Assembly (NCBI GenBank): GCA_946614165.1
Contig: CAMOGQ010000009.1
Span: forward strand, 1 to 45,386
Direction of reading: 5' to 3'
DNA length: 45,386 bases
DNA from: an uncultured Lachnospiraceae bacterium
GTDB taxonomy: Bacteria > Bacillota > Clostridia > Lachnospirales > Lachnospiraceae
Part shown: one piece after another, positions 1 through 45,386 of the stretch
How positions within the stretch are numbered: the first letter of the stretch is position 1
Layout of the letters: every line of letters starts with the position of its first letter
Notes under the pieces: model-generated
The model's database searches: none
What the model saw: the letters and a program-made list of their open reading frames with translations, nothing else
Told to the model about the DNA's origin: nothing
Made by a program: the position numbers and the translations under genes

Positions 1-57
1 ATCATCAAGGGTTATATCAAGGTCAAATACGGACACCTTCCCGAAAGAACAGAGTAA
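1..57 (+). CDS. C-terminal end of an unknown gene (truncated by window edge)
   Basis: Frame 1 is open from the first base and ends in TAA at 55-57, giving an 18-residue tail (IIKGYIKVKYGHLPERTE). The frame fits a gene that begins upstream of the window, and a hairpin follows 20 bases later. The tail is too short to name a family. It could also be chance, because 18 open codons are weak evidence alone. Confidence 0.45.
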   Translation: MIKGYIKVKYGHLPERTE

Positions 58-76
58 CATCACAGGATCAACATGA

Positions 77-103
77 CAGGGGACCGCAGTCTGCGGTCCC
101 CTG
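77..103 (+). terminator. Perfect 13-bp hairpin after the first gene
   Basis: CAGGGGACCGCAG and its exact complement are separated by one base, so a few inner pairs must open to form a loop. The next bases (CTTCGATT) contain only a poor U tract. It separates the partial gene from the MATE gene and is probably a terminator, but a weak one by the usual rule. Confidence 0.55.
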
Positions 104-133
104 CTTCGATTACAGGACAGGAAGAGGATTTTT

Positions 134-1504
134 ATGGAAAAGGATCTTACCAGGGGAAATCCTTTAGGACTCATTCTCCGCTTTGCCATTCCCATGTTCA
201 TAGGAAACTGTTTCCAGCATCTCTACAACATGGTGGACACGGTCATCGTGGGCCGATTTGTGGGTGACAGGGCTCTGGCGGCCGTGGGCAGCGTGGGGAC
301 CGTCTTTTTTCTGGTGGTGGGCGTCTCCAACGGCATGGCCATAGGCTTTACCATCCTGACCAGTCAGAGATTCGGGGCCGGAGACACGGAGGGCACCAGG
401 CGGTCCGTGGCAAACGGCATAGTGCTGTCAGCCTGTACGGCGCTCGTCATGAGCCTCCTCAGCCTTTCTCTGATGCGCCCTCTTCTGACTGCCATGCATA
501 CGCCTCCGGAGATCTATGGCGACGCCTATGCCTATATTTCCGTCATCTGCGGAGGACTTGTCTGCACCCTCTTCTATAATCTCATGGCTTCTTTCCTGCG
601 GGCCGTGGGCAACAGCCGGATCCCTCTGTATTTCCTGATCTTTTCCTCCTGCCTCAACGTGGTCCTGGACCTGACCTTTATCCTCTGCTTTCACCAGGGG
701 ACCCGGGGCGCCGCCCTGGCCACGGTCCTGTCCCAGGGTGTCTCTGCCCTGCTCTGCATCCTCTATATTTACGGGAGGGTCCCGGTCCTCAGGCCGGAGG
801 CCTCCATGTACCGGCCGGATATGGCTTTCTGCAGGGAGCAGCTCCGGTCCGCCCTGCCCATGGCTTTGATGTACGCCATCACGGCCTCGGGCACCGTCAT
901 CATGCAGTCCGCCGTCAACCTGTTCGGGGCCGTGGCGGTGGCAGGCTATACAGCCGCCAGCAAGATCCATATGCTGCTGACCCAGGGCTATCTGTCCCTG
1001 GGACAGGCCATGTCCGCCTATGCAGGGCAGAACTTCGGCAGCGGGGACATTGGCAGGATCCGCAAGGGGGCCGCGGCGGCCTCGGAAATCCTTCTTGTTT
1101 ATACGGCCCTGGCCTTTACTCTGTCCAGGACCCTGCTGCCTGTCCTTCTGCCCTTCTTTTTTGATCCGGGAACGGATCTGTCCCTCTTCATGGGATGGGC
1201 CCAGACCTATATCCGGATCAACACCGCCTTTTACCTCTTCCTGGGAGGCATCTTTGTCTTCCGGTCCATCCTTCAGGGAGTGGGAAGAGCCGGAACGGCC
1301 ATGGCGGTGGGACTTGCGGAGCTGACCGGCAGGATCCTGATGGCCCGTGCCTCCATGGGGGCGGGAAGCTACCGGATGGCCGTCTCGGCGGACGGAGCGG
1401 CCTGGCTCTGCGGGGCCCTGACGGCCCTTTTTCTGTATTTCCTGGTCATGCGGGGGCTGGAAAAGGGAGATAATAAGAAGGAAGAGGCTCCGGGTACGGG
1501 GTAA
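134..1504 (+). CDS. MATE-family multidrug/Na+ antiporter
   Basis: This is an integral membrane exporter of the MATE family, which expels organic cations or drugs in exchange for Na+ or H+. The 456 residues are the usual family length and contain about 12 hydrophobic segments in two halves. The N-terminal half carries the characteristic stretch YNMVDTVIVGRFVG, and the second half has the matching QGYLSLGQAMSAYAGQNFG region. The ATG at 134 follows AGGAAGAGG at a normal distance. Substrate cannot be read from the sequence. It stands alone between a hairpin at 77-103 and the promoter of the next gene, so it is probably monocistronic. The family assignment is firm; drug resistance as the physiological role is only inference. 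Confidence 0.9.
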   Translation: MEKDLTRGNPLGLILRFAIPMFIGNCFQHLYNMVDTVIVGRFVGDRALAAVGSVGTVFFLVVGVSNGMAIGFTILTSQRFGAGDTEGTRRSVANGIVLSACTALVMSLLSLSLMRPLLTAMHTPPEIYGDAYAYISVICGGLVCTLFYNLMASFLRAVGNSRIPLYFLIFSSCLNVVLDLTFILCFHQGTRGAALATVLSQGVSALLCILYIYGRVPVLRPEASMYRPDMAFCREQLRSALPMALMYAITASGTVIMQSAVNLFGAVAVAGYTAASKIHMLLTQGYLSLGQAMSAYAGQNFGSGDIGRIRKGAAAASEILLVYTALAFTLSRTLLPVLLPFFFDPGTDLSLFMGWAQTYIRINTAFYLFLGGIFVFRSILQGVGRAGTAMAVGLAELTGRILMARASMGAGSYRMAVSADGAAWLCGALTALFLYFLVMRGLEKGDNKKEEAPGTG

Positions 1505-1539
1505 GATCGGGACAGAGGCAGGACTGAGCGCCTGCCATA

Positions 1540-1568
1540 TACACATTTTTCCGGCCAGATGGTAAAAT
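1540..1568 (+). promoter_or_regulatory. Promoter of the hybrid histidine kinase
   Basis: TACACA and TAAAAT are separated by 17 bases, and the -10 is preceded by TGG, which makes it an extended -10. The start of the next gene lies about 60 bases downstream. A weak GGCAGG/CCTGCC hairpin (1517-1536) without a U tract lies just upstream. Confidence 0.5.
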
Positions 1569-1629
1569 CAGAATAGTTCAGGTTTTGCGCCGGACGCTTT
1601 GTCCAGCATAAGAAATATGGAGTATTAAA

Positions 1630-4158
1630 ATGAGCGGAGAACAGTTGAACGACCAGCTGCTGGTCGCATTTCTGAATGAATATACCGAAGTCTTTCTGGT
1701 GGATCTGGAAGCGGATACGGTGGAAGAGATCCATGCCCAGGTCAGGGACGATCTGCCCCGGGTACCTTTCTGGCCGGGTTCCTGCTTCACGCAGGTCAAC
1801 AGGGTATACAGGGAGGCTGCCGTGGATCCGGATTACTGGATCTGGCACGAGCAGAATACCACCATTGCGGATTTCCGCAGGGTGCTCAGGAAAAGACCCT
1901 CCTATACACTGGCCTATCCCCTGAAGAACGGAACCTGGGAGAAGATCGACATAAGGCTTCTGGAGAACAAGATCGGTGTTCCCTGGAAAGCCCTGATCTG
2001 CCGCAGGATCCCCGATACCAGACACGGGGGACCGGAGGATACCGACATCGGCATCGCAGAGGTCAATGCCCTTTCGGGCCTGCGCAATGACCTGTCCCAG
2101 GGCTTTGCTCTTTCCAACGCCCTGGCGGCGGCGGATGTGGTGGCCACCTATGAGGTGGACGTGACCGATGACATGATCCTGAGCAGTTCCTTTTTCAGCC
2201 CCGATATATTCTGGGAGGATGAGGGGAAGACTGTGCCCTATCCCCTGTCCAGATCCAGGGAATACTGGGCCGGCAGGATCCAGTCCGACAATAAAAACGA
2301 TTTCTGCCAGCTGGTGGACGCGGAGAGGCTGATCAGTCTCTATGAGACAGGAGAGAGAGATCCCCTGATCCAGTACATGGTCAGGGATCGCTTCGGCAAT
2401 GAGGTCTGGCTGAGGGAGTCCATCACTCTGACAAGAGACGTGGAGAGCGGCCATATCAAGGGCATGATGATCCTGAGCGATATGACGGAGAGGATCCGGA
2501 TCGCCAGGGAGAATTCCCGGAGACTGGATATGATCGACTCTCTGACCAGGGCCTTCGAGACCGTGTATTTCGCGGACCTGGACCAGAATACCTACGATAT
2601 CTACCGTACCAACAACTATTTCCTCACCCGTTACAGCTCTGTCTTTGTACCGGAGTACGACAGGACCGTGGAGCTTTTTGCGGAGAAGGGCGTTTATGAA
2701 AAGGACCAGGAGCTCTTCCTCCATAATATGGATCCCGATGTGATCCGGCAGCTGCTGCGGGACCGGGCGGAATTCAGCTTTACCTTCCGGGGCAGGAATT
2801 TCCGGGAGTACTACCGCTGCCAGGTGGCCAGACTGGGCCAGGACACCCGGCATATTTCCGAGGTCATGATCGGTTTCGCCAATATACAGAACGAGAAGAA
2901 TCTGGAACGTCAGCAGAGAGAGCAGCTGGAGCAGGCCCTGGAACAGGCCAGGCAGGCCGACAAGGCCAAGAGCACCTTCCTCTCCAACATGTCCCACGAC
3001 ATCCGGACCCCCATGAACGCCATCATAGGCTTCGCCTCCATAGCCGAGAGCCATATCGACGATAAAAAAGTGGTCCGCAACTCGCTGGAGAAGATCACTG
3101 CATCCGGCACGCATCTTCTGCGCCTGATCAACGACGTTCTGGACATGAGCAGGATCGAGAGCGGCGAGATGACCCTCCGGCACGAGGAGAACTCTCTCAG
3201 GGAGATCATCGACTCGGCGCTGGATATCATAGAGCCCTCCATGGAGAAAAAGAACATCTCCCTGGTCTGTGAGATCGATCCCGGGATGCCGGATCTGGTC
3301 TACTGCGACAAGCTCCGTCTGACCCAGGTCCTGTTAAATCTCCTTTCCAACGCCAACAAATACACCCCCGAGGGAGGCAGAGTGGCCCTCAAGGCCTTCC
3401 AGTCCGGCATGAGCTCCGACAACAGGGTCTACTGCGAATTCCACGTCATCGACAACGGTATCGGCATGTCCGATGACTTCCAGAAGAAGATCTTCGAGCC
3501 CTTCGAGAGAGAGAACAATACCACGGTCAGCCGGGTGGCCGGAACAGGCCTGGGCATGCCCATCGTCAAGGCCATTCTGGACGCCATGGACGGCATGATC
3601 TCGGTCAGATCCAGGCAGGGAGAGGGCACCGAATTCATCGCCCGTTTCGCCCTGGAGCTCCAGAAGAACCAGGGGAACGACCTGGCCTGGACCGACGGCA
3701 AAGGGAAGCTGACCAAGTACTGCTTCTTCCGTGAAAATCCTGTCACGGTCTCCAGAAAGCGGCGCAGAAAGGGCTACAAGCAGAAGATCCTGCTGGTGGA
3801 GGACAACTACCTGAACCGGGAGATCGCCGTGGCCATCCTGGAGGATGCCGGCTACCGGGTGGATACGGCCGTCAACGGCGAGGTGGCCGTCACCAAGGTA
3901 TTGAGAGGCGGCCCAGGCGGCTTTGACGCTGTCCTGATGGACCTGCAGATGCCCATCATGAACGGATACGAGGCCACTAGAGCCATCCGGAAGCTGGAGG
4001 ATCCGGAGGTGGCGGGCGTCCCCATCATTGCCATTACGGCGGACGCCTTCGACGAAGATATGCGCAAATGCATGGAAGCCGGCATGAACGCATATATCGC
4101 CAAACCCGTGGAAGTAGCGGCTCTGCGTTCCATTCTGAAGACGATACTGAACACCTGA
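1630..4158 (+). CDS. Soluble hybrid sensor histidine kinase with receiver domain
   Basis: This is a signalling kinase that autophosphorylates on a histidine and passes the phosphate to its own C-terminal receiver. Residues 1 to about 420 are a sensor region, probably PAS-like, followed by a Gln/Glu-rich coiled coil (about 425-450). The H-box is NMSHDIRTPMN with His456. The N-box is near 570-576, G1 is DNGIGM from 608 and G2 is GTGLGM from 638. The receiver (about 718-840) has acidic Glu724/Asp725, phospho-acceptor Asp771 in VLMDLQMP and Lys825. No membrane segment or DNA-binding output is visible, so it is probably cytosolic and acts through a phosphorelay or protein contact. The ATG at 1630 follows GGAG. 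No partner regulator is adjacent. The downstream glycogen genes lie 170 bases away with their own AT-rich leader, so a link to them is only possible. Confidence 0.93.
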   Translation: MSGEQLNDQLLVAFLNEYTEVFLVDLEADTVEEIHAQVRDDLPRVPFWPGSCFTQVNRVYREAAVDPDYWIWHEQNTTIADFRRVLRKRPSYTLAYPLKNGTWEKIDIRLLENKIGVPWKALICRRIPDTRHGGPEDTDIGIAEVNALSGLRNDLSQGFALSNALAAADVVATYEVDVTDDMILSSSFFSPDIFWEDEGKTVPYPLSRSREYWAGRIQSDNKNDFCQLVDAERLISLYETGERDPLIQYMVRDRFGNEVWLRESITLTRDVESGHIKGMMILSDMTERIRIARENSRRLDMIDSLTRAFETVYFADLDQNTYDIYRTNNYFLTRYSSVFVPEYDRTVELFAEKGVYEKDQELFLHNMDPDVIRQLLRDRAEFSFTFRGRNFREYYRCQVARLGQDTRHISEVMIGFANIQNEKNLERQQREQLEQALEQARQADKAKSTFLSNMSHDIRTPMNAIIGFASIAESHIDDKKVVRNSLEKITASGTHLLRLINDVLDMSRIESGEMTLRHEENSLREIIDSALDIIEPSMEKKNISLVCEIDPGMPDLVYCDKLRLTQVLLNLLSNANKYTPEGGRVALKAFQSGMSSDNRVYCEFHVIDNGIGMSDDFQKKIFEPFERENNTTVSRVAGTGLGMPIVKAILDAMDGMISVRSRQGEGTEFIARFALELQKNQGNDLAWTDGKGKLTKYCFFRENPVTVSRKRRRKGYKQKILLVEDNYLNREIAVAILEDAGYRVDTAVNGEVAVTKVLRGGPGGFDAVLMDLQMPIMNGYEATRAIRKLEDPEVAGVPIIAITADAFDEDMRKCMEAGMNAYIAKPVEVAALRSILKTILNT

Positions 4159-4327
4159 GTTCTGCTGTGTAATGTGTCTGAAGGAAAATAAAAATTCATC
4201 AAGTATTTACAAAATTCCTACAAACAATATTTCAATTTGATTCATAATATTGTACAATGTGAATAGCTTATTGCACTTAATGAAGTGACACGATTGGTAA
4301 AACAATTCAGGAAAGTGAGGACACATC
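4159..4327 (+). promoter_or_regulatory. AT-rich leader and promoter region of glgC-glgD
   Basis: This 169-base stretch is much richer in A+T than its surroundings. It contains a candidate -10 TACAAT at 4253-4258 with a weak TTTCAA 17 bases upstream. The -10 lies inside the 10-base palindrome ATTGTACAAT (4249-4258), which could be a regulator site. No terminator for the upstream kinase is evident. Confidence 0.4.
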
Positions 4328-5455
4328 ATGAAACAAAACGAAATGTTAGCAATGATCCTGGCCGGCGGTCGGGGAAGTCGTCTGCTCGCTCTTACCGATA
4401 AGGTGGCAAAGCCTGCAGTATCATACGGCGGCAAATACCGTATTGTCGATTTCCCTCTGTCAAACTGCGCGAACTCCGGCGTTGACGTTGTCGGCGTTCT
4501 GACACAGTATGAATCCGTACTGCTGAACAGCTACGTTGCTAAGGGAGGCCTGTGGGGCCTTGATACCAAGGACAGTGGTGTATTCGTTCTGACTCCCCGT
4601 GAGAAAGCTGATGCAGGTCTTGACGTTTATCGCGGCACAGCAGACGCCATCACCCAGAACATCGACTTTATCGACACATATGATCCCGAATACCTTCTGG
4701 TTCTCTCCGGCGACCATATTTACAAGATGAATTATGACAAGATGCTTCAGTTCCACAAGGCTCAGGGCGCAGCCGCTACCATCGCCGTTATGCCCGTGAC
4801 CCTGCAGGAGGCAACCCGCTTCGGTATCATGATCACTGACGAAAACGACAGGATCATCGACTTCGAAGAGAAGCCCGCACATCCCCGCAGCACCCTGGCT
4901 TCCATGGGTATCTATATCTTTGACTGGAAGAAGCTCCGCAAGATCCTGGTCGAGGACAAGGACGATCCCAACTCCGCACACGACTTCGGCAAGACCATTA
5001 TCCCTACCCTCCTCAACGGCGGCGAGAAGCTGGTCGCATGGAGATTCGAAGGATACTGGAAGGATGTCGGAACCATCGATTCCCTGTGGGAAGCAAACAT
5101 GGACCTGCTGACCGACAACAACGATCTGCAGCTGGATGATCCTACATGGAAGATCTACACCGAAGATGCAACCGTTCTTCCCGCTTTCATCGGCCCCAAT
5201 GCTGAAGTAGATACTGCTTACATCACACAGGGCGCTTCCGTAGAAGGCACTGTCAAGCATTCCGTCATCTTCACAGGTGCTGTGATCGAGGAAGGCGCAA
5301 AGGTTATCGATTCTGTTCTGATGCCCGGTGTTACCGTTAAGGCCGGCGCAGTCGTAACACGTGCTCTGGTAGCTGACGGCGTGACCATCGGCGAAGGCGC
5401 AGTGGTCGGCAGTGCTGACAGCAAGGAAATCACCCTGCAGGCACAGGATGTTTAA
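4328..5455 (+). CDS. glgC: Glucose-1-phosphate adenylyltransferase, catalytic subunit (GlgC)
   Basis: GlgC makes ADP-glucose from glucose 1-phosphate and ATP, the committed step of bacterial glycogen synthesis. The nucleotide-binding signature GGRGSRL is at residues 13-19, followed by KPAV around Lys28. The metal/catalytic region is LSGDHIY with Asp129, and EEKP follows later. The C-terminal third is a left-handed beta-helix of hexapeptide repeats. At 375 residues it matches Gram-positive GlgC. The ATG at 4328 follows GAAAGTGAGG. It is followed after 14 bases by glgD in one operon ending at the 6615 terminator. Base and codon use differ from the neighbours, with more GTT, GCT and GCA and fewer CGG and AGG codons, consistent with high expression. 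Confidence 0.96.
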   Translation: MKQNEMLAMILAGGRGSRLLALTDKVAKPAVSYGGKYRIVDFPLSNCANSGVDVVGVLTQYESVLLNSYVAKGGLWGLDTKDSGVFVLTPREKADAGLDVYRGTADAITQNIDFIDTYDPEYLLVLSGDHIYKMNYDKMLQFHKAQGAAATIAVMPVTLQEATRFGIMITDENDRIIDFEEKPAHPRSTLASMGIYIFDWKKLRKILVEDKDDPNSAHDFGKTIIPTLLNGGEKLVAWRFEGYWKDVGTIDSLWEANMDLLTDNNDLQLDDPTWKIYTEDATVLPAFIGPNAEVDTAYITQGASVEGTVKHSVIFTGAVIEEGAKVIDSVLMPGVTVKAGAVVTRALVADGVTIGEGAVVGSADSKEITLQAQDV

Positions 5456-5469
5456 GGAGGAATGTTAAA

Positions 5470-6579
5470 ATGGCAAAAGCATTTGGTATTATCACTTCTT
5501 CTGTAGATCAGAAGGTTGAAGGACTGCAGGAATATCGCCCCATCGGCGCGATCTCCTTTATGGGAAGATACAGAGTCATTGACTTCCCTATTTCCAACTT
5601 AAGCAACAGCGGCATCATCAATATCCAGGTTTATATCAGCAGCAAGCCCCGCTCACTGGCAGCCCACATCGGTACAGGCCGTCACTACAACATCAACTCC
5701 AAGCGCGGCAGAATCCAGCTGCTCTTCCCTACCGAGCAGAAGCTGAACGCTGTTTACAACACCAACATCAATGCTCTCTATGAGAACATGGATTATATCA
5801 AGATGCAGCATCAGGAATATGTCGTGATCGTTCCTTCCTGCATGATCTTCACCCAGGATCTGAACGAGCTGCTTCAGGACCACGCAGCATCCGGCGCAGA
5901 CATCACTGTTCTGTATCACAAGGTCACAGACGCCAAGGAAGGCTATTCCACCTGCAACGAGATCGCACTGGACGGCAACAGAGTAAAATCCATTACTCCT
6001 TTCCTGGAAGACACCGAGACCGAGAACATCTCCATGGAGACCTATGTCATGAAGAAGGATCTCCTGCTTAAGCTCATCGCAGACGCAAAGGCAACCTCCT
6101 CCATGTACACTCTGGCCAACATCATCAATGCCGAGACCGACAAGCTGGATATCCGCGCTGTGGAACACAAGGGCGTCTTCGCTCCTCTGACCAGCCTGGA
6201 TTCCTACTTCAAGGCCAGCATGGCTATGCTGGACAAGGCCTGCGCAGCTGATCTGTTCAGCCCCGACTGGCCGATCTATACCAGAACCTCCGATTCCGCT
6301 CCCACAAGGTATCTGGCAGGCTCCTGCGTAAAGAACAGCTACATCTCCAACGGTGCCGTGATCGAAGGCACAGTCGAGAACTCCATCATCGCCCGCGGCG
6401 TCAAGATCGGCAAGGGCGCTGTTGTCAAGAACAGTATCGTTATGGCTTATGACACTGTCGGTGAAGGCGCTGTCCTTGACGGCCAGGTCGTTGACAAATA
6501 TGCCACCATCCGTCCCGGAACCAAGGTCGTTGCTCCTGCAGGCCAGGTAGGCTATGTCAGACACAGTGATGTTCTGTAA
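5470..6579 (+). CDS. glgD: GlgD, non-catalytic partner of glucose-1-phosphate adenylyltransferase
   Basis: GlgD is the GlgC paralogue that Firmicutes pair with GlgC in a hetero-oligomer. It keeps the fold, for example YRVIDFPISNLSNSG near the N terminus and the C-terminal hexapeptide beta-helix. It lacks the GGRGSRL nucleotide loop, which is replaced by AFGIITSSV, and it lacks the catalytic SGDH. It is therefore expected to act as a regulatory or activating subunit. The 369-residue length is normal. AAGGAGG lies just before the ATG, overlapping the end of glgC. The pair carries no glgA, glgB or glgP here, so the other glycogen genes must be elsewhere. Codon use matches glgC and differs from flanking genes. 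Confidence 0.94.
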   Translation: MAKAFGIITSSVDQKVEGLQEYRPIGAISFMGRYRVIDFPISNLSNSGIINIQVYISSKPRSLAAHIGTGRHYNINSKRGRIQLLFPTEQKLNAVYNTNINALYENMDYIKMQHQEYVVIVPSCMIFTQDLNELLQDHAASGADITVLYHKVTDAKEGYSTCNEIALDGNRVKSITPFLEDTETENISMETYVMKKDLLLKLIADAKATSSMYTLANIINAETDKLDIRAVEHKGVFAPLTSLDSYFKASMAMLDKACAADLFSPDWPIYTRTSDSAPTRYLAGSCVKNSYISNGAVIEGTVENSIIARGVKIGKGAVVKNSIVMAYDTVGEGAVLDGQVVDKYATIRPGTKVVAPAGQVGYVRHSDVL

Positions 6580-6614
6580 GAACAGGCTGTAAAAGCACGT
6601 AATTAAAAAATGGG

Positions 6615-6659
6615 AGGTACCCGCAGAAGCGTCAAAGCTTCTGCGGGTACCTTTTTTTT
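6615..6659 (+). terminator. Intrinsic terminator of glgC-glgD
   Basis: A perfect 16-bp stem (AGGTACCCGCAGAAGC and its complement) with a short GTCAAA-type loop is followed by eight T residues. It is one of the strongest terminators in the window and isolates the glycogen operon from the helicase gene. Confidence 0.95.
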
Positions 6660-6802
6660 GACCGGAGAAGCCGGGGAAGGATCCGGGAAGGCCTGCGGGC
6701 CGGAAGCTGCCTTTCTTTTCTGATTTTTTTCGGGATGTTTCCCCTCTTTTCCGCTCTTTTTGAAAAATCCAAAGGATCTTCTCCGGAAAAGAAAATCCAT
6801 GG

Positions 6803-6808
6803 TATACT
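6803..6808 (+). promoter_or_regulatory. Extended -10 element before the helicase operon
   Basis: TGG directly precedes TATACT here, a pattern also seen before the genes at 38910 and 41699. No good -35 is visible at 17 bases. The helicase start is about 55 bases downstream. Confidence 0.4.
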
Positions 6809-6861
6809 GAATAAATGTCCGGCTTTTCGGACACGAAGACCATGATCAGGAGAAATAAGCT

Positions 6862-8931
6862 ATGGAAGCCTACGACCTTATTTTCCGGGAGGAACAGGAC
6901 CACCTTTCTGCCCTCCACAAAAGGCTCAGGGAGATGGAGAAGAGCCTGGAGGAGAAGCTGGACCAGGTCCGGGAAAACGCCCTGGAAGAGAAGAAAGCCA
7001 TCCGGGAAGATCTTACCCTGAACTTTGATTCGGACACCAACGCCATGGAGACCTACGCCGAGTTCGAGGTCATGAACCATGTGATCGATAATTACAACAT
7101 CATCAGCAGGGTGAACAAAGAGAAGCTGGACCAGGTCCGGGTCCTTCTGAAAGCCCCTTATTTTGCCAAGGTCCGCCTTCAGTACGATCCGGAGGAAGAG
7201 CCCGAGGAATACTATATCGGTACCCGGGGACTGACAGGAGACAGACACGAGCAGCTGGTGGTGGACTGGCGCTCCCCCGTGGCGGAGACCTACTATAACC
7301 AGTCCAACGGTCCCACCTCCTATACGGTGGACGGCAGGACCATCCCCGTGGACCTTCTGCTGCGCAGGCAGTTCGATTTAAAGGAGGATGTCCTCAGGGC
7401 CTGGTTCGATACCACCATTGCCATCGAGGATCCCCTCCTTCTGGAGTCCCTTTCCAAAAGGCGGAGCGATAAGATGACCGCCATTACCACCACCATCCAG
7501 AAGGAGCAGAACGAGGTCATCCGTCATAAGGATGTGCCGGTGCTTCTGGTCAGCGGCATCGCGGGAAGCGGCAAGACTTCTGTCCTTCTGCAGCGCATCG
7601 CCTATCTCTTCTACCAGAAGAGGAATACGCTCCGGCCCGATCAGGTCTATCTGATGACCTTAAATCCCGTATTCCGCCAGTATATAGAGAATGTCCTGCC
7701 GGATATGGGGGAGACCAATCCCCATGCCCTGACCTGGCTGGACTTCCTGGATATGGCCGGCTTCGGAAAGCGGGGCGCCGGCTTTGAAACGAGGGCGGAG
7801 GATCTGGACCGGATCGACGCTTCCCTTAAGGACCTGGTCCTTACGGAAGAGGACTTTACCGGCATCCGCCAGGGAGGAGAGATCCTGATCAGCCCCAGGT
7901 CCATCCTGGCCGTCAGCCAGCGATATCCCCACATCGGGCCCGGTCCCCGTCTGACCGGCCTTATGGAGGACGACCTTCTGGAGCTCTTAAAGTCCAGGCT
8001 TCGCAGAAAGGACGGCTATTCCCGCAGGGACAGAGAGGACCAGGGGCGGGAGGATGAAAACGCATCCCGCAGGGAAAACAACCGCATGGAGAACGACTTT
8101 GCCGGAGCCTTTGCCCAGGTAAGGGGCAAAGGATTCCTCAATCTCCAGGAGATCGGAAAAAAGATCATGGGCAGATCTTCCCTTTCACCGGTGGAGCTTT
8201 TCTATCTGAAGATGGCTCTGACCGGCGAATGCGACCGCAACGCCAGATATCTGATGATCGACGAGGTCCAGGACTATACTGAAGCCCAGATCAGGGTCCT
8301 TTCCAGATATTTCCTGCGGGCCCATTTCATGCTGCTGGGAGACGAGAACCAGGCCATCCGGCCCGGAACGGCCACCTTTGCAAGGATCCGGGATATCCTT
8401 TCGGAGCACGGAAAGGCCGAGGAATGCTCTCTGATGACCAGCTACCGGTCATCGCCTGAGATCACGGACCTCTTTACCGCCTTCCTGGAAGAAAAGGACA
8501 GGGTCAGGACCACCTCTGTCCAGAGACCCGGCACCAGGCCGGAGATCCGGACCATTAAGGGAAGGGACGCCTATCTCAAGGCTCTGAAGGAAGCCCTGCA
8601 GGAAGCCAGGGAGCAGGAGGGCCTGACCTGCATGATCGCAGGCTCCAGACGCCGTCTGGAGAAGCTTTCCGCCCTTCTGGGAGACGATGCTCCCCCTGTG
8701 ATCCGCAGGGATATGTCCCTGCCCGAGAGGGGCCCCGTCCTTATGGAGCTGCCCCTGGTCAAGGGACTGGAATTCGACTCGGTGATCATTCCGGATGCGG
8801 TCCCGGAGGAATATCCGGAAGACAGCATCGGAAAGCATAGGCTTTATACGGCCATTTCCAGAGCGACCCGCAAAGTCACCGTCTTTGCGGAAGATACCAT
8901 GACAGCCCTTCTTAAGGGCCGGGAAAGCTGA
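6862..8931 (+). CDS. HelD-like UvrD/Rep-family helicase
   Basis: The protein resembles HelD, the superfamily-1 ATPase that binds RNA polymerase in Gram-positive bacteria and recycles stalled complexes. Residues 1-70 form a charged coiled coil, the part that in HelD reaches into the polymerase channel. Walker A is GIAGSGKT (232-239, Lys238) and Walker B is LMIDE (464-468) followed by VQDYTEAQ. Later motifs include MLLGDENQ, LVKGLEFDSVI and LYTAISRA. At 689 residues it is shorter than Bacillus subtilis HelD (about 770). The ATG at 6862 follows AGGAGA. It shares an operon with the DUF554 gene, which begins 10 bases after its stop. A general DNA helicase is the alternative, but the N-terminal coiled coil favours HelD. 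Confidence 0.85.
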   Translation: MEAYDLIFREEQDHLSALHKRLREMEKSLEEKLDQVRENALEEKKAIREDLTLNFDSDTNAMETYAEFEVMNHVIDNYNIISRVNKEKLDQVRVLLKAPYFAKVRLQYDPEEEPEEYYIGTRGLTGDRHEQLVVDWRSPVAETYYNQSNGPTSYTVDGRTIPVDLLLRRQFDLKEDVLRAWFDTTIAIEDPLLLESLSKRRSDKMTAITTTIQKEQNEVIRHKDVPVLLVSGIAGSGKTSVLLQRIAYLFYQKRNTLRPDQVYLMTLNPVFRQYIENVLPDMGETNPHALTWLDFLDMAGFGKRGAGFETRAEDLDRIDASLKDLVLTEEDFTGIRQGGEILISPRSILAVSQRYPHIGPGPRLTGLMEDDLLELLKSRLRRKDGYSRRDREDQGREDENASRRENNRMENDFAGAFAQVRGKGFLNLQEIGKKIMGRSSLSPVELFYLKMALTGECDRNARYLMIDEVQDYTEAQIRVLSRYFLRAHFMLLGDENQAIRPGTATFARIRDILSEHGKAEECSLMTSYRSSPEITDLFTAFLEEKDRVRTTSVQRPGTRPEIRTIKGRDAYLKALKEALQEAREQEGLTCMIAGSRRRLEKLSALLGDDAPPVIRRDMSLPERGPVLMELPLVKGLEFDSVIIPDAVPEEYPEDSIGKHRLYTAISRATRKVTVFAEDTMTALLKGRES

Positions 8932-8941
8932 GGGAGCTGCC

Positions 8942-9667
8942 ATGCCGGGACTTGGAACCATCATCAATGTAACAGCCATTTTTGCAGCCGGCATCATGGG
9001 CATGCTCTTCGGAGCCAGGATCCCCAAAAGGCTTCAGGACTCCATGATCATCTGCAGCGGCATAGGCACCATCTTCATCGCCGTCAGCGGGGCCATGGAA
9101 AAAATGCTCTTCCTTTCCGGAGAGGGACTGACGAGCCGGGGCAGCATGATGCTGATCCTCTGCCTGACCCTGGGGACCATCACGGGGGAGCTGCTGCAGC
9201 TGGACGAGCGTCTGGAGAATTTCGGGGAGTGGCTGAAAAAGAAGACAGGGAACGCAGGGGACAATTCCTTCGTACACGCCTTCGTAACTGCCTCTCTGAC
9301 CGTTTCCATAGGGGCTATGGCCATCGTGGGATCCATTCAGGACGGCATCAGCCTGGATCCTTCCACTCTGATCGCCAAGTCCGTTCTGGACTTCTTCATC
9401 ATTCTGATCATGACTGCCGCCATGGGAAAGGGCGCCATGTTCTCCGCCGTGCCCGTAGGGCTGCTGCAGGGATCCATGACCATCCTTTCCAGACTGATCA
9501 GCCCGGTCTTTCTGGGAAATCCCGTATCTCTTTCCAACCTGTCCCTGACGGGCTCGGTCCTGATCTTCTGCGTGGGCGTCAACCTGGTCTGGAAGCGGGG
9601 CATCCGGGTGGCCTCCATGCTGCCTGCCCTTGTTTTTTCGGTCCTCTGGGCCTACCTTCCCCTGTAA
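8942..9667 (+). CDS. DUF554 family membrane protein (YdfK/YqgA-like)
   Basis: This is a 241-residue integral membrane protein with about six or seven hydrophobic segments. It matches the DUF554 family by its N-terminal GTIINVTAIFAAGIMGMLFG region, GTITGEL near residue 80 and the VTASLTVSIGAMAIVGSIQDG segment. The family has no established biochemical function. Its start lies 10 bases after the helicase stop, with GAGGGAG upstream, so the two are co-transcribed. A bidirectional-looking terminator begins right at its stop codon. Confidence 0.85.
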   Translation: MPGLGTIINVTAIFAAGIMGMLFGARIPKRLQDSMIICSGIGTIFIAVSGAMEKMLFLSGEGLTSRGSMMLILCLTLGTITGELLQLDERLENFGEWLKKKTGNAGDNSFVHAFVTASLTVSIGAMAIVGSIQDGISLDPSTLIAKSVLDFFIILIMTAAMGKGAMFSAVPVGLLQGSMTILSRLISPVFLGNPVSLSNLSLTGSVLIFCVGVNLVWKRGIRVASMLPALVFSVLWAYLPL

Positions 9668-9699
9668 AAAAATGTCGGCTTTTTGCCGACATTTTTTTT
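9666..9699. terminator. Terminator after the helicase/DUF554 operon
   Basis: AATGTCGGC and GCCGACATT form a stem around a four-T loop, flanked by an A run on the left and eight T residues on the right, so it could work in both directions. It overlaps the DUF554 stop codon. Confidence 0.93.
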
Positions 9700-9741
9700 G
9701 CGGTTTATTCCTGCGGCATATCAGGGTCAGGCCGGATATGG

Positions 9742-9747
9742 TACAAT
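9742..9747 (+). promoter_or_regulatory. Extended -10 for the lipoprotein operon
   Basis: TACAAT is preceded by TGG and lies about 50 bases before the ATG at 9796. The -35 region is poor (TATCAG at 17 bases). Confidence 0.4.
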
Positions 9748-9795
9748 AAACAGGTAGACGCATAAATTGCGGCAAAGGCCGCAGGGGGTATATCA

Positions 9796-10668
9796 ATGCG
9801 TAAAAGATCAGGCTTTATTTTCAGACGGATGATCCTTACGGCGGTGCTGTCGGCCGTCCTTTTCCTGCTTATGTCCTGTGCCCGCAGTCAGGAGAGCCAG
9901 CTTTCCCTGGCCCAGTCCATAGAACTGGATGAAAATGCTGCGGCAGAGGTGGAGTTCGAGACCGTCCGGGAAAACGGCAGGGAGTACGGACAGATCACCG
10001 GGATCAGCGAAAGCGGAGAAACGGTCTGGACCAGAAAGACCCATTCCTACGCCAGCACCCAGACAGACCGGGTGGCGGATGTGGGCATCCGGGGGAATCT
10101 TTATTATTACGTGGAAGGCGGCGATATCGTGGCATTGAGCCGCCAGGACGGGAGCCGGGTCTGGAAAAACATGGAATTCGGCGGCTGTCCCGCCAAAGGC
10201 GCCTTTGCCTTTGACGAAGACAACAGGCTTTTTATCACCGGCTATCTGGGCCCCCAGCTTTTTGCCGTGGACATGAACGGACTGACGGTGGCCAGAGAGG
10301 TCTCGCTGGGAGAGGGCTACAGACATCCTGTGTCTCTTGCCCTGGAAGGCTCCAGGGCGGTGGTCACCTTTGAGGAAGGACCGGGATCTGCGCCGGGATC
10401 GCCCGTGGAAGGGACGCTTTACGTGGATATCGATTCCATGACGGCCTCCGATCGGGAAGAGGGAGAGAGGGAGATCTACGTGGTCAACGTTTCTTCTTCG
10501 TTAAAGCTCCGTACAGGCCCGTCTCTGAGCTCCGCCACCCTGACGGGGCTCAAGTCCGGGACCAGGCTCTATATGATCCGCATGGAGGGAGACTGGGCCT
10601 ATGTGGAGGTGGAAGAATCCGGACAGACCGGTTATGTATATGCCCAGTATATAAAGCCTGCCCAGTAG
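9796..10668 (+). CDS. SH3-domain lipoprotein with PQQ-like propeller blades
   Basis: This is a probable cell-surface lipoprotein. The N terminus has basic residues, a hydrophobic stretch and a lipobox LMSC with the lipidated Cys28. Residues about 95-190 contain GDIVALSRQDGSRVWKN and GPQLFAVDM, which look like PQQ/WD-type beta-propeller strands. Residues about 226-288 form a bacterial SH3 domain (VVNVSSSLKLRTGPSLSSATL ending GYVYAQYI), usually a peptidoglycan-binding module. GGGGG lies seven bases before the ATG. It is first in a three-gene operon with a small membrane protein and a zinc-ribbon LRR protein. The substrate is unknown. The lipoprotein and SH3 calls are firm; the propeller is tentative. 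Confidence 0.85.
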   Translation: MRKRSGFIFRRMILTAVLSAVLFLLMSCARSQESQLSLAQSIELDENAAAEVEFETVRENGREYGQITGISESGETVWTRKTHSYASTQTDRVADVGIRGNLYYYVEGGDIVALSRQDGSRVWKNMEFGGCPAKGAFAFDEDNRLFITGYLGPQLFAVDMNGLTVAREVSLGEGYRHPVSLALEGSRAVVTFEEGPGSAPGSPVEGTLYVDIDSMTASDREEGEREIYVVNVSSSLKLRTGPSLSSATLTGLKSGTRLYMIRMEGDWAYVEVEESGQTGYVYAQYIKPAQ

Positions 10669-10686
10669 GCGGAGGGGAGAAGGAGA

Positions 10687-10962
10687 ATGGATTTTAAGAT
10701 CAATTCCAGAACAGGTGCCTACCTGTTTATGACCATAGGCGTGACCTTTATTTTCGCAGGACTTTTTCTGACTGCCCAGGGAAGAGGCAGCGGCGGCATG
10801 AACGGCCTTCTGGCCATCGCGGGCGGCCTGTGCATGGGCAAGGGCTTTACCATCATCAGGCACCTGTCCGATGACGAGAAGAAAGGGACGTCCGGGAAGG
10901 GGAAGGGAAAGACCGGAACTGCCGGCCTGAACCGGTCTCAGAGACGCAGAAAGAAAGGATAA
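10687..10962 (+). CDS. Small membrane protein, unknown
   Basis: The 91-residue protein has two hydrophobic segments (about 11-31 and 39-57) and a very basic C-terminal tail rich in Lys, Gly and Arg that probably faces the cytoplasm. I do not recognise a family. GGAGGGGAGAAGGAG precedes the ATG, 18 bases after the lipoprotein stop, so it is translated from the same message. The next gene starts four bases after its stop. Confidence 0.7.
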   Translation: MDFKINSRTGAYLFMTIGVTFIFAGLFLTAQGRGSGGMNGLLAIAGGLCMGKGFTIIRHLSDDEKKGTSGKGKGKTGTAGLNRSQRRRKKG

Positions 10963-10966
10963 ATCC

Positions 10967-11959
10967 ATGGAAGGCAAATGGATCCCGGCGATCTGTCCGG
11001 AATGCTCCGCCGCAGTGAGCGCTCTCCCGGGAAGGGAGAAGGATCTCTGCCCCTACTGCAGGAAGTGGTATCCGGTGGAGGAGGCTTCGGCGGCGTTTAA
11101 AAGAGCCTGGCGGCCAGTATCGGAAGCTGCCTCTTCTTCCGGAGAGGAAGAGCGGCACATCGTGGGCTTCGATATCCGGGGAGGCGTGCTGCGCAAATAC
11201 AACGGGGCGGCCAGGGAAGTGGAGATCCCCGCTTCTGTGACCGAGATCGGGGCCGAAGCCTTCCGGGGATCTGACATCTTGCGCGTGATCCTGCCGCCTT
11301 CCCTCAGAAAGATCGGCTATATGGCCTTTGCGGAGAGCAGACGGCTGGAGAAGGTAGAGGGGCTTTACTATGCGGAGACCATAGAGGGCTATGCCTTCTA
11401 CAGCTGCCGCATGCTGAAGGAACTGGATGTTTCCGGCGCCTTCAGTCTGGGAGAGGGCGTTTTTGCCCGCTGCCCCAGACTGGAGAGGGTCACCGGGCTG
11501 GAGAGGGCCGCAGAGATTCCCGCCTTTGCATTCACCAATGATACTTCCATCCGGGAGCTGCGCCTGGAGGGTGCTGAACGGATCGGGCCCTCCGCCCTGG
11601 CGGGCTGCGACAGCCTGCGGCGCATCTATGTATCGGAGCGGGCCCTGAAGGCACAGCAAAAGAGCACCGGCTCCGAAAGCTGGTGCTCTTATACCTCTGC
11701 ATCCTCCAATATGTTCCGGCCGGGACGATGCCCCGAGCTTTCGGAAGTTTTTGCAGGCGGAAGGCCTCTGGTCCTGGACGAGACGACAGGATCTCTGGAG
11801 AGCAGCATCCGCAGGAACCTGGAGGGGTCCGACCTGGCGGACCGCTACGTCAAGGCCAGCCGCTGGAAAGCGGAGGGGCGCTGCCCCTACTGCGGGGGCC
11901 ATTTCAGAGGGTTCTTCCGCAGAACCTGCAGCCAGTGCCGCCGCCCCAAGGATTACTGA
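10967..11959 (+). CDS. Intracellular BspA-type leucine-rich-repeat protein with zinc ribbons at both ends
   Basis: The 330-residue protein has no signal peptide. An N-terminal zinc ribbon uses Cys10, Cys13, Cys28 and Cys31 (CPEC...CPYC). Residues about 75-230 are LRR_5/BspA-type repeats, with phrases such as EIPASVTEIGAEAFRGSD and LPPSLRKIGYMAFAESRRL. A second ribbon sits at the very C terminus, with Cys306, Cys309, Cys321 and Cys324. BspA-type repeats are usually found on secreted adhesins, so a cytosolic protein bracketed by zinc ribbons is unusual and suggests a binding or scaffold role. It is third in the operon, four bases after the previous stop, with AAAGGA as ribosome site. Its stop directly abuts the stop of the opposite-strand gene at 11960. 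Function unknown. Confidence 0.8.
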   Translation: MEGKWIPAICPECSAAVSALPGREKDLCPYCRKWYPVEEASAAFKRAWRPVSEAASSSGEEERHIVGFDIRGGVLRKYNGAAREVEIPASVTEIGAEAFRGSDILRVILPPSLRKIGYMAFAESRRLEKVEGLYYAETIEGYAFYSCRMLKELDVSGAFSLGEGVFARCPRLERVTGLERAAEIPAFAFTNDTSIRELRLEGAERIGPSALAGCDSLRRIYVSERALKAQQKSTGSESWCSYTSASSNMFRPGRCPELSEVFAGGRPLVLDETTGSLESSIRRNLEGSDLADRYVKASRWKAEGRCPYCGGHFRGFFRRTCSQCRRPKDY

Positions 11960-12352
11960 TCAGAACCCGATCTCGACGGGAGCCTCCGTAAAGGAGGAGA
12001 TGGTGGCCTTTCCTTCTGTCAGAGCGAAAACGGCCGTGTTGCCGTCGCCTGCCTGATACATCCCCTTCAGTTCGGGGTGGGCATCCAGCATGTGGACCTG
12101 GGCCTCCAGACGATCGTCCAGGACGGCCTTTGCCTGCACGCGGATCCATTTGCCGCCGTTCATGGCGCAGATCTCGACTTTGGGATTGGCCAGCATCTGC
12201 TTTGCCACGTCCTTTACAAGTCCGGTCTGGATGGTCAGACGGCCGTCGAAAATGTCGATGGTGCCGAAAGGACGGACTCTGGGCTGGTCTCCGTCCATGG
12301 TGGCCAGGTAATAGGTGCCCGCTGCTTTCAGGAAATCATAAATTCTCTGCAT
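11960..12352 (-). CDS. Pyridoxamine 5'-phosphate oxidase-like FMN split-barrel protein
   Basis: The 130 residues match the small PNPOx-like split-barrel family, which binds FMN or related flavins. The N terminus LKAAGTYYLATMDGDQPRVR followed by PFG is characteristic, as is NPKVEICAMNGGKWIRV in the middle. These proteins are usually flavin reductases or flavin carriers of uncertain substrate and rarely true pyridoxamine oxidases. AAGGAGG lies before the ATG. A 7-bp GGGATGC/GCATCCC hairpin (12367-12383) sits just upstream of the ribosome site and could affect translation. It is a single gene, tail to tail with the LRR gene with no bases between. Confidence 0.88.
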   Translation of the reverse strand: MQRIYDFLKAAGTYYLATMDGDQPRVRPFGTIDIFDGRLTIQTGLVKDVAKQMLANPKVEICAMNGGKWIRVQAKAVLDDRLEAQVHMLDAHPELKGMYQAGDGNTAVFALTEGKATISSFTEAPVEIGF

Positions 12353-12484
12353 GTGTTACCTCCTTGGGGATGCGCGGCATCCCGATATTCTGTAATAAAT
12401 TGCTTACAATTTATTATAGCATCCCAGAGGTATCTGTATACCCGCAAAATCTGTATTCTGTCTTATAATTTCCGTCAGTTTTTT

Positions 12485-12527
12485 GGCTCTTTCTGGACTG
12501 GATGTCCCATGAAAGAGCCTTTTTTTG
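12485..12527 (+). terminator. Terminator-like hairpin upstream of the symporter gene
   Basis: GGCTCTTTC and GAAAGAGCC form a 9-bp stem with a 17-base loop, followed by eight T residues. It points in the direction of the symporter gene at 12581 although no plus-strand gene ends just before it. A TATAAT follows at 12529-12534. It may stop read-through or act as an attenuator for the symporter operon. No glycine riboswitch consensus was found in 12353-12580. Confidence 0.75.
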
Positions 12528-12580
12528 ATATAATGAACAATCATATTCCCAAAAAGAAACAAAGAAAGAGAGGAACATGA

Positions 12581-13993
12581 ATGATCACACAGATGCTTGA
12601 AAACATTGACAGCATTCTCTACTATCCGATCCTGATCATAATTCTGGCCGCGGCCGGACTTTACTTTACGATCCGGTCCAGATTCGTCCAGATCCGTCTC
12701 CTGGGAGAATCCTGCGCCCTGATCCTGGAAAAGCCCGAGGGGGGCGACCATCATGTATCCTCCTTCCAGGCCCTGATGGTCTCCACGGCCTCCCGCGTTG
12801 GCACCGGCAACATCATCGGCGTTTCCACGGCCATCTGCATGGGCGGCCCGGGCGCCTGCTTCTGGATGTGGCTCATGGCCATCATCGGTGCGGCCTCTGC
12901 CTTTACCGAGTCCACCCTGGCCCAGATCTATAAAAAGACGGACGAGAGAGGCGCCTTTTACGGCGGCCCCGCCTACTACATCGAAAAGGCCCTGGGCGCT
13001 CCGGTCTTTTCCTCCATTTTCTGCGTATTCCTGCTGCTGACCTACGCATTCGGCTTCAACCTGCTCTGCTCCTACAACCTCCAGTCCACCTTTGCGGTCT
13101 ACAGCTTCTATGATCCCAAAACGACGCCCGCTGTGATCGGCGCCATTCTGGCGGTCCTGGTGGGCTACTGCCTGATGGGCGGAGGAAAGCGCATCGTCAG
13201 ACTGACCAGCGTCATCGTTCCCTTCATGGGCATCGCCTACGTGATCATCTCCCTGATCGTGATCTTTGTCAACTTCCGTCATGTGCCGGCCATGTTTGCA
13301 GAGATCTTCAGGGACGCCTTCAATTTCCGGGCTATTTTCGGCGGCGTCGCAGGCTCCTGCATGATCTACGGCATCAAGAGAGGCCTCTATTCCAATGAAG
13401 CAGGCGTAGGCTCCGCTCCCAACGCTTCCGCGTCCGCAAACGTGACCCATCCCGTCAAGCAGGGCCTGGTACAGACGGTTTCCGTCTATATCGATACCGT
13501 CCTTCTGTGCACGGCCACAGCCCTGATGTGCCTGTCCACCGGCGTGGCCCACAACGCTGAGGTCAGCGGAGCTCCCTATGTCCAGAATGCCATCTCCACG
13601 GTCTTCGGCCCCATCGGCCCCTTCTTCATTACGGTGGCCATGGTCCTCTTTGCCTTTACGACCCTTCTGGGCAACCTCTACTACTGTGACAACGCCCTGG
13701 CCTTCCTGAACCACAAGAGGCCTCCTTCAAAGGCCTTTATGAGAGTCTTCTACCTGGCCTGTGTGGCAGTGATCTTTGCCGGCGCCATCACATCCGCGGA
13801 TGCCTGCTGGGCCCTGGCCGACATTGCCATGGGCGGCATGACCATCATCAACCTGCCCGCCTGCGTGGTCCTCAGCCACGAAGCCATCGGGGCTCTGAAG
13901 GATTACGAGAAGCAGAAGAAGGCAGGACAGAACCCTGTCTTCCGTACAAAGAATATCGGTCTGAATCCGGATGAATTCGACTGGTGGAAGTAA
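12581..13993 (+). CDS. Alanine/glycine:cation symporter (AGCS family)
   Basis: This is a sodium- or proton-coupled importer of alanine, glycine or related small amino acids. The 470 residues have the AGCS family length and about 10-11 membrane segments. Diagnostic stretches are TASRVGTGNIIGVSTAI, FYGGPAYYIEKALG and GLYSNEAGVGSAPNASASA. The chosen ATG is at 12581; another ATG four bases earlier (ATGAATG) is in a different frame and terminates quickly. AGAGAGGAA precedes it. The stop is 13 bases before a hydrolase gene and an aminotransferase follows, so import is coupled genetically to two catabolic enzymes. Exact substrate is not determined. Confidence 0.93.
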   Translation: MITQMLENIDSILYYPILIIILAAAGLYFTIRSRFVQIRLLGESCALILEKPEGGDHHVSSFQALMVSTASRVGTGNIIGVSTAICMGGPGACFWMWLMAIIGAASAFTESTLAQIYKKTDERGAFYGGPAYYIEKALGAPVFSSIFCVFLLLTYAFGFNLLCSYNLQSTFAVYSFYDPKTTPAVIGAILAVLVGYCLMGGGKRIVRLTSVIVPFMGIAYVIISLIVIFVNFRHVPAMFAEIFRDAFNFRAIFGGVAGSCMIYGIKRGLYSNEAGVGSAPNASASANVTHPVKQGLVQTVSVYIDTVLLCTATALMCLSTGVAHNAEVSGAPYVQNAISTVFGPIGPFFITVAMVLFAFTTLLGNLYYCDNALAFLNHKRPPSKAFMRVFYLACVAVIFAGAITSADACWALADIAMGGMTIINLPACVVLSHEAIGALKDYEKQKKAGQNPVFRTKNIGLNPDEFDWWK

Positions 13994-14006
13994 GGGGGAG
14001 TAAAAT

Positions 14007-14987
14007 ATGATCAACTGGCGTAAACCTCTCTGGGAAAAGCAGGAATACCGCTACCCTCACGGAGCGGGCGTGGGTTTTTCCCCTTTCCTGACAGCCTATC
14101 TGCATGAAGACCAGGAAGTAAGACCCATCATGATCGTGGTGCCCGGAGGTGCCTACCGCTATCCCAGCGTAAGGGAGGCCGCGCCTGTTGCCAGGCGCTT
14201 TTATGATCTGGGCTATCAGGCCTTTGTCCTGACCTACACCTGCAATCCGGCCCTGAAAGTCCCCCTGGGCATGCAGCCCCTGGACGATCTGGCCAGGGCC
14301 GTCCGCCTGGTCCGTATGGGGGCGGAAGAGATGCATGGGGATCCCCATCGCCTTATCGTATGCGGCTTTTCCGCAGGCGGGCATCTGGCGGCCTCCCTCT
14401 GCGTCCACCATGCCGACGCAGAGGACCCGGATCCCGAAAAGAACAGGGTCCCGGCCAGGCCCGATGCGGCCGTCCTGTCCTATCCGGTCATAACGTCCGA
14501 TCCGGCCGTGACCCATGCAGTGACCATGCAGGCCCTTCTGGGGGAGGATCCTCCGACTGCCTTTACGGAATATATGTCCCTGGAAAAGCAGGTGCAGGCG
14601 GATACCCCTCCCGCCTATCTCTGGTCCACCGTCACGGATGAGAGCGTTCCCATGGAGAACGCCCTGCGGTACGGCATGGCCCTGCGGGAGAAGAAGGTTC
14701 CCTTTGAACTGCATGTTTATTCCCAGGGAAAGCACGGCCTGTCTCTGGGAGACGAGGACTGGGCCCTCAGAAGGTGCACCGAGACCTACGTACGGGAGCA
14801 GGAGCTTGCCGTCTTAAAGGCGGCGGAGGAGGGAAGGATCCCCATGTCCGAAGAGGAAAAGGACGAATTCTTTAAGGCCTTCCTCTACGGTCCCTATGCG
14901 GGAGAGAAGGCGGCCGATACGCCGGCTCCCTGGATCGGAAGCTGGCCCGAAATGGCGGACAGCTTTATTAAAAGGACCCTGCACTGA
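14007..14987 (+). CDS. Alpha/beta hydrolase (esterase/peptidase-like)
   Basis: This is a serine hydrolase of the BD-FAE/acetyl-xylan-esterase-like group. An oxyanion segment VVPGGAYRYPS is near residue 40. The nucleophile elbow GFSAGG gives Ser122, TVTDES gives Asp211 and GKHGLS gives His243, a complete catalytic triad. The family is usually about 250-300 residues. The 326 here include a C-terminal extension with PWIGSWPEMADSFI. No signal peptide is visible, so it is cytoplasmic. GGGGGAG lies before the ATG, 13 bases after the symporter stop, and the aminotransferase starts 33 bases after its end. Its natural ester or amide is unknown; a substrate imported by the symporter is inference from context. 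Confidence 0.88.
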   Translation: MINWRKPLWEKQEYRYPHGAGVGFSPFLTAYLHEDQEVRPIMIVVPGGAYRYPSVREAAPVARRFYDLGYQAFVLTYTCNPALKVPLGMQPLDDLARAVRLVRMGAEEMHGDPHRLIVCGFSAGGHLAASLCVHHADAEDPDPEKNRVPARPDAAVLSYPVITSDPAVTHAVTMQALLGEDPPTAFTEYMSLEKQVQADTPPAYLWSTVTDESVPMENALRYGMALREKKVPFELHVYSQGKHGLSLGDEDWALRRCTETYVREQELAVLKAAEEGRIPMSEEEKDEFFKAFLYGPYAGEKAADTPAPWIGSWPEMADSFIKRTLH

Positions 14988-15020
14988 CGGAAATTCAAGG
15001 CAAAACAAGGGGGGCAGCCC

Positions 15021-16238
15021 ATGCAGTATGATTTTACATCCATTATAGACAGAAGAGGAAAGGACGCCCTGGCGGTGGACGCGGTGGGAGATCCCCGGAT
15101 CCCCATCGCCCCGGCGGCCCCCGCTGAGGGCTTTGACCTGATTCCCCTCTGGGTGGCGGACATGAACTTTCCTACCCTGCCCGATATCCAGGAGGCCGTC
15201 ATAGAAAGGGCAAAGCACCCAATGTTCGGCTATTACCTGCCATCCGACGCCTACTACGAAAGCATCCTCCGCTGGCATGCGGTGCGGAACGGGGTCAGGG
15301 ACCTGGACAGGGACTCCATAGGCTACGAGAACGGAGTCCTGGGAGGACTCGCCTCTGCCATACAGGTCCTGGGAGGCCCGGGCACCAGAGTCCTTCTCCA
15401 TTCCCCCACCTATGTGGGCTTTACGGGGACCCTGAAGAACAACGGCTGTACCATCGTGCACAGCCCCCTGAAAAAGGACGCGCAGGGCATCTGGCGCATG
15501 GATCTGAAGGACATGGAAGAGAAGTTTGAAAGCGGGATCCGGATCCTGGTCTTCTGTTCCCCTCATAATCCCTGCGGCCGGGTCTGGGAAAAGGAAGAGC
15601 TGGAAGACATGATGGATCTGTGCAGGCGCTGTGACGTGACCGTCATCTCCGACGAGATCTGGTCCGACATCATCCTGGAGGGACACAGACATATCCCCAC
15701 CCAGTCGGTGTCGGAGGACGCGGCCATGCGGACGGTGGCTCTTTACGCCCCCTCCAAGACCTTCAACCTGGCAGGACTGATCGGCGCCTATCACATCATC
15801 CGGAACGAAGAGCTGAGAAAGAAGATCCGCAGGCAGGCCTCCGTCAGTCACTACAACGAAATGAATGTCCTGTCCATGCATGCCCTGACGGCGGCCTATT
15901 CCGACCACGGCATGGAATGGGTGGATCAGCTGCGGAAAGCCCTGGGCAGGAACGTCGACTTTTCCTGCGGCTATATTAAAGACCGATTTGAAGGGGTATC
16001 GGTCTCCCGGCCCCAGGGCACCTACATGCTTTTTGCCGACTGCACCGACTGGTGCAGAGATCACGGAAAGACCATAGAGGATGTGGAGAAAGCCGCCTGG
16101 AGAGTCGGCTGTGCTGTGCAGGACGGCCGTGCCTTCCACGGGCCCTGCCACCTGCGCATCAACTTGGCGTCTCCGTTTGCCAGAATCGAGGAGGCCTTTG
16201 ACAGACTGGACCGCTATGTATTCAGAGGAGAATTCTGA
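15021..16238 (+). CDS. MalY/PatB-type PLP-dependent aminotransferase (C-S lyase)
   Basis: This fold-type I PLP enzyme resembles MalY/PatB cystathionine beta-lyases. The N terminus LIPLWVADMNFPT and the middle VFCSPHNPCGRVW are typical, and the PLP lysine is Lys246 in APSKTFNLAG. Its 405 residues match the family (about 390). Members cleave the C-S bond of cystathionine or cysteine conjugates to give pyruvate, ammonia and a thiol, although some are ordinary aminotransferases. GGGGGG precedes the ATG. As the last gene of the symporter-hydrolase operon it could process an amino acid released by the hydrolase. That pathway is inference. Confidence 0.88.
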   Translation: MQYDFTSIIDRRGKDALAVDAVGDPRIPIAPAAPAEGFDLIPLWVADMNFPTLPDIQEAVIERAKHPMFGYYLPSDAYYESILRWHAVRNGVRDLDRDSIGYENGVLGGLASAIQVLGGPGTRVLLHSPTYVGFTGTLKNNGCTIVHSPLKKDAQGIWRMDLKDMEEKFESGIRILVFCSPHNPCGRVWEKEELEDMMDLCRRCDVTVISDEIWSDIILEGHRHIPTQSVSEDAAMRTVALYAPSKTFNLAGLIGAYHIIRNEELRKKIRRQASVSHYNEMNVLSMHALTAAYSDHGMEWVDQLRKALGRNVDFSCGYIKDRFEGVSVSRPQGTYMLFADCTDWCRDHGKTIEDVEKAAWRVGCAVQDGRAFHGPCHLRINLASPFARIEEAFDRLDRYVFRGEF

Positions 16239-16326
16239 CAAAGCGTCCGGAAAGCACATGCAGACATAAGAAAACGCGGTCCGAAAAAAGGCCGCAGCCT
16301 GTTTGAGAGAAAGAAGGGGAAAGGGA

Positions 16327-16824
16327 ATGGAAGAACAGGATCAGATCATCATGATGACAGGAACAGAGCAGGAGCCCGGAGAGGAGATCTCCAGGGCCAG
16401 GACGTCCTCCGCAAAGACAGCGGCGGCAAAGAAGACCGCTTCGAAAACAGGGGCGGCGGCGAAGACAGCTTCGAAGACAGGTGCCAAGACCGCGGCAAAG
16501 ACCGCAGCGAAGAAACCCGCTTCGGGGACAGCGGCAAAAAAGACGTCTTCGTCTTCCACGGCCAAAAAGCCTGCAGGGACAGCGGCAAAAAAGACCGCTG
16601 CTTCCACCCAGCCCAAACTGACCGCCAGGGAAAAGAAGCTGATCCAGAATTACCGCAAATGCGGTGAGGCAGGAAAGCTCATGATCGATACCATGGCAGA
16701 AAAGACTGCCGAAATGGGAGGAAAGGGGAGCGGCTCCGACTCCGAATCCGGACTGGGCTCTGTCCTTTCTTCCATCACACAGAACCTGGATCTGAGTTCT
16801 CTGACAGGACTTCTGGGCAAGTAA
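16327..16824 (+). CDS. Histone-H1-like Ala/Lys-rich protein
   Basis: The 165-residue protein has an acidic N terminus (1-23) and then about 70 residues of low-complexity repeats built from KTASKTG, KTAAK, AAKKPA and TAAKKT. This resembles the C-terminal tail of histone H1 and bacterial AlgP/HctB-type DNA-binding proteins. Residues about 97-120 (LTAREKKLIQNYRKCGEAGKL) look like an ordinary helix, and the end is Ser/Gly/Leu-rich. The ATG at 16327 follows AAGGGGAAAGGG. A TTG at 16303 would add eight residues but lacks a good ribosome site. DNA binding and compaction are inferred from composition only. It lies 88 bases after the aminotransferase and before the hairpin at 16976. Confidence 0.75.
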   Translation: MEEQDQIIMMTGTEQEPGEEISRARTSSAKTAAAKKTASKTGAAAKTASKTGAKTAAKTAAKKPASGTAAKKTSSSSTAKKPAGTAAKKTAASTQPKLTAREKKLIQNYRKCGEAGKLMIDTMAEKTAEMGGKGSGSDSESGLGSVLSSITQNLDLSSLTGLLGK

Positions 16825-16975
16825 CAAGCGGGAGAGGAGAGGCCTTCAGACATTGTTAGGATTATTTTCGAAAATCTTTCGCTCCTCTTTATGAGATTTT
16901 TAGAATCGTATGCTATCTTAATTATGAACGAAGAAGACTACGAAAAATCTCCCCCTCATATGAAATCTAATGTCA

Positions 16976-16999
16976 GTCCCTCCGCGAAAGCGGAGGGAC
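16976..16999 (+). terminator. GAAA-tetraloop hairpin, probable terminator
   Basis: GTCCCTCCGC and its exact complement form a 10-bp stem closed by a GAAA tetraloop. The following TTGTCATTT is only a moderate U tract. It probably ends the H1-like gene transcript or a short RNA started in the AT-rich part just upstream. Confidence 0.7.
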
Positions 17000-17048
17000 T
17001 TGTCATTTGCGGGAAAGCCGGGGCCTTTCGGATTCCCGGCGGATCCGG

Positions 17049-17077
17049 TTTACTTTTACCTTTTCCCCCTGTAAAAT
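17049..17077 (+). promoter_or_regulatory. Promoter of the FGGY-domain gene
   Basis: TTTACT and TAAAAT are separated by exactly 17 bases, with the coding start 36 bases beyond the -10. This supports the ATG at 17113 as the real start. Confidence 0.6.
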
Positions 17078-17112
17078 GTTGTCTTAAGATCCTTTGGAAG
17101 GAGGAAGAGGCG

Positions 17113-17826
17113 ATGCATACGGAAGAAATGGTCCTTTCCTTTATACTGGAAAGAGAGAATACATGGGCTGTCCTGATCGGAGAGGGCGGCGGGGAGATCC
17201 TCCGCAGCGCCTGTCCCCGGACAGAGAAAGAGATCAGCCCGGAGAGCCTGCAGAAAGGCCTGCAGGAGGCGTTTAAAGGCCTTGCAGAGCCTTTGGGAGA
17301 GCCCCTGCGGAGAGTACGCGCTCTGGTCATTCATGACCGTATAAAGGGGTTTATGCCCTTTGACCGTACCTTCCGTCTTCTGGGTCCCTACAGGGGCGGT
17401 CCCGGGGAGAATACAGAGGCTGCCGCGGCCTATCTGTCGGATCTTTTTGATACGGTTCTTTCTCCGGACGCCGCCATCGTGCATCTTTACCAGGCTATGC
17501 GCAAGGGAGAGAATTCCCTGGACTTTCTCAACCATATCTGCACTCCCCAGACCTGGCTCGGAAAGAAGCTGACGGGAGAATTTGCCGCGGATACGGCGGA
17601 TGCGGGAGACATGTTCCCCCTGCTGCCGGACGGATCGGGCTATGATCCGGAGATGCAGATCTGTTTCAATGCCCTTGCTGAGGCGGACGGCTATCCCTGG
17701 AGGGTGCAGCACCTTTTGCCCGAGATCCGGGAGGCCGGACAGCCCATCGGGACGTTGACTCCGGAAGGCGCCTTTTTTATTGATCCCGGATGTCACTTAA
17801 AGCCCGGCATTCCCTTACTGGGATAG
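17113..17826 (+). CDS. Truncated FGGY carbohydrate-kinase N-terminal domain
   Basis: The 237 residues align by motif with the first half of a xylulokinase-like FGGY kinase subgroup common in Clostridia. In order they are GFMPFD, LLGPYRG, HLYQAM, KLTGEF, DAGDMFP, YPW, LLPE and GTLTPEGA, followed by DPGCHLKPGIP. Full-length members are about 520 residues and continue with a PPEGDAGTGM-type motif holding the catalytic Asp. This protein stops just before it, so the whole ATP-binding second domain is absent. The N-terminal phosphate loop, normally like GSTRIKAVLI, is also altered to RENTWAVLIG. It cannot be a normal kinase. It has its own promoter, GGAGG ribosome site and an intact frame, so it is either a stable remnant or a reused sugar-binding domain. 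No C-terminal half is seen downstream. Confidence 0.75.
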   Translation: MHTEEMVLSFILERENTWAVLIGEGGGEILRSACPRTEKEISPESLQKGLQEAFKGLAEPLGEPLRRVRALVIHDRIKGFMPFDRTFRLLGPYRGGPGENTEAAAAYLSDLFDTVLSPDAAIVHLYQAMRKGENSLDFLNHICTPQTWLGKKLTGEFAADTADAGDMFPLLPDGSGYDPEMQICFNALAEADGYPWRVQHLLPEIREAGQPIGTLTPEGAFFIDPGCHLKPGIPLLG

Positions 17827-17962
17827 GGCAGGACTGCCGAAGAGCTCCGGGGATTTGTTGATTTTGAACGAAACAGGGGGAGTGATTTTGACATTATTTA
17901 CAATTCGTTCATATTTTAAATAAACTTTGAACACATTTGGCCTGTAATATGTAATCATCGAA

Positions 17963-18071
17963 AGGAACAGACCGTTCCCGAGATCTTAAAAAGCCAGTTT
18001 TCTTATTTTTGATAGATTTTTCATACTCCCCCTTTACAAAAATCCCTCCGGTACATGCCGGAGGGATTTTT
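17963..18071 (+). ncRNA. Candidate small RNA
   Basis: A promoter-like pair TTGAAC - 17 bases - TGTAAT (17927-17955) would start a transcript near 17963. A GGAAC/GTTCC hairpin follows and a strong terminator ends it at 18071, giving about 109 bases with no open frame. Nothing identifies a known RNA family, and the prediction rests only on promoter plus terminator. Confidence 0.35.
18038..18071 (+). terminator. Intrinsic terminator in the 17.8-18.4 kb gap
   Basis: AATCCCTCCGG and CCGGAGGGATT form an 11-bp stem with a six-base loop, flanked by an A run and followed by five T residues, so it may work in both directions. Confidence 0.9.
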
Positions 18072-18159
18072 GTTGTCTCTGCGGAGGCCTTCCCGCAGGA
18101 CCTGACGGCGTGCGTACGGCGCATTCTGAAAGAATTCTGCATACGAACGTTTTTTATCT

Positions 18160-18203
18160 GTGTCAGGAGGTCTGCGGTGTGCTAGAATGTACTCGTGAGC
18201 ACG
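18160..18203 (+). promoter_or_regulatory. Promoter and operator-like box of the exonuclease operon
   Basis: GTGTCA is followed after 17 bases by TAGAAT at 18183-18188, preceded by TGC (extended -10). Directly downstream is ACTCGTGAGCAC, where GT.CTC..GAG.AC is a dyad across the expected start site. The same arrangement occurs before the kinase gene at 20990-21011, suggesting one repressor controls both. Confidence 0.6.
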
Positions 18204-18406
18204 TATGGCCCCTGCAGTGCCGGGGCTGAAAGATCAGAAAGGACGGGTCTTTCCGGAAGATGTGCATGCGCTTTGTCTTTTCATTCCTTCTGTGTAAGGA
18301 ACAGGCTGCAGACGGGACTTACGGGAAGTATTTGGAGGAAAGGGTTTTTACAGGACAGCCCTGGAAAAGGGGCCTTCCCGCCCGGTGTGAATCTGGAGGA
18401 TCGTAT

Positions 18407-19501
18407 ATGGACCGGATCTTTAAAGGGCGCGGAGTAAAAAAACATGTGGACAGCTACTGCATCGTTGACCTGGAAACGACAGGCGTTTTTGTCAGAAAGG
18501 CAAAAATCATAGAGATCTCCGCGGTCAGGGTCCGGGACAATCAGATCGATGCGCAGTACAGCCGTCTGGTCAATCCGGGCTGCCTGATCCCGGCGGAGGC
18601 TTCGGCCGTATGCCATATCACGGACGAGATGGTGAAAGAGTGTCCCTGCCTGGAGGATGTGATCGATTCTTTTATGGATTTTGTGGGCGGAGATGTGATC
18701 GTAGGCTATAACAACGCCGGGTTTGACATGAATCTGCTTTATGATGCCCGGATGGCCCTGCGGGGAAAGCCCTTCACCAATGACTATATTGACGTGCTGC
18801 ATGCTGCGAGGAGATGCCTCTCCGGAACAGAGGACCATAAGCTTGAAACGGTCTGCAGATACTATCACATTGATACCCAGGGGGAGCACAGGGCCCTGAA
18901 GGACTGCCTCCTGACAAAGGCGGTTTATGACAGCCTTTACAGGGACTACGGCGATGCGGCGTTCGGAAAAAGAGAAGAAAAAGGGACCGGCACTGTACAC
19001 TTTTCCCAGCAGCTGCTGACCCTCAGGGAACTCCGGTCTTTACTGGAAGCCGTGACCGGGGAGGGGATCTCTTCCCTTGACAGGCTCTTTTCTGCCCTGG
19101 ACCGGATACCGGAAGAGGGAAGTGAAATTCCGGAAGAAATGCAGGGCCTTTTCCCCGATTTCCTGGATCCTGTGAAAAGCCGGGGCTGTCATGAAAAAAT
19201 CGAAACTGTCAGGAACAGGCATATCGTAGTTACGGGAGATTTTTATTACGGCAGCAGAGAGGAGGTCCACGCACTGATTGAAGCGGCCGGAGGCATTGCC
19301 GATAAAGGAGTAAAAAAAGCAACGGACTACGTCGTTGTGGGCGGAAGAGGCAGCGCTGCCTGGAAAACAGGGAGATACGGCAGCAAGATCGAGAAAGCCA
19401 TTGCCCTGAAGGAGAAAGGACTGCCTGTGAAGATCGTTGAGGAATATGAGTTTATACCCGCGCTGAAACGCATGATCGAAAGGGGGATGCAGGAGGAATG
19501 A
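18407..19501 (+). CDS. DEDDh exonuclease (DnaQ-like) with C-terminal BRCT domain
   Basis: This is a 3'-5' exonuclease of the DnaQ/PolC-epsilon type. Exo I is VDLETTG with Asp21 and Glu23, Exo II is NNAGFD with Asp107, and Exo III is HRALKD with His161 and Asp166, so all catalytic residues are present. Residues about 268-350 form a BRCT domain (IVVTGDF, AGGIADKGVKKATDYVVVG), as in NAD-dependent DNA ligase, which binds DNA ends or phosphoproteins. The start at 18407 is chosen for its GGAGG site; the longer frame from 18260 lacks one. Its stop overlaps the next start (ATGA). With two coupled unknown genes it forms an operon whose promoter box resembles that of the nearby kinase. A DNA repair or nucleic-acid surveillance role is inferred. 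Confidence 0.9.
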   Translation: MDRIFKGRGVKKHVDSYCIVDLETTGVFVRKAKIIEISAVRVRDNQIDAQYSRLVNPGCLIPAEASAVCHITDEMVKECPCLEDVIDSFMDFVGGDVIVGYNNAGFDMNLLYDARMALRGKPFTNDYIDVLHAARRCLSGTEDHKLETVCRYYHIDTQGEHRALKDCLLTKAVYDSLYRDYGDAAFGKREEKGTGTVHFSQQLLTLRELRSLLEAVTGEGISSLDRLFSALDRIPEEGSEIPEEMQGLFPDFLDPVKSRGCHEKIETVRNRHIVVTGDFYYGSREEVHALIEAAGGIADKGVKKATDYVVVGGRGSAAWKTGRYGSKIEKAIALKEKGLPVKIVEEYEFIPALKRMIERGMQEE

Positions 19502-20133
19502 GCTCCGCTTCGGAAAAAACGGATGACAGACCGTGGCAGCAGAAAATCCGGGATATGCTGGAAGACCTGATCCGGGAATATGAACTGCCGGCCGGTTCTC
19601 TGTACCTGTCCGACAACTACGGCCAGGTCGAGCGGACCCGGGATATGCTTGTAAGCCATACCGTCTGTATCTGGGAGCCGGATTATCCCCCTGTGCCCGG
19701 TGAAAAGCCGGGGCAGAACAGGATCGTGGCAACGATCGTTCCCAGCAGGGCCAAAAAGCGGCCGGATGATCTGGACATTTATCTCAGAGAAATACAGGAG
19801 GGAGACCTGCATCTGTTCCTGCCCGAAGACGCGCAGCTGCTGGAACAGACCGCAGCTGACAGGAAGAGTGGTACGGTGAAGGTACGGATCAGAAAGGATT
19901 CTCCCCGCCTCGCGGAATATATCCGGCGGAACATGGTCTACTGCATTGAGGGATATGTGTCAAAAGCGGCAGGATTTGCCTGCTGCAGTTCTTTTATCAG
20001 ATGCTCGGATGCAGGGAAGTGCGTTCATGAAAACAGGCTGTATTCCAAGGCCTGCATGTACCGGGGCAACCTGGATCAGGGCCGGATCTTTTACGGGAAA
20101 AACAGAAATGCCGGTCAGGGGGAATGCTTATGA
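19498..20133 (+). CDS. Cys-rich protein of unknown function, coupled to the exonuclease
   Basis: The 211-residue protein has no signal peptide or membrane segment. The first 150 residues are mixed alpha/beta with many charged residues. The C-terminal 65 carry a cysteine cluster (ACCSSFIRCSDAGKC, then KACMYRG and a final C) that looks able to bind zinc or an iron-sulfur cluster. The closing RIFYGKN is reminiscent of small clostridial Cys-rich domains, but I cannot name a family. Its ATG overlaps the TGA of the exonuclease by four bases, so translation is coupled. The next gene overlaps its end in the same way. A role together with the exonuclease is inferred from this coupling. Confidence 0.7.
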   Translation: MSSASEKTDDRPWQQKIRDMLEDLIREYELPAGSLYLSDNYGQVERTRDMLVSHTVCIWEPDYPPVPGEKPGQNRIVATIVPSRAKKRPDDLDIYLREIQEGDLHLFLPEDAQLLEQTAADRKSGTVKVRIRKDSPRLAEYIRRNMVYCIEGYVSKAAGFACCSSFIRCSDAGKCVHENRLYSKACMYRGNLDQGRIFYGKNRNAGQGECL

Positions 20134-20471
20134 CACGGGAAGTCAGGATCGGAGAAGAGACTGTCATCCTGGATTCGGAAAAACTGTATTCAGGTATCGA
20201 GAATCCGGGCAGGGAGGAGGGGAATGCAAGAAAAGCCCTGGGCCTTCCTGCAAAAAGGCAGCTTGTCTTTTATAAAGACAGGAAGGACCCAGGGTCTGCG
20301 GCCAGGATCGTAAAATACCGATTGGTCAGGATGCATGGGGAGGAAGAACCCTGGTACACAGTGGAGATCACTCTGGAGGACGGCTCCCTGGCCAGGATCC
20401 ACTCGGGCTTTCTTGCAGAAATGCAAAAGAGCGGCTTTATGGAAGAGATGGGCCGTGCGGCGGCTGAATAA
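20130..20471 (+). CDS. Small protein of unknown function, third gene of the exonuclease operon
   Basis: The 113-residue protein is predicted soluble, and I do not recognise a family. It has a short N-terminal beta stretch (REVRIGEETVILD), a basic middle and a C-terminal RLVRMHGEEEPWYTVEITL segment. An ATG at 20124 and one at 20130 are both possible. I prefer 20130 because it gives the same ATGA overlap as the junction before it and sits eight bases from GGGGGA. It ends 10 bases before the convergent XRE gene. Confidence 0.65.
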   Translation: MTREVRIGEETVILDSEKLYSGIENPGREEGNARKALGLPAKRQLVFYKDRKDPGSAARIVKYRLVRMHGEEEPWYTVEITLEDGSLARIHSGFLAEMQKSGFMEEMGRAAAE

Positions 20472-20481
20472 GGCTTCGCAC

Positions 20482-20916
20482 TCAGCCCAGCAGGGCCTCT
20501 CCGAACTGGTCCAGCAGGTCATCCGTTTCCGTAGTATCCAGACCGGACCGGATGGCAAAGATCAGGATGGCGTCCCTTCTGTCCCTGGAATATAATACGC
20601 CCAGTTTTCCCAGTTCCAGGACCCGCTGGGTCTCTTCCAGGGACAGCCTCGCTCCGATACACAGGCGCAGGACTTTTTCCCGGGAAGGGGTCCGTCTGCC
20701 GTTCAGGATCTGGTAAAGATAGGAACGCTCAATGCCGCTTTTGAGCACCAGGTCTTTCCCTGTCATGGCTCTTGGCCCGGGAAGGGAAAGAAAGTAATCT
20801 ATAGGGCCTGTGCCTACAGACTCGCCCGGAAGCCTGTCCAGATAGTCTTCCAGCTCCTGTTTCCCCGAAGTCTTTTCCAGTATCCGGGTCAGTTCGTCAG
20901 TTTTTTTCTTATCCAT
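20482..20916 (-). CDS. XRE-family helix-turn-helix regulator
   Basis: The 144-residue regulator has a Cro/C1-type helix-turn-helix around residues 51-105, including TGKDLVLKSGIERSYLYQIL and NGRRTPS. The N-terminal 45 residues are charged and helical, and the C-terminal part resembles that of regulators paired with Ser/Thr kinases in Clostridia. The start at 20916 is chosen because AGGAGA lies eight bases upstream; a frame from 20961 lacks that. It is divergent from the kinase gene, with 131 bases between the starts that hold a 14-bp inverted repeat and the kinase operator-like box. It is the obvious candidate to bind that box and the related one at 18192. That is inference. Confidence 0.85.
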   Translation of the reverse strand: MDKKKTDELTRILEKTSGKQELEDYLDRLPGESVGTGPIDYFLSLPGPRAMTGKDLVLKSGIERSYLYQILNGRRTPSREKVLRLCIGARLSLEETQRVLELGKLGVLYSRDRRDAILIFAIRSGLDTTETDDLLDQFGEALLG

Positions 20917-20977
20917 TTTCTGTCTCTCCTGTATTGATGTTCTTAAGGTGTCCTCTTTCATGAACAGTATTTCTTAA

Positions 20978-21033
20978 TTAGTAAATTTATGGTAAAATGC
21001 ACTCGAGCGCACATCTGAGCATAAATTTACTAA
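20978..21033. promoter_or_regulatory. Kinase promoter with 14-bp inverted repeat and operator-like box
   Basis: TTAGTAAATTTATG (20978-20991) is repeated exactly in inverted orientation at 21020-21033. Between them are TAAAAT (20993-20998), preceded by TGG, and directly after it ACTCGAGCGCAC. The box matches the one before the exonuclease operon in position and most bases. The right arm lies just upstream of the kinase ribosome site. The symmetry suggests regulator binding to both arms, or a hairpin in the leader. Confidence 0.65.
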
Positions 21034-21047
21034 AAAAGGAGGACATT

Positions 21048-22106
21048 ATGACGGATTCTGCTCTGAAAGATAAATGTGAACGATCCTTTCTGAAAGTATT
21101 ATACCATCTGAAAAGGTCCGGGCAAAGTATTGTAATCGATGAAACCACAGATCGGCTTTATCTGCAGAAGTGCCTGGATCATTATGACAGAAAGGTCTAT
21201 GAGTATCTGAAGGCCCACCCCTGCCCCCAAACACCCGGGATCCGGCTCATATGGGAAGAAGACGGGAAGCTCTTTCTGACGGAGGAATTAATAGCAGGGG
21301 ATTCCCTGGAGACCTGCCTGGAGAAGAACAGCCTTACGGAAGAGGAAAAACGGGTGATTCTGGAGGACGTCTGCAGAGCCCTGATCTTCCTGCACCGGGC
21401 AGATCCGCCGCTGATCCACAGAGACGTAAAGGCTTCCAACATCATGGTAACCAGAGAGAAAAGAGGAGTCCTGATCGATTTTGACGTCTCAAAACTCTAT
21501 AAGGAAGGAAAAACAGAGGATACGACACTGTACGGTACGACCGGTACGGCGGCTCCGGAGCAGTACGGCTTCGGCCAGTCCGATGCCAGAACGGATATCT
21601 TTGCCCTGGGAAAACTGATCGGCCGTCTGTTTCCGGAGAATCCTTCCTGGGAGAAGGTCGCAGAAAAGGCGTCAAGCTTCCACCCCAGGGACCGCTATGC
21701 CAGTGTTGCCGGCATGATGGAACATTTCCCTTCCTGCAAAGAGGAAGCAGAGAAAAAGACGGTAAAGGTCCCCGTTCTCTGTCATCTGCCCGGATTCCGG
21801 TCCGGAAAGACGGAAAACATGGCGGCAGCCCTGGCCCTTTATGGCATTTTTCTTTTCGTCTCCCTGACACTGTCGGTGGAAAATGCATCAGGTCCGTTTG
21901 AGATCTGGCTCAACCGGTTCTTTACTTTGCTGATCGGCATCAACTGGATCTCCCTTTTCACGGATCTTGGCTTCCCCTATTCCCGCCTGCCGCTTTTAAG
22001 GTCCGCCAATCCTCTGGTCCGCCTTTTAAGCTACGGAGCTGCGGCGGCCCTGATTTTTGCCACCTGGATCACGGTCCTGGTCCTTCTTTCGGCCTTCCTG
22101 TTCTGA
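21048..22106 (+). CDS. Membrane-anchored Ser/Thr protein kinase
   Basis: This eukaryotic-like kinase has its catalytic domain at residues 1 to about 225. The ATP lysine is probably Lys41 (LYLQKCLDHYD). The catalytic loop HRDVKASN has His124, Asp126, Lys128 and Asn131. The metal motif is DFD (144-146) instead of DFG, and GTTGTAAPEQYGFGQ is the activation and substrate segment. No glycine-rich loop is recognisable. Three or so C-terminal hydrophobic segments (about 258-276, 288-305, 325-351) anchor it with the kinase in the cytoplasm. There is no PASTA or other sensor domain. AAGGAGG precedes the ATG at 21048; a longer frame from 20997 crosses the operator region and is rejected. It is divergent from an XRE regulator. 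Targets are unknown. Confidence 0.88.
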   Translation: MTDSALKDKCERSFLKVLYHLKRSGQSIVIDETTDRLYLQKCLDHYDRKVYEYLKAHPCPQTPGIRLIWEEDGKLFLTEELIAGDSLETCLEKNSLTEEEKRVILEDVCRALIFLHRADPPLIHRDVKASNIMVTREKRGVLIDFDVSKLYKEGKTEDTTLYGTTGTAAPEQYGFGQSDARTDIFALGKLIGRLFPENPSWEKVAEKASSFHPRDRYASVAGMMEHFPSCKEEAEKKTVKVPVLCHLPGFRSGKTENMAAALALYGIFLFVSLTLSVENASGPFEIWLNRFFTLLIGINWISLFTDLGFPYSRLPLLRSANPLVRLLSYGAAAALIFATWITVLVLLSAFLF

Positions 22107-22189
22107 AGGAGTCAGATACACCTGGATTTCTGACAAAAATATGAATCCTTTATTTTGTGTGCAGCCAGCACACCAAAAGGAGAGAGGAT

Positions 22190-22369
22190 ATGCATACAAT
22201 AAGGATGCATCCGGGGATTTCCTTCCAGGATGTCATCCTCAGATACATTCCTCTGCTTGCAAGTCAGGCACCTCTTAATGCCCGGGCACCTTTCATAAGG
22301 CGGCCGCGGGGCCGGAGAGTCTCTCTCCCCGGTCCTGCGGCCGCTGTCCGTATATGGTTCTGCTGTTAA
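22190..22369 (+). CDS. Possible 59-residue small protein
   Basis: AAGGAG (22178-22183) lies six bases before the ATG at 22190, an ideal ribosome site. The product starts MHTIRMHPGISFQDVILRY and ends RIWFCC, with a hydrophobic patch (VILRYIPLLASQ) and an Arg/Pro-rich end. The Arg/Pro part is encoded by a long palindromic hairpin, which argues against an ordinary protein. It may instead be a gene start joined to a terminator-like structure. Treat it as tentative. Confidence 0.3.
   Translation: MHTIRMHPGISFQDVILRYIPLLASQAPLNARAPFIRRPRGRRVSLPGPAAAVRIWFCC
22300..22344. repeat. GC-rich imperfect stem-loop
   Basis: GCGGCCGC begins and ends the element, and the inner arms pair with only three mismatched positions, all of which can form G-U pairs on one strand. 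No T run follows, so it is probably not a standard terminator. It might end the kinase transcript with help from a factor, or protect its 3' end. Confidence 0.6.
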
Positions 22370-22459
22370 CAGGCGTAAAAAGATGATATAATTCTCGTAA
22401 AGCAAACGCTATTATCAAAGAACAATAACGAAAAACAATATATGAGAAAGAGGTAAGGG

Positions 22460-23596
22460 ATGAAATCACTGATTGAAAACTGCATGAAGCTGGGATTCGG
22501 CATGATGCGTCTGCCCAGGATTTCCGTGAACGGAGAAGAAGTCATTGACGTGGAACAGACAAAGGACATGGTGGATGCTTTTCTGGCAGCAGGCGGCAGA
22601 TATATAGACACGGCCTTTGTCTATACGGGGTCTGAGGAAGCCACCAGAAAAGCCCTGGTGGAACGCTATCCCAGAGACGCCTATTATCTGGCCACCAAGC
22701 TCAATGCCGGCAGCTGGGCCGCCAAAAACGAGCAGGAGGCCAAGGACCAGTTCCGGATCAGCCTTGAGAGGACAGGGGCAGGCTACTTTGACTTCTATCT
22801 GCTCCATGCCCTGGGCAAAGGTAATGTCGAATTCTACGACAAATACGGGATCTGGGACTATGTAAAGGAACTGAAGAAGGAAGGGCTCATCCGGCACTGG
22901 GGCTTTTCCTTCCATGACAGTCCGGAATTTCTGGACAAGCTTCTGACCGACCATCCGGATGCGGAATTCGTCCAGCTGCAGATCAACTATGCGGACTGGG
23001 AGGACGCGGAAGTTCAGTCCAGGGCCTGCTACGAAGTGGCGGCAAAGCATGACAAGCCTGTGGTAGTCATGGAGCCTGTCAAGGGCGGCACCCTGGCCAA
23101 TCCTCCCGAGGTGGTAAAGGAAGTCTTACAGGCAGAAAATCCTTCCCCTTCCTATGCTTCCTGGGCTATCCGTTTTGCGGCTTCCCTTCCCCAGGTCATG
23201 GTGGTCCTTTCCGGCATGTCCAGCAGGGAACAGATGGCTGACAATCTTTCCTACATGGCTCTGGACAAATACGCTCCCCTGACAGACAGGGAAGGAAAGG
23301 CCATCGAAAAGGCCAGAGAAGCCCTGAATTCCATAGAGCGCATCCCCTGCACCGCCTGCCGCTACTGCACCGGAGGATGTCCCATGAAGATCAACATTCC
23401 CGAGATCTTCAGCATCATGAACGAATACAAGCTCTACGGAAATCTGAACAAGGCAAAAAGACAGTATGCCATGGCGGGACAGGAAGGCAGCTCTCTGGCC
23501 GATGCCTGCAAAAAGTGCGGTCAGTGTGAGGGAGCATGTCCCCAGCATCTGCCCATCATCACCCATTTGGAAGAGATCGCATCCGTCCTGGGATAA
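22460..23596 (+). CDS. Aldo/keto reductase with two C-terminal 4Fe-4S clusters
   Basis: This is a redox enzyme with an AKR TIM barrel (about 1-280) followed by a ferredoxin-like tail. The catalytic tetrad is Asp50, Tyr55, Lys80 and His116. The tail has Cys297, Cys300, Cys303 and Cys307 and then Cys350, Cys353, Cys356 and Cys360, enough for two 4Fe-4S clusters. The architecture is common in anaerobic Clostridia and suggests electron transfer between a nicotinamide or substrate site and a low-potential carrier. The substrate is unknown. It has its own promoter and a terminator (23642) and is clearly paralogous to the gene at 42079. The chosen ATG at 22460 follows GAGGTAAGGG; a later Met9 is less likely. 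Confidence 0.92.
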   Translation: MKSLIENCMKLGFGMMRLPRISVNGEEVIDVEQTKDMVDAFLAAGGRYIDTAFVYTGSEEATRKALVERYPRDAYYLATKLNAGSWAAKNEQEAKDQFRISLERTGAGYFDFYLLHALGKGNVEFYDKYGIWDYVKELKKEGLIRHWGFSFHDSPEFLDKLLTDHPDAEFVQLQINYADWEDAEVQSRACYEVAAKHDKPVVVMEPVKGGTLANPPEVVKEVLQAENPSPSYASWAIRFAASLPQVMVVLSGMSSREQMADNLSYMALDKYAPLTDREGKAIEKAREALNSIERIPCTACRYCTGGCPMKINIPEIFSIMNEYKLYGNLNKAKRQYAMAGQEGSSLADACKKCGQCEGACPQHLPIITHLEEIASVLG

Positions 23597-23641
23597 GAAA
23601 GGGAAAAGAAAAAGAGGCCCGAAAGACTCTTTGCAGACAGG

Positions 23642-23669
23642 AAAAGGCGCCCGGAAACGGGCGCCTTTT
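23642..23669. terminator. Bidirectional terminator between AKR and phosphate transporter genes
   Basis: GGCGCCCG and CGGGCGCC form a perfect stem with a GAAA loop, flanked by A residues on the left and TTTT on the right. It lies between convergent genes and can serve both. Confidence 0.92.
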
Positions 23670-23705
23670 GGTGTTTTTTGCTGTAAAAAATCAAAGGCCG
23701 GAAGA

Positions 23706-25361
23706 TCAGACCAGGTAGCCGGACATGGAAGATTCGTTCAGAAGGCGGGCATCCTCATCGTGGCCTACCTTTGCGATGGAGGTCAGGTGGTTGGCGATAC
23801 GGCCCAGGGAGTTGAGGGCTTCGATAAAGGTAAGACCCTGTTCAAAGGTGCAGTTGCCCTGATGGACACGCTCCATGTGGCCTGCCTGGGCTGTGGTGGA
23901 AGCCTTGCTGATATCGTCTTCCTTGCGGCGGATATCCCGGTACATGTCGTCGGTCAGGTCTCTTTCCAGGAAATGGAGCATGACCTCCTGCATGAGACTG
24001 TTTAACTGCTCATAGATCTTCTGCAGTTCCTCTACGGCCTGTTCCGTATAGTGGATCTTGGCGTCCACGTTCTTTTCGTTCTGTTCCCAGATCTTGACGC
24101 AGTGGTCGCCGATCTGCTCCAGGTCGTTGACAGCCTTGAAGCAGGAGCCCATGTAGGAAGCTACGTTGTAGGGAAGGCGGCGGTTGTTGACCTGCATCAG
24201 ATAGGAGGAGATCTCACCGGTAAGGAAGTCCAGCACCTCTTCGTTGTCACGGATCTTGACGCCTGCGGACAGATCGCCCTTTGCAAGGCCGTCCACGGCG
24301 GCAGCCAGGCTCTCGTTGATCAGGTTGACCATACGGCCGATCTCTTTACTGACCTGCAGGACGGTAACGTTGGGGTTGCCCACCAGGTTCTTGTCGATAT
24401 ATTCCAGACGGAAGGCGGATTCGTGGGCCTGCTTGGGAAGAAAGCGGTAGGTCAGTTTTACGACCTGGTTGGTCAGAGGCAGAAGAACGGCTGCTGTGAT
24501 GACCTTAAAAAAGATATGGAAGGCGGAGATCTGAAAAGCCGGCGCTCCGATGGCCCCTTCCAGTACTTTGCAGATGGGGGTCAGCAGGGCCAGAGGCATG
24601 CAGATGACCGCTCCCGTCAGGTTGTAGATCAGGTAGATGAAGGCAGCTCTCTTGGCATTGTTCTTAGCGTTCAGTGCGGACAGAAGGGGCGGCGTGGAAG
24701 AGCCCACGTTGATGCCGCAGACCAGGAAGGCAGCGAACTGCAGAGGCATAAGTCCCTGCATGGCCAGAGCCTGCAGGATACCTACGGATGCCGAGGAGGA
24801 CTGAAGGACCGCGCAGAGCAGGACGCCTACGGCAAATCCCAGCAGAGGATTGGTGGCGTGCAGAACGAAGTTCTGGAAGGCCGGAGAATCCTTGAGGGGG
24901 GACATGGAACCGGACATGGTGTGGAGACCCTGGAAGAGAAGTCCGAAGCCCAGGATGACCTGTCCGATATATTTGGTCCTTTTACGCTTGGCATAGAGCA
25001 TCATGACCGCGCCTATGGCGATGCACAGAGGAGCCAGAGCGGAAATATCCATGGCGATCAGGATGGAGGTGATGGTGGTACCGATGTTGGCACCGAAGAT
25101 AACGCCCGTGGCCTGGGCCAGGTCCATGATGCCCGCGTTGATGAAGCCCATGACCATGACCGTGGTGGCGGAGGAGGACTGGATGACAACGGTGACCAAA
25201 GTACCGATCAGAAAGCCCATGATGGGTTTGCGGGTCAGCTTTTCCAGTAGATCCTTCATCTTGGAGCCGGCAGCCAGGTTCAGACCTGCGCCCATGTAGT
25301 GCATGCCGAACAGAAAGGCGCCCAGACCGCCCATTAGCGAAATAATGTTGTCAATTCCCAT
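23706..25361 (-). CDS. Na+/phosphate cotransporter (NptA/YjbB type) with PhoU-like domain
   Basis: This is a phosphate transporter of the Na/Pi-cotransporter II family. The N-terminal 320 residues contain two inverted membrane repeats, each with the signature glutamine-serine motif: QSSSATT from Gln61 and QSSSASV from Gln187. GANIGTTITS follows the first. The C-terminal 200 residues form a soluble helical PhoU-like domain that probably adjusts transport to phosphate status. The length of 551 is typical. The start at 25361 has AAAGGAGA upstream. It is monocistronic and divergent from the SNF2 gene across 339 bases, with an AT-rich promoter region (TATATT on the minus strand near 25408). Bacterial members can import or export phosphate; direction here is unknown. 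Confidence 0.92.
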   Translation of the reverse strand: MGIDNIISLMGGLGAFLFGMHYMGAGLNLAAGSKMKDLLEKLTRKPIMGFLIGTLVTVVIQSSSATTVMVMGFINAGIMDLAQATGVIFGANIGTTITSILIAMDISALAPLCIAIGAVMMLYAKRKRTKYIGQVILGFGLLFQGLHTMSGSMSPLKDSPAFQNFVLHATNPLLGFAVGVLLCAVLQSSSASVGILQALAMQGLMPLQFAAFLVCGINVGSSTPPLLSALNAKNNAKRAAFIYLIYNLTGAVICMPLALLTPICKVLEGAIGAPAFQISAFHIFFKVITAAVLLPLTNQVVKLTYRFLPKQAHESAFRLEYIDKNLVGNPNVTVLQVSKEIGRMVNLINESLAAAVDGLAKGDLSAGVKIRDNEEVLDFLTGEISSYLMQVNNRRLPYNVASYMGSCFKAVNDLEQIGDHCVKIWEQNEKNVDAKIHYTEQAVEELQKIYEQLNSLMQEVMLHFLERDLTDDMYRDIRRKEDDISKASTTAQAGHMERVHQGNCTFEQGLTFIEALNSLGRIANHLTSIAKVGHDEDARLLNESSMSGYLV

Positions 25362-25394
25362 ACTCGTTCTCCTTTATTTTCAACTGTTGGTTTA

Positions 25395-25423
25395 TTGGAG
25401 TAAGTTAATATACCCCTTATAAT
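25395..25423 (+). promoter_or_regulatory. Rightward promoter towards the SNF2 gene
   Basis: TTGGAG and a perfect TATAAT are separated by 17 bases. A transcript would begin near 25430, leaving a leader of about 270 bases before the SNF2 start. Confidence 0.5.
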
Positions 25424-25429
25424 GATAAA

Positions 25430-25676
25430 CCAGACAGGTATCCGGAAATGTTAAAAGCACGTAAAATCAGCCCGTATTCGGAATGTTTCCGGTAAAAAGC
25501 ATATCCGGGAGCAGTTTTTTTACGGATCTGCTCCGGGGAAAGCAAAAAGCGCCCCGGGCTCTTTACAAGCCCCGGGGAACAGTGTTACTTTTGAAAAGAC
25601 TTTTTCATGGCTTTCCCCGGCAGGGGAAAGCCCGGTCAGCAAAGCACAGCCGCTGCAGTCCTTACTGCAGCTTTTT
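25430..25676 (+). ncRNA. Structured leader RNA or small RNA upstream of SNF2 gene
   Basis: Three hairpins occur in order: CCCCGGGCT/AGCCCCGGGG (about 25552-25578), a perfect 10-bp GGCTTTCCCC stem with loop GGCA (25609-25632), and a 7-bp GCTGCAG stem (25652-25671) followed by TTTTT. This has the layout of a riboswitch or attenuator with an expression platform, or of an independent RNA. I do not recognise a known aptamer in it. Confidence 0.4.
25652..25676 (+). terminator. Intrinsic terminator 24 bases before the SNF2 start codon
   Basis: GCTGCAG, a six-base loop TCCTTA and CTGCAGC are followed by TTTTT. Its place inside the leader implies conditional read-through into the SNF2 gene. Confidence 0.8.
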
Positions 25677-25700
25677 CTGATACAGACGGAAGGAAGAATC

Positions 25701-28700
25701 ATGTCCGACACCAATATCATTTATCCCGAAGACGAGAGAAGGGTCTATCCCATAGACTGGAGGGAGGCCTTTCCTGACGATATTCTCAAAGAGGCAGAGA
25801 CTGCCCGGAATCTGAAGATGGCAGCCTTTCAGCAGACCCCTGACAAAAGAGGCTTTTCTGCCGTGGTCATGGAGGGAAGGAGCCGGTATGCGGTGACGGT
25901 AAAGAACATTCCCAGGGAAGAGGGAAGAGATTTCAGACATGCCTCCTATACCTGTTCCTGCCAGCGTTACAGTTTTTTCTCCTACAAATGTATCCATGAG
26001 GCCAGAGCCATGATGTCCGCCGAAAAGATCATGGGACCCTTTACGGTCCTGGAAGCCTCTTACAAATGGAACCAGCGGAGGGAAGAGAACAGGCTCAGAC
26101 GGATGAGGGAGGAGAGGCTCTCCCGGCTGACGGATGCCTCCTGTAAAAGCGTGCCTGCCCTGTCCGTTTTTCAGGATCTGCTCCGCCGGCAGAACAGCTC
26201 TTCTTCCGGTATCTTTTTTGATTTCGAACACCTCCTGGACCGGTACACCACCAACAGCTTTTACACGGATATGCTCGCCCGGGGAGAGAGCCTGATCGAA
26301 TACCGCTGGGCCTGGGACAGGAGGGAACAGATCTCCATAAGGAGAGAGAATGACGGAAGGAGGATCCTGGAGGCAGACGCCTATACGACGGATGACGGAG
26401 AGCGGGTCCCCCTGACGATCAGGGCCAGCTCTGCAGGCGGATTCCAGTGCAGCTGCGGCTGTTCAATGGGAGAAGCCCGGAAGAAAAAGGGCGTAAAGAA
26501 CGAGCTCTGCATCCACCAGCTCAGGATCCTCAGGGACGCCTGGACAGCGGCCCTGGACTACAGTGCCCAGGGCACCACGGATCAGAAGGGAAAAAACTTC
26601 CTGTCCCTGATCGAAAAGCAGACCGTACAGGCCAGAAAAGAAGAGTCCGAGGTGATCCAGACCAGGGTGCAGGACATCCGGATCGTGCCCAGGATCACCA
26701 GGGACGACAATAAGGTACAGCTGTCCTTCCAGGTGGGCAGGACCGGAGGCCGCCTCTATATTCTCAAGAGCTACGAAAAGCTGATCGGAGCCTATGAGGA
26801 ACACGGCGTTTTAAGCCTGGGCAAAAACGCGGACCTGGACTTTTCTGCGGAGGCGTTCACGGACGAGAGCCAGCCCTGGATGACCTTTATCCAGAGAAAA
26901 TACGGCGAGATCGACCAGGCCAACGAAAGGCTCAGCCGCAGAATAGGATACGTTCCCTCCCTGGCTGTAGGCTACCAGCAGGAGCTGACCGGGGCTACCC
27001 TGGACCGATTCTATGACATGGCAGAGGGGACCCACTGCTCCTTCAAGGACAGGAACGCGGCAAAGGATACCATGCTCCGCATAGGGCATAAGGCCATCCA
27101 TGTGGAGATAAAGATCAACCGGCTCGCCGACGCCAGGGGGCGCTTTGCGGGCATTATGGTCTCGGGCCAGACCCCTGTTCTTCTGTACGGAAGCAGTTCC
27201 CGCTACTGCCTGTCCGATGACTGCCTGTCCAGGCTGGAGGCGGAAGAGGAGAAGGCGGTCCTGCCTTTTTCCAACGCGGCAGACTTAAGCGGGGCCTTTT
27301 TCTTCGAGATCGGTGCAGGCGATCTGCGGGAGTTCTACTACAGGGTCATGCCCGGCTTTATGGACAGTCCCTATATTGAAGTGGAGGACCTGTGCGGGGA
27401 GGAAGCCCTGCAGATCCTGCCGCCCGACGCGAAGTTCCGCTTCTTTATGGACTATGACGGAGACCGCCTTCTCATGGACTGTGACGTTGCCTACGAAAAG
27501 GGGACGGTCACCGACTGGAATGACAGGAAGGGCGGTGAGCGGATCTACAGGATCACCGGCCTGGACAGACAGGCAGACCTGGAAAGAGAAGGAATCCGGG
27601 ACCTGCAGCAGGAAGACCGGGTCAGAAAGGCCATAGACGATCTGGGCTTTGCCTGGGACAGGGTCAACGGCCACTATGCAAAGCAGGCCGATACGGAAGG
27701 TCTGTATGAATTCCTCAGGACCGGCACCGGCGTGCTCTTTTCCTACGGGCTGGTCCACGGGACGGACCGCTTCAGTGCAAGGCGTGTCAGGGGCGTTCCC
27801 CAGATCCGGGCCGGCGTGTCCATCGAATCCGACCTGATGAATCTGTCCATTACCACCCAGGGGCTGACCACCTCAGACCTTATGGACATCCTGGCCAGCT
27901 ACCGCCGGAAGAAAAAGTACCATGTGCTGAAAAACGGCGAATTCGTGAACCTGGACGAAAACAAGGATCTGGATGCCCTTTCCGATATGATGGAAGCCCT
28001 GGGCATCAGCGCAAAGGATTTCGACGGCGACAGGGCTCAGCTCCCCGTTTACCGGGCCCTCTACCTGGATAAGCTCCTGGAGGAGCACGACAACATCGTG
28101 GCCTCGGGAGATAAGCTTTACAGGAATCTGCTGCGGAACTACCGGACCATCCGGGATTCCGACTATGAAGTGCCCGCCTGCATGGCGGAGGTCCTCCGTC
28201 CCTACCAGGCCTACGGCTTCAAATGGCTCAGGACGCTGGAGGATACGGGCTTCGGCGGGATCCTTGCAGACGAAATGGGCCTTGGCAAGACCCTGCAGAC
28301 CATAGCCCTCTTCCAGGCGGATAAGGAAGCCGGAGCCGAAAAGCCCTCTCTGGTAGTCTGCCCCGCGTCCCTGGTCTACAACTGGGAGGAGGAGCTGCAC
28401 CGCTTTGCACCGGACCTTTCCGTGACCATCCTGGCGGGGCCCCAGACGGCCAGAAGAAAGCTCATGTCCGACAAACTCTCCAGCGGAGATACGGACGTCT
28501 TCGTTACCAGCTATGATCTGATGCGCAGGGACGTTTCCTTCTATCAGAAGGCACAGTTCAACGTCTGCGTCCTGGACGAGGCCCAGTATATAAAGAACCA
28601 GAAGGCGGCCGTCTCCAAGGCAGTCAAGACCATCCGGGCGGACCACCGCTTTGCCCTGACAGGCACGCCCATCGAGAACCGCCTGGCGGAGCTCTGGTCC

Positions 28701-29597
28701 ATCTTCGACTTCCTGATGCCGGGCTTCTTAAACAGCTACGATGATTTCAGCAGGCACTTCGATGTGCCTATCACAAAAAATAAGGACGAAAAGGCGGCCG
28801 ACCATCTGAAGAAGCTGACCGGTCCCTTCATTCTCCGCCGCCTCAAGGCTGACGTCCTCAAGGACCTGCCGGCCAGACTGGAGGAGGTCCGCTACGCCAG
28901 GTTCGATGACCTGCAGCAGAAGATCTACGACGGCCAGGTGGCCAGGATCCGGGATATCATGGACGGCGGTCTGGAGACCGGCCAGGACAAGATGAAGCTT
29001 CTGGCGGAGCTGACAAAGGCCCGTCAGATCTGCTGCGATCCTTCCCTGCTGCTGGAAAACTATGAGGGCGGATCTGCCAAGAGGGCGGCCTGCATGGACC
29101 TGATCTCCAGCGCCATCGACGGAGAGCACCGCATGCTGGTCTTTTCCCAGTTCACATCCATGCTGGCCCTTCTGGAGGAGGATCTGAAGGCGGCCCATAT
29201 CCCTTACTACAAGATCACGGGCTCTACTCCCAAGGAGCAGCGTCTGCAGCTGGTCAATGCCTTCAACAAGGGCACCGAGGAGGGAGAGAAGGTCCCGGTT
29301 TTCCTCATTTCCCTCAAGGCCGGCGGCACAGGGCTGAACCTGACCGGAGCAGACGTAGTCATTCACTACGATCCATGGTGGAATCTGGCGGCCCAGAACC
29401 AGGCCACCGACAGAGCCCACAGGATCGGCCAGGAAAAGCAGGTCACCGTCTACCGCATGATCGCCAAGGGGACCATCGAGGAAAAGATCCTGGATCTGCA
29501 GGAGCAGAAGAAGTATCTGGCGGACGCCATTCTGGAAGGCAGGAGCGAATCGGTCATGAACCTGTCGGCGGACGAGCTCAGGGCTCTTCTGATCTGA
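25701..29597 (+). CDS. SNF2/SWI2-family ATPase with two SWIM-type zinc motifs
   Basis: This is a superfamily-2 DNA translocase of the bacterial SNF2/RapA type. The N terminus has a SWIM zinc motif with Cys85, Cys87, Cys97 and His99, and a second similar set with Cys250, Cys252, Cys270 and His272. A long middle region matches what is usually called the bacterial SNF2-associated region. The motor starts near 835 with DEMGLGKT (Lys863), DEAQ at Asp959-Gln962 and LTGTPIENRLAELWS. The second RecA lobe has KAGGTGLNLTGAD and QATDRAHRIGQ. At 1298 residues it is somewhat longer than many homologues (about 1050-1100). GGAAGAA lies before the ATG at 25701, directly after a leader terminator. Bacterial members remodel protein-DNA or RNA-polymerase complexes. 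The specific target is unknown. Confidence 0.92.
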   Translation: MSDTNIIYPEDERRVYPIDWREAFPDDILKEAETARNLKMAAFQQTPDKRGFSAVVMEGRSRYAVTVKNIPREEGRDFRHASYTCSCQRYSFFSYKCIHEARAMMSAEKIMGPFTVLEASYKWNQRREENRLRRMREERLSRLTDASCKSVPALSVFQDLLRRQNSSSSGIFFDFEHLLDRYTTNSFYTDMLARGESLIEYRWAWDRREQISIRRENDGRRILEADAYTTDDGERVPLTIRASSAGGFQCSCGCSMGEARKKKGVKNELCIHQLRILRDAWTAALDYSAQGTTDQKGKNFLSLIEKQTVQARKEESEVIQTRVQDIRIVPRITRDDNKVQLSFQVGRTGGRLYILKSYEKLIGAYEEHGVLSLGKNADLDFSAEAFTDESQPWMTFIQRKYGEIDQANERLSRRIGYVPSLAVGYQQELTGATLDRFYDMAEGTHCSFKDRNAAKDTMLRIGHKAIHVEIKINRLADARGRFAGIMVSGQTPVLLYGSSSRYCLSDDCLSRLEAEEEKAVLPFSNAADLSGAFFFEIGAGDLREFYYRVMPGFMDSPYIEVEDLCGEEALQILPPDAKFRFFMDYDGDRLLMDCDVAYEKGTVTDWNDRKGGERIYRITGLDRQADLEREGIRDLQQEDRVRKAIDDLGFAWDRVNGHYAKQADTEGLYEFLRTGTGVLFSYGLVHGTDRFSARRVRGVPQIRAGVSIESDLMNLSITTQGLTTSDLMDILASYRRKKKYHVLKNGEFVNLDENKDLDALSDMMEALGISAKDFDGDRAQLPVYRALYLDKLLEEHDNIVASGDKLYRNLLRNYRTIRDSDYEVPACMAEVLRPYQAYGFKWLRTLEDTGFGGILADEMGLGKTLQTIALFQADKEAGAEKPSLVVCPASLVYNWEEELHRFAPDLSVTILAGPQTARRKLMSDKLSSGDTDVFVTSYDLMRRDVSFYQKAQFNVCVLDEAQYIKNQKAAVSKAVKTIRADHRFALTGTPIENRLAELWSIFDFLMPGFLNSYDDFSRHFDVPITKNKDEKAADHLKKLTGPFILRRLKADVLKDLPARLEEVRYARFDDLQQKIYDGQVARIRDIMDGGLETGQDKMKLLAELTKARQICCDPSLLLENYEGGSAKRAACMDLISSAIDGEHRMLVFSQFTSMLALLEEDLKAAHIPYYKITGSTPKEQRLQLVNAFNKGTEEGEKVPVFLISLKAGGTGLNLTGADVVIHYDPWWNLAAQNQATDRAHRIGQEKQVTVYRMIAKGTIEEKILDLQEQKKYLADAILEGRSESVMNLSADELRALLI

Positions 29598-29649
29598 CAG
29601 GAGACGGAAAAGCAGAAAAAAGAATCCGGGCGGCATGCCCGGATCCGGA

Positions 29650-29695
29650 AAGGGAGCCCTCTGCAGGCAGTGCAGGGGGCTCCCTTGTGTTTGGG
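29650..29695. terminator. Terminator between SNF2 and acetyltransferase genes
   Basis: GGGAGCCCTCTGCA and TGCAGGGGGCTCCC pair with one G-U, closing a short loop, followed by TTGTGTTT. It separates two convergent genes and acts mainly rightward. Confidence 0.8.
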
Positions 29696-29716
29696 ATTTT
29701 CTGTATTAGGTAGGCC

Positions 29717-30352
29717 TCAGGCCATGGAACGAAAGGCTTCGGGGATCTCTTTTCCGTGGTCATAGGTCTTATAGTCCTCGTCCGTGATTTCCCGGACCAC
29801 CCTGCAGGGCCTGCCGAAGGCCACCACATTTGCGGGAATGTCCCTGGTCACCACAGAGCCTGCGCCTATGACGGAGTTTTCCCCTATGGTAACGCCGCCC
29901 TGGATAATGACGCCTGCCCCGATCCAGACACCGGACCCTATGGTGATGGGCAGGTTGTACTGAAGCTCATACTTTCTGAGATTGGGGCTGATGGGATGGA
30001 TGGCTGTGGCCAGAGTGACGCCGGGGCCCAGCATGACGTGGTCTCCGATGGTGATCTTTCCGTCATCCACGGCGGTGAGGCCGGCATTGGCATAGACGTG
30101 GTCTCCCAGGTACATGTTCCGGCCGCCCCAGTTGGCGAAGAAGGGAGGCTGGATATAGCAGCCTTCTCCGCAGGCACCGAACATTTCCCTGAAAAGTTCA
30201 TCCCGTCTTTTCATGCCTTCCTGGGAGGAATCGGTCCGGTTGAGCTCCTCCATGGCCTTCAGGCAGGAGAGCTGCAGGGCCATGAGGGAAGGCTCTCCCG
30301 GATCATAAAGCTTTTCGGAATAGAGCACTTCGAAAATCTCCTCATGTGTCAT
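29717..30352 (-). CDS. Maltose/galactoside O-acetyltransferase-like enzyme
   Basis: This is a left-handed beta-helix acetyltransferase of the LacA/Maa/NodL group, which transfers acetyl from acetyl-CoA to a sugar hydroxyl. The 211 residues match the family (about 185-210). The N-terminal Maa-type helical region (LYDPGEPSL, ELNRTD) is followed by hexapeptide repeats. The catalytic histidine is His119 in ATAIHPIS. AAAGGAG precedes the ATG. It lies 36 bases after the ABC permease on the same strand and could be the last gene of the GntR-ABC cluster, though it may have its own function in sugar detoxification. Confidence 0.88.
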   Translation of the reverse strand: MTHEEIFEVLYSEKLYDPGEPSLMALQLSCLKAMEELNRTDSSQEGMKRRDELFREMFGACGEGCYIQPPFFANWGGRNMYLGDHVYANAGLTAVDDGKITIGDHVMLGPGVTLATAIHPISPNLRKYELQYNLPITIGSGVWIGAGVIIQGGVTIGENSVIGAGSVVTRDIPANVVAFGRPCRVVREITDEDYKTYDHGKEIPEAFRSMA

Positions 30353-30388
30353 GGATGTTTTCTCCTTTCGGTTTTTTGCCTGTCTGAC

Positions 30389-31207
30389 TCAGTCCAGATT
30401 CAGAGCTTTGTCCAGAATCAGCCATGCAATCAAATAATACAGGATGAACTGGATCAGGGCAAGGGCGATCATAGCGCCAAGGACGCTGTACTCCAGGGAG
30501 AAGGGGATGCCCGAGATATGGAAGGGAAGAAAATCGCTGCTGTTATCAAAGGCTGCTCCCAGGAATCCGTTCAGGGTGGACCATACAAAACCGGTGCCGA
30601 TATAGGCCAGAACGGATCCGATCATCCTGTGCCCGCTCCAGAGGCTTCCGATGGCAATGGAGGCATAAAGGTGGGCTATGCCGGAAAGGCAGGATAAAAG
30701 AAGCGAAAGGATCAGCAGAAGCATGGAGAGGGGAGGAATCTCCAGGCTCCTTACGGCGTCCAGAATACTTCTGAAAAATCCGGTCAGATCCTGAATCTCA
30801 AAAGAGAAGATAAATACCAGGACGGCCAGGGACAAAAGGGCGGTGACGCCGCTGAGGAGAGTCCACAGGAAAGCAGTCAGGGTGCGGGCCGCAAGATGGA
30901 CATTGGTGGTGACGGGAAGGGCCAGCTGGAGATAGCCCTCGCTCCCCAGAAAGTCGCTGTAAAAGCGCCGGATCAGGACCACAAAGGTGATGACGCCGCA
31001 GGCGGTCAGGCCGGTGAAGAAGAGCATGGAAAGGATGATCTCTGCGATATCCACGATGACGGGAAGGCCTTCTCCGACGCCGGAGAAATCGGTGGTCATA
31101 GAGGTGGTCAGGCCAAAGAGCAGGGCGACCAGGATCATGGCTCCGTAGAGAGGAAGAAGGATCCTGCGGACCGCTTTCATTTCATATTTAAAAACTTTTC
31201 CGAACAT
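30389..31207 (-). CDS. ABC-2 type transporter permease
   Basis: This 272-residue membrane protein has about six hydrophobic segments. The N terminus MFGKVFKYEMKAVRRIL is a cytoplasmic helix typical of ABC-2 permeases in YtrA-linked exporters. It is encoded 11 bases after the ATPase stop and has an AGGAGGA site. With the ATPase it should form an exporter or a bacitracin/peptide-response transporter. No substrate is evident. Confidence 0.85.
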   Translation of the reverse strand: MFGKVFKYEMKAVRRILLPLYGAMILVALLFGLTTSMTTDFSGVGEGLPVIVDIAEIILSMLFFTGLTACGVITFVVLIRRFYSDFLGSEGYLQLALPVTTNVHLAARTLTAFLWTLLSGVTALLSLAVLVFIFSFEIQDLTGFFRSILDAVRSLEIPPLSMLLLILSLLLSCLSGIAHLYASIAIGSLWSGHRMIGSVLAYIGTGFVWSTLNGFLGAAFDNSSDFLPFHISGIPFSLEYSVLGAMIALALIQFILYYLIAWLILDKALNLD

Positions 31208-31218
31208 GTCTGTCCTCC

Positions 31219-31917
31219 TTATTCAAAGTGATAGGTCCTGCGGAAGTATTCGTCCAGGGTAAGACCGGTGCGTTCCCGGATGCTGTCGCAGGAATCAAAG
31301 AGATCGACCCTGCCCTGGCGGATGAAGATGGCCTCGTCCAGGACCGATTCCACGTCAGCAATCAGATGGGTGGAGATCAGGACCATGGCTTCGGGATCGT
31401 AGTTGCTGATGATGGTGCGGAGGATATAGTCCCTGGCAGCGGGATCCACTCCGGCGATGGGCTCATCCAGCAGATAGACCTTGGCCCTGCGGCTCATGGT
31501 CATGATCAGCTGTACCTTTTCCCTGGTGCCCTTGGACATCTTCCGAAGGGGCATTCTTTCATCGATGCCCAGGGAAGAGAGCATGTTTACAGCCCTCCCG
31601 GCATCGAAATCCTGGTAGAAATCCGTGTAGAAGTCCAGAAGCTGCAGGACGTTCATCCAGTTTTCCAGGATGTCCCTGTCCGGAAGATAGGAGACCAGAG
31701 ACTTGGTATAGGGGCCGGGCTTCATGCCGTCAATGAGGATCTCTCCGGAGGTGGGTTTAAGCAGGTTCATGCAGAGCTTGATCAGTGTGGTCTTGCCGCT
31801 GCCGTTAGGGCCTAAAAGTCCCACGATCCTGCCGGGGATCAGTTCCAGATTTACGTTGTCCAGCGCTGTGTCGGCGCCATATTTTTTTGTCAGATTTCTG
31901 CAGTCAAGTATTCCCAT
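31219..31917 (-). CDS. ABC transporter ATP-binding protein
   Basis: The 232-residue nucleotide-binding subunit has Walker A GPNGSGKTT with Lys42, Walker B YLLDEP with Asp151/Glu152, and a D-loop AGVDPAARD. The signature motif is MSKGTREK (127-134) instead of LSGGQ, a variant common in YtrB/BcrA-like ATPases with ABC-2 permeases. Its start lies inside the end of the GntR gene (14-base overlap), so the regulator, ATPase and permease are translated from one message. It energises the permease at 30389. Confidence 0.92.
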   Translation of the reverse strand: MGILDCRNLTKKYGADTALDNVNLELIPGRIVGLLGPNGSGKTTLIKLCMNLLKPTSGEILIDGMKPGPYTKSLVSYLPDRDILENWMNVLQLLDFYTDFYQDFDAGRAVNMLSSLGIDERMPLRKMSKGTREKVQLIMTMSRRAKVYLLDEPIAGVDPAARDYILRTIISNYDPEAMVLISTHLIADVESVLDEAIFIRQGRVDLFDSCDSIRERTGLTLDEYFRRTYHFE

Positions 31918-32302
31918 CCTGTACCTCTCTTTCTGCCATGCCGGCCCTTCTCCATTCCTGTACGGCCGCTACGATCTCATCTTCTGTCATGCCAAGGGCC
32001 TGGAGCGAAGCAAAGAGCGCTGCGATCTGCTCTCTGCCAAGAGACTTCCTCAGGTCCCCCAGCATGGCTGTGTCTTCCGTAACAAAACGTCCGCTGGTGC
32101 GGACACTGTAAATGATGCCGCTCCTTTCCAGCTCGGCCAGAGCCCTCTGCATGGTGTTGGGGTTGACCCCCGCATCCACAGCCAGTTCTCTGACGGCAGG
32201 GAGCCTTGTACCCGCCGGATAGGTACCGTTGGCGATCCTGGTCTTGATGATGCTGATGATCTGGGTATAGATTGGGATACCGGCTTTATAAGTCCATGCC
32301 AT
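31904..32302 (-). CDS. GntR-family regulator, YtrA type
   Basis: This is a 132-residue regulator with an N-terminal winged helix (about 1-75; KTRIANGTYPAGTRLPAVRE, VNPNTMQRALAELE) and only a short helical dimerisation tail. This defines the YtrA subfamily, which usually represses its own ABC-transporter operon. GGAGG lies before the ATG. The promoter upstream overlaps several dyads (32315-32360) that are probable operators. It is the first gene of the operon with the ATPase and permease. Confidence 0.92.
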   Translation of the reverse strand: MAWTYKAGIPIYTQIISIIKTRIANGTYPAGTRLPAVRELAVDAGVNPNTMQRALAELERSGIIYSVRTSGRFVTEDTAMLGDLRKSLGREQIAALFASLQALGMTEDEIVAAVQEWRRAGMAEREVQDGNT

Positions 32303-32314
32303 GAATTCCCTCCT

Positions 32315-32383
32315 GTATTATTGTAATACTGTATTAAGCAATTAGTACAATAATACTGTAGTACAAAGGACATGCTGTGTCAA
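32315..32383 (-). promoter_or_regulatory. Promoter and operator dyads of the GntR-ABC operon
   Basis: On the minus strand, TTGACA (32378-32383) and TACAGT (32355-32360) are 17 bases apart. GTATTATTGTA at 32315-32325 is repeated inverted at 32346-32356, and shorter palindromes (GTATTATTGTAATAC, TAATACTGTATTA) overlap it. The dyads cover the -10 and the region between start site and ribosome site, as expected for autorepression. Confidence 0.7.
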
Positions 32384-32460
32384 TATAAAAAGTGAAAAAT
32401 CATGAGACCTTTTTGATATGTGCATTTCCCTATGCTTAGTTCCATAAGTTCCTGTTTCAT

Positions 32461-32497
32461 AAAAAAAGACCCCGCAAGCCCTTTGGGATGCGGGGTC
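32461..32497 (-). terminator. Terminator of the MscS gene
   Basis: Read on the minus strand, GACCCCGC and GCGGGGTC form an 8-bp stem followed by seven T residues. It lies about 70 bases after the MscS stop and ends the minus-strand unit. Confidence 0.9.
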
Positions 32498-32565
32498 GGT
32501 ATCAGATATAAGGTCATTGGAAATGTGCTGCAGGAAAAGCTCATGCCGCGCAGCAGGAACAGGGA

Positions 32566-33483
32566 TCAGTCTCTGTGGACCACCACCTGGGGGAAGGGGA
32601 TCTCGATGCCCTTTTCCGAGAACAGGGCCCATATGTCTCTGTTGAGCTGGCGCTGGGCAACAAAGACGTCTTCTTCTTTGACTTCGGCCGTAATCCGAAG
32701 ATTCACGCCGCTGTCCGCCAGAGCGATGACGCCCCGGAAAATGGGCACGGCCTTGTAGAGATCCTTGTGGGCTTCATACATGCGGGGCAGGCCTTCTTTC
32801 ATGACCTGGTCCAGCTTTTTCAGATCCGTATCGTAGGCCACGCTGACTTCGCAGATGGCCAGGGAACTGTTCCTGGACCGGTTCTGGAAGTTGCGGATAT
32901 CGGAATTGTTGACCACCTTCAGGTTGCCGCCGGCATCCTCGATGGTGGTGGTGCGGACGCCGATGTTGCGGACAATGCCCCGGAATTCATCCAGTATGAT
33001 GATGTCCCCGATGACGTACTGGCCTTCAAAGATGATGAAGGCCCCCGTGATGATATCCTCGATCAGGCTCTGGGCGCCGAAGCCCAGGATAAGTCCGATG
33101 ATGCCTACACCGGCCAGTACGGCCGTGGTATTGACGCCCAGGATGGCCAGGCCCCAGACTGCCCCGATGATCACGATCAGGTAATGGAAGGCCCCGGCGG
33201 CCAGACTGGCTATGGTCTGGGACCGCAGGCTCTTTTTGGCAAAATACTGGATGATCACCCTGAACACCATGCTGATGAGCCAGAGCAGGCAGATCATAAG
33301 GAGCAGGGTCAGCAGATGGGCCAGGGTGATCCTGCCGCTGCGCTGTATGAGAAAATAGCTTTTTTCCAGATCGCTCAGCTTGTCCCTGGTCTGCTGGGAC
33401 AAGGGAAGCCATTTGGGATTCAGCAGCAGAATGGTCAGTATGACGGCAATCACGGTTCCGATCAGAGTCCTGTGCTTTTTCAT
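32566..33483 (-). CDS. Small-conductance mechanosensitive channel (MscS family)
   Basis: This channel opens under membrane tension and releases solutes after osmotic downshock. Its 305 residues include three membrane segments (about 5-25, 55-80, 100-125). The pore-lining region is GVGIIGLILGFGAQSLIEDI, a typical MscS TM3. The beta-domain GQYVIGDIIILDEFRGIVRNI and a cytoplasmic alpha/beta vestibule follow. AGGAGGAATG precedes the ATG. The large surface-protein gene ends 57 bases upstream on the same strand, so they may be co-transcribed. Confidence 0.93.
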   Translation of the reverse strand: MKKHRTLIGTVIAVILTILLLNPKWLPLSQQTRDKLSDLEKSYFLIQRSGRITLAHLLTLLLMICLLWLISMVFRVIIQYFAKKSLRSQTIASLAAGAFHYLIVIIGAVWGLAILGVNTTAVLAGVGIIGLILGFGAQSLIEDIITGAFIIFEGQYVIGDIIILDEFRGIVRNIGVRTTTIEDAGGNLKVVNNSDIRNFQNRSRNSSLAICEVSVAYDTDLKKLDQVMKEGLPRMYEAHKDLYKAVPIFRGVIALADSGVNLRITAEVKEEDVFVAQRQLNRDIWALFSEKGIEIPFPQVVVHRD

Positions 33484-33540
33484 GATCTTTCATTCCTCCT
33501 GTTTCTTTTTGTGTACGTGCCGGACCGGAAAGGCCCTGGC

Positions 33541-36500
33541 TTAGCTGCCTGCGGGCAGACTGCATTTATTGCTGGTATGGACCTGTTCATAGCCGCCTGG
33601 AATATCGTAACTGTCGTCTCCGATAATCTGTGCTTTAAAGCGCAGGGCAAAACTCGTTGTGTCTGGAGTGGGCGGCTTGATGGGGAAGCTGGCCTTGTAG
33701 TTGTAACTGGTTCCGGATCCCGTGAAGGGATAAGCACCGCTTCCGTCCCAGATCACGACTTCGCCGGCCGGAGTATCACTTCCTGTTTTGTACCACAGGA
33801 TACTGATTTCTTTGAATCTTACAGAGTAGGAATGAGGATCCCCGCCCTGTTTTTCAAGTCTGAAGCTGTAATCGACGTCTATTGTTTCCGTGCTGGCGCT
33901 TATGGTGGAGTCACCGCCTGTCAGGGAACTGGAGAAGACGTCAGGGTTGAGATCTTCTGAATATTCGATGGATTCTGACCGGGTGCCCAGCTTGTAATCC
34001 AGATAGATGGTGACGGTCAGGTCGGGCTTGCCCAGCATGGAGCTGTAATTCACGGCGTTGTAATCCACTTCTTTCTGGCCGTCCCCTTCCTGTTCGGGCA
34101 GGGCCAGGGTCATTCCGCTTCCGGAGATGACCGCATGAGAGCGGATGTCTGTAGCATCGCCGGGTACGATCTCATAGCGGAGCCTGAAATGGGAAAGATT
34201 GGGCCACCAGGTCGAAGATACTATGCCTGCCTTGGGTTTTTCCAGGACAACCGCGCCCGGAATAGGAGCGATCTCTGTTTCACAATAATCTTCACCAGGG
34301 CTGTCCCAGGCGTCGTCACCGTCCAGATCCGCATAGAAGTGGAGACAGTAGCGGGTCGCCCGATCATCCGGCAGCACGGCATTCAGACCCTCGTACCAGA
34401 AGGAATAGTAAAGCTGCATAAAGCCGTCACTGTCCGGTCCGTAGGGACCCTCCGGACCAAAGAAGACTTTCTTGTCGCTGTCTTTTGTCCAGATGACGTC
34501 TGTTCCGCAGGGGATATCATTTCCGTAGGAATCCAGATAGAAATATTCGATCTCCACCTTGGTGAAGCCGATGCTGTAGGTATGAGGATCATCCTGCTCG
34601 TATTCAAGGGACAGTTCGCTGCCCAGGTTCAGGTTTTCCGGAGTTCCGCTTGCATAGCCGGACTCAGGTTCCAGGTGGGCGCCAAAGACTCTGGGGTTGC
34701 CGGTAATAGAGACTTCCTTCTCCTTTTCCACGCCGCCCAGCCTGTATTTCATTCTGAAGGTGGTGACCCACTCTCCGGAAGAAAACAGCGTCAGGCCGCT
34801 GCCGGCATTTCCCCGAGCTATTATCTCTCCGCTGCCAGTCATCTCAGGCAGGGAATATTCCAGATGTACGCCGGGCAGGTCGTAGGTGATGGTCGCCTGC
34901 GACGTGATATCCTCTGCATCGCCCGGATTGATCTCATAGACGACCTCCAGATGGTCCACCGTGGAATACCATAACAGGTCTTTCATGGAAAGATCAGGTT
35001 CTGTCAGTTCTGCGGAATATTCCAGAAGATCCGACATGCAGCTGAGCGGTTCCTGGATATAATAGACCGTTCCGTCCGTATCGGTTCCGGTGCCTTCGAT
35101 ATAGAAGACCAGGCAGCAGCCGTCCGGATCATCTGCATCCGGCTCCGGCGTGGTGTCAACAGTATCTGAATAGTGGAAGGTGAAGACCTGGTCGCCGCCG
35201 TCTGCGGCAGGGCCTGCCGGTCCTGTGACAGGACTGGGGTCCGATCCGTTCCAGACTGTTCTGGGGCTGCCTGTCTGTTCCAGATCTCCGGAAGAGGTCT
35301 TCTTCATCCAGGCCAGATCCACTCTGGTGACCGACAGATCGTAGGTATGGCGGTCACTGCCCAGATAGCGGAAGATCAGATCCGATTCGATCCGGGGAGC
35401 GCTGTCTGTGAGCTGCCTGGTATTTTCGCTGGTCAGACGCAGGTCGTCCATGATCTCGGGGGTGCCGCTCCAGGTTATGGTCTTGCTGCCGGCTGTTCCA
35501 TTCAGAACGTAATCCAGGGTCAGAGTACCGTTCCATGTATCGCCGCTCTGCCAGATGAGAGAATCTACACAGCTTGCGTTGGCAGTCAGGCTGCCGCTGC
35601 CGGACGGAACGGGCAGGGTGACGGACATGGTATCATCCGCAGAGGAGGAGATGGTTACTTCAGAAGTCAGACCTATGGCATCTCCGGCATCCACATCAAA
35701 GCCGACTTCAAGATGTCTCAGTCCTTTCCAGTAGTATACGTGGGTGATCTCAGCCGTGGGCTCCGTAAGAGACCCCGGAAGGGGGGCAGGGCTGCCCTGT
35801 CCCGATGTGGGATCCGCGATCGTATATACAGTACCGTCCGTATCCGTCCCGGTACCCGCAATGTCAAAGATCAGATAGAAATCAGTGGGATACTGGGTAT
35901 CCTCTGCAGGAGTGACGTCAATGGTGTCTTTATAGGTAAAGGTCAGAACCTTATATTCGCCGTCTTCGGCGGGGCCTTCCGGACCGGAGACAGGGCTGGG
36001 ACCTGTACCGTCCCAGACGGTCCGGGTACTTCCGGTCTTTACATAAGTGCCGACTCCGTTTTCATCCACGATTCTTCTCATCCAGCCAAGCCGGATCCCG
36101 GTGACTTCCACGTCATATGTGTGCCTGTCATCCGCAGGATAGCGGAAGGTGGCAGTGGATATGACTTCCTGGGCATCCAGAGGGCCGGTCCCCGTGGTGT
36201 AAAGAGGACTGAACCATAAAAAGCCCTGCAGTTCGGGAGAGCGGGTATCTTTGACGGTCAGAGTCTTGCTCTCTCCTCCCAGGGTATAATCCAGGGTCAG
36301 TTCTGTCCTCCACGCATCGGCGCTCAGGTAATAGAGGCGGGATGTGGAATCGGCGTTGGAATCAATGGTGCCGGATCCGGACTGCAGGGGCATATCCACG
36401 CTCATTTCAGGGTCTCTTCTCGATGTAATGACAGCGGAAGACGTGATGTCCTCGGCGTCGCCCGGATCGATGTCATACTCCAGCTCGATATGATTGATGC

Positions 36501-37113
36501 CGTGCCATAAGTAGATATGGGAAACCGTGGCCGTGGGAGCCTTGAGCACAGGTTCATCCGTCTCTTCGGGCTTGTCTGTCTCTTCGGGCTTGTCTGTCTC
36601 TGGCCTGCTGGGTTTAGTCGGTTTACTGGGATTATTCGGTTTTTTCGGCTTATTTGGTTTATTCGGCTTTTTGGGTTTTGCCGGTGTCTCGGGAGTGGAA
36701 GCAGGCTCTTCCGGCGCAGGGGGAGCGGGCTCCTCCACTGTTTCGTCAGCGGGCTCCTCCGGTTCAGGTTCAGGGGCAGGTTCAGGCTCCGGCTCGGGGG
36801 CGGGAGGCGCAGGTACGATCTCCACATCCTCAGGGGGGGCAGGAGGGACGGGCTCCTTGGGCTGATCCGGCTCCCTGACAGCTACGGTCTCCGAAGGCGG
36901 GGCGGGCTGATCCGGCGTCCGAACGCCCAGATCAGGCCTCATGCCTGCCGTAAAGGCGAGCAGAAGGCCTATAAGCGCAAAAAACAGGAACAGCCTGGGC
37001 GGTCTTCTGTTATCCTGCCCGCGTGTTCCGTAGAGTCCCTTATGATGTTTTCCGCCTTTTACCGGTTCATATGGCCTGGCATATTCCGGATACTGATCGT
37101 TGATTTCCCGCAT
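33541..37113 (-). CDS. Large anchored surface protein with Pro-rich stalk and four tandem repeats
   Basis: The 1190-residue protein is not recognised as a known family. Residues 1-38 are a basic cytoplasmic tail and about 39-58 one hydrophobic anchor (LFLFFALIGLLLAFTAG). Residues about 60-190 are a Pro/Glu then Lys/Pro/Asn-rich stalk with PEPEPEP, KPNKPNKPKKP and DKPEET repeats, well suited to span the cell wall. Four diverged modules of about 255 residues begin near 191, 451, 704 and 958. Each opens with a HLEVxYEIxPGDAxDIT-like stretch and later carries a DxHTYxxxxTxIxLxWM-like stretch. Modules 1 and 2 share GTGTDTDGTVY, and module 3 has an EF-hand-like acidic DLDGDDAWD. No LPXTG motif occurs. 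The Met at 37113 is chosen because upstream frame is low-quality and a good promoter lies just beyond it. An adhesin or wall-associated role is inferred. Confidence 0.75.
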   Translation of the reverse strand: MREINDQYPEYARPYEPVKGGKHHKGLYGTRGQDNRRPPRLFLFFALIGLLLAFTAGMRPDLGVRTPDQPAPPSETVAVREPDQPKEPVPPAPPEDVEIVPAPPAPEPEPEPAPEPEPEEPADETVEEPAPPAPEEPASTPETPAKPKKPNKPNKPKKPNNPSKPTKPSRPETDKPEETDKPEETDEPVLKAPTATVSHIYLWHGINHIELEYDIDPGDAEDITSSAVITSRRDPEMSVDMPLQSGSGTIDSNADSTSRLYYLSADAWRTELTLDYTLGGESKTLTVKDTRSPELQGFLWFSPLYTTGTGPLDAQEVISTATFRYPADDRHTYDVEVTGIRLGWMRRIVDENGVGTYVKTGSTRTVWDGTGPSPVSGPEGPAEDGEYKVLTFTYKDTIDVTPAEDTQYPTDFYLIFDIAGTGTDTDGTVYTIADPTSGQGSPAPLPGSLTEPTAEITHVYYWKGLRHLEVGFDVDAGDAIGLTSEVTISSSADDTMSVTLPVPSGSGSLTANASCVDSLIWQSGDTWNGTLTLDYVLNGTAGSKTITWSGTPEIMDDLRLTSENTRQLTDSAPRIESDLIFRYLGSDRHTYDLSVTRVDLAWMKKTSSGDLEQTGSPRTVWNGSDPSPVTGPAGPAADGGDQVFTFHYSDTVDTTPEPDADDPDGCCLVFYIEGTGTDTDGTVYYIQEPLSCMSDLLEYSAELTEPDLSMKDLLWYSTVDHLEVVYEINPGDAEDITSQATITYDLPGVHLEYSLPEMTGSGEIIARGNAGSGLTLFSSGEWVTTFRMKYRLGGVEKEKEVSITGNPRVFGAHLEPESGYASGTPENLNLGSELSLEYEQDDPHTYSIGFTKVEIEYFYLDSYGNDIPCGTDVIWTKDSDKKVFFGPEGPYGPDSDGFMQLYYSFWYEGLNAVLPDDRATRYCLHFYADLDGDDAWDSPGEDYCETEIAPIPGAVVLEKPKAGIVSSTWWPNLSHFRLRYEIVPGDATDIRSHAVISGSGMTLALPEQEGDGQKEVDYNAVNYSSMLGKPDLTVTIYLDYKLGTRSESIEYSEDLNPDVFSSSLTGGDSTISASTETIDVDYSFRLEKQGGDPHSYSVRFKEISILWYKTGSDTPAGEVVIWDGSGAYPFTGSGTSYNYKASFPIKPPTPDTTSFALRFKAQIIGDDSYDIPGGYEQVHTSNKCSLPAGS

Positions 37114-37221
37114 ACAGCAATCTCTTCTATAAGATATTCTGACCGGCGGTATTATGACTGAAAGCAGGATGGGGTTGGCCGGAAATGATTTGTGAGGTGA
37201 ATGGAAATTGAAGATATCATT

Positions 37222-37250
37222 ATAGTATAACGCGGCAAGTTGACTGTCAA
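37222..37250 (-). promoter_or_regulatory. Promoter of the large surface-protein gene
   Basis: On the minus strand a perfect TTGACA is followed after 17 bases by TACTAT, with TATAAT three bases further. The -35 is embedded in the 11-base palindrome TTGACAGTCAA, which may be a regulator site. Confidence 0.65.
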
Positions 37251-37376
37251 TGAAGATAACCGGAGGGAATCGTTTGTTAATTCTGTGTCGATTTTTGCCT
37301 GTGCAATCCGGGATCAGGAGCCTGAAAGGCCGGACCGGAATACCTTCCGGCCGGGAGGCAGGAAGATGCCGGTTCG

Positions 37377-37405
37377 TTGCATCCGGCAGCGGACTGCGAT
37401 ATACT
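37377..37405 (+). promoter_or_regulatory. Promoter of the HD-domain gene
   Basis: TTGCAT and TATACT are separated by 17 bases; the gene starts about 30 bases after the -10. Confidence 0.55.
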
Positions 37406-37436
37406 TTTACGAAAACCGGGAGAAGAGAGGTAAGAT

Positions 37437-38006
37437 ATGGAACCGGAAAAACTGCTTCAGATACTGTCACAGGCGGCGCGTCTGAAAACGACCATGCGCC
37501 ACTGCTATACAATGGAAGGCCGAGGGGAGAGCGTGGCAGATCACAGCTGGCGGATCGCCCTGATGGCCATGCTGATGACCGGGATCGAAGAATTCAGGGA
37601 TATTAACATGGACCGGGTCATCCGTATGTGTCTGATCCATGACCTGGGAGAGTCCTTTACGGGGGATATACCGGCCTTTGAGAAGACGGATTCCGACACC
37701 GGCGAGGAAGTGGACCTTTTCCGCAGATGGGTGGATTCCTTTCCGGAGCCCCAGAGGGGAGAATGGACGGGACTTCTTGCGGAAATGGAAGCCCTTAAGA
37801 CCAGGGAGGCCAGGCTCTATAAAGCTCTGGACAAGATCGAGGCCATCATCTCCCACAACGAGTCGGACATACGCACCTGGCTTCCCCTGGAATATGATCT
37901 GCAGCTGACCTACGGCCGGGACAACATGGCTTTTTCCCAATATATGATGAAGCTGCGGGCCCTGGTGGACGACTGGACCCGGGAGAAGATAGAAAGGGAA
38001 GGCTGA
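37437..38006 (+). CDS. HD-domain phosphohydrolase (YfbR/HDDC2-like 5'-deoxynucleotidase)
   Basis: This metal-dependent phosphohydrolase has HD residues His36 (ADHSWR), His68/Asp69 (LIHDLGE) and Asp132 (ALDKIEA). Together with an N-terminal Arg-containing TTMRHCYTMEGRGESVADHS segment it matches the HDDC2/YfbR group, which dephosphorylates deoxynucleoside 5'-monophosphates. At 189 residues it has the group length. GAGAGGTAAGAT precedes the ATG. It is a single gene with its own promoter. The nucleotide specificity is inferred from family. Confidence 0.88.
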   Translation: MEPEKLLQILSQAARLKTTMRHCYTMEGRGESVADHSWRIALMAMLMTGIEEFRDINMDRVIRMCLIHDLGESFTGDIPAFEKTDSDTGEEVDLFRRWVDSFPEPQRGEWTGLLAEMEALKTREARLYKALDKIEAIISHNESDIRTWLPLEYDLQLTYGRDNMAFSQYMMKLRALVDDWTREKIEREG

Positions 38007-38074
38007 TAAAACCGGTCGGGAAGGCAGAGAGAAAGAGAACGGGAAAATATTTCATTACAGAAGGAATCATTAAG

Positions 38075-38116
38075 GAAGGCCCGGGAGAGGCGCTGCAGCG
38101 CTTCTTCCGGGCCTTC
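38075..38116. terminator. Hairpin between convergent genes
   Basis: GAAGGCCCGG and CCGGGCCTTC close a longer imperfect stem with an inner CGCTGCAGCG palindrome. No good T run follows on either side, so termination is plausible but not certain. Confidence 0.55.
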
Positions 38117-38190
38117 TGGAGCTCTTCATTAATTTTATCCGGTAATCCTTTTATGAGGTCTGCCGGGCCTCTTCAGCTTCTCTTCCGGGA

Positions 38191-38667
38191 TCAGACCATG
38201 CCTTCCATCCAGATCTTCAGGGCATCCAGTTCTTTGATCCCGCCGATCCGCCTGCCTTCTTTGAAGACGGCGCCGGGAGCGGAAACGCCCAGGTAGGCTT
38301 TTGCATCGCCGATGGGGCTGCCGCCGGAGGTGGCGAAGGGGATGATGGTCTTGCCGGTAAAGTCATAGGCTTCCAGGAAGCTGTTGACCACATGGGGAGC
38401 TGCGCCCCACCAGATGGGATAGCCCACATAGATGACGTCATAGTCTTCGATCTTGGCGTCTTTATCTGCCAGGGCGGGTCTGGAAGCGGGATCTCCCATT
38501 TCCACGGAACTGCGGCTCTTCGCATTCATGTAGTTGAGGTCTTCCGCCGTGTAAGGCTCTGCCGGACGGATGGCATATACGTCGGCGCCGATATCCGCGG
38601 CGCTTTCCTTTGCGGCTTTTTCGGTTACTCCGCCTGCGCTGAAATATGCAACCAGAATTCTGCTCAT
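38191..38667 (-). CDS. Flavodoxin
   Basis: The 158-residue flavodoxin-like protein binds FMN and carries electrons in the cytoplasm. The N terminus MSRILVAYFSAGGVTEKAAK contains the FMN phosphate loop. The YVGYPIWWGAAPH and PFATSGGSPIGDA stretches form the isoalloxazine-binding loops typical of flavodoxin_4 proteins in Clostridia. The start at 38667 is preferred because AGGAGGA lies seven bases before it; an in-frame ATG at 38745 has none. It is monocistronic and divergent from the CoA-disulfide reductase gene. Confidence 0.9.
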   Translation of the reverse strand: MSRILVAYFSAGGVTEKAAKESAADIGADVYAIRPAEPYTAEDLNYMNAKSRSSVEMGDPASRPALADKDAKIEDYDVIYVGYPIWWGAAPHVVNSFLEAYDFTGKTIIPFATSGGSPIGDAKAYLGVSAPGAVFKEGRRIGGIKELDALKIWMEGMV

Positions 38668-38814
38668 TGCAAGTCCTCCTGTCAGTAAAAACAAAAAATA
38701 GAATAGCTTAAAATTAAATTTAGCACAATTGGAATCGGGGGTCAACAGGGAGAGGGAAGGGGAAAAGACGCCGGCCCTCTCTGAAAATTCCCGCAGGAGG
38801 AGCCGGCCTATCGG

Positions 38815-38909
38815 GAAAAACGGAAATACGGTATACTGTTGTCAGAATATTATTTTGAAGACAGAGCATGCGGTGGCAGTGATGATGCATGCCTGAGACG
38901 GGAGGAATT
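38815..38909 (+). promoter_or_regulatory. Promoter/leader of the CoA-disulfide reductase gene (parent of the copy at 41537-41631)
   Basis: GGTATACTG at 38830-38838 supplies a TATACT -10. TTGTCAG and later CAGTGATGATGCATGCC follow, then the GGGAGGAATT ribosome site. The same series reappears before the gene at 41699. Confidence 0.55.
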
Positions 38910-41438
38910 ATGGCAAAAACAGTGATCATTGGCGGCGTCGCGGGAGGCGCTACCGCAGCGGCGAGGCTTCGCCGTCTGGATGAAAAGATGGAGATCGTCG
39001 TGCTGGAAAGAGGAGATTACATTTCCTATGCCAACTGCGGTCTTCCCTATTACATCGGGGATGTGATCAAAGAGAGGGAGGCTCTTCTTCTGCAGACGCC
39101 GGAAAGAATGAAAGAGCGCTACAACATTGATGTAAGGGTAAAAAACGAAGTCACATCCATTGACCGGAAGGCAAAGACCGTGACTGTGAGAAAAGAGGAC
39201 GGGACTGTCTATGAGGAAGCCTACGATGCCCTGATCATAGCGACAGGCTCGTCCCCGCTCAAGCCTCCGATCCCCGGAATCGATACGGAGGGGATCTATA
39301 CCCTCTGGACAGTGAATGACACCGACAGGATCCGGGCCGTTGTGGACGAAAAGAAGCCCGAAAGGGCAGCGGTCATAGGCGGCGGCTTTATCGGCCTTGA
39401 GATGGCGGAGAACCTCCATGCCAGGGGCATTCAGACTGCCATCATCGAGGCCCAGGACCAGGTCATGGCTCCCATTGACTATGAAATGGCTCAGATCCTT
39501 CATAAAAACATAAGGGCAAACGGCGTCTCCCTTTACCTGGGTGACGGCGTAAAGAGCTTTGAGAAAAAGGAAGATGCCGTTACCATCCGCCTGGCAGGCG
39601 GAGGAGAGGTGGAAGCGGACCTCGTCATTCTTTCCATCGGTGTCCGTCCCAACAGCGCCCTGGCCAGAGAGGCAGGCCTTGCCTGCAATGCAAGGGGCGG
39701 CATCATCGTGGACGATTCCATGCAGACGGAGGATCCGGATATCTGGGCCGTGGGCGACGTCACACAGATCGAGCGCTTCGGCACCGGGAAAAAGGGTATG
39801 ATCCCTCTGGCGGGACCCGCCAACAAGCAGGGCCGCATCGCGGCAGGAAATATCGCCGCCAGGTATAATCCGGAACTGGCAGACCAGGCCGGTACTTACA
39901 AAGGGACCCAGGGAACCTCCGTGGCCCAGGTATTTGACAATGAAGCGGCGGCCACCGGCACCAACGAAAAGACTCTGATCCGGGAGGGAAAGGTCAAAGG
40001 GAAGGACTATCTGACCCAGGTCATCGTTCAGAAATCCCACGCCGGCTATTATCCCGGGGCGACAGACCTCTATATAAAGCTGATCTATACCCCCGGCGGG
40101 ACCATCCTGGGCGCCCAGGCTGTGGGACCCGAAGGAGCCGACAAGAGGATCGACACCATTTCCGTGGCGGCCCGTCTGGGAGCCGGAGCCACGGACCTGA
40201 CGGATCTGGAAATGGCCTACGCTCCGCCCTATTCTTCCGCCAAGGATCCCGTCAATATGTCGGGCTATGTGGCCGAGAACGTACTGAAAGGCATTATGAA
40301 GCTGCGGACGCCCGCAGAGACAAAGGCTCTTATGGAGGAAGGAAAGCTGCAGGTCCTGGATATCCGCGAGGATCTGGAGGTCTCCATGTGGCATCTGGAA
40401 GGATCCGTGCATATCCCCATGGGACAGCTCAGAAGCAGGATCGGAGAACTCTCCGGCCTGAAGGAGAGCGGAAAAGAGATCGCCGTTCTCTGCGGCGGCG
40501 GCGTCAGGGCCTGGAACTCTGCCAGGGTCCTTTCCGCCAATGGTTTTGAGAATGTATCCGTCATTGAAGGCGGCGCAGGCTTCTACCGCATCGTCACGGA
40601 AGAACAGTCAAATCCGGAGTGGAAGAAGCCGGAAAAGAAGGAAGCTGCAAAGACTGAACAGGATGGCGGAGCGGATCTGATCCGGGTGGACTGCTGCGGC
40701 ATGCAGTGCCCTGGCCCCATCATGAAGGTATCTTCGCTTCTTAAAGATATGAAGGAGGGGGAGACCCTTCAGGTCTCGGCTACGGATATGGGATTTGCCT
40801 CCGACGTGGAGAGCTGGTGTTCCAGGACCGGCAATACCTTTATTTCCTCCGATAAGAAGGGGACCACCTATGTGGTGACTCTGAAAAAGGGAACCGAAGA
40901 GAGCCGGGAAGGAGATCGGGAGAAGGAAGAGAGCGGCTGCAAAGGCGCCCCTGCCATGACCGATATCCCCCACGGCAAGACCATGGTGATTTTTGACGGG
41001 GACTTCGACAAGGCCCTGGCCTCCTTTATCATCGCCAACGGGGCCGCGGCCATGGGACGGCCCGTGACCATGTTTTTTACCTTCTGGGGCCTCAATATCC
41101 TCAGAAAACACAATAAGGTAAAGGTGAAAAAGACCGCTGTGGAGAAGATGTTCGGAGCCATGATGCCCAGAGGCACGGCAAAGCTGGCCCTTTCCAAGAT
41201 GAACATGCTGGGCATGGGCACCAGGATGATGAAGATGATCATGAAAAAGAAGAATGTCCTGACCCTGGACGAGCTTATAAAGAGCGCTATGGAAAATGGC
41301 GTCAGGATCGTGGCCTGCACCATGTCCATGGACGTCATGGGAATCAAGAAGGAAGAACTGATCGACGGTATTGAATACGCCGGCGTGGCTTCCTATCTGG
41401 GAGACGCAGAGATGGCGGATGTGAACCTCTTCATCTGA
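38910..41438 (+). CDS. CoA-disulfide reductase-type flavoprotein fused to rhodanese, TusA and DsrE domains
   Basis: This is a four-domain sulfur-handling enzyme. Residues 1 to about 450 are a pyridine-nucleotide:disulfide oxidoreductase with FAD loop IIGGVAGGATAAAR and active Cys43 in SYANCGLPYYIG, as in CoA-disulfide/CoA-persulfide reductases. Residues about 465-560 are a rhodanese with Cys528 in LCGGGVRAW. Residues about 590-665 are TusA-like with Cys600 in CCGMQCPGP, and about 690-842 a DsrE/DsrF-like domain (GKTMVIFDGDFDKALASFI). All three sulfur-accepting cysteines or folds can pass persulfide in one chain. The 842 residues agree with known fusions in Firmicutes. The Met at 38910 is chosen for GGGAGG; an earlier Met at 38889 lacks a site. 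Probable role: reduction of CoA or other persulfides and polysulfide handling. Confidence 0.92.
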   Translation: MAKTVIIGGVAGGATAAARLRRLDEKMEIVVLERGDYISYANCGLPYYIGDVIKEREALLLQTPERMKERYNIDVRVKNEVTSIDRKAKTVTVRKEDGTVYEEAYDALIIATGSSPLKPPIPGIDTEGIYTLWTVNDTDRIRAVVDEKKPERAAVIGGGFIGLEMAENLHARGIQTAIIEAQDQVMAPIDYEMAQILHKNIRANGVSLYLGDGVKSFEKKEDAVTIRLAGGGEVEADLVILSIGVRPNSALAREAGLACNARGGIIVDDSMQTEDPDIWAVGDVTQIERFGTGKKGMIPLAGPANKQGRIAAGNIAARYNPELADQAGTYKGTQGTSVAQVFDNEAAATGTNEKTLIREGKVKGKDYLTQVIVQKSHAGYYPGATDLYIKLIYTPGGTILGAQAVGPEGADKRIDTISVAARLGAGATDLTDLEMAYAPPYSSAKDPVNMSGYVAENVLKGIMKLRTPAETKALMEEGKLQVLDIREDLEVSMWHLEGSVHIPMGQLRSRIGELSGLKESGKEIAVLCGGGVRAWNSARVLSANGFENVSVIEGGAGFYRIVTEEQSNPEWKKPEKKEAAKTEQDGGADLIRVDCCGMQCPGPIMKVSSLLKDMKEGETLQVSATDMGFASDVESWCSRTGNTFISSDKKGTTYVVTLKKGTEESREGDREKEESGCKGAPAMTDIPHGKTMVIFDGDFDKALASFIIANGAAAMGRPVTMFFTFWGLNILRKHNKVKVKKTAVEKMFGAMMPRGTAKLALSKMNMLGMGTRMMKMIMKKKNVLTLDELIKSAMENGVRIVACTMSMDVMGIKKEELIDGIEYAGVASYLGDAEMADVNLFI

Positions 41439-41698
41439 CCGGGCCGGAAATGCATAAAAAGAAAGTCATACACAGATCTGAAAGGAAAAGACGGTTCCTG
41501 TTTCATGCAGGCATATTTGTAAAAAGATGCAGTATATGGGAAAGAAAATAAGGTATACTGATGTCAGGCAGCTGAGTGGAAGCAGCGCAGGCGGGGACAG
41601 TGATATTTCATGCCGGTAAGCGGGATGAAATATACCGGGGACAGAGATCATCGGGGATGCCCCGGGAGGCGCTGCGGCATTAGAGGGAGGAGAAACGA
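41439..41698 (+). other. 260-base gap containing a copy of the reductase promoter and gene start
   Basis: The first 95 bases show nothing notable apart from A-rich stretches. From about 41537 the sequence follows 38815-38966; see the pseudogene entry. Confidence 0.6.
41537..41690 (+). pseudogene. Decayed duplicate of the reductase promoter and first codons
   Basis: GGTATACTGATGTCAG (41552-41567) matches 38830-38845 at 15 of 16 bases, and CAGTGAT...CATGCC matches again. From 41621 the alignment with 38899 is gap-free. The parent ATG at 38910 corresponds to ATA at 41632. The following frame reads TEIIGDAPGGAAALE against TVIIGGVAGGATAAA in the parent. Over 41641-41680, 30 of 40 bases agree. The rest of the gene is absent, and the copy now forms the leader of the gene at 41699, which may use the copied TATACT (41554-41559). 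Confidence 0.75.
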
Positions 41699-42007
41699 AT
41701 GGACTTGAAAGGAATACTGCTCTGGGGCGGATTAGCCATCATTTGCGGCGCGATCTGGTTTTTCTCACGGAGGATAAAAAAAGAGATCGAAGAAAACGGG
41801 ATCCTGGTCCCGGGAGTCATATCCCGCATCGTGGAATCCGCAGACCCGGAGGATCCTGACGAAGAATGTTACGTCAGGTATCAGACCCGGGAGGGAGAGG
41901 AGATCGAAGGACTTCTGTCCAACCCGGCTGCGGGTCTGGAGGTCGGTCAGAAGGTCTGGATCAAATACCATCCGAAACTGAAACAGAACTGCAGACTGGC
42001 GAATTAA
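41699..42007 (+). CDS. Small DUF3592-like membrane protein
   Basis: The 102-residue protein has one N-terminal membrane segment (about 7-23, LLWGGLAIICGAIWFFS), then RRIKK and a soluble part with beta strands (VPGVISRIVES, CYVRYQT, VGQKVWIKYHPK). This resembles the DUF3592 fold, an OB-like domain of unknown role. GGGAGGAG lies before the ATG. It is preceded by the decayed reductase copy and followed 71 bases later by an aldo/keto reductase, with which it may be co-transcribed. Confidence 0.75.
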   Translation: MDLKGILLWGGLAIICGAIWFFSRRIKKEIEENGILVPGVISRIVESADPEDPDEECYVRYQTREGEEIEGLLSNPAAGLEVGQKVWIKYHPKLKQNCRLAN

Positions 42008-42078
42008 TCGGTATGAAAACAGAAGGAAATGCATAGAGACCGGATGCATTCAGAAGGAAGAGTAAAGGAGTCATACTT

Positions 42079-43197
42079 ATGGCAGACTGGCTGGGAAAGG
42101 ATACGGGAAAGCTGGGATTCGGCATGATGCGGCTTCCTAAAAAGGCAGTGTTTACGGACGTGGAACAGACGAAGAGAATGGTGGATCTCTTTCTGGATGC
42201 GGGCTTCACCTATTTTGATACAGCCCATGTTTATCAGGGGTCCGAGGATACCATGCGTAAGGCGCTGGTCAAGCGGCATCCCAGGGACAGTTATACCATC
42301 GCCACCAAGCTTTATGCGCCCTCCGCATCCTCGGAGAAACAGGCCAGAAAGCAGTTCGAAACATCCCTTTCCCGTCTGGGAACGGATTATGTCGATTATT
42401 ATCTGCTGCATAGTCTTATGGGGAGCAATTACAGAAAGTATGACCAGTTCCGCCTCTGGGATTATGTAAAGGGGCTGAAAGAGGAGGGAAAGATCCGCCA
42501 TATCGGCTTTTCCTTCCATGACGGGCCGGAGCTTCTGGAAAAGCTTCTGATCGCCCATCCGGAAGTGGAGTTCGTACAGCTGCAGATCAACTATGCGGAC
42601 TGGGAGAATCCCTCCGTCACTTCCCGCAGGAACTATGAAGTGGCAAGGAAATACGGGAAGGCCATCACGGTCATGGAACCCGTAAAGGGCGGGGCTCTGG
42701 CGGATCCGCCGGCAGAGGTCAAAAAACTCTTTAAGGAATACCATCCGGATCTGTCCTGCGCCTCCTGGGCTATCCGCTTTGCGGCTTCTCTGGAAGGGAT
42801 CCTTACGGTGCTCTCCGGCATGTCAAATATGGACCAGATGAGGGACAATCTGTCCTATATGAAGGACTTTCAGCCCCTTGACGCCGGGGAGCAGAGCATT
42901 ATTCAGGAGGCCCAGAGGATCATGCAGCATTCTTCCACGATTCCCTGTACGGCCTGCCGCTACTGCGTGGAAGGGTGCCCGAAAAAGATCCTGATCCCGG
43001 AGGTCTTCCGTGCCATGAATCTGCAGCTGGGAAACGGCCAGCTGGAGGCGGCCCGGGAAGCCTATGCCCAGGCAGCGGAAAAGGGGAGCCTGGCTTCTGC
43101 CTGCATAAAGTGCAGGAAGTGCGAGGGAGTCTGCCCCCAGCACCTGCCCGTCACGAAGCATCTGGAGGAAGCGGCTGCCATGTTCGAAAAGGGCTAA
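42079..43197 (+). CDS. Aldo/keto reductase with two C-terminal 4Fe-4S clusters (second copy)
   Basis: The 372-residue protein is a close paralogue of the one at 22460. It has the AKR barrel with AHVYQGSE (Tyr), ATKLYA (Lys) and LLHSLMG (His), and a tail with PCTACRYCVEGCP and CIKCRKCEGVCP for two 4Fe-4S clusters. Conserved stretches between the two copies include LGFGMMRLP, QLQINYADWE and MEPVKGG. AAAGGAG lies before the ATG. Substrate unknown. The two copies are 20 kb apart with unrelated neighbours, so this is a family expansion and not a recent tandem duplication. Confidence 0.92.
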   Translation: MADWLGKDTGKLGFGMMRLPKKAVFTDVEQTKRMVDLFLDAGFTYFDTAHVYQGSEDTMRKALVKRHPRDSYTIATKLYAPSASSEKQARKQFETSLSRLGTDYVDYYLLHSLMGSNYRKYDQFRLWDYVKGLKEEGKIRHIGFSFHDGPELLEKLLIAHPEVEFVQLQINYADWENPSVTSRRNYEVARKYGKAITVMEPVKGGALADPPAEVKKLFKEYHPDLSCASWAIRFAASLEGILTVLSGMSNMDQMRDNLSYMKDFQPLDAGEQSIIQEAQRIMQHSSTIPCTACRYCVEGCPKKILIPEVFRAMNLQLGNGQLEAAREAYAQAAEKGSLASACIKCRKCEGVCPQHLPVTKHLEEAAAMFEKG

Positions 43198-43327
43198 GCA
43201 TGGCCTTAATGAAATGTCAATAGAATTAACAAACCTTGTTCTTTCCTGCTTTGGTTATTTTGATATCTTAATATACCTAAAGAGATAATTTTTTTTGTAG
43301 ATTTTACCAAAGGGGGTACGGATCATT

Positions 43328-43393
43328 ATGAAGCAGATGTTTTTCAGTTCAGGACATAGAAGGGTTCATAAGGTTTCCGTTCCCAGAATATAG
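43328..43393 (+). CDS. Possible 21-residue leader peptide
   Basis: An ATG at 43328 preceded by AAAGGGGGT encodes MKQMFFSSGHRRVHKVSVPR plus Ile and a TAG stop. The spacing from the ribosome site is about ten bases. It lies upstream of a hairpin and terminator and might control read-through. There is no codon run typical of amino-acid attenuation. Confidence 0.3.
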   Translation: MKQMFFSSGHRRVHKVSVPRI

Positions 43394-43459
43394 AATTTTT
43401 CTTCAAATTTAAATTTGTCACGGCTGACGACAGATTCGTCAGTCAGACAGGTTTTCATG

Positions 43460-43508
43460 AAGCGCCATCTGCTGTGAACGGAGACCTCCGGGGCAGAAGG
43501 CGCTTTTT
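43460..43508 (+). terminator. Intrinsic terminator before the AAA+ gene
   Basis: AAGCGCC and GGCGCTT enclose a second stem TCTGC/GCAGA and a GGAG/CTCC inner part, followed by a T run. It ends 46 bases before the AAA+ start codon, so it either closes a short leader transcript or is read through under some condition. Confidence 0.85.
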
Positions 43509-43554
43509 TATTATACAAAAATGGTAGACAGAAAGAAGAAGGGGTGAGAGTGAT

Positions 43555-45144
43555 TTGACGAAAAAGGCTGAAAGAATAAACCTGAGAGGTCTGCAGGACA
43601 TGAGAGACGGAAACTACGCCGCGGCTGCAGGACACTTTACGGAGGCTGTGAAAAGGGAGCCCGGGAACGGAACCTACCGGTATAATCTGGGACTTGCCTA
43701 CTATGCATGTACAGTGTTCGAAAACAGTGATTACGAGAAGGAAACCATCGACAATCTCCGCATTGCAGAGAAAAAGAAGATCGCTTCCGCTTCCGCAATG
43801 CTGGGCACCCTGGCGGATCCCTCCTACGAAGGCAGAGCCTACAGACGGTTCAAGGATGAAGCCCTCGCCATTGACTTTTATCAGAAAGCGGCGGAGCGGT
43901 TCGAGAAAGATAAGGAGGAACTGCAGGAGCCGGAGCAGTGTGCTCTGTATTCCCTGTCCCTGAACCGGATCGCAGCTTATTACGACAAAAAAAGTCTCTA
44001 TTTCCGGGCAGCCTGCTATGCCGCTCTTGCGGCAAAGACAGATCCGGAACATGCCGGAGATACCCGTTTCGAAGAATATGCTTCCCATCTTTCCGAAGAG
44101 GAAGCACAGAAGGCTTCCGCTGTCGAATCCGTACAGGAGATATACGATGCCTGCAGATCAAATGACGACCGGGAGGAGGATAAGGAAGCGGGCGTCCGAA
44201 AGGATCTTGCCATGGGGCAGGCGATCGTGGAACGCTACAGGTCCATGAACCTTCCGGAGCAGAAAGAAAAAGAGGAAGAAGAGGAAGATAAGGAGACGCT
44301 GGAGGAGCTTCTGGTCCGGCTGGATGAGATGGTGGACCTCGAGGAGGTCAAAAAGGATCTGAATTCTCTGATCAATCTTCTTAAAGCCAACAGGCTCAGG
44401 GCGGAGAGAGGCATCGAAACTCCCATGCCTGTGGTGTCCCATATGGTCTTTACGGGAAATCCCGGAACCGGAAAGACCACAGTGGCAAGGCTGGTGGCCC
44501 GTATTTATAAAAAGCTTGGGGTCCTTGAAAAAGGGCATCTGGTGGAAGTGGAAAGAGCGGATCTTGTCAGTACCTACATCGGGGGTACGGAGGAAAAGGT
44601 CCGGGAGAAGATCCTGCAGGCAAAGGGAGGCGTGCTCTTTATCGACGAAGCCTATAACCTGGCAGGCAAGGGCAGCAAGGACTACGGGAACGACGTCATC
44701 GACACTCTGATCAAATCCATGGAGGACGCCAGATCGGATTATGTTGTGATCGCTGCCGGCTATCCGGATCTGATGGAGAGTTTCCTTGATGCGAACCCGG
44801 GACTCAGGTCCAGGTTCGGTCAGAAGATCCATTTCCCGGATTATGCGCCGGAAAGCCTTGTAAAGATCTTTGAGTATCTGGCCACAAAGGCTTCCATCCG
44901 CCTGGAAGAGAGTGTTCGGGAGGAACTTTTGGCTTATTTCACAGGTTCCGCAGGCCGGAAGGGCTTTGCCAACGCCCGGGAGGCCAGGAATTTGCTGGAG
45001 AGGAGCCTGCGCAGCCAGGCAGACAGACTCTCAGGCCTTGAAAATCCCAGCGATGAGATGCTGATGACCCTGACACTGGAAGATATTAAAGCGTCTATGG
45101 GGCCTGAAAGTCCGGCCGGTCCCAGAAAATACGGCTTTGGATGA
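43555..45144 (+). CDS. TPR-containing AAA+ ATPase, CbbX/SpoVK type
   Basis: The N-terminal 200 residues contain TPR-like helices (DMRDGNYAAAAGHFTEAVKR followed by a tyrosine-rich repeat). After an acidic linker with EEEEEDKE, a CbbX/SpoVK-type AAA+ module runs from about 250 to 510. Walker A is TGNPGTGKTT with Lys307, Walker B is LFIDEA with Asp364/Glu365, the pore-side segment is YIGGTEEK and the second region of homology is NPGLRSRFG. The lid domain has GRKGFANAREARNLLE. It starts at TTG 43555, the first suitable codon after GGGGTGAGAG, since no in-frame ATG precedes the TPR. CbbX activates Rubisco, SpoVK acts in sporulation, and ESX-type EccA relatives act in secretion; no such partner is nearby, so the client is unknown. 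Confidence 0.88.
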   Translation: MTKKAERINLRGLQDMRDGNYAAAAGHFTEAVKREPGNGTYRYNLGLAYYACTVFENSDYEKETIDNLRIAEKKKIASASAMLGTLADPSYEGRAYRRFKDEALAIDFYQKAAERFEKDKEELQEPEQCALYSLSLNRIAAYYDKKSLYFRAACYAALAAKTDPEHAGDTRFEEYASHLSEEEAQKASAVESVQEIYDACRSNDDREEDKEAGVRKDLAMGQAIVERYRSMNLPEQKEKEEEEEDKETLEELLVRLDEMVDLEEVKKDLNSLINLLKANRLRAERGIETPMPVVSHMVFTGNPGTGKTTVARLVARIYKKLGVLEKGHLVEVERADLVSTYIGGTEEKVREKILQAKGGVLFIDEAYNLAGKGSKDYGNDVIDTLIKSMEDARSDYVVIAAGYPDLMESFLDANPGLRSRFGQKIHFPDYAPESLVKIFEYLATKASIRLEESVREELLAYFTGSAGRKGFANAREARNLLERSLRSQADRLSGLENPSDEMLMTLTLEDIKASMGPESPAGPRKYGFG

Positions 45145-45202
45145 GACAGGCAGGGGGACCTGTGAACCAACTGAAGCGGCAGACAGCTGCCTGTGAAAGA
45201 TT

Positions 45203-45246
45203 GCCCGAAGGATGCGGAATGGAAAACTGCATCCGCCGGGCTTTTT
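45203..45246 (+). terminator. Terminator of the AAA+ gene
   Basis: GCCCG and GGATGC on the left pair with GCATCC and CGGGC on the right around a 12-base loop, followed by five T residues. It lies about 60 bases after the AAA+ stop. Confidence 0.88.
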
Positions 45247-45292
45247 ATATGCACAGTGAAAGCTTAATGGAAATGCAAACTGCATCCGGCAG

Positions 45293-45298
45293 TGTATA
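45293..45298 (+). promoter_or_regulatory. Promoter for a gene starting at the window edge
   Basis: TATAAT lies in GTGTATAATG, about 80 bases before the ATG at 45380. No clear -35 is seen at the right distance. Confidence 0.35.
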
Positions 45299-45379
45299 AT
45301 GAAAGCATCAGACTGGCACGGGTGTGCCTGTTGACAGACGGAGACAGAGACCGGCCCATGAGGCAGAAAGGAAGGGAGT

Positions 45380-45386
45380 ATGTCTT
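45380..45386 (+). CDS. Start of a gene truncated by the window end
   Basis: GGAAGGGAG lies just before ATG TCT at the last bases, a good ribosome site after a TATAAT promoter. Only two codons are visible, so nothing can be said about the product. Confidence 0.4.

Follow-up and report, generated by a model that had tools for sequence, protein, structure and literature searches.

The best explanation of the locus described here is an XRE–kinase signalling pair acting through a GTGKGC-N5-GCMCAC dyad that lies before a −10 element, a reading to which we assign a probability of about 0.55. The locus is part of a contig from an uncultured Lachnospiraceae bacterium, of which the whole stretch of 45,386 nucleotides analysed is referred to as the window (Table 1). 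The original prediction was that the XRE protein represses both the kinase and a neighbouring exonuclease operon through a box shared by their promoters. The relatives point to a different, better-supported site beside the XRE–kinase pair, so the link to the exonuclease is unproven.

Table 1 Features of the locus (window coordinates)
Feature	Position	Strand	Remarks
Exonuclease promoter	18183..18202	+	Extended −10 TGC TAGAAT and box; dyad TGTACTCGTGAGCA at 18188–18201
DEDDh exonuclease, weak C-terminal BRCT (exo)	18407..19501	+	Pfam RNase_T 3.6e-30; BRCT 0.015, below cut-off
u1, protein with conserved C-terminal Cys cluster	19498..20133	+	Overlaps exo; no Pfam family over cut-off
u2	20124..20471	+	Overlaps u1; no Pfam family over cut-off; 60% identical in G003
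XRE/HTH regulator	20482..20916	-	HTH_31 2e-5, 25.2 bits, just below cut-off of 27
Inverted repeat, left arm	20978..20991	.	Perfect 14-bp repeat; 9/14 in G003
Kinase promoter	20993..21012	+	−10 TAAAAT and box; dyad TGCACTCGAGCGCA at 20998–21011
Inverted repeat, right arm	21020..21033	.	Perfect 14-bp repeat; 5/14 in G003
Hanks-type Ser/Thr kinase	21048..22106	+	Pkinase 4.4e-21, over cut-off; hydrophobic C-terminus (by eye)
Candidate operator GTGTGC-N5-GCACAC	22157..22173	+	GTGGGC-N5-GCACAC in G003; leading candidate XRE site
−10 TACAAT	22195..22200	+	Exactly 21 bp past operator; not matched in any of 100 shuffles
Structured non-coding stretch, possible small RNA or leader	22236..22351	+	95.7% identical to G003 over 117 columns
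Aldo/keto reductase with 4Fe-4S domain	22460..23596	+	Next annotated gene downstream of operator promoter

The XRE gene converges on u2, with 10 nt between their stop codons, and diverges from the kinase gene. That the two form a recurrent divergent pair is solidly established: a kinase is divergently adjacent at 42 of the 59 XRE loci and, in the reciprocal test, an XRE gene lies divergently within 1.5 kb of 30 of the 43 close kinases listed, against 1 of the 24 weaker ones. The kinase has its catalytic motifs (HRD 124, DFD 144, APE 169). The predicted model of the XRE protein is confident (pLDDT 84.9) and its HTH ranks XRE structures first, although a structure search with the model gave no match with E below 0.001. 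Relatives of the XRE protein occur in six phage records, five of them listed at 31–35% identity. The window's own genome (G000; 3.78 Mb, 88% complete) carries a second XRE–kinase pair (contig C21, locus L202), at which the element described below was not seen. No description of this pairing was found in the titles and abstract openings of the papers surveyed.

In relatives, a GTGGGC-N5-GCCCAC dyad between the XRE and kinase genes lies exactly 21 bp before a −10 element and faces both ways; at seven XRE loci each flank of the dyad carries a −10 at this distance. Among 81 distinct oriented sites of the form GTGNGC-N5-GCNCAC, 37 have a 5/6 match to a −10 at offset 21, and every other offset is represented at most twice. 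An operator that covers the −35 region at a fixed distance is a trait of class II activator promoters and is present here, with the offset of 21. The window holds a single such element (22157–22200), where none is expected; it lies just past the kinase gene and is kept in the related genome G003. The element is found at 11 of the 59 XRE loci and at none of 80 other loci (22 with the box pattern, 28 with the exonuclease and 30 with lexA, the G000 and G003 loci being excluded from the box-pattern and exonuclease sets); because eight of the eleven are the loci at which the dyad was discovered, only L025, L055 and L030 are independent. Exact copies of GTGGGCTNNNAGCCCAC occur in 14 of 62 genomes, and an XRE match of at least 80 bits is present in 11 of these 14 compared with 11 of the 48 without it, counts that ignore kinship. 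Related XRE proteins, including those of loci with the GTGGGC-N5-GCCCAC dyad, keep a nearly identical recognition helix, as judged by eye.

Of the 59 XRE loci as fetched, with flanks of ~1.5 kb, 48 lack the element. Two genomes have the dyad and no XRE match, one with an exact dyad and GATAAT at 21 bp (G046) and the other with one mismatch and TACAGT at 21 bp (G040), so another factor could own it. At four element promoters, a hairpin follows the −10 directly (by eye), which is odd for an activated promoter. On the sequence comparisons, the dyad in the window is the leading candidate for the XRE operator, ahead of the shared box. Downstream of it, the stretch 22207–22360 folds with z = −4.5, and Rfam gave nothing over the gathering score for the structured stretch.

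The extended −10s and the related boxes behind them are at the promoters where they had been described, and both 20-mers match TANAATGNACTCGNGNGCAC with 0 mismatches. At up to three mismatches these are its only matches in the window, where 0.14 are expected and 2 of 100 shuffles give two. Directly 3′ of the two −10s, 11 of 14 bases are identical, forming an imperfect 14-bp dyad (TGyACwC/GwGTrCA) in which 6 of 7 positions pair in the kinase copy and 4 of 7 in the exonuclease copy, a symmetry that the original prediction did not mention. The exonuclease promoter itself is sigma-70-like (GTGTCA-17-TAGAAT with TG). The inverted repeat around the kinase box is perfect, as first reported, and is not kept in G003.

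The likeness of the boxes could be due to chance and to features common to promoters, with no protein reading them. We regard this as the strongest of the explanations of the box, at somewhat less than even odds. The window has 11 TGnTAnAAT sites and hence 55 pairs of them, among which the box pair is the best at 11/14, the runner-up reaching 7. The analytic chance of such a match is ~1e-4 per pair for the strict extended −10, and it arose in none of 300 Markov sequences under the TGnTAnAAT definition, a null that is too kind since these sequences hold a mean of 2.7 such sites against 11 in the real window. With looser definitions, at least 11/14 was reached in 5 of 300 sequences for each of TGnTAnnnT and TAnAAT when the pair lay within 5 kb, and in 18 and 15 of 300, respectively, with no limit on distance. 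The box pair thus exceeds chance, modestly once freedom of choice is counted; as between 0 and 18 of 300 random windows do as well, depending on the definition used, the match is suggestive only. The 6/7 pairing of the kinase box also speaks against chance, being reached by 0.17% of the 14-mers in the window. Conservation favours chance: at the single orthologous kinase promoter, that of G003, the box is 10/14 identical compared with 71/114 for its surroundings and is hardly better conserved than its flanks. So does a scan of the G000 genome with a loosened pattern, which finds 35 sites against 29 for a reversed control. Eight further places among these were read, on C22, C32, C40, C43, C60, C92, C127 and C151; those on C127 and C151 fall inside coding genes, and those on C43 (a perfect palindrome) and C60 are intergenic and lack the promoter layout of the window. 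At up to two mismatches, G000 has only the two window copies of TANAATGNACTCGNGNGCAC. Across the genus, 24 sites (two being those of the window) compare with 14 in the reversed control, and none of the five window proteins was matched near the one-mismatch copies in G023 and G033.

We consider it unlikely that the XRE protein, bound to the box over both start points, represses the exonuclease operon together with the kinase. The match behind both −10s would be explained, as would some dyad symmetry in all three box copies and the confinement of the close G000 copies to the neighbourhood of the XRE gene. The half-sites, RTGNNC, loosely resemble the GTGGGC half with a spacing one base shorter, a resemblance noticed after the fact. 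Binding to palindromes near their own gene is common among XRE proteins (PMC12565409). Against this stand the near-background conservation in G003 and the intergenic regions of 42 XRE–kinase pairs, 40 of which (some short or cut) lack the box skeleton. The GTGKGC-N5-GCMCAC dyad fits the family better, and the recognition-helix residues are shared with XRE proteins of loci that have that dyad. A motif search of the 42 regions found no motif common to more than five.

LacI-type sites usually have an A three bases from the centre, and C stands there in all six half-sites of the box, which, together with the presence of only two copies in G000, makes binding by another repressor, for example of this type, improbable. 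Its 14-bp imperfect palindrome and central CG, within outer TG and CA, do resemble LacI-family sites, which have been described with a central CG and searched as 14-bp palindromes (PMC2978694). Control by LexA (SOS) would be in keeping with a nuclease, and the box could be a degenerate site of that kind. Its half-site spacing equals that of the LexA consensus, GAAC-N4-GTTC; the regions upstream of lexA in G000 and most of 29 other genomes carry CGAACA/GTTTG-type repeats by eye, a half-site that the G000 boxes lack, and we reject this reading.

Overlaps between exo, u1 and u2 resemble those of one operon, and this part of the proposed single regulon is supported, as is the pairing of XRE and kinase; binding of the XRE protein to both boxes, which was to join them, is not supported. 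The u1 protein, whose predicted structure is of low confidence (pLDDT 62), is present in 3 of 62 genus genomes, is fused to the exonuclease–BRCT protein at locus L159, and has one distant fragment in viral contigs. The G003 contig begins 117 bp upstream of the exonuclease start codon, leaving the promoter off the contig, and a DNA search with the exonuclease upstream region gave short matches only. At two distant exo–u1 loci with readable upstream DNA the box is absent; the stretches read there contain no XRE or kinase match either, so these loci are neutral. In PADLOC, the kinase domain is best matched by PD-T4-6 models and the exonuclease domain by DEDDh, with no match for u1, u2 or XRE. XRE control of the operon is unproven, and the box, as first reported, should not serve as evidence of a defence regulon.

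For the XRE–kinase pair, we infer from the sequence that the XRE protein binds the dyad and activates, and that the kinase phosphorylates it. The core of the locus would be the regulator and its divergent kinase, the latter probably acting on the former. The pair would work, at least in part, through the 17-bp dyad ending 21 bp before the −10, with its centre near −42, as is typical of class II activators. Related loci have a single dyad between two promoters, that of the XRE gene and one reading towards the kinase, and the window element would drive the structured RNA, the aldo/keto reductase gene or both. The 14-bp box could be a second, repressor-type site, also unproven. In a fuller and tentative version, this is a one-kinase, one-regulator system recurring in the family, in which a membrane-anchored Hanks kinase would phosphorylate a dedicated XRE activator of its own gene, of the kinase gene and of lipoprotein, zinc-ribbon, TPR and LRR genes, with a structured RNA as a further target in this lineage, the exonuclease–BRCT operon having been added here beside the system. 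To our knowledge, targets have been identified for few of the Hanks-type kinases in gut clostridia; a recurrent divergent partner and an operator of fixed geometry offer a directly testable path from kinase to promoter.

Among known systems, HipBA also pairs an XRE protein, its repressor, with a Ser/Thr kinase, HipA. The present kinase differs in matching Pkinase, with no HipA model among its matches, and the genes are divergent, as at the 42 loci above, rather than an antitoxin–toxin operon, with no toxicity known. The nearest solved relatives of the XRE protein by sequence are the restriction-modification C proteins C.AhdI and C.BclI (E = 0.0007 and 0.0034). C proteins and lambda CI, which can activate from operators near −42, share the XRE fold; the protein described here differs in its extra C-terminal helices and kinase partner. 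DdrO, the Deinococcus XRE repressor of DNA-damage genes, ranks top in Foldseek over the HTH part without significance (E = 0.042), and represses repair genes as the XRE protein would under the original prediction. For the exonuclease, the PRK06195 model (DNA polymerase III epsilon-like) matches the BRCT part best, its 78 bits falling short of the cut-off of 373, and the present protein differs from that type in its association with the u1 Cys-cluster protein, by coupling or by fusion. The locus is best read as a new variant of the pairing of an XRE regulator with a Ser/Thr kinase.

The XRE regulator and the Ser/Thr kinase belong together, as the original prediction held. XRE matches occur in 147 of the 397 family genomes and in 41 of the 62 genus genomes. 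At 42 of the 59 XRE loci examined, which are the best matches, one per genome, the kinase is the divergent neighbour, as in the window; it has another orientation at 3 loci, and at 14 none is found within the extracted DNA, some of these loci lying at contig ends or having the kinase just outside the stretch. The reciprocal test agrees: 30 of 43 close kinases have a divergent XRE gene within 1.5 kb (35 in any orientation), compared with 1 of 24 weaker kinases. The link between the two genes is strong. A second divergent pair, 33% and 36% identical, lies elsewhere in the host genome (G000:C21; L202 2683–4232), and neither the box nor the dyad element described below is present in the stretch examined there.

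The two operator-like boxes, after the −10 elements of the exonuclease and kinase promoters, are exactly where they were first described and are the sole copies in the host genome at up to two mismatches. They share 11 of the 14 bases that follow the −10; when all TGnTAnAAT sites of the window are paired with one another (55 pairs), the runner-up shares 7. Random windows reach 11 in 0, 5 or 15–18 cases per 300, depending on the −10 strictness and the distance limit; the zero, given by the strict −10 definition, is too kind because random windows then contain far fewer sites (2.7 versus 11 real). The boxes are imperfect 14-bp dyads: 6 of 7 positions pair in the kinase box, 4 in the exonuclease box and 5 at the kinase promoter of the relative G003. 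Among the 14-mers of the window, exactly 6, 5 and 4 pairs are found in 0.17%, 1.4% and 5.9%. A perfect palindrome, TGTACACGTGTACA inside GAAATGTACACGTGTACATTTC, lies elsewhere in the host genome (G000:C43; L205 3250–3263), flanked by divergent genes that by eye look NUDIX-like and YdcF-like.

Only two of the 62 genus genomes, the host and G003, combine u1 with a close XRE gene (identity: XRE 94%, kinase 81%, exonuclease 69–73% in two pieces). The G003 contig ends before the exonuclease promoter. At its kinase promoter the −10 is kept (6/6), and the box is identical at 10 of 14 positions against 71 of 114 for the remaining intergenic region; half of the 14-base windows of this region (60/119) match no worse than the box. 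The inverted-repeat arms drop to 9/14 and 5/14. The box skeleton is present in 2 of 42 XRE–kinase intergenic regions, those of the host and G003. It is absent, as are XRE and kinase matches, from L155 and L159, the two distant exonuclease–u1 loci with readable upstream DNA. The proposal that XRE binds both boxes is disfavoured by these near-background matches, by the rarity of the skeleton and by the recurrence of a different dyad.

This dyad, GTGGGCTGnCAGCCCAC, is common to eight genus loci upstream of XRE. Seven have tandem XRE genes, the eighth (L073) being cut by a contig end. At 7 of the 8 the dyad stands between two −10 elements, each at a distance of exactly 21 bp, of which one faces XRE and the other points in the kinase direction; at L064 a contig end makes the second unreadable. 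The distance between the kinase and the nearer XRE gene is 2.8 kb at L059 and 0.7 kb at L062. All DNA examined contains 81 distinct oriented GTGNGC-N5-GCNCAC sites; for 37 of them a −10 matching at 5/6 positions is placed at offset 21, and any other offset accounts for at most 2. Part of this DNA was collected by the dyad, never by the −10, and the offset result is therefore not circular. The rarity of other spacers (N3, N4, N6 and N7 with 2, 2, 2 and 0 sites) is circular because the search pattern was the N5 form. Of the 59 XRE loci, 11 carry the element, and none of 80 comparably sized other loci does; the dyad was discovered at 8 of these 11, which leaves L025, L055 and L030 (the last from another genus) as independent cases. 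With up to one mismatch GTGGGCTNNNAGCCCAC occurs at 64 places in the 62 genomes against 12 for a reversed control. An exact copy is present in each of 14 genomes, of which 11 have an XRE match of at least 80 bits (Fisher p = 2.6e-4, relatedness ignored); the other three include G024, whose copy is within a coding gene, and G046, which has no XRE hit. The dyad element is real.

Genes after dyad promoters include predicted lipoproteins (signal sequences by eye) and zinc-ribbon, TPR and LRR proteins. At four loci (L255 1501, L261 2310, L272 1501, L279 1501) a hairpin, seen by eye, directly follows the −10; these promoters could give short attenuated transcripts or tiny RNAs. In L261 the dyad comes directly after the kinase stop.

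Features of the locus in the window
Feature	Position	Strand	Basis
Inverted-repeat arms flanking the kinase box	20978-20991 / 21020-21033		
Converging stop codons, exonuclease operon and XRE	20465-20490		
Class II-like element GTGTGC-AGCCA-GCACAC, 21 bp, TACAAT	22157-22200	+	no match in 100 shuffles
Conserved non-coding stretch	22236-22351		

The window has its own copy, starting 50 bp beyond the kinase stop, with 0 matches in 100 shuffles. It is shared with G003, which has GTGGGC-AGGCA-GCACAC, 21 bp and TAAAAT at the same place, and a variant form is found at XRE–kinase loci of related species. The non-coding stretch that follows aligns with G003 in 117 columns at 95.7% identity, compared with 77% for the main locus alignment. 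Its fold is strong (z −4.5) and includes a very strong GC-rich hairpin; in Rfam, no family reaches its gathering score there. The next gene encodes an aldo/keto reductase, for which the stretch is possibly a leader; a small RNA is the other possibility.

From sequence comparison, XRE is the likely reader of the dyad element, which is a better operator candidate than the box. Judged by eye, the window XRE and the XREs of the dyad loci have almost identical residues in the recognition helix, which speaks against the box, quite different from the dyad, as the main XRE site. Its half-sites, RTGNNC, loosely resemble GTGGGC of the dyad, so that it may serve as a weaker second XRE site.

The exonuclease is of the DEDDh type and matches BRCT weakly; u1 and u2 each overlap the preceding gene. 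u1, found in 3 of the 62 genus genomes, has a conserved CC-x5-C-x5-C-x10-C motif and no Pfam family above its cut-off. The exonuclease and u1 probably act together, since in L159 a single reading frame (1335–2885) joins the Cys-cluster protein u1 to exonuclease and BRCT. The stop codons of the operon and the converging XRE gene are separated by 10 nt; the scan gave no terminator-like site on the + strand between 20260 and 22065, making overlapping (antisense) transcripts possible. The best PADLOC matches fall on the kinase and exonuclease domains. That exonuclease, XRE and kinase would form a single regulon, or a defence response, is unproven, the shared box being the sole basis for placing the operon there.

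The structure predicted for XRE consists of helices only, an HTH core plus additional ones at the C-terminus. By sequence, its closest solved relatives are C.AhdI and C.BclI; by structure DdrO ranks first, with a match that is not significant.
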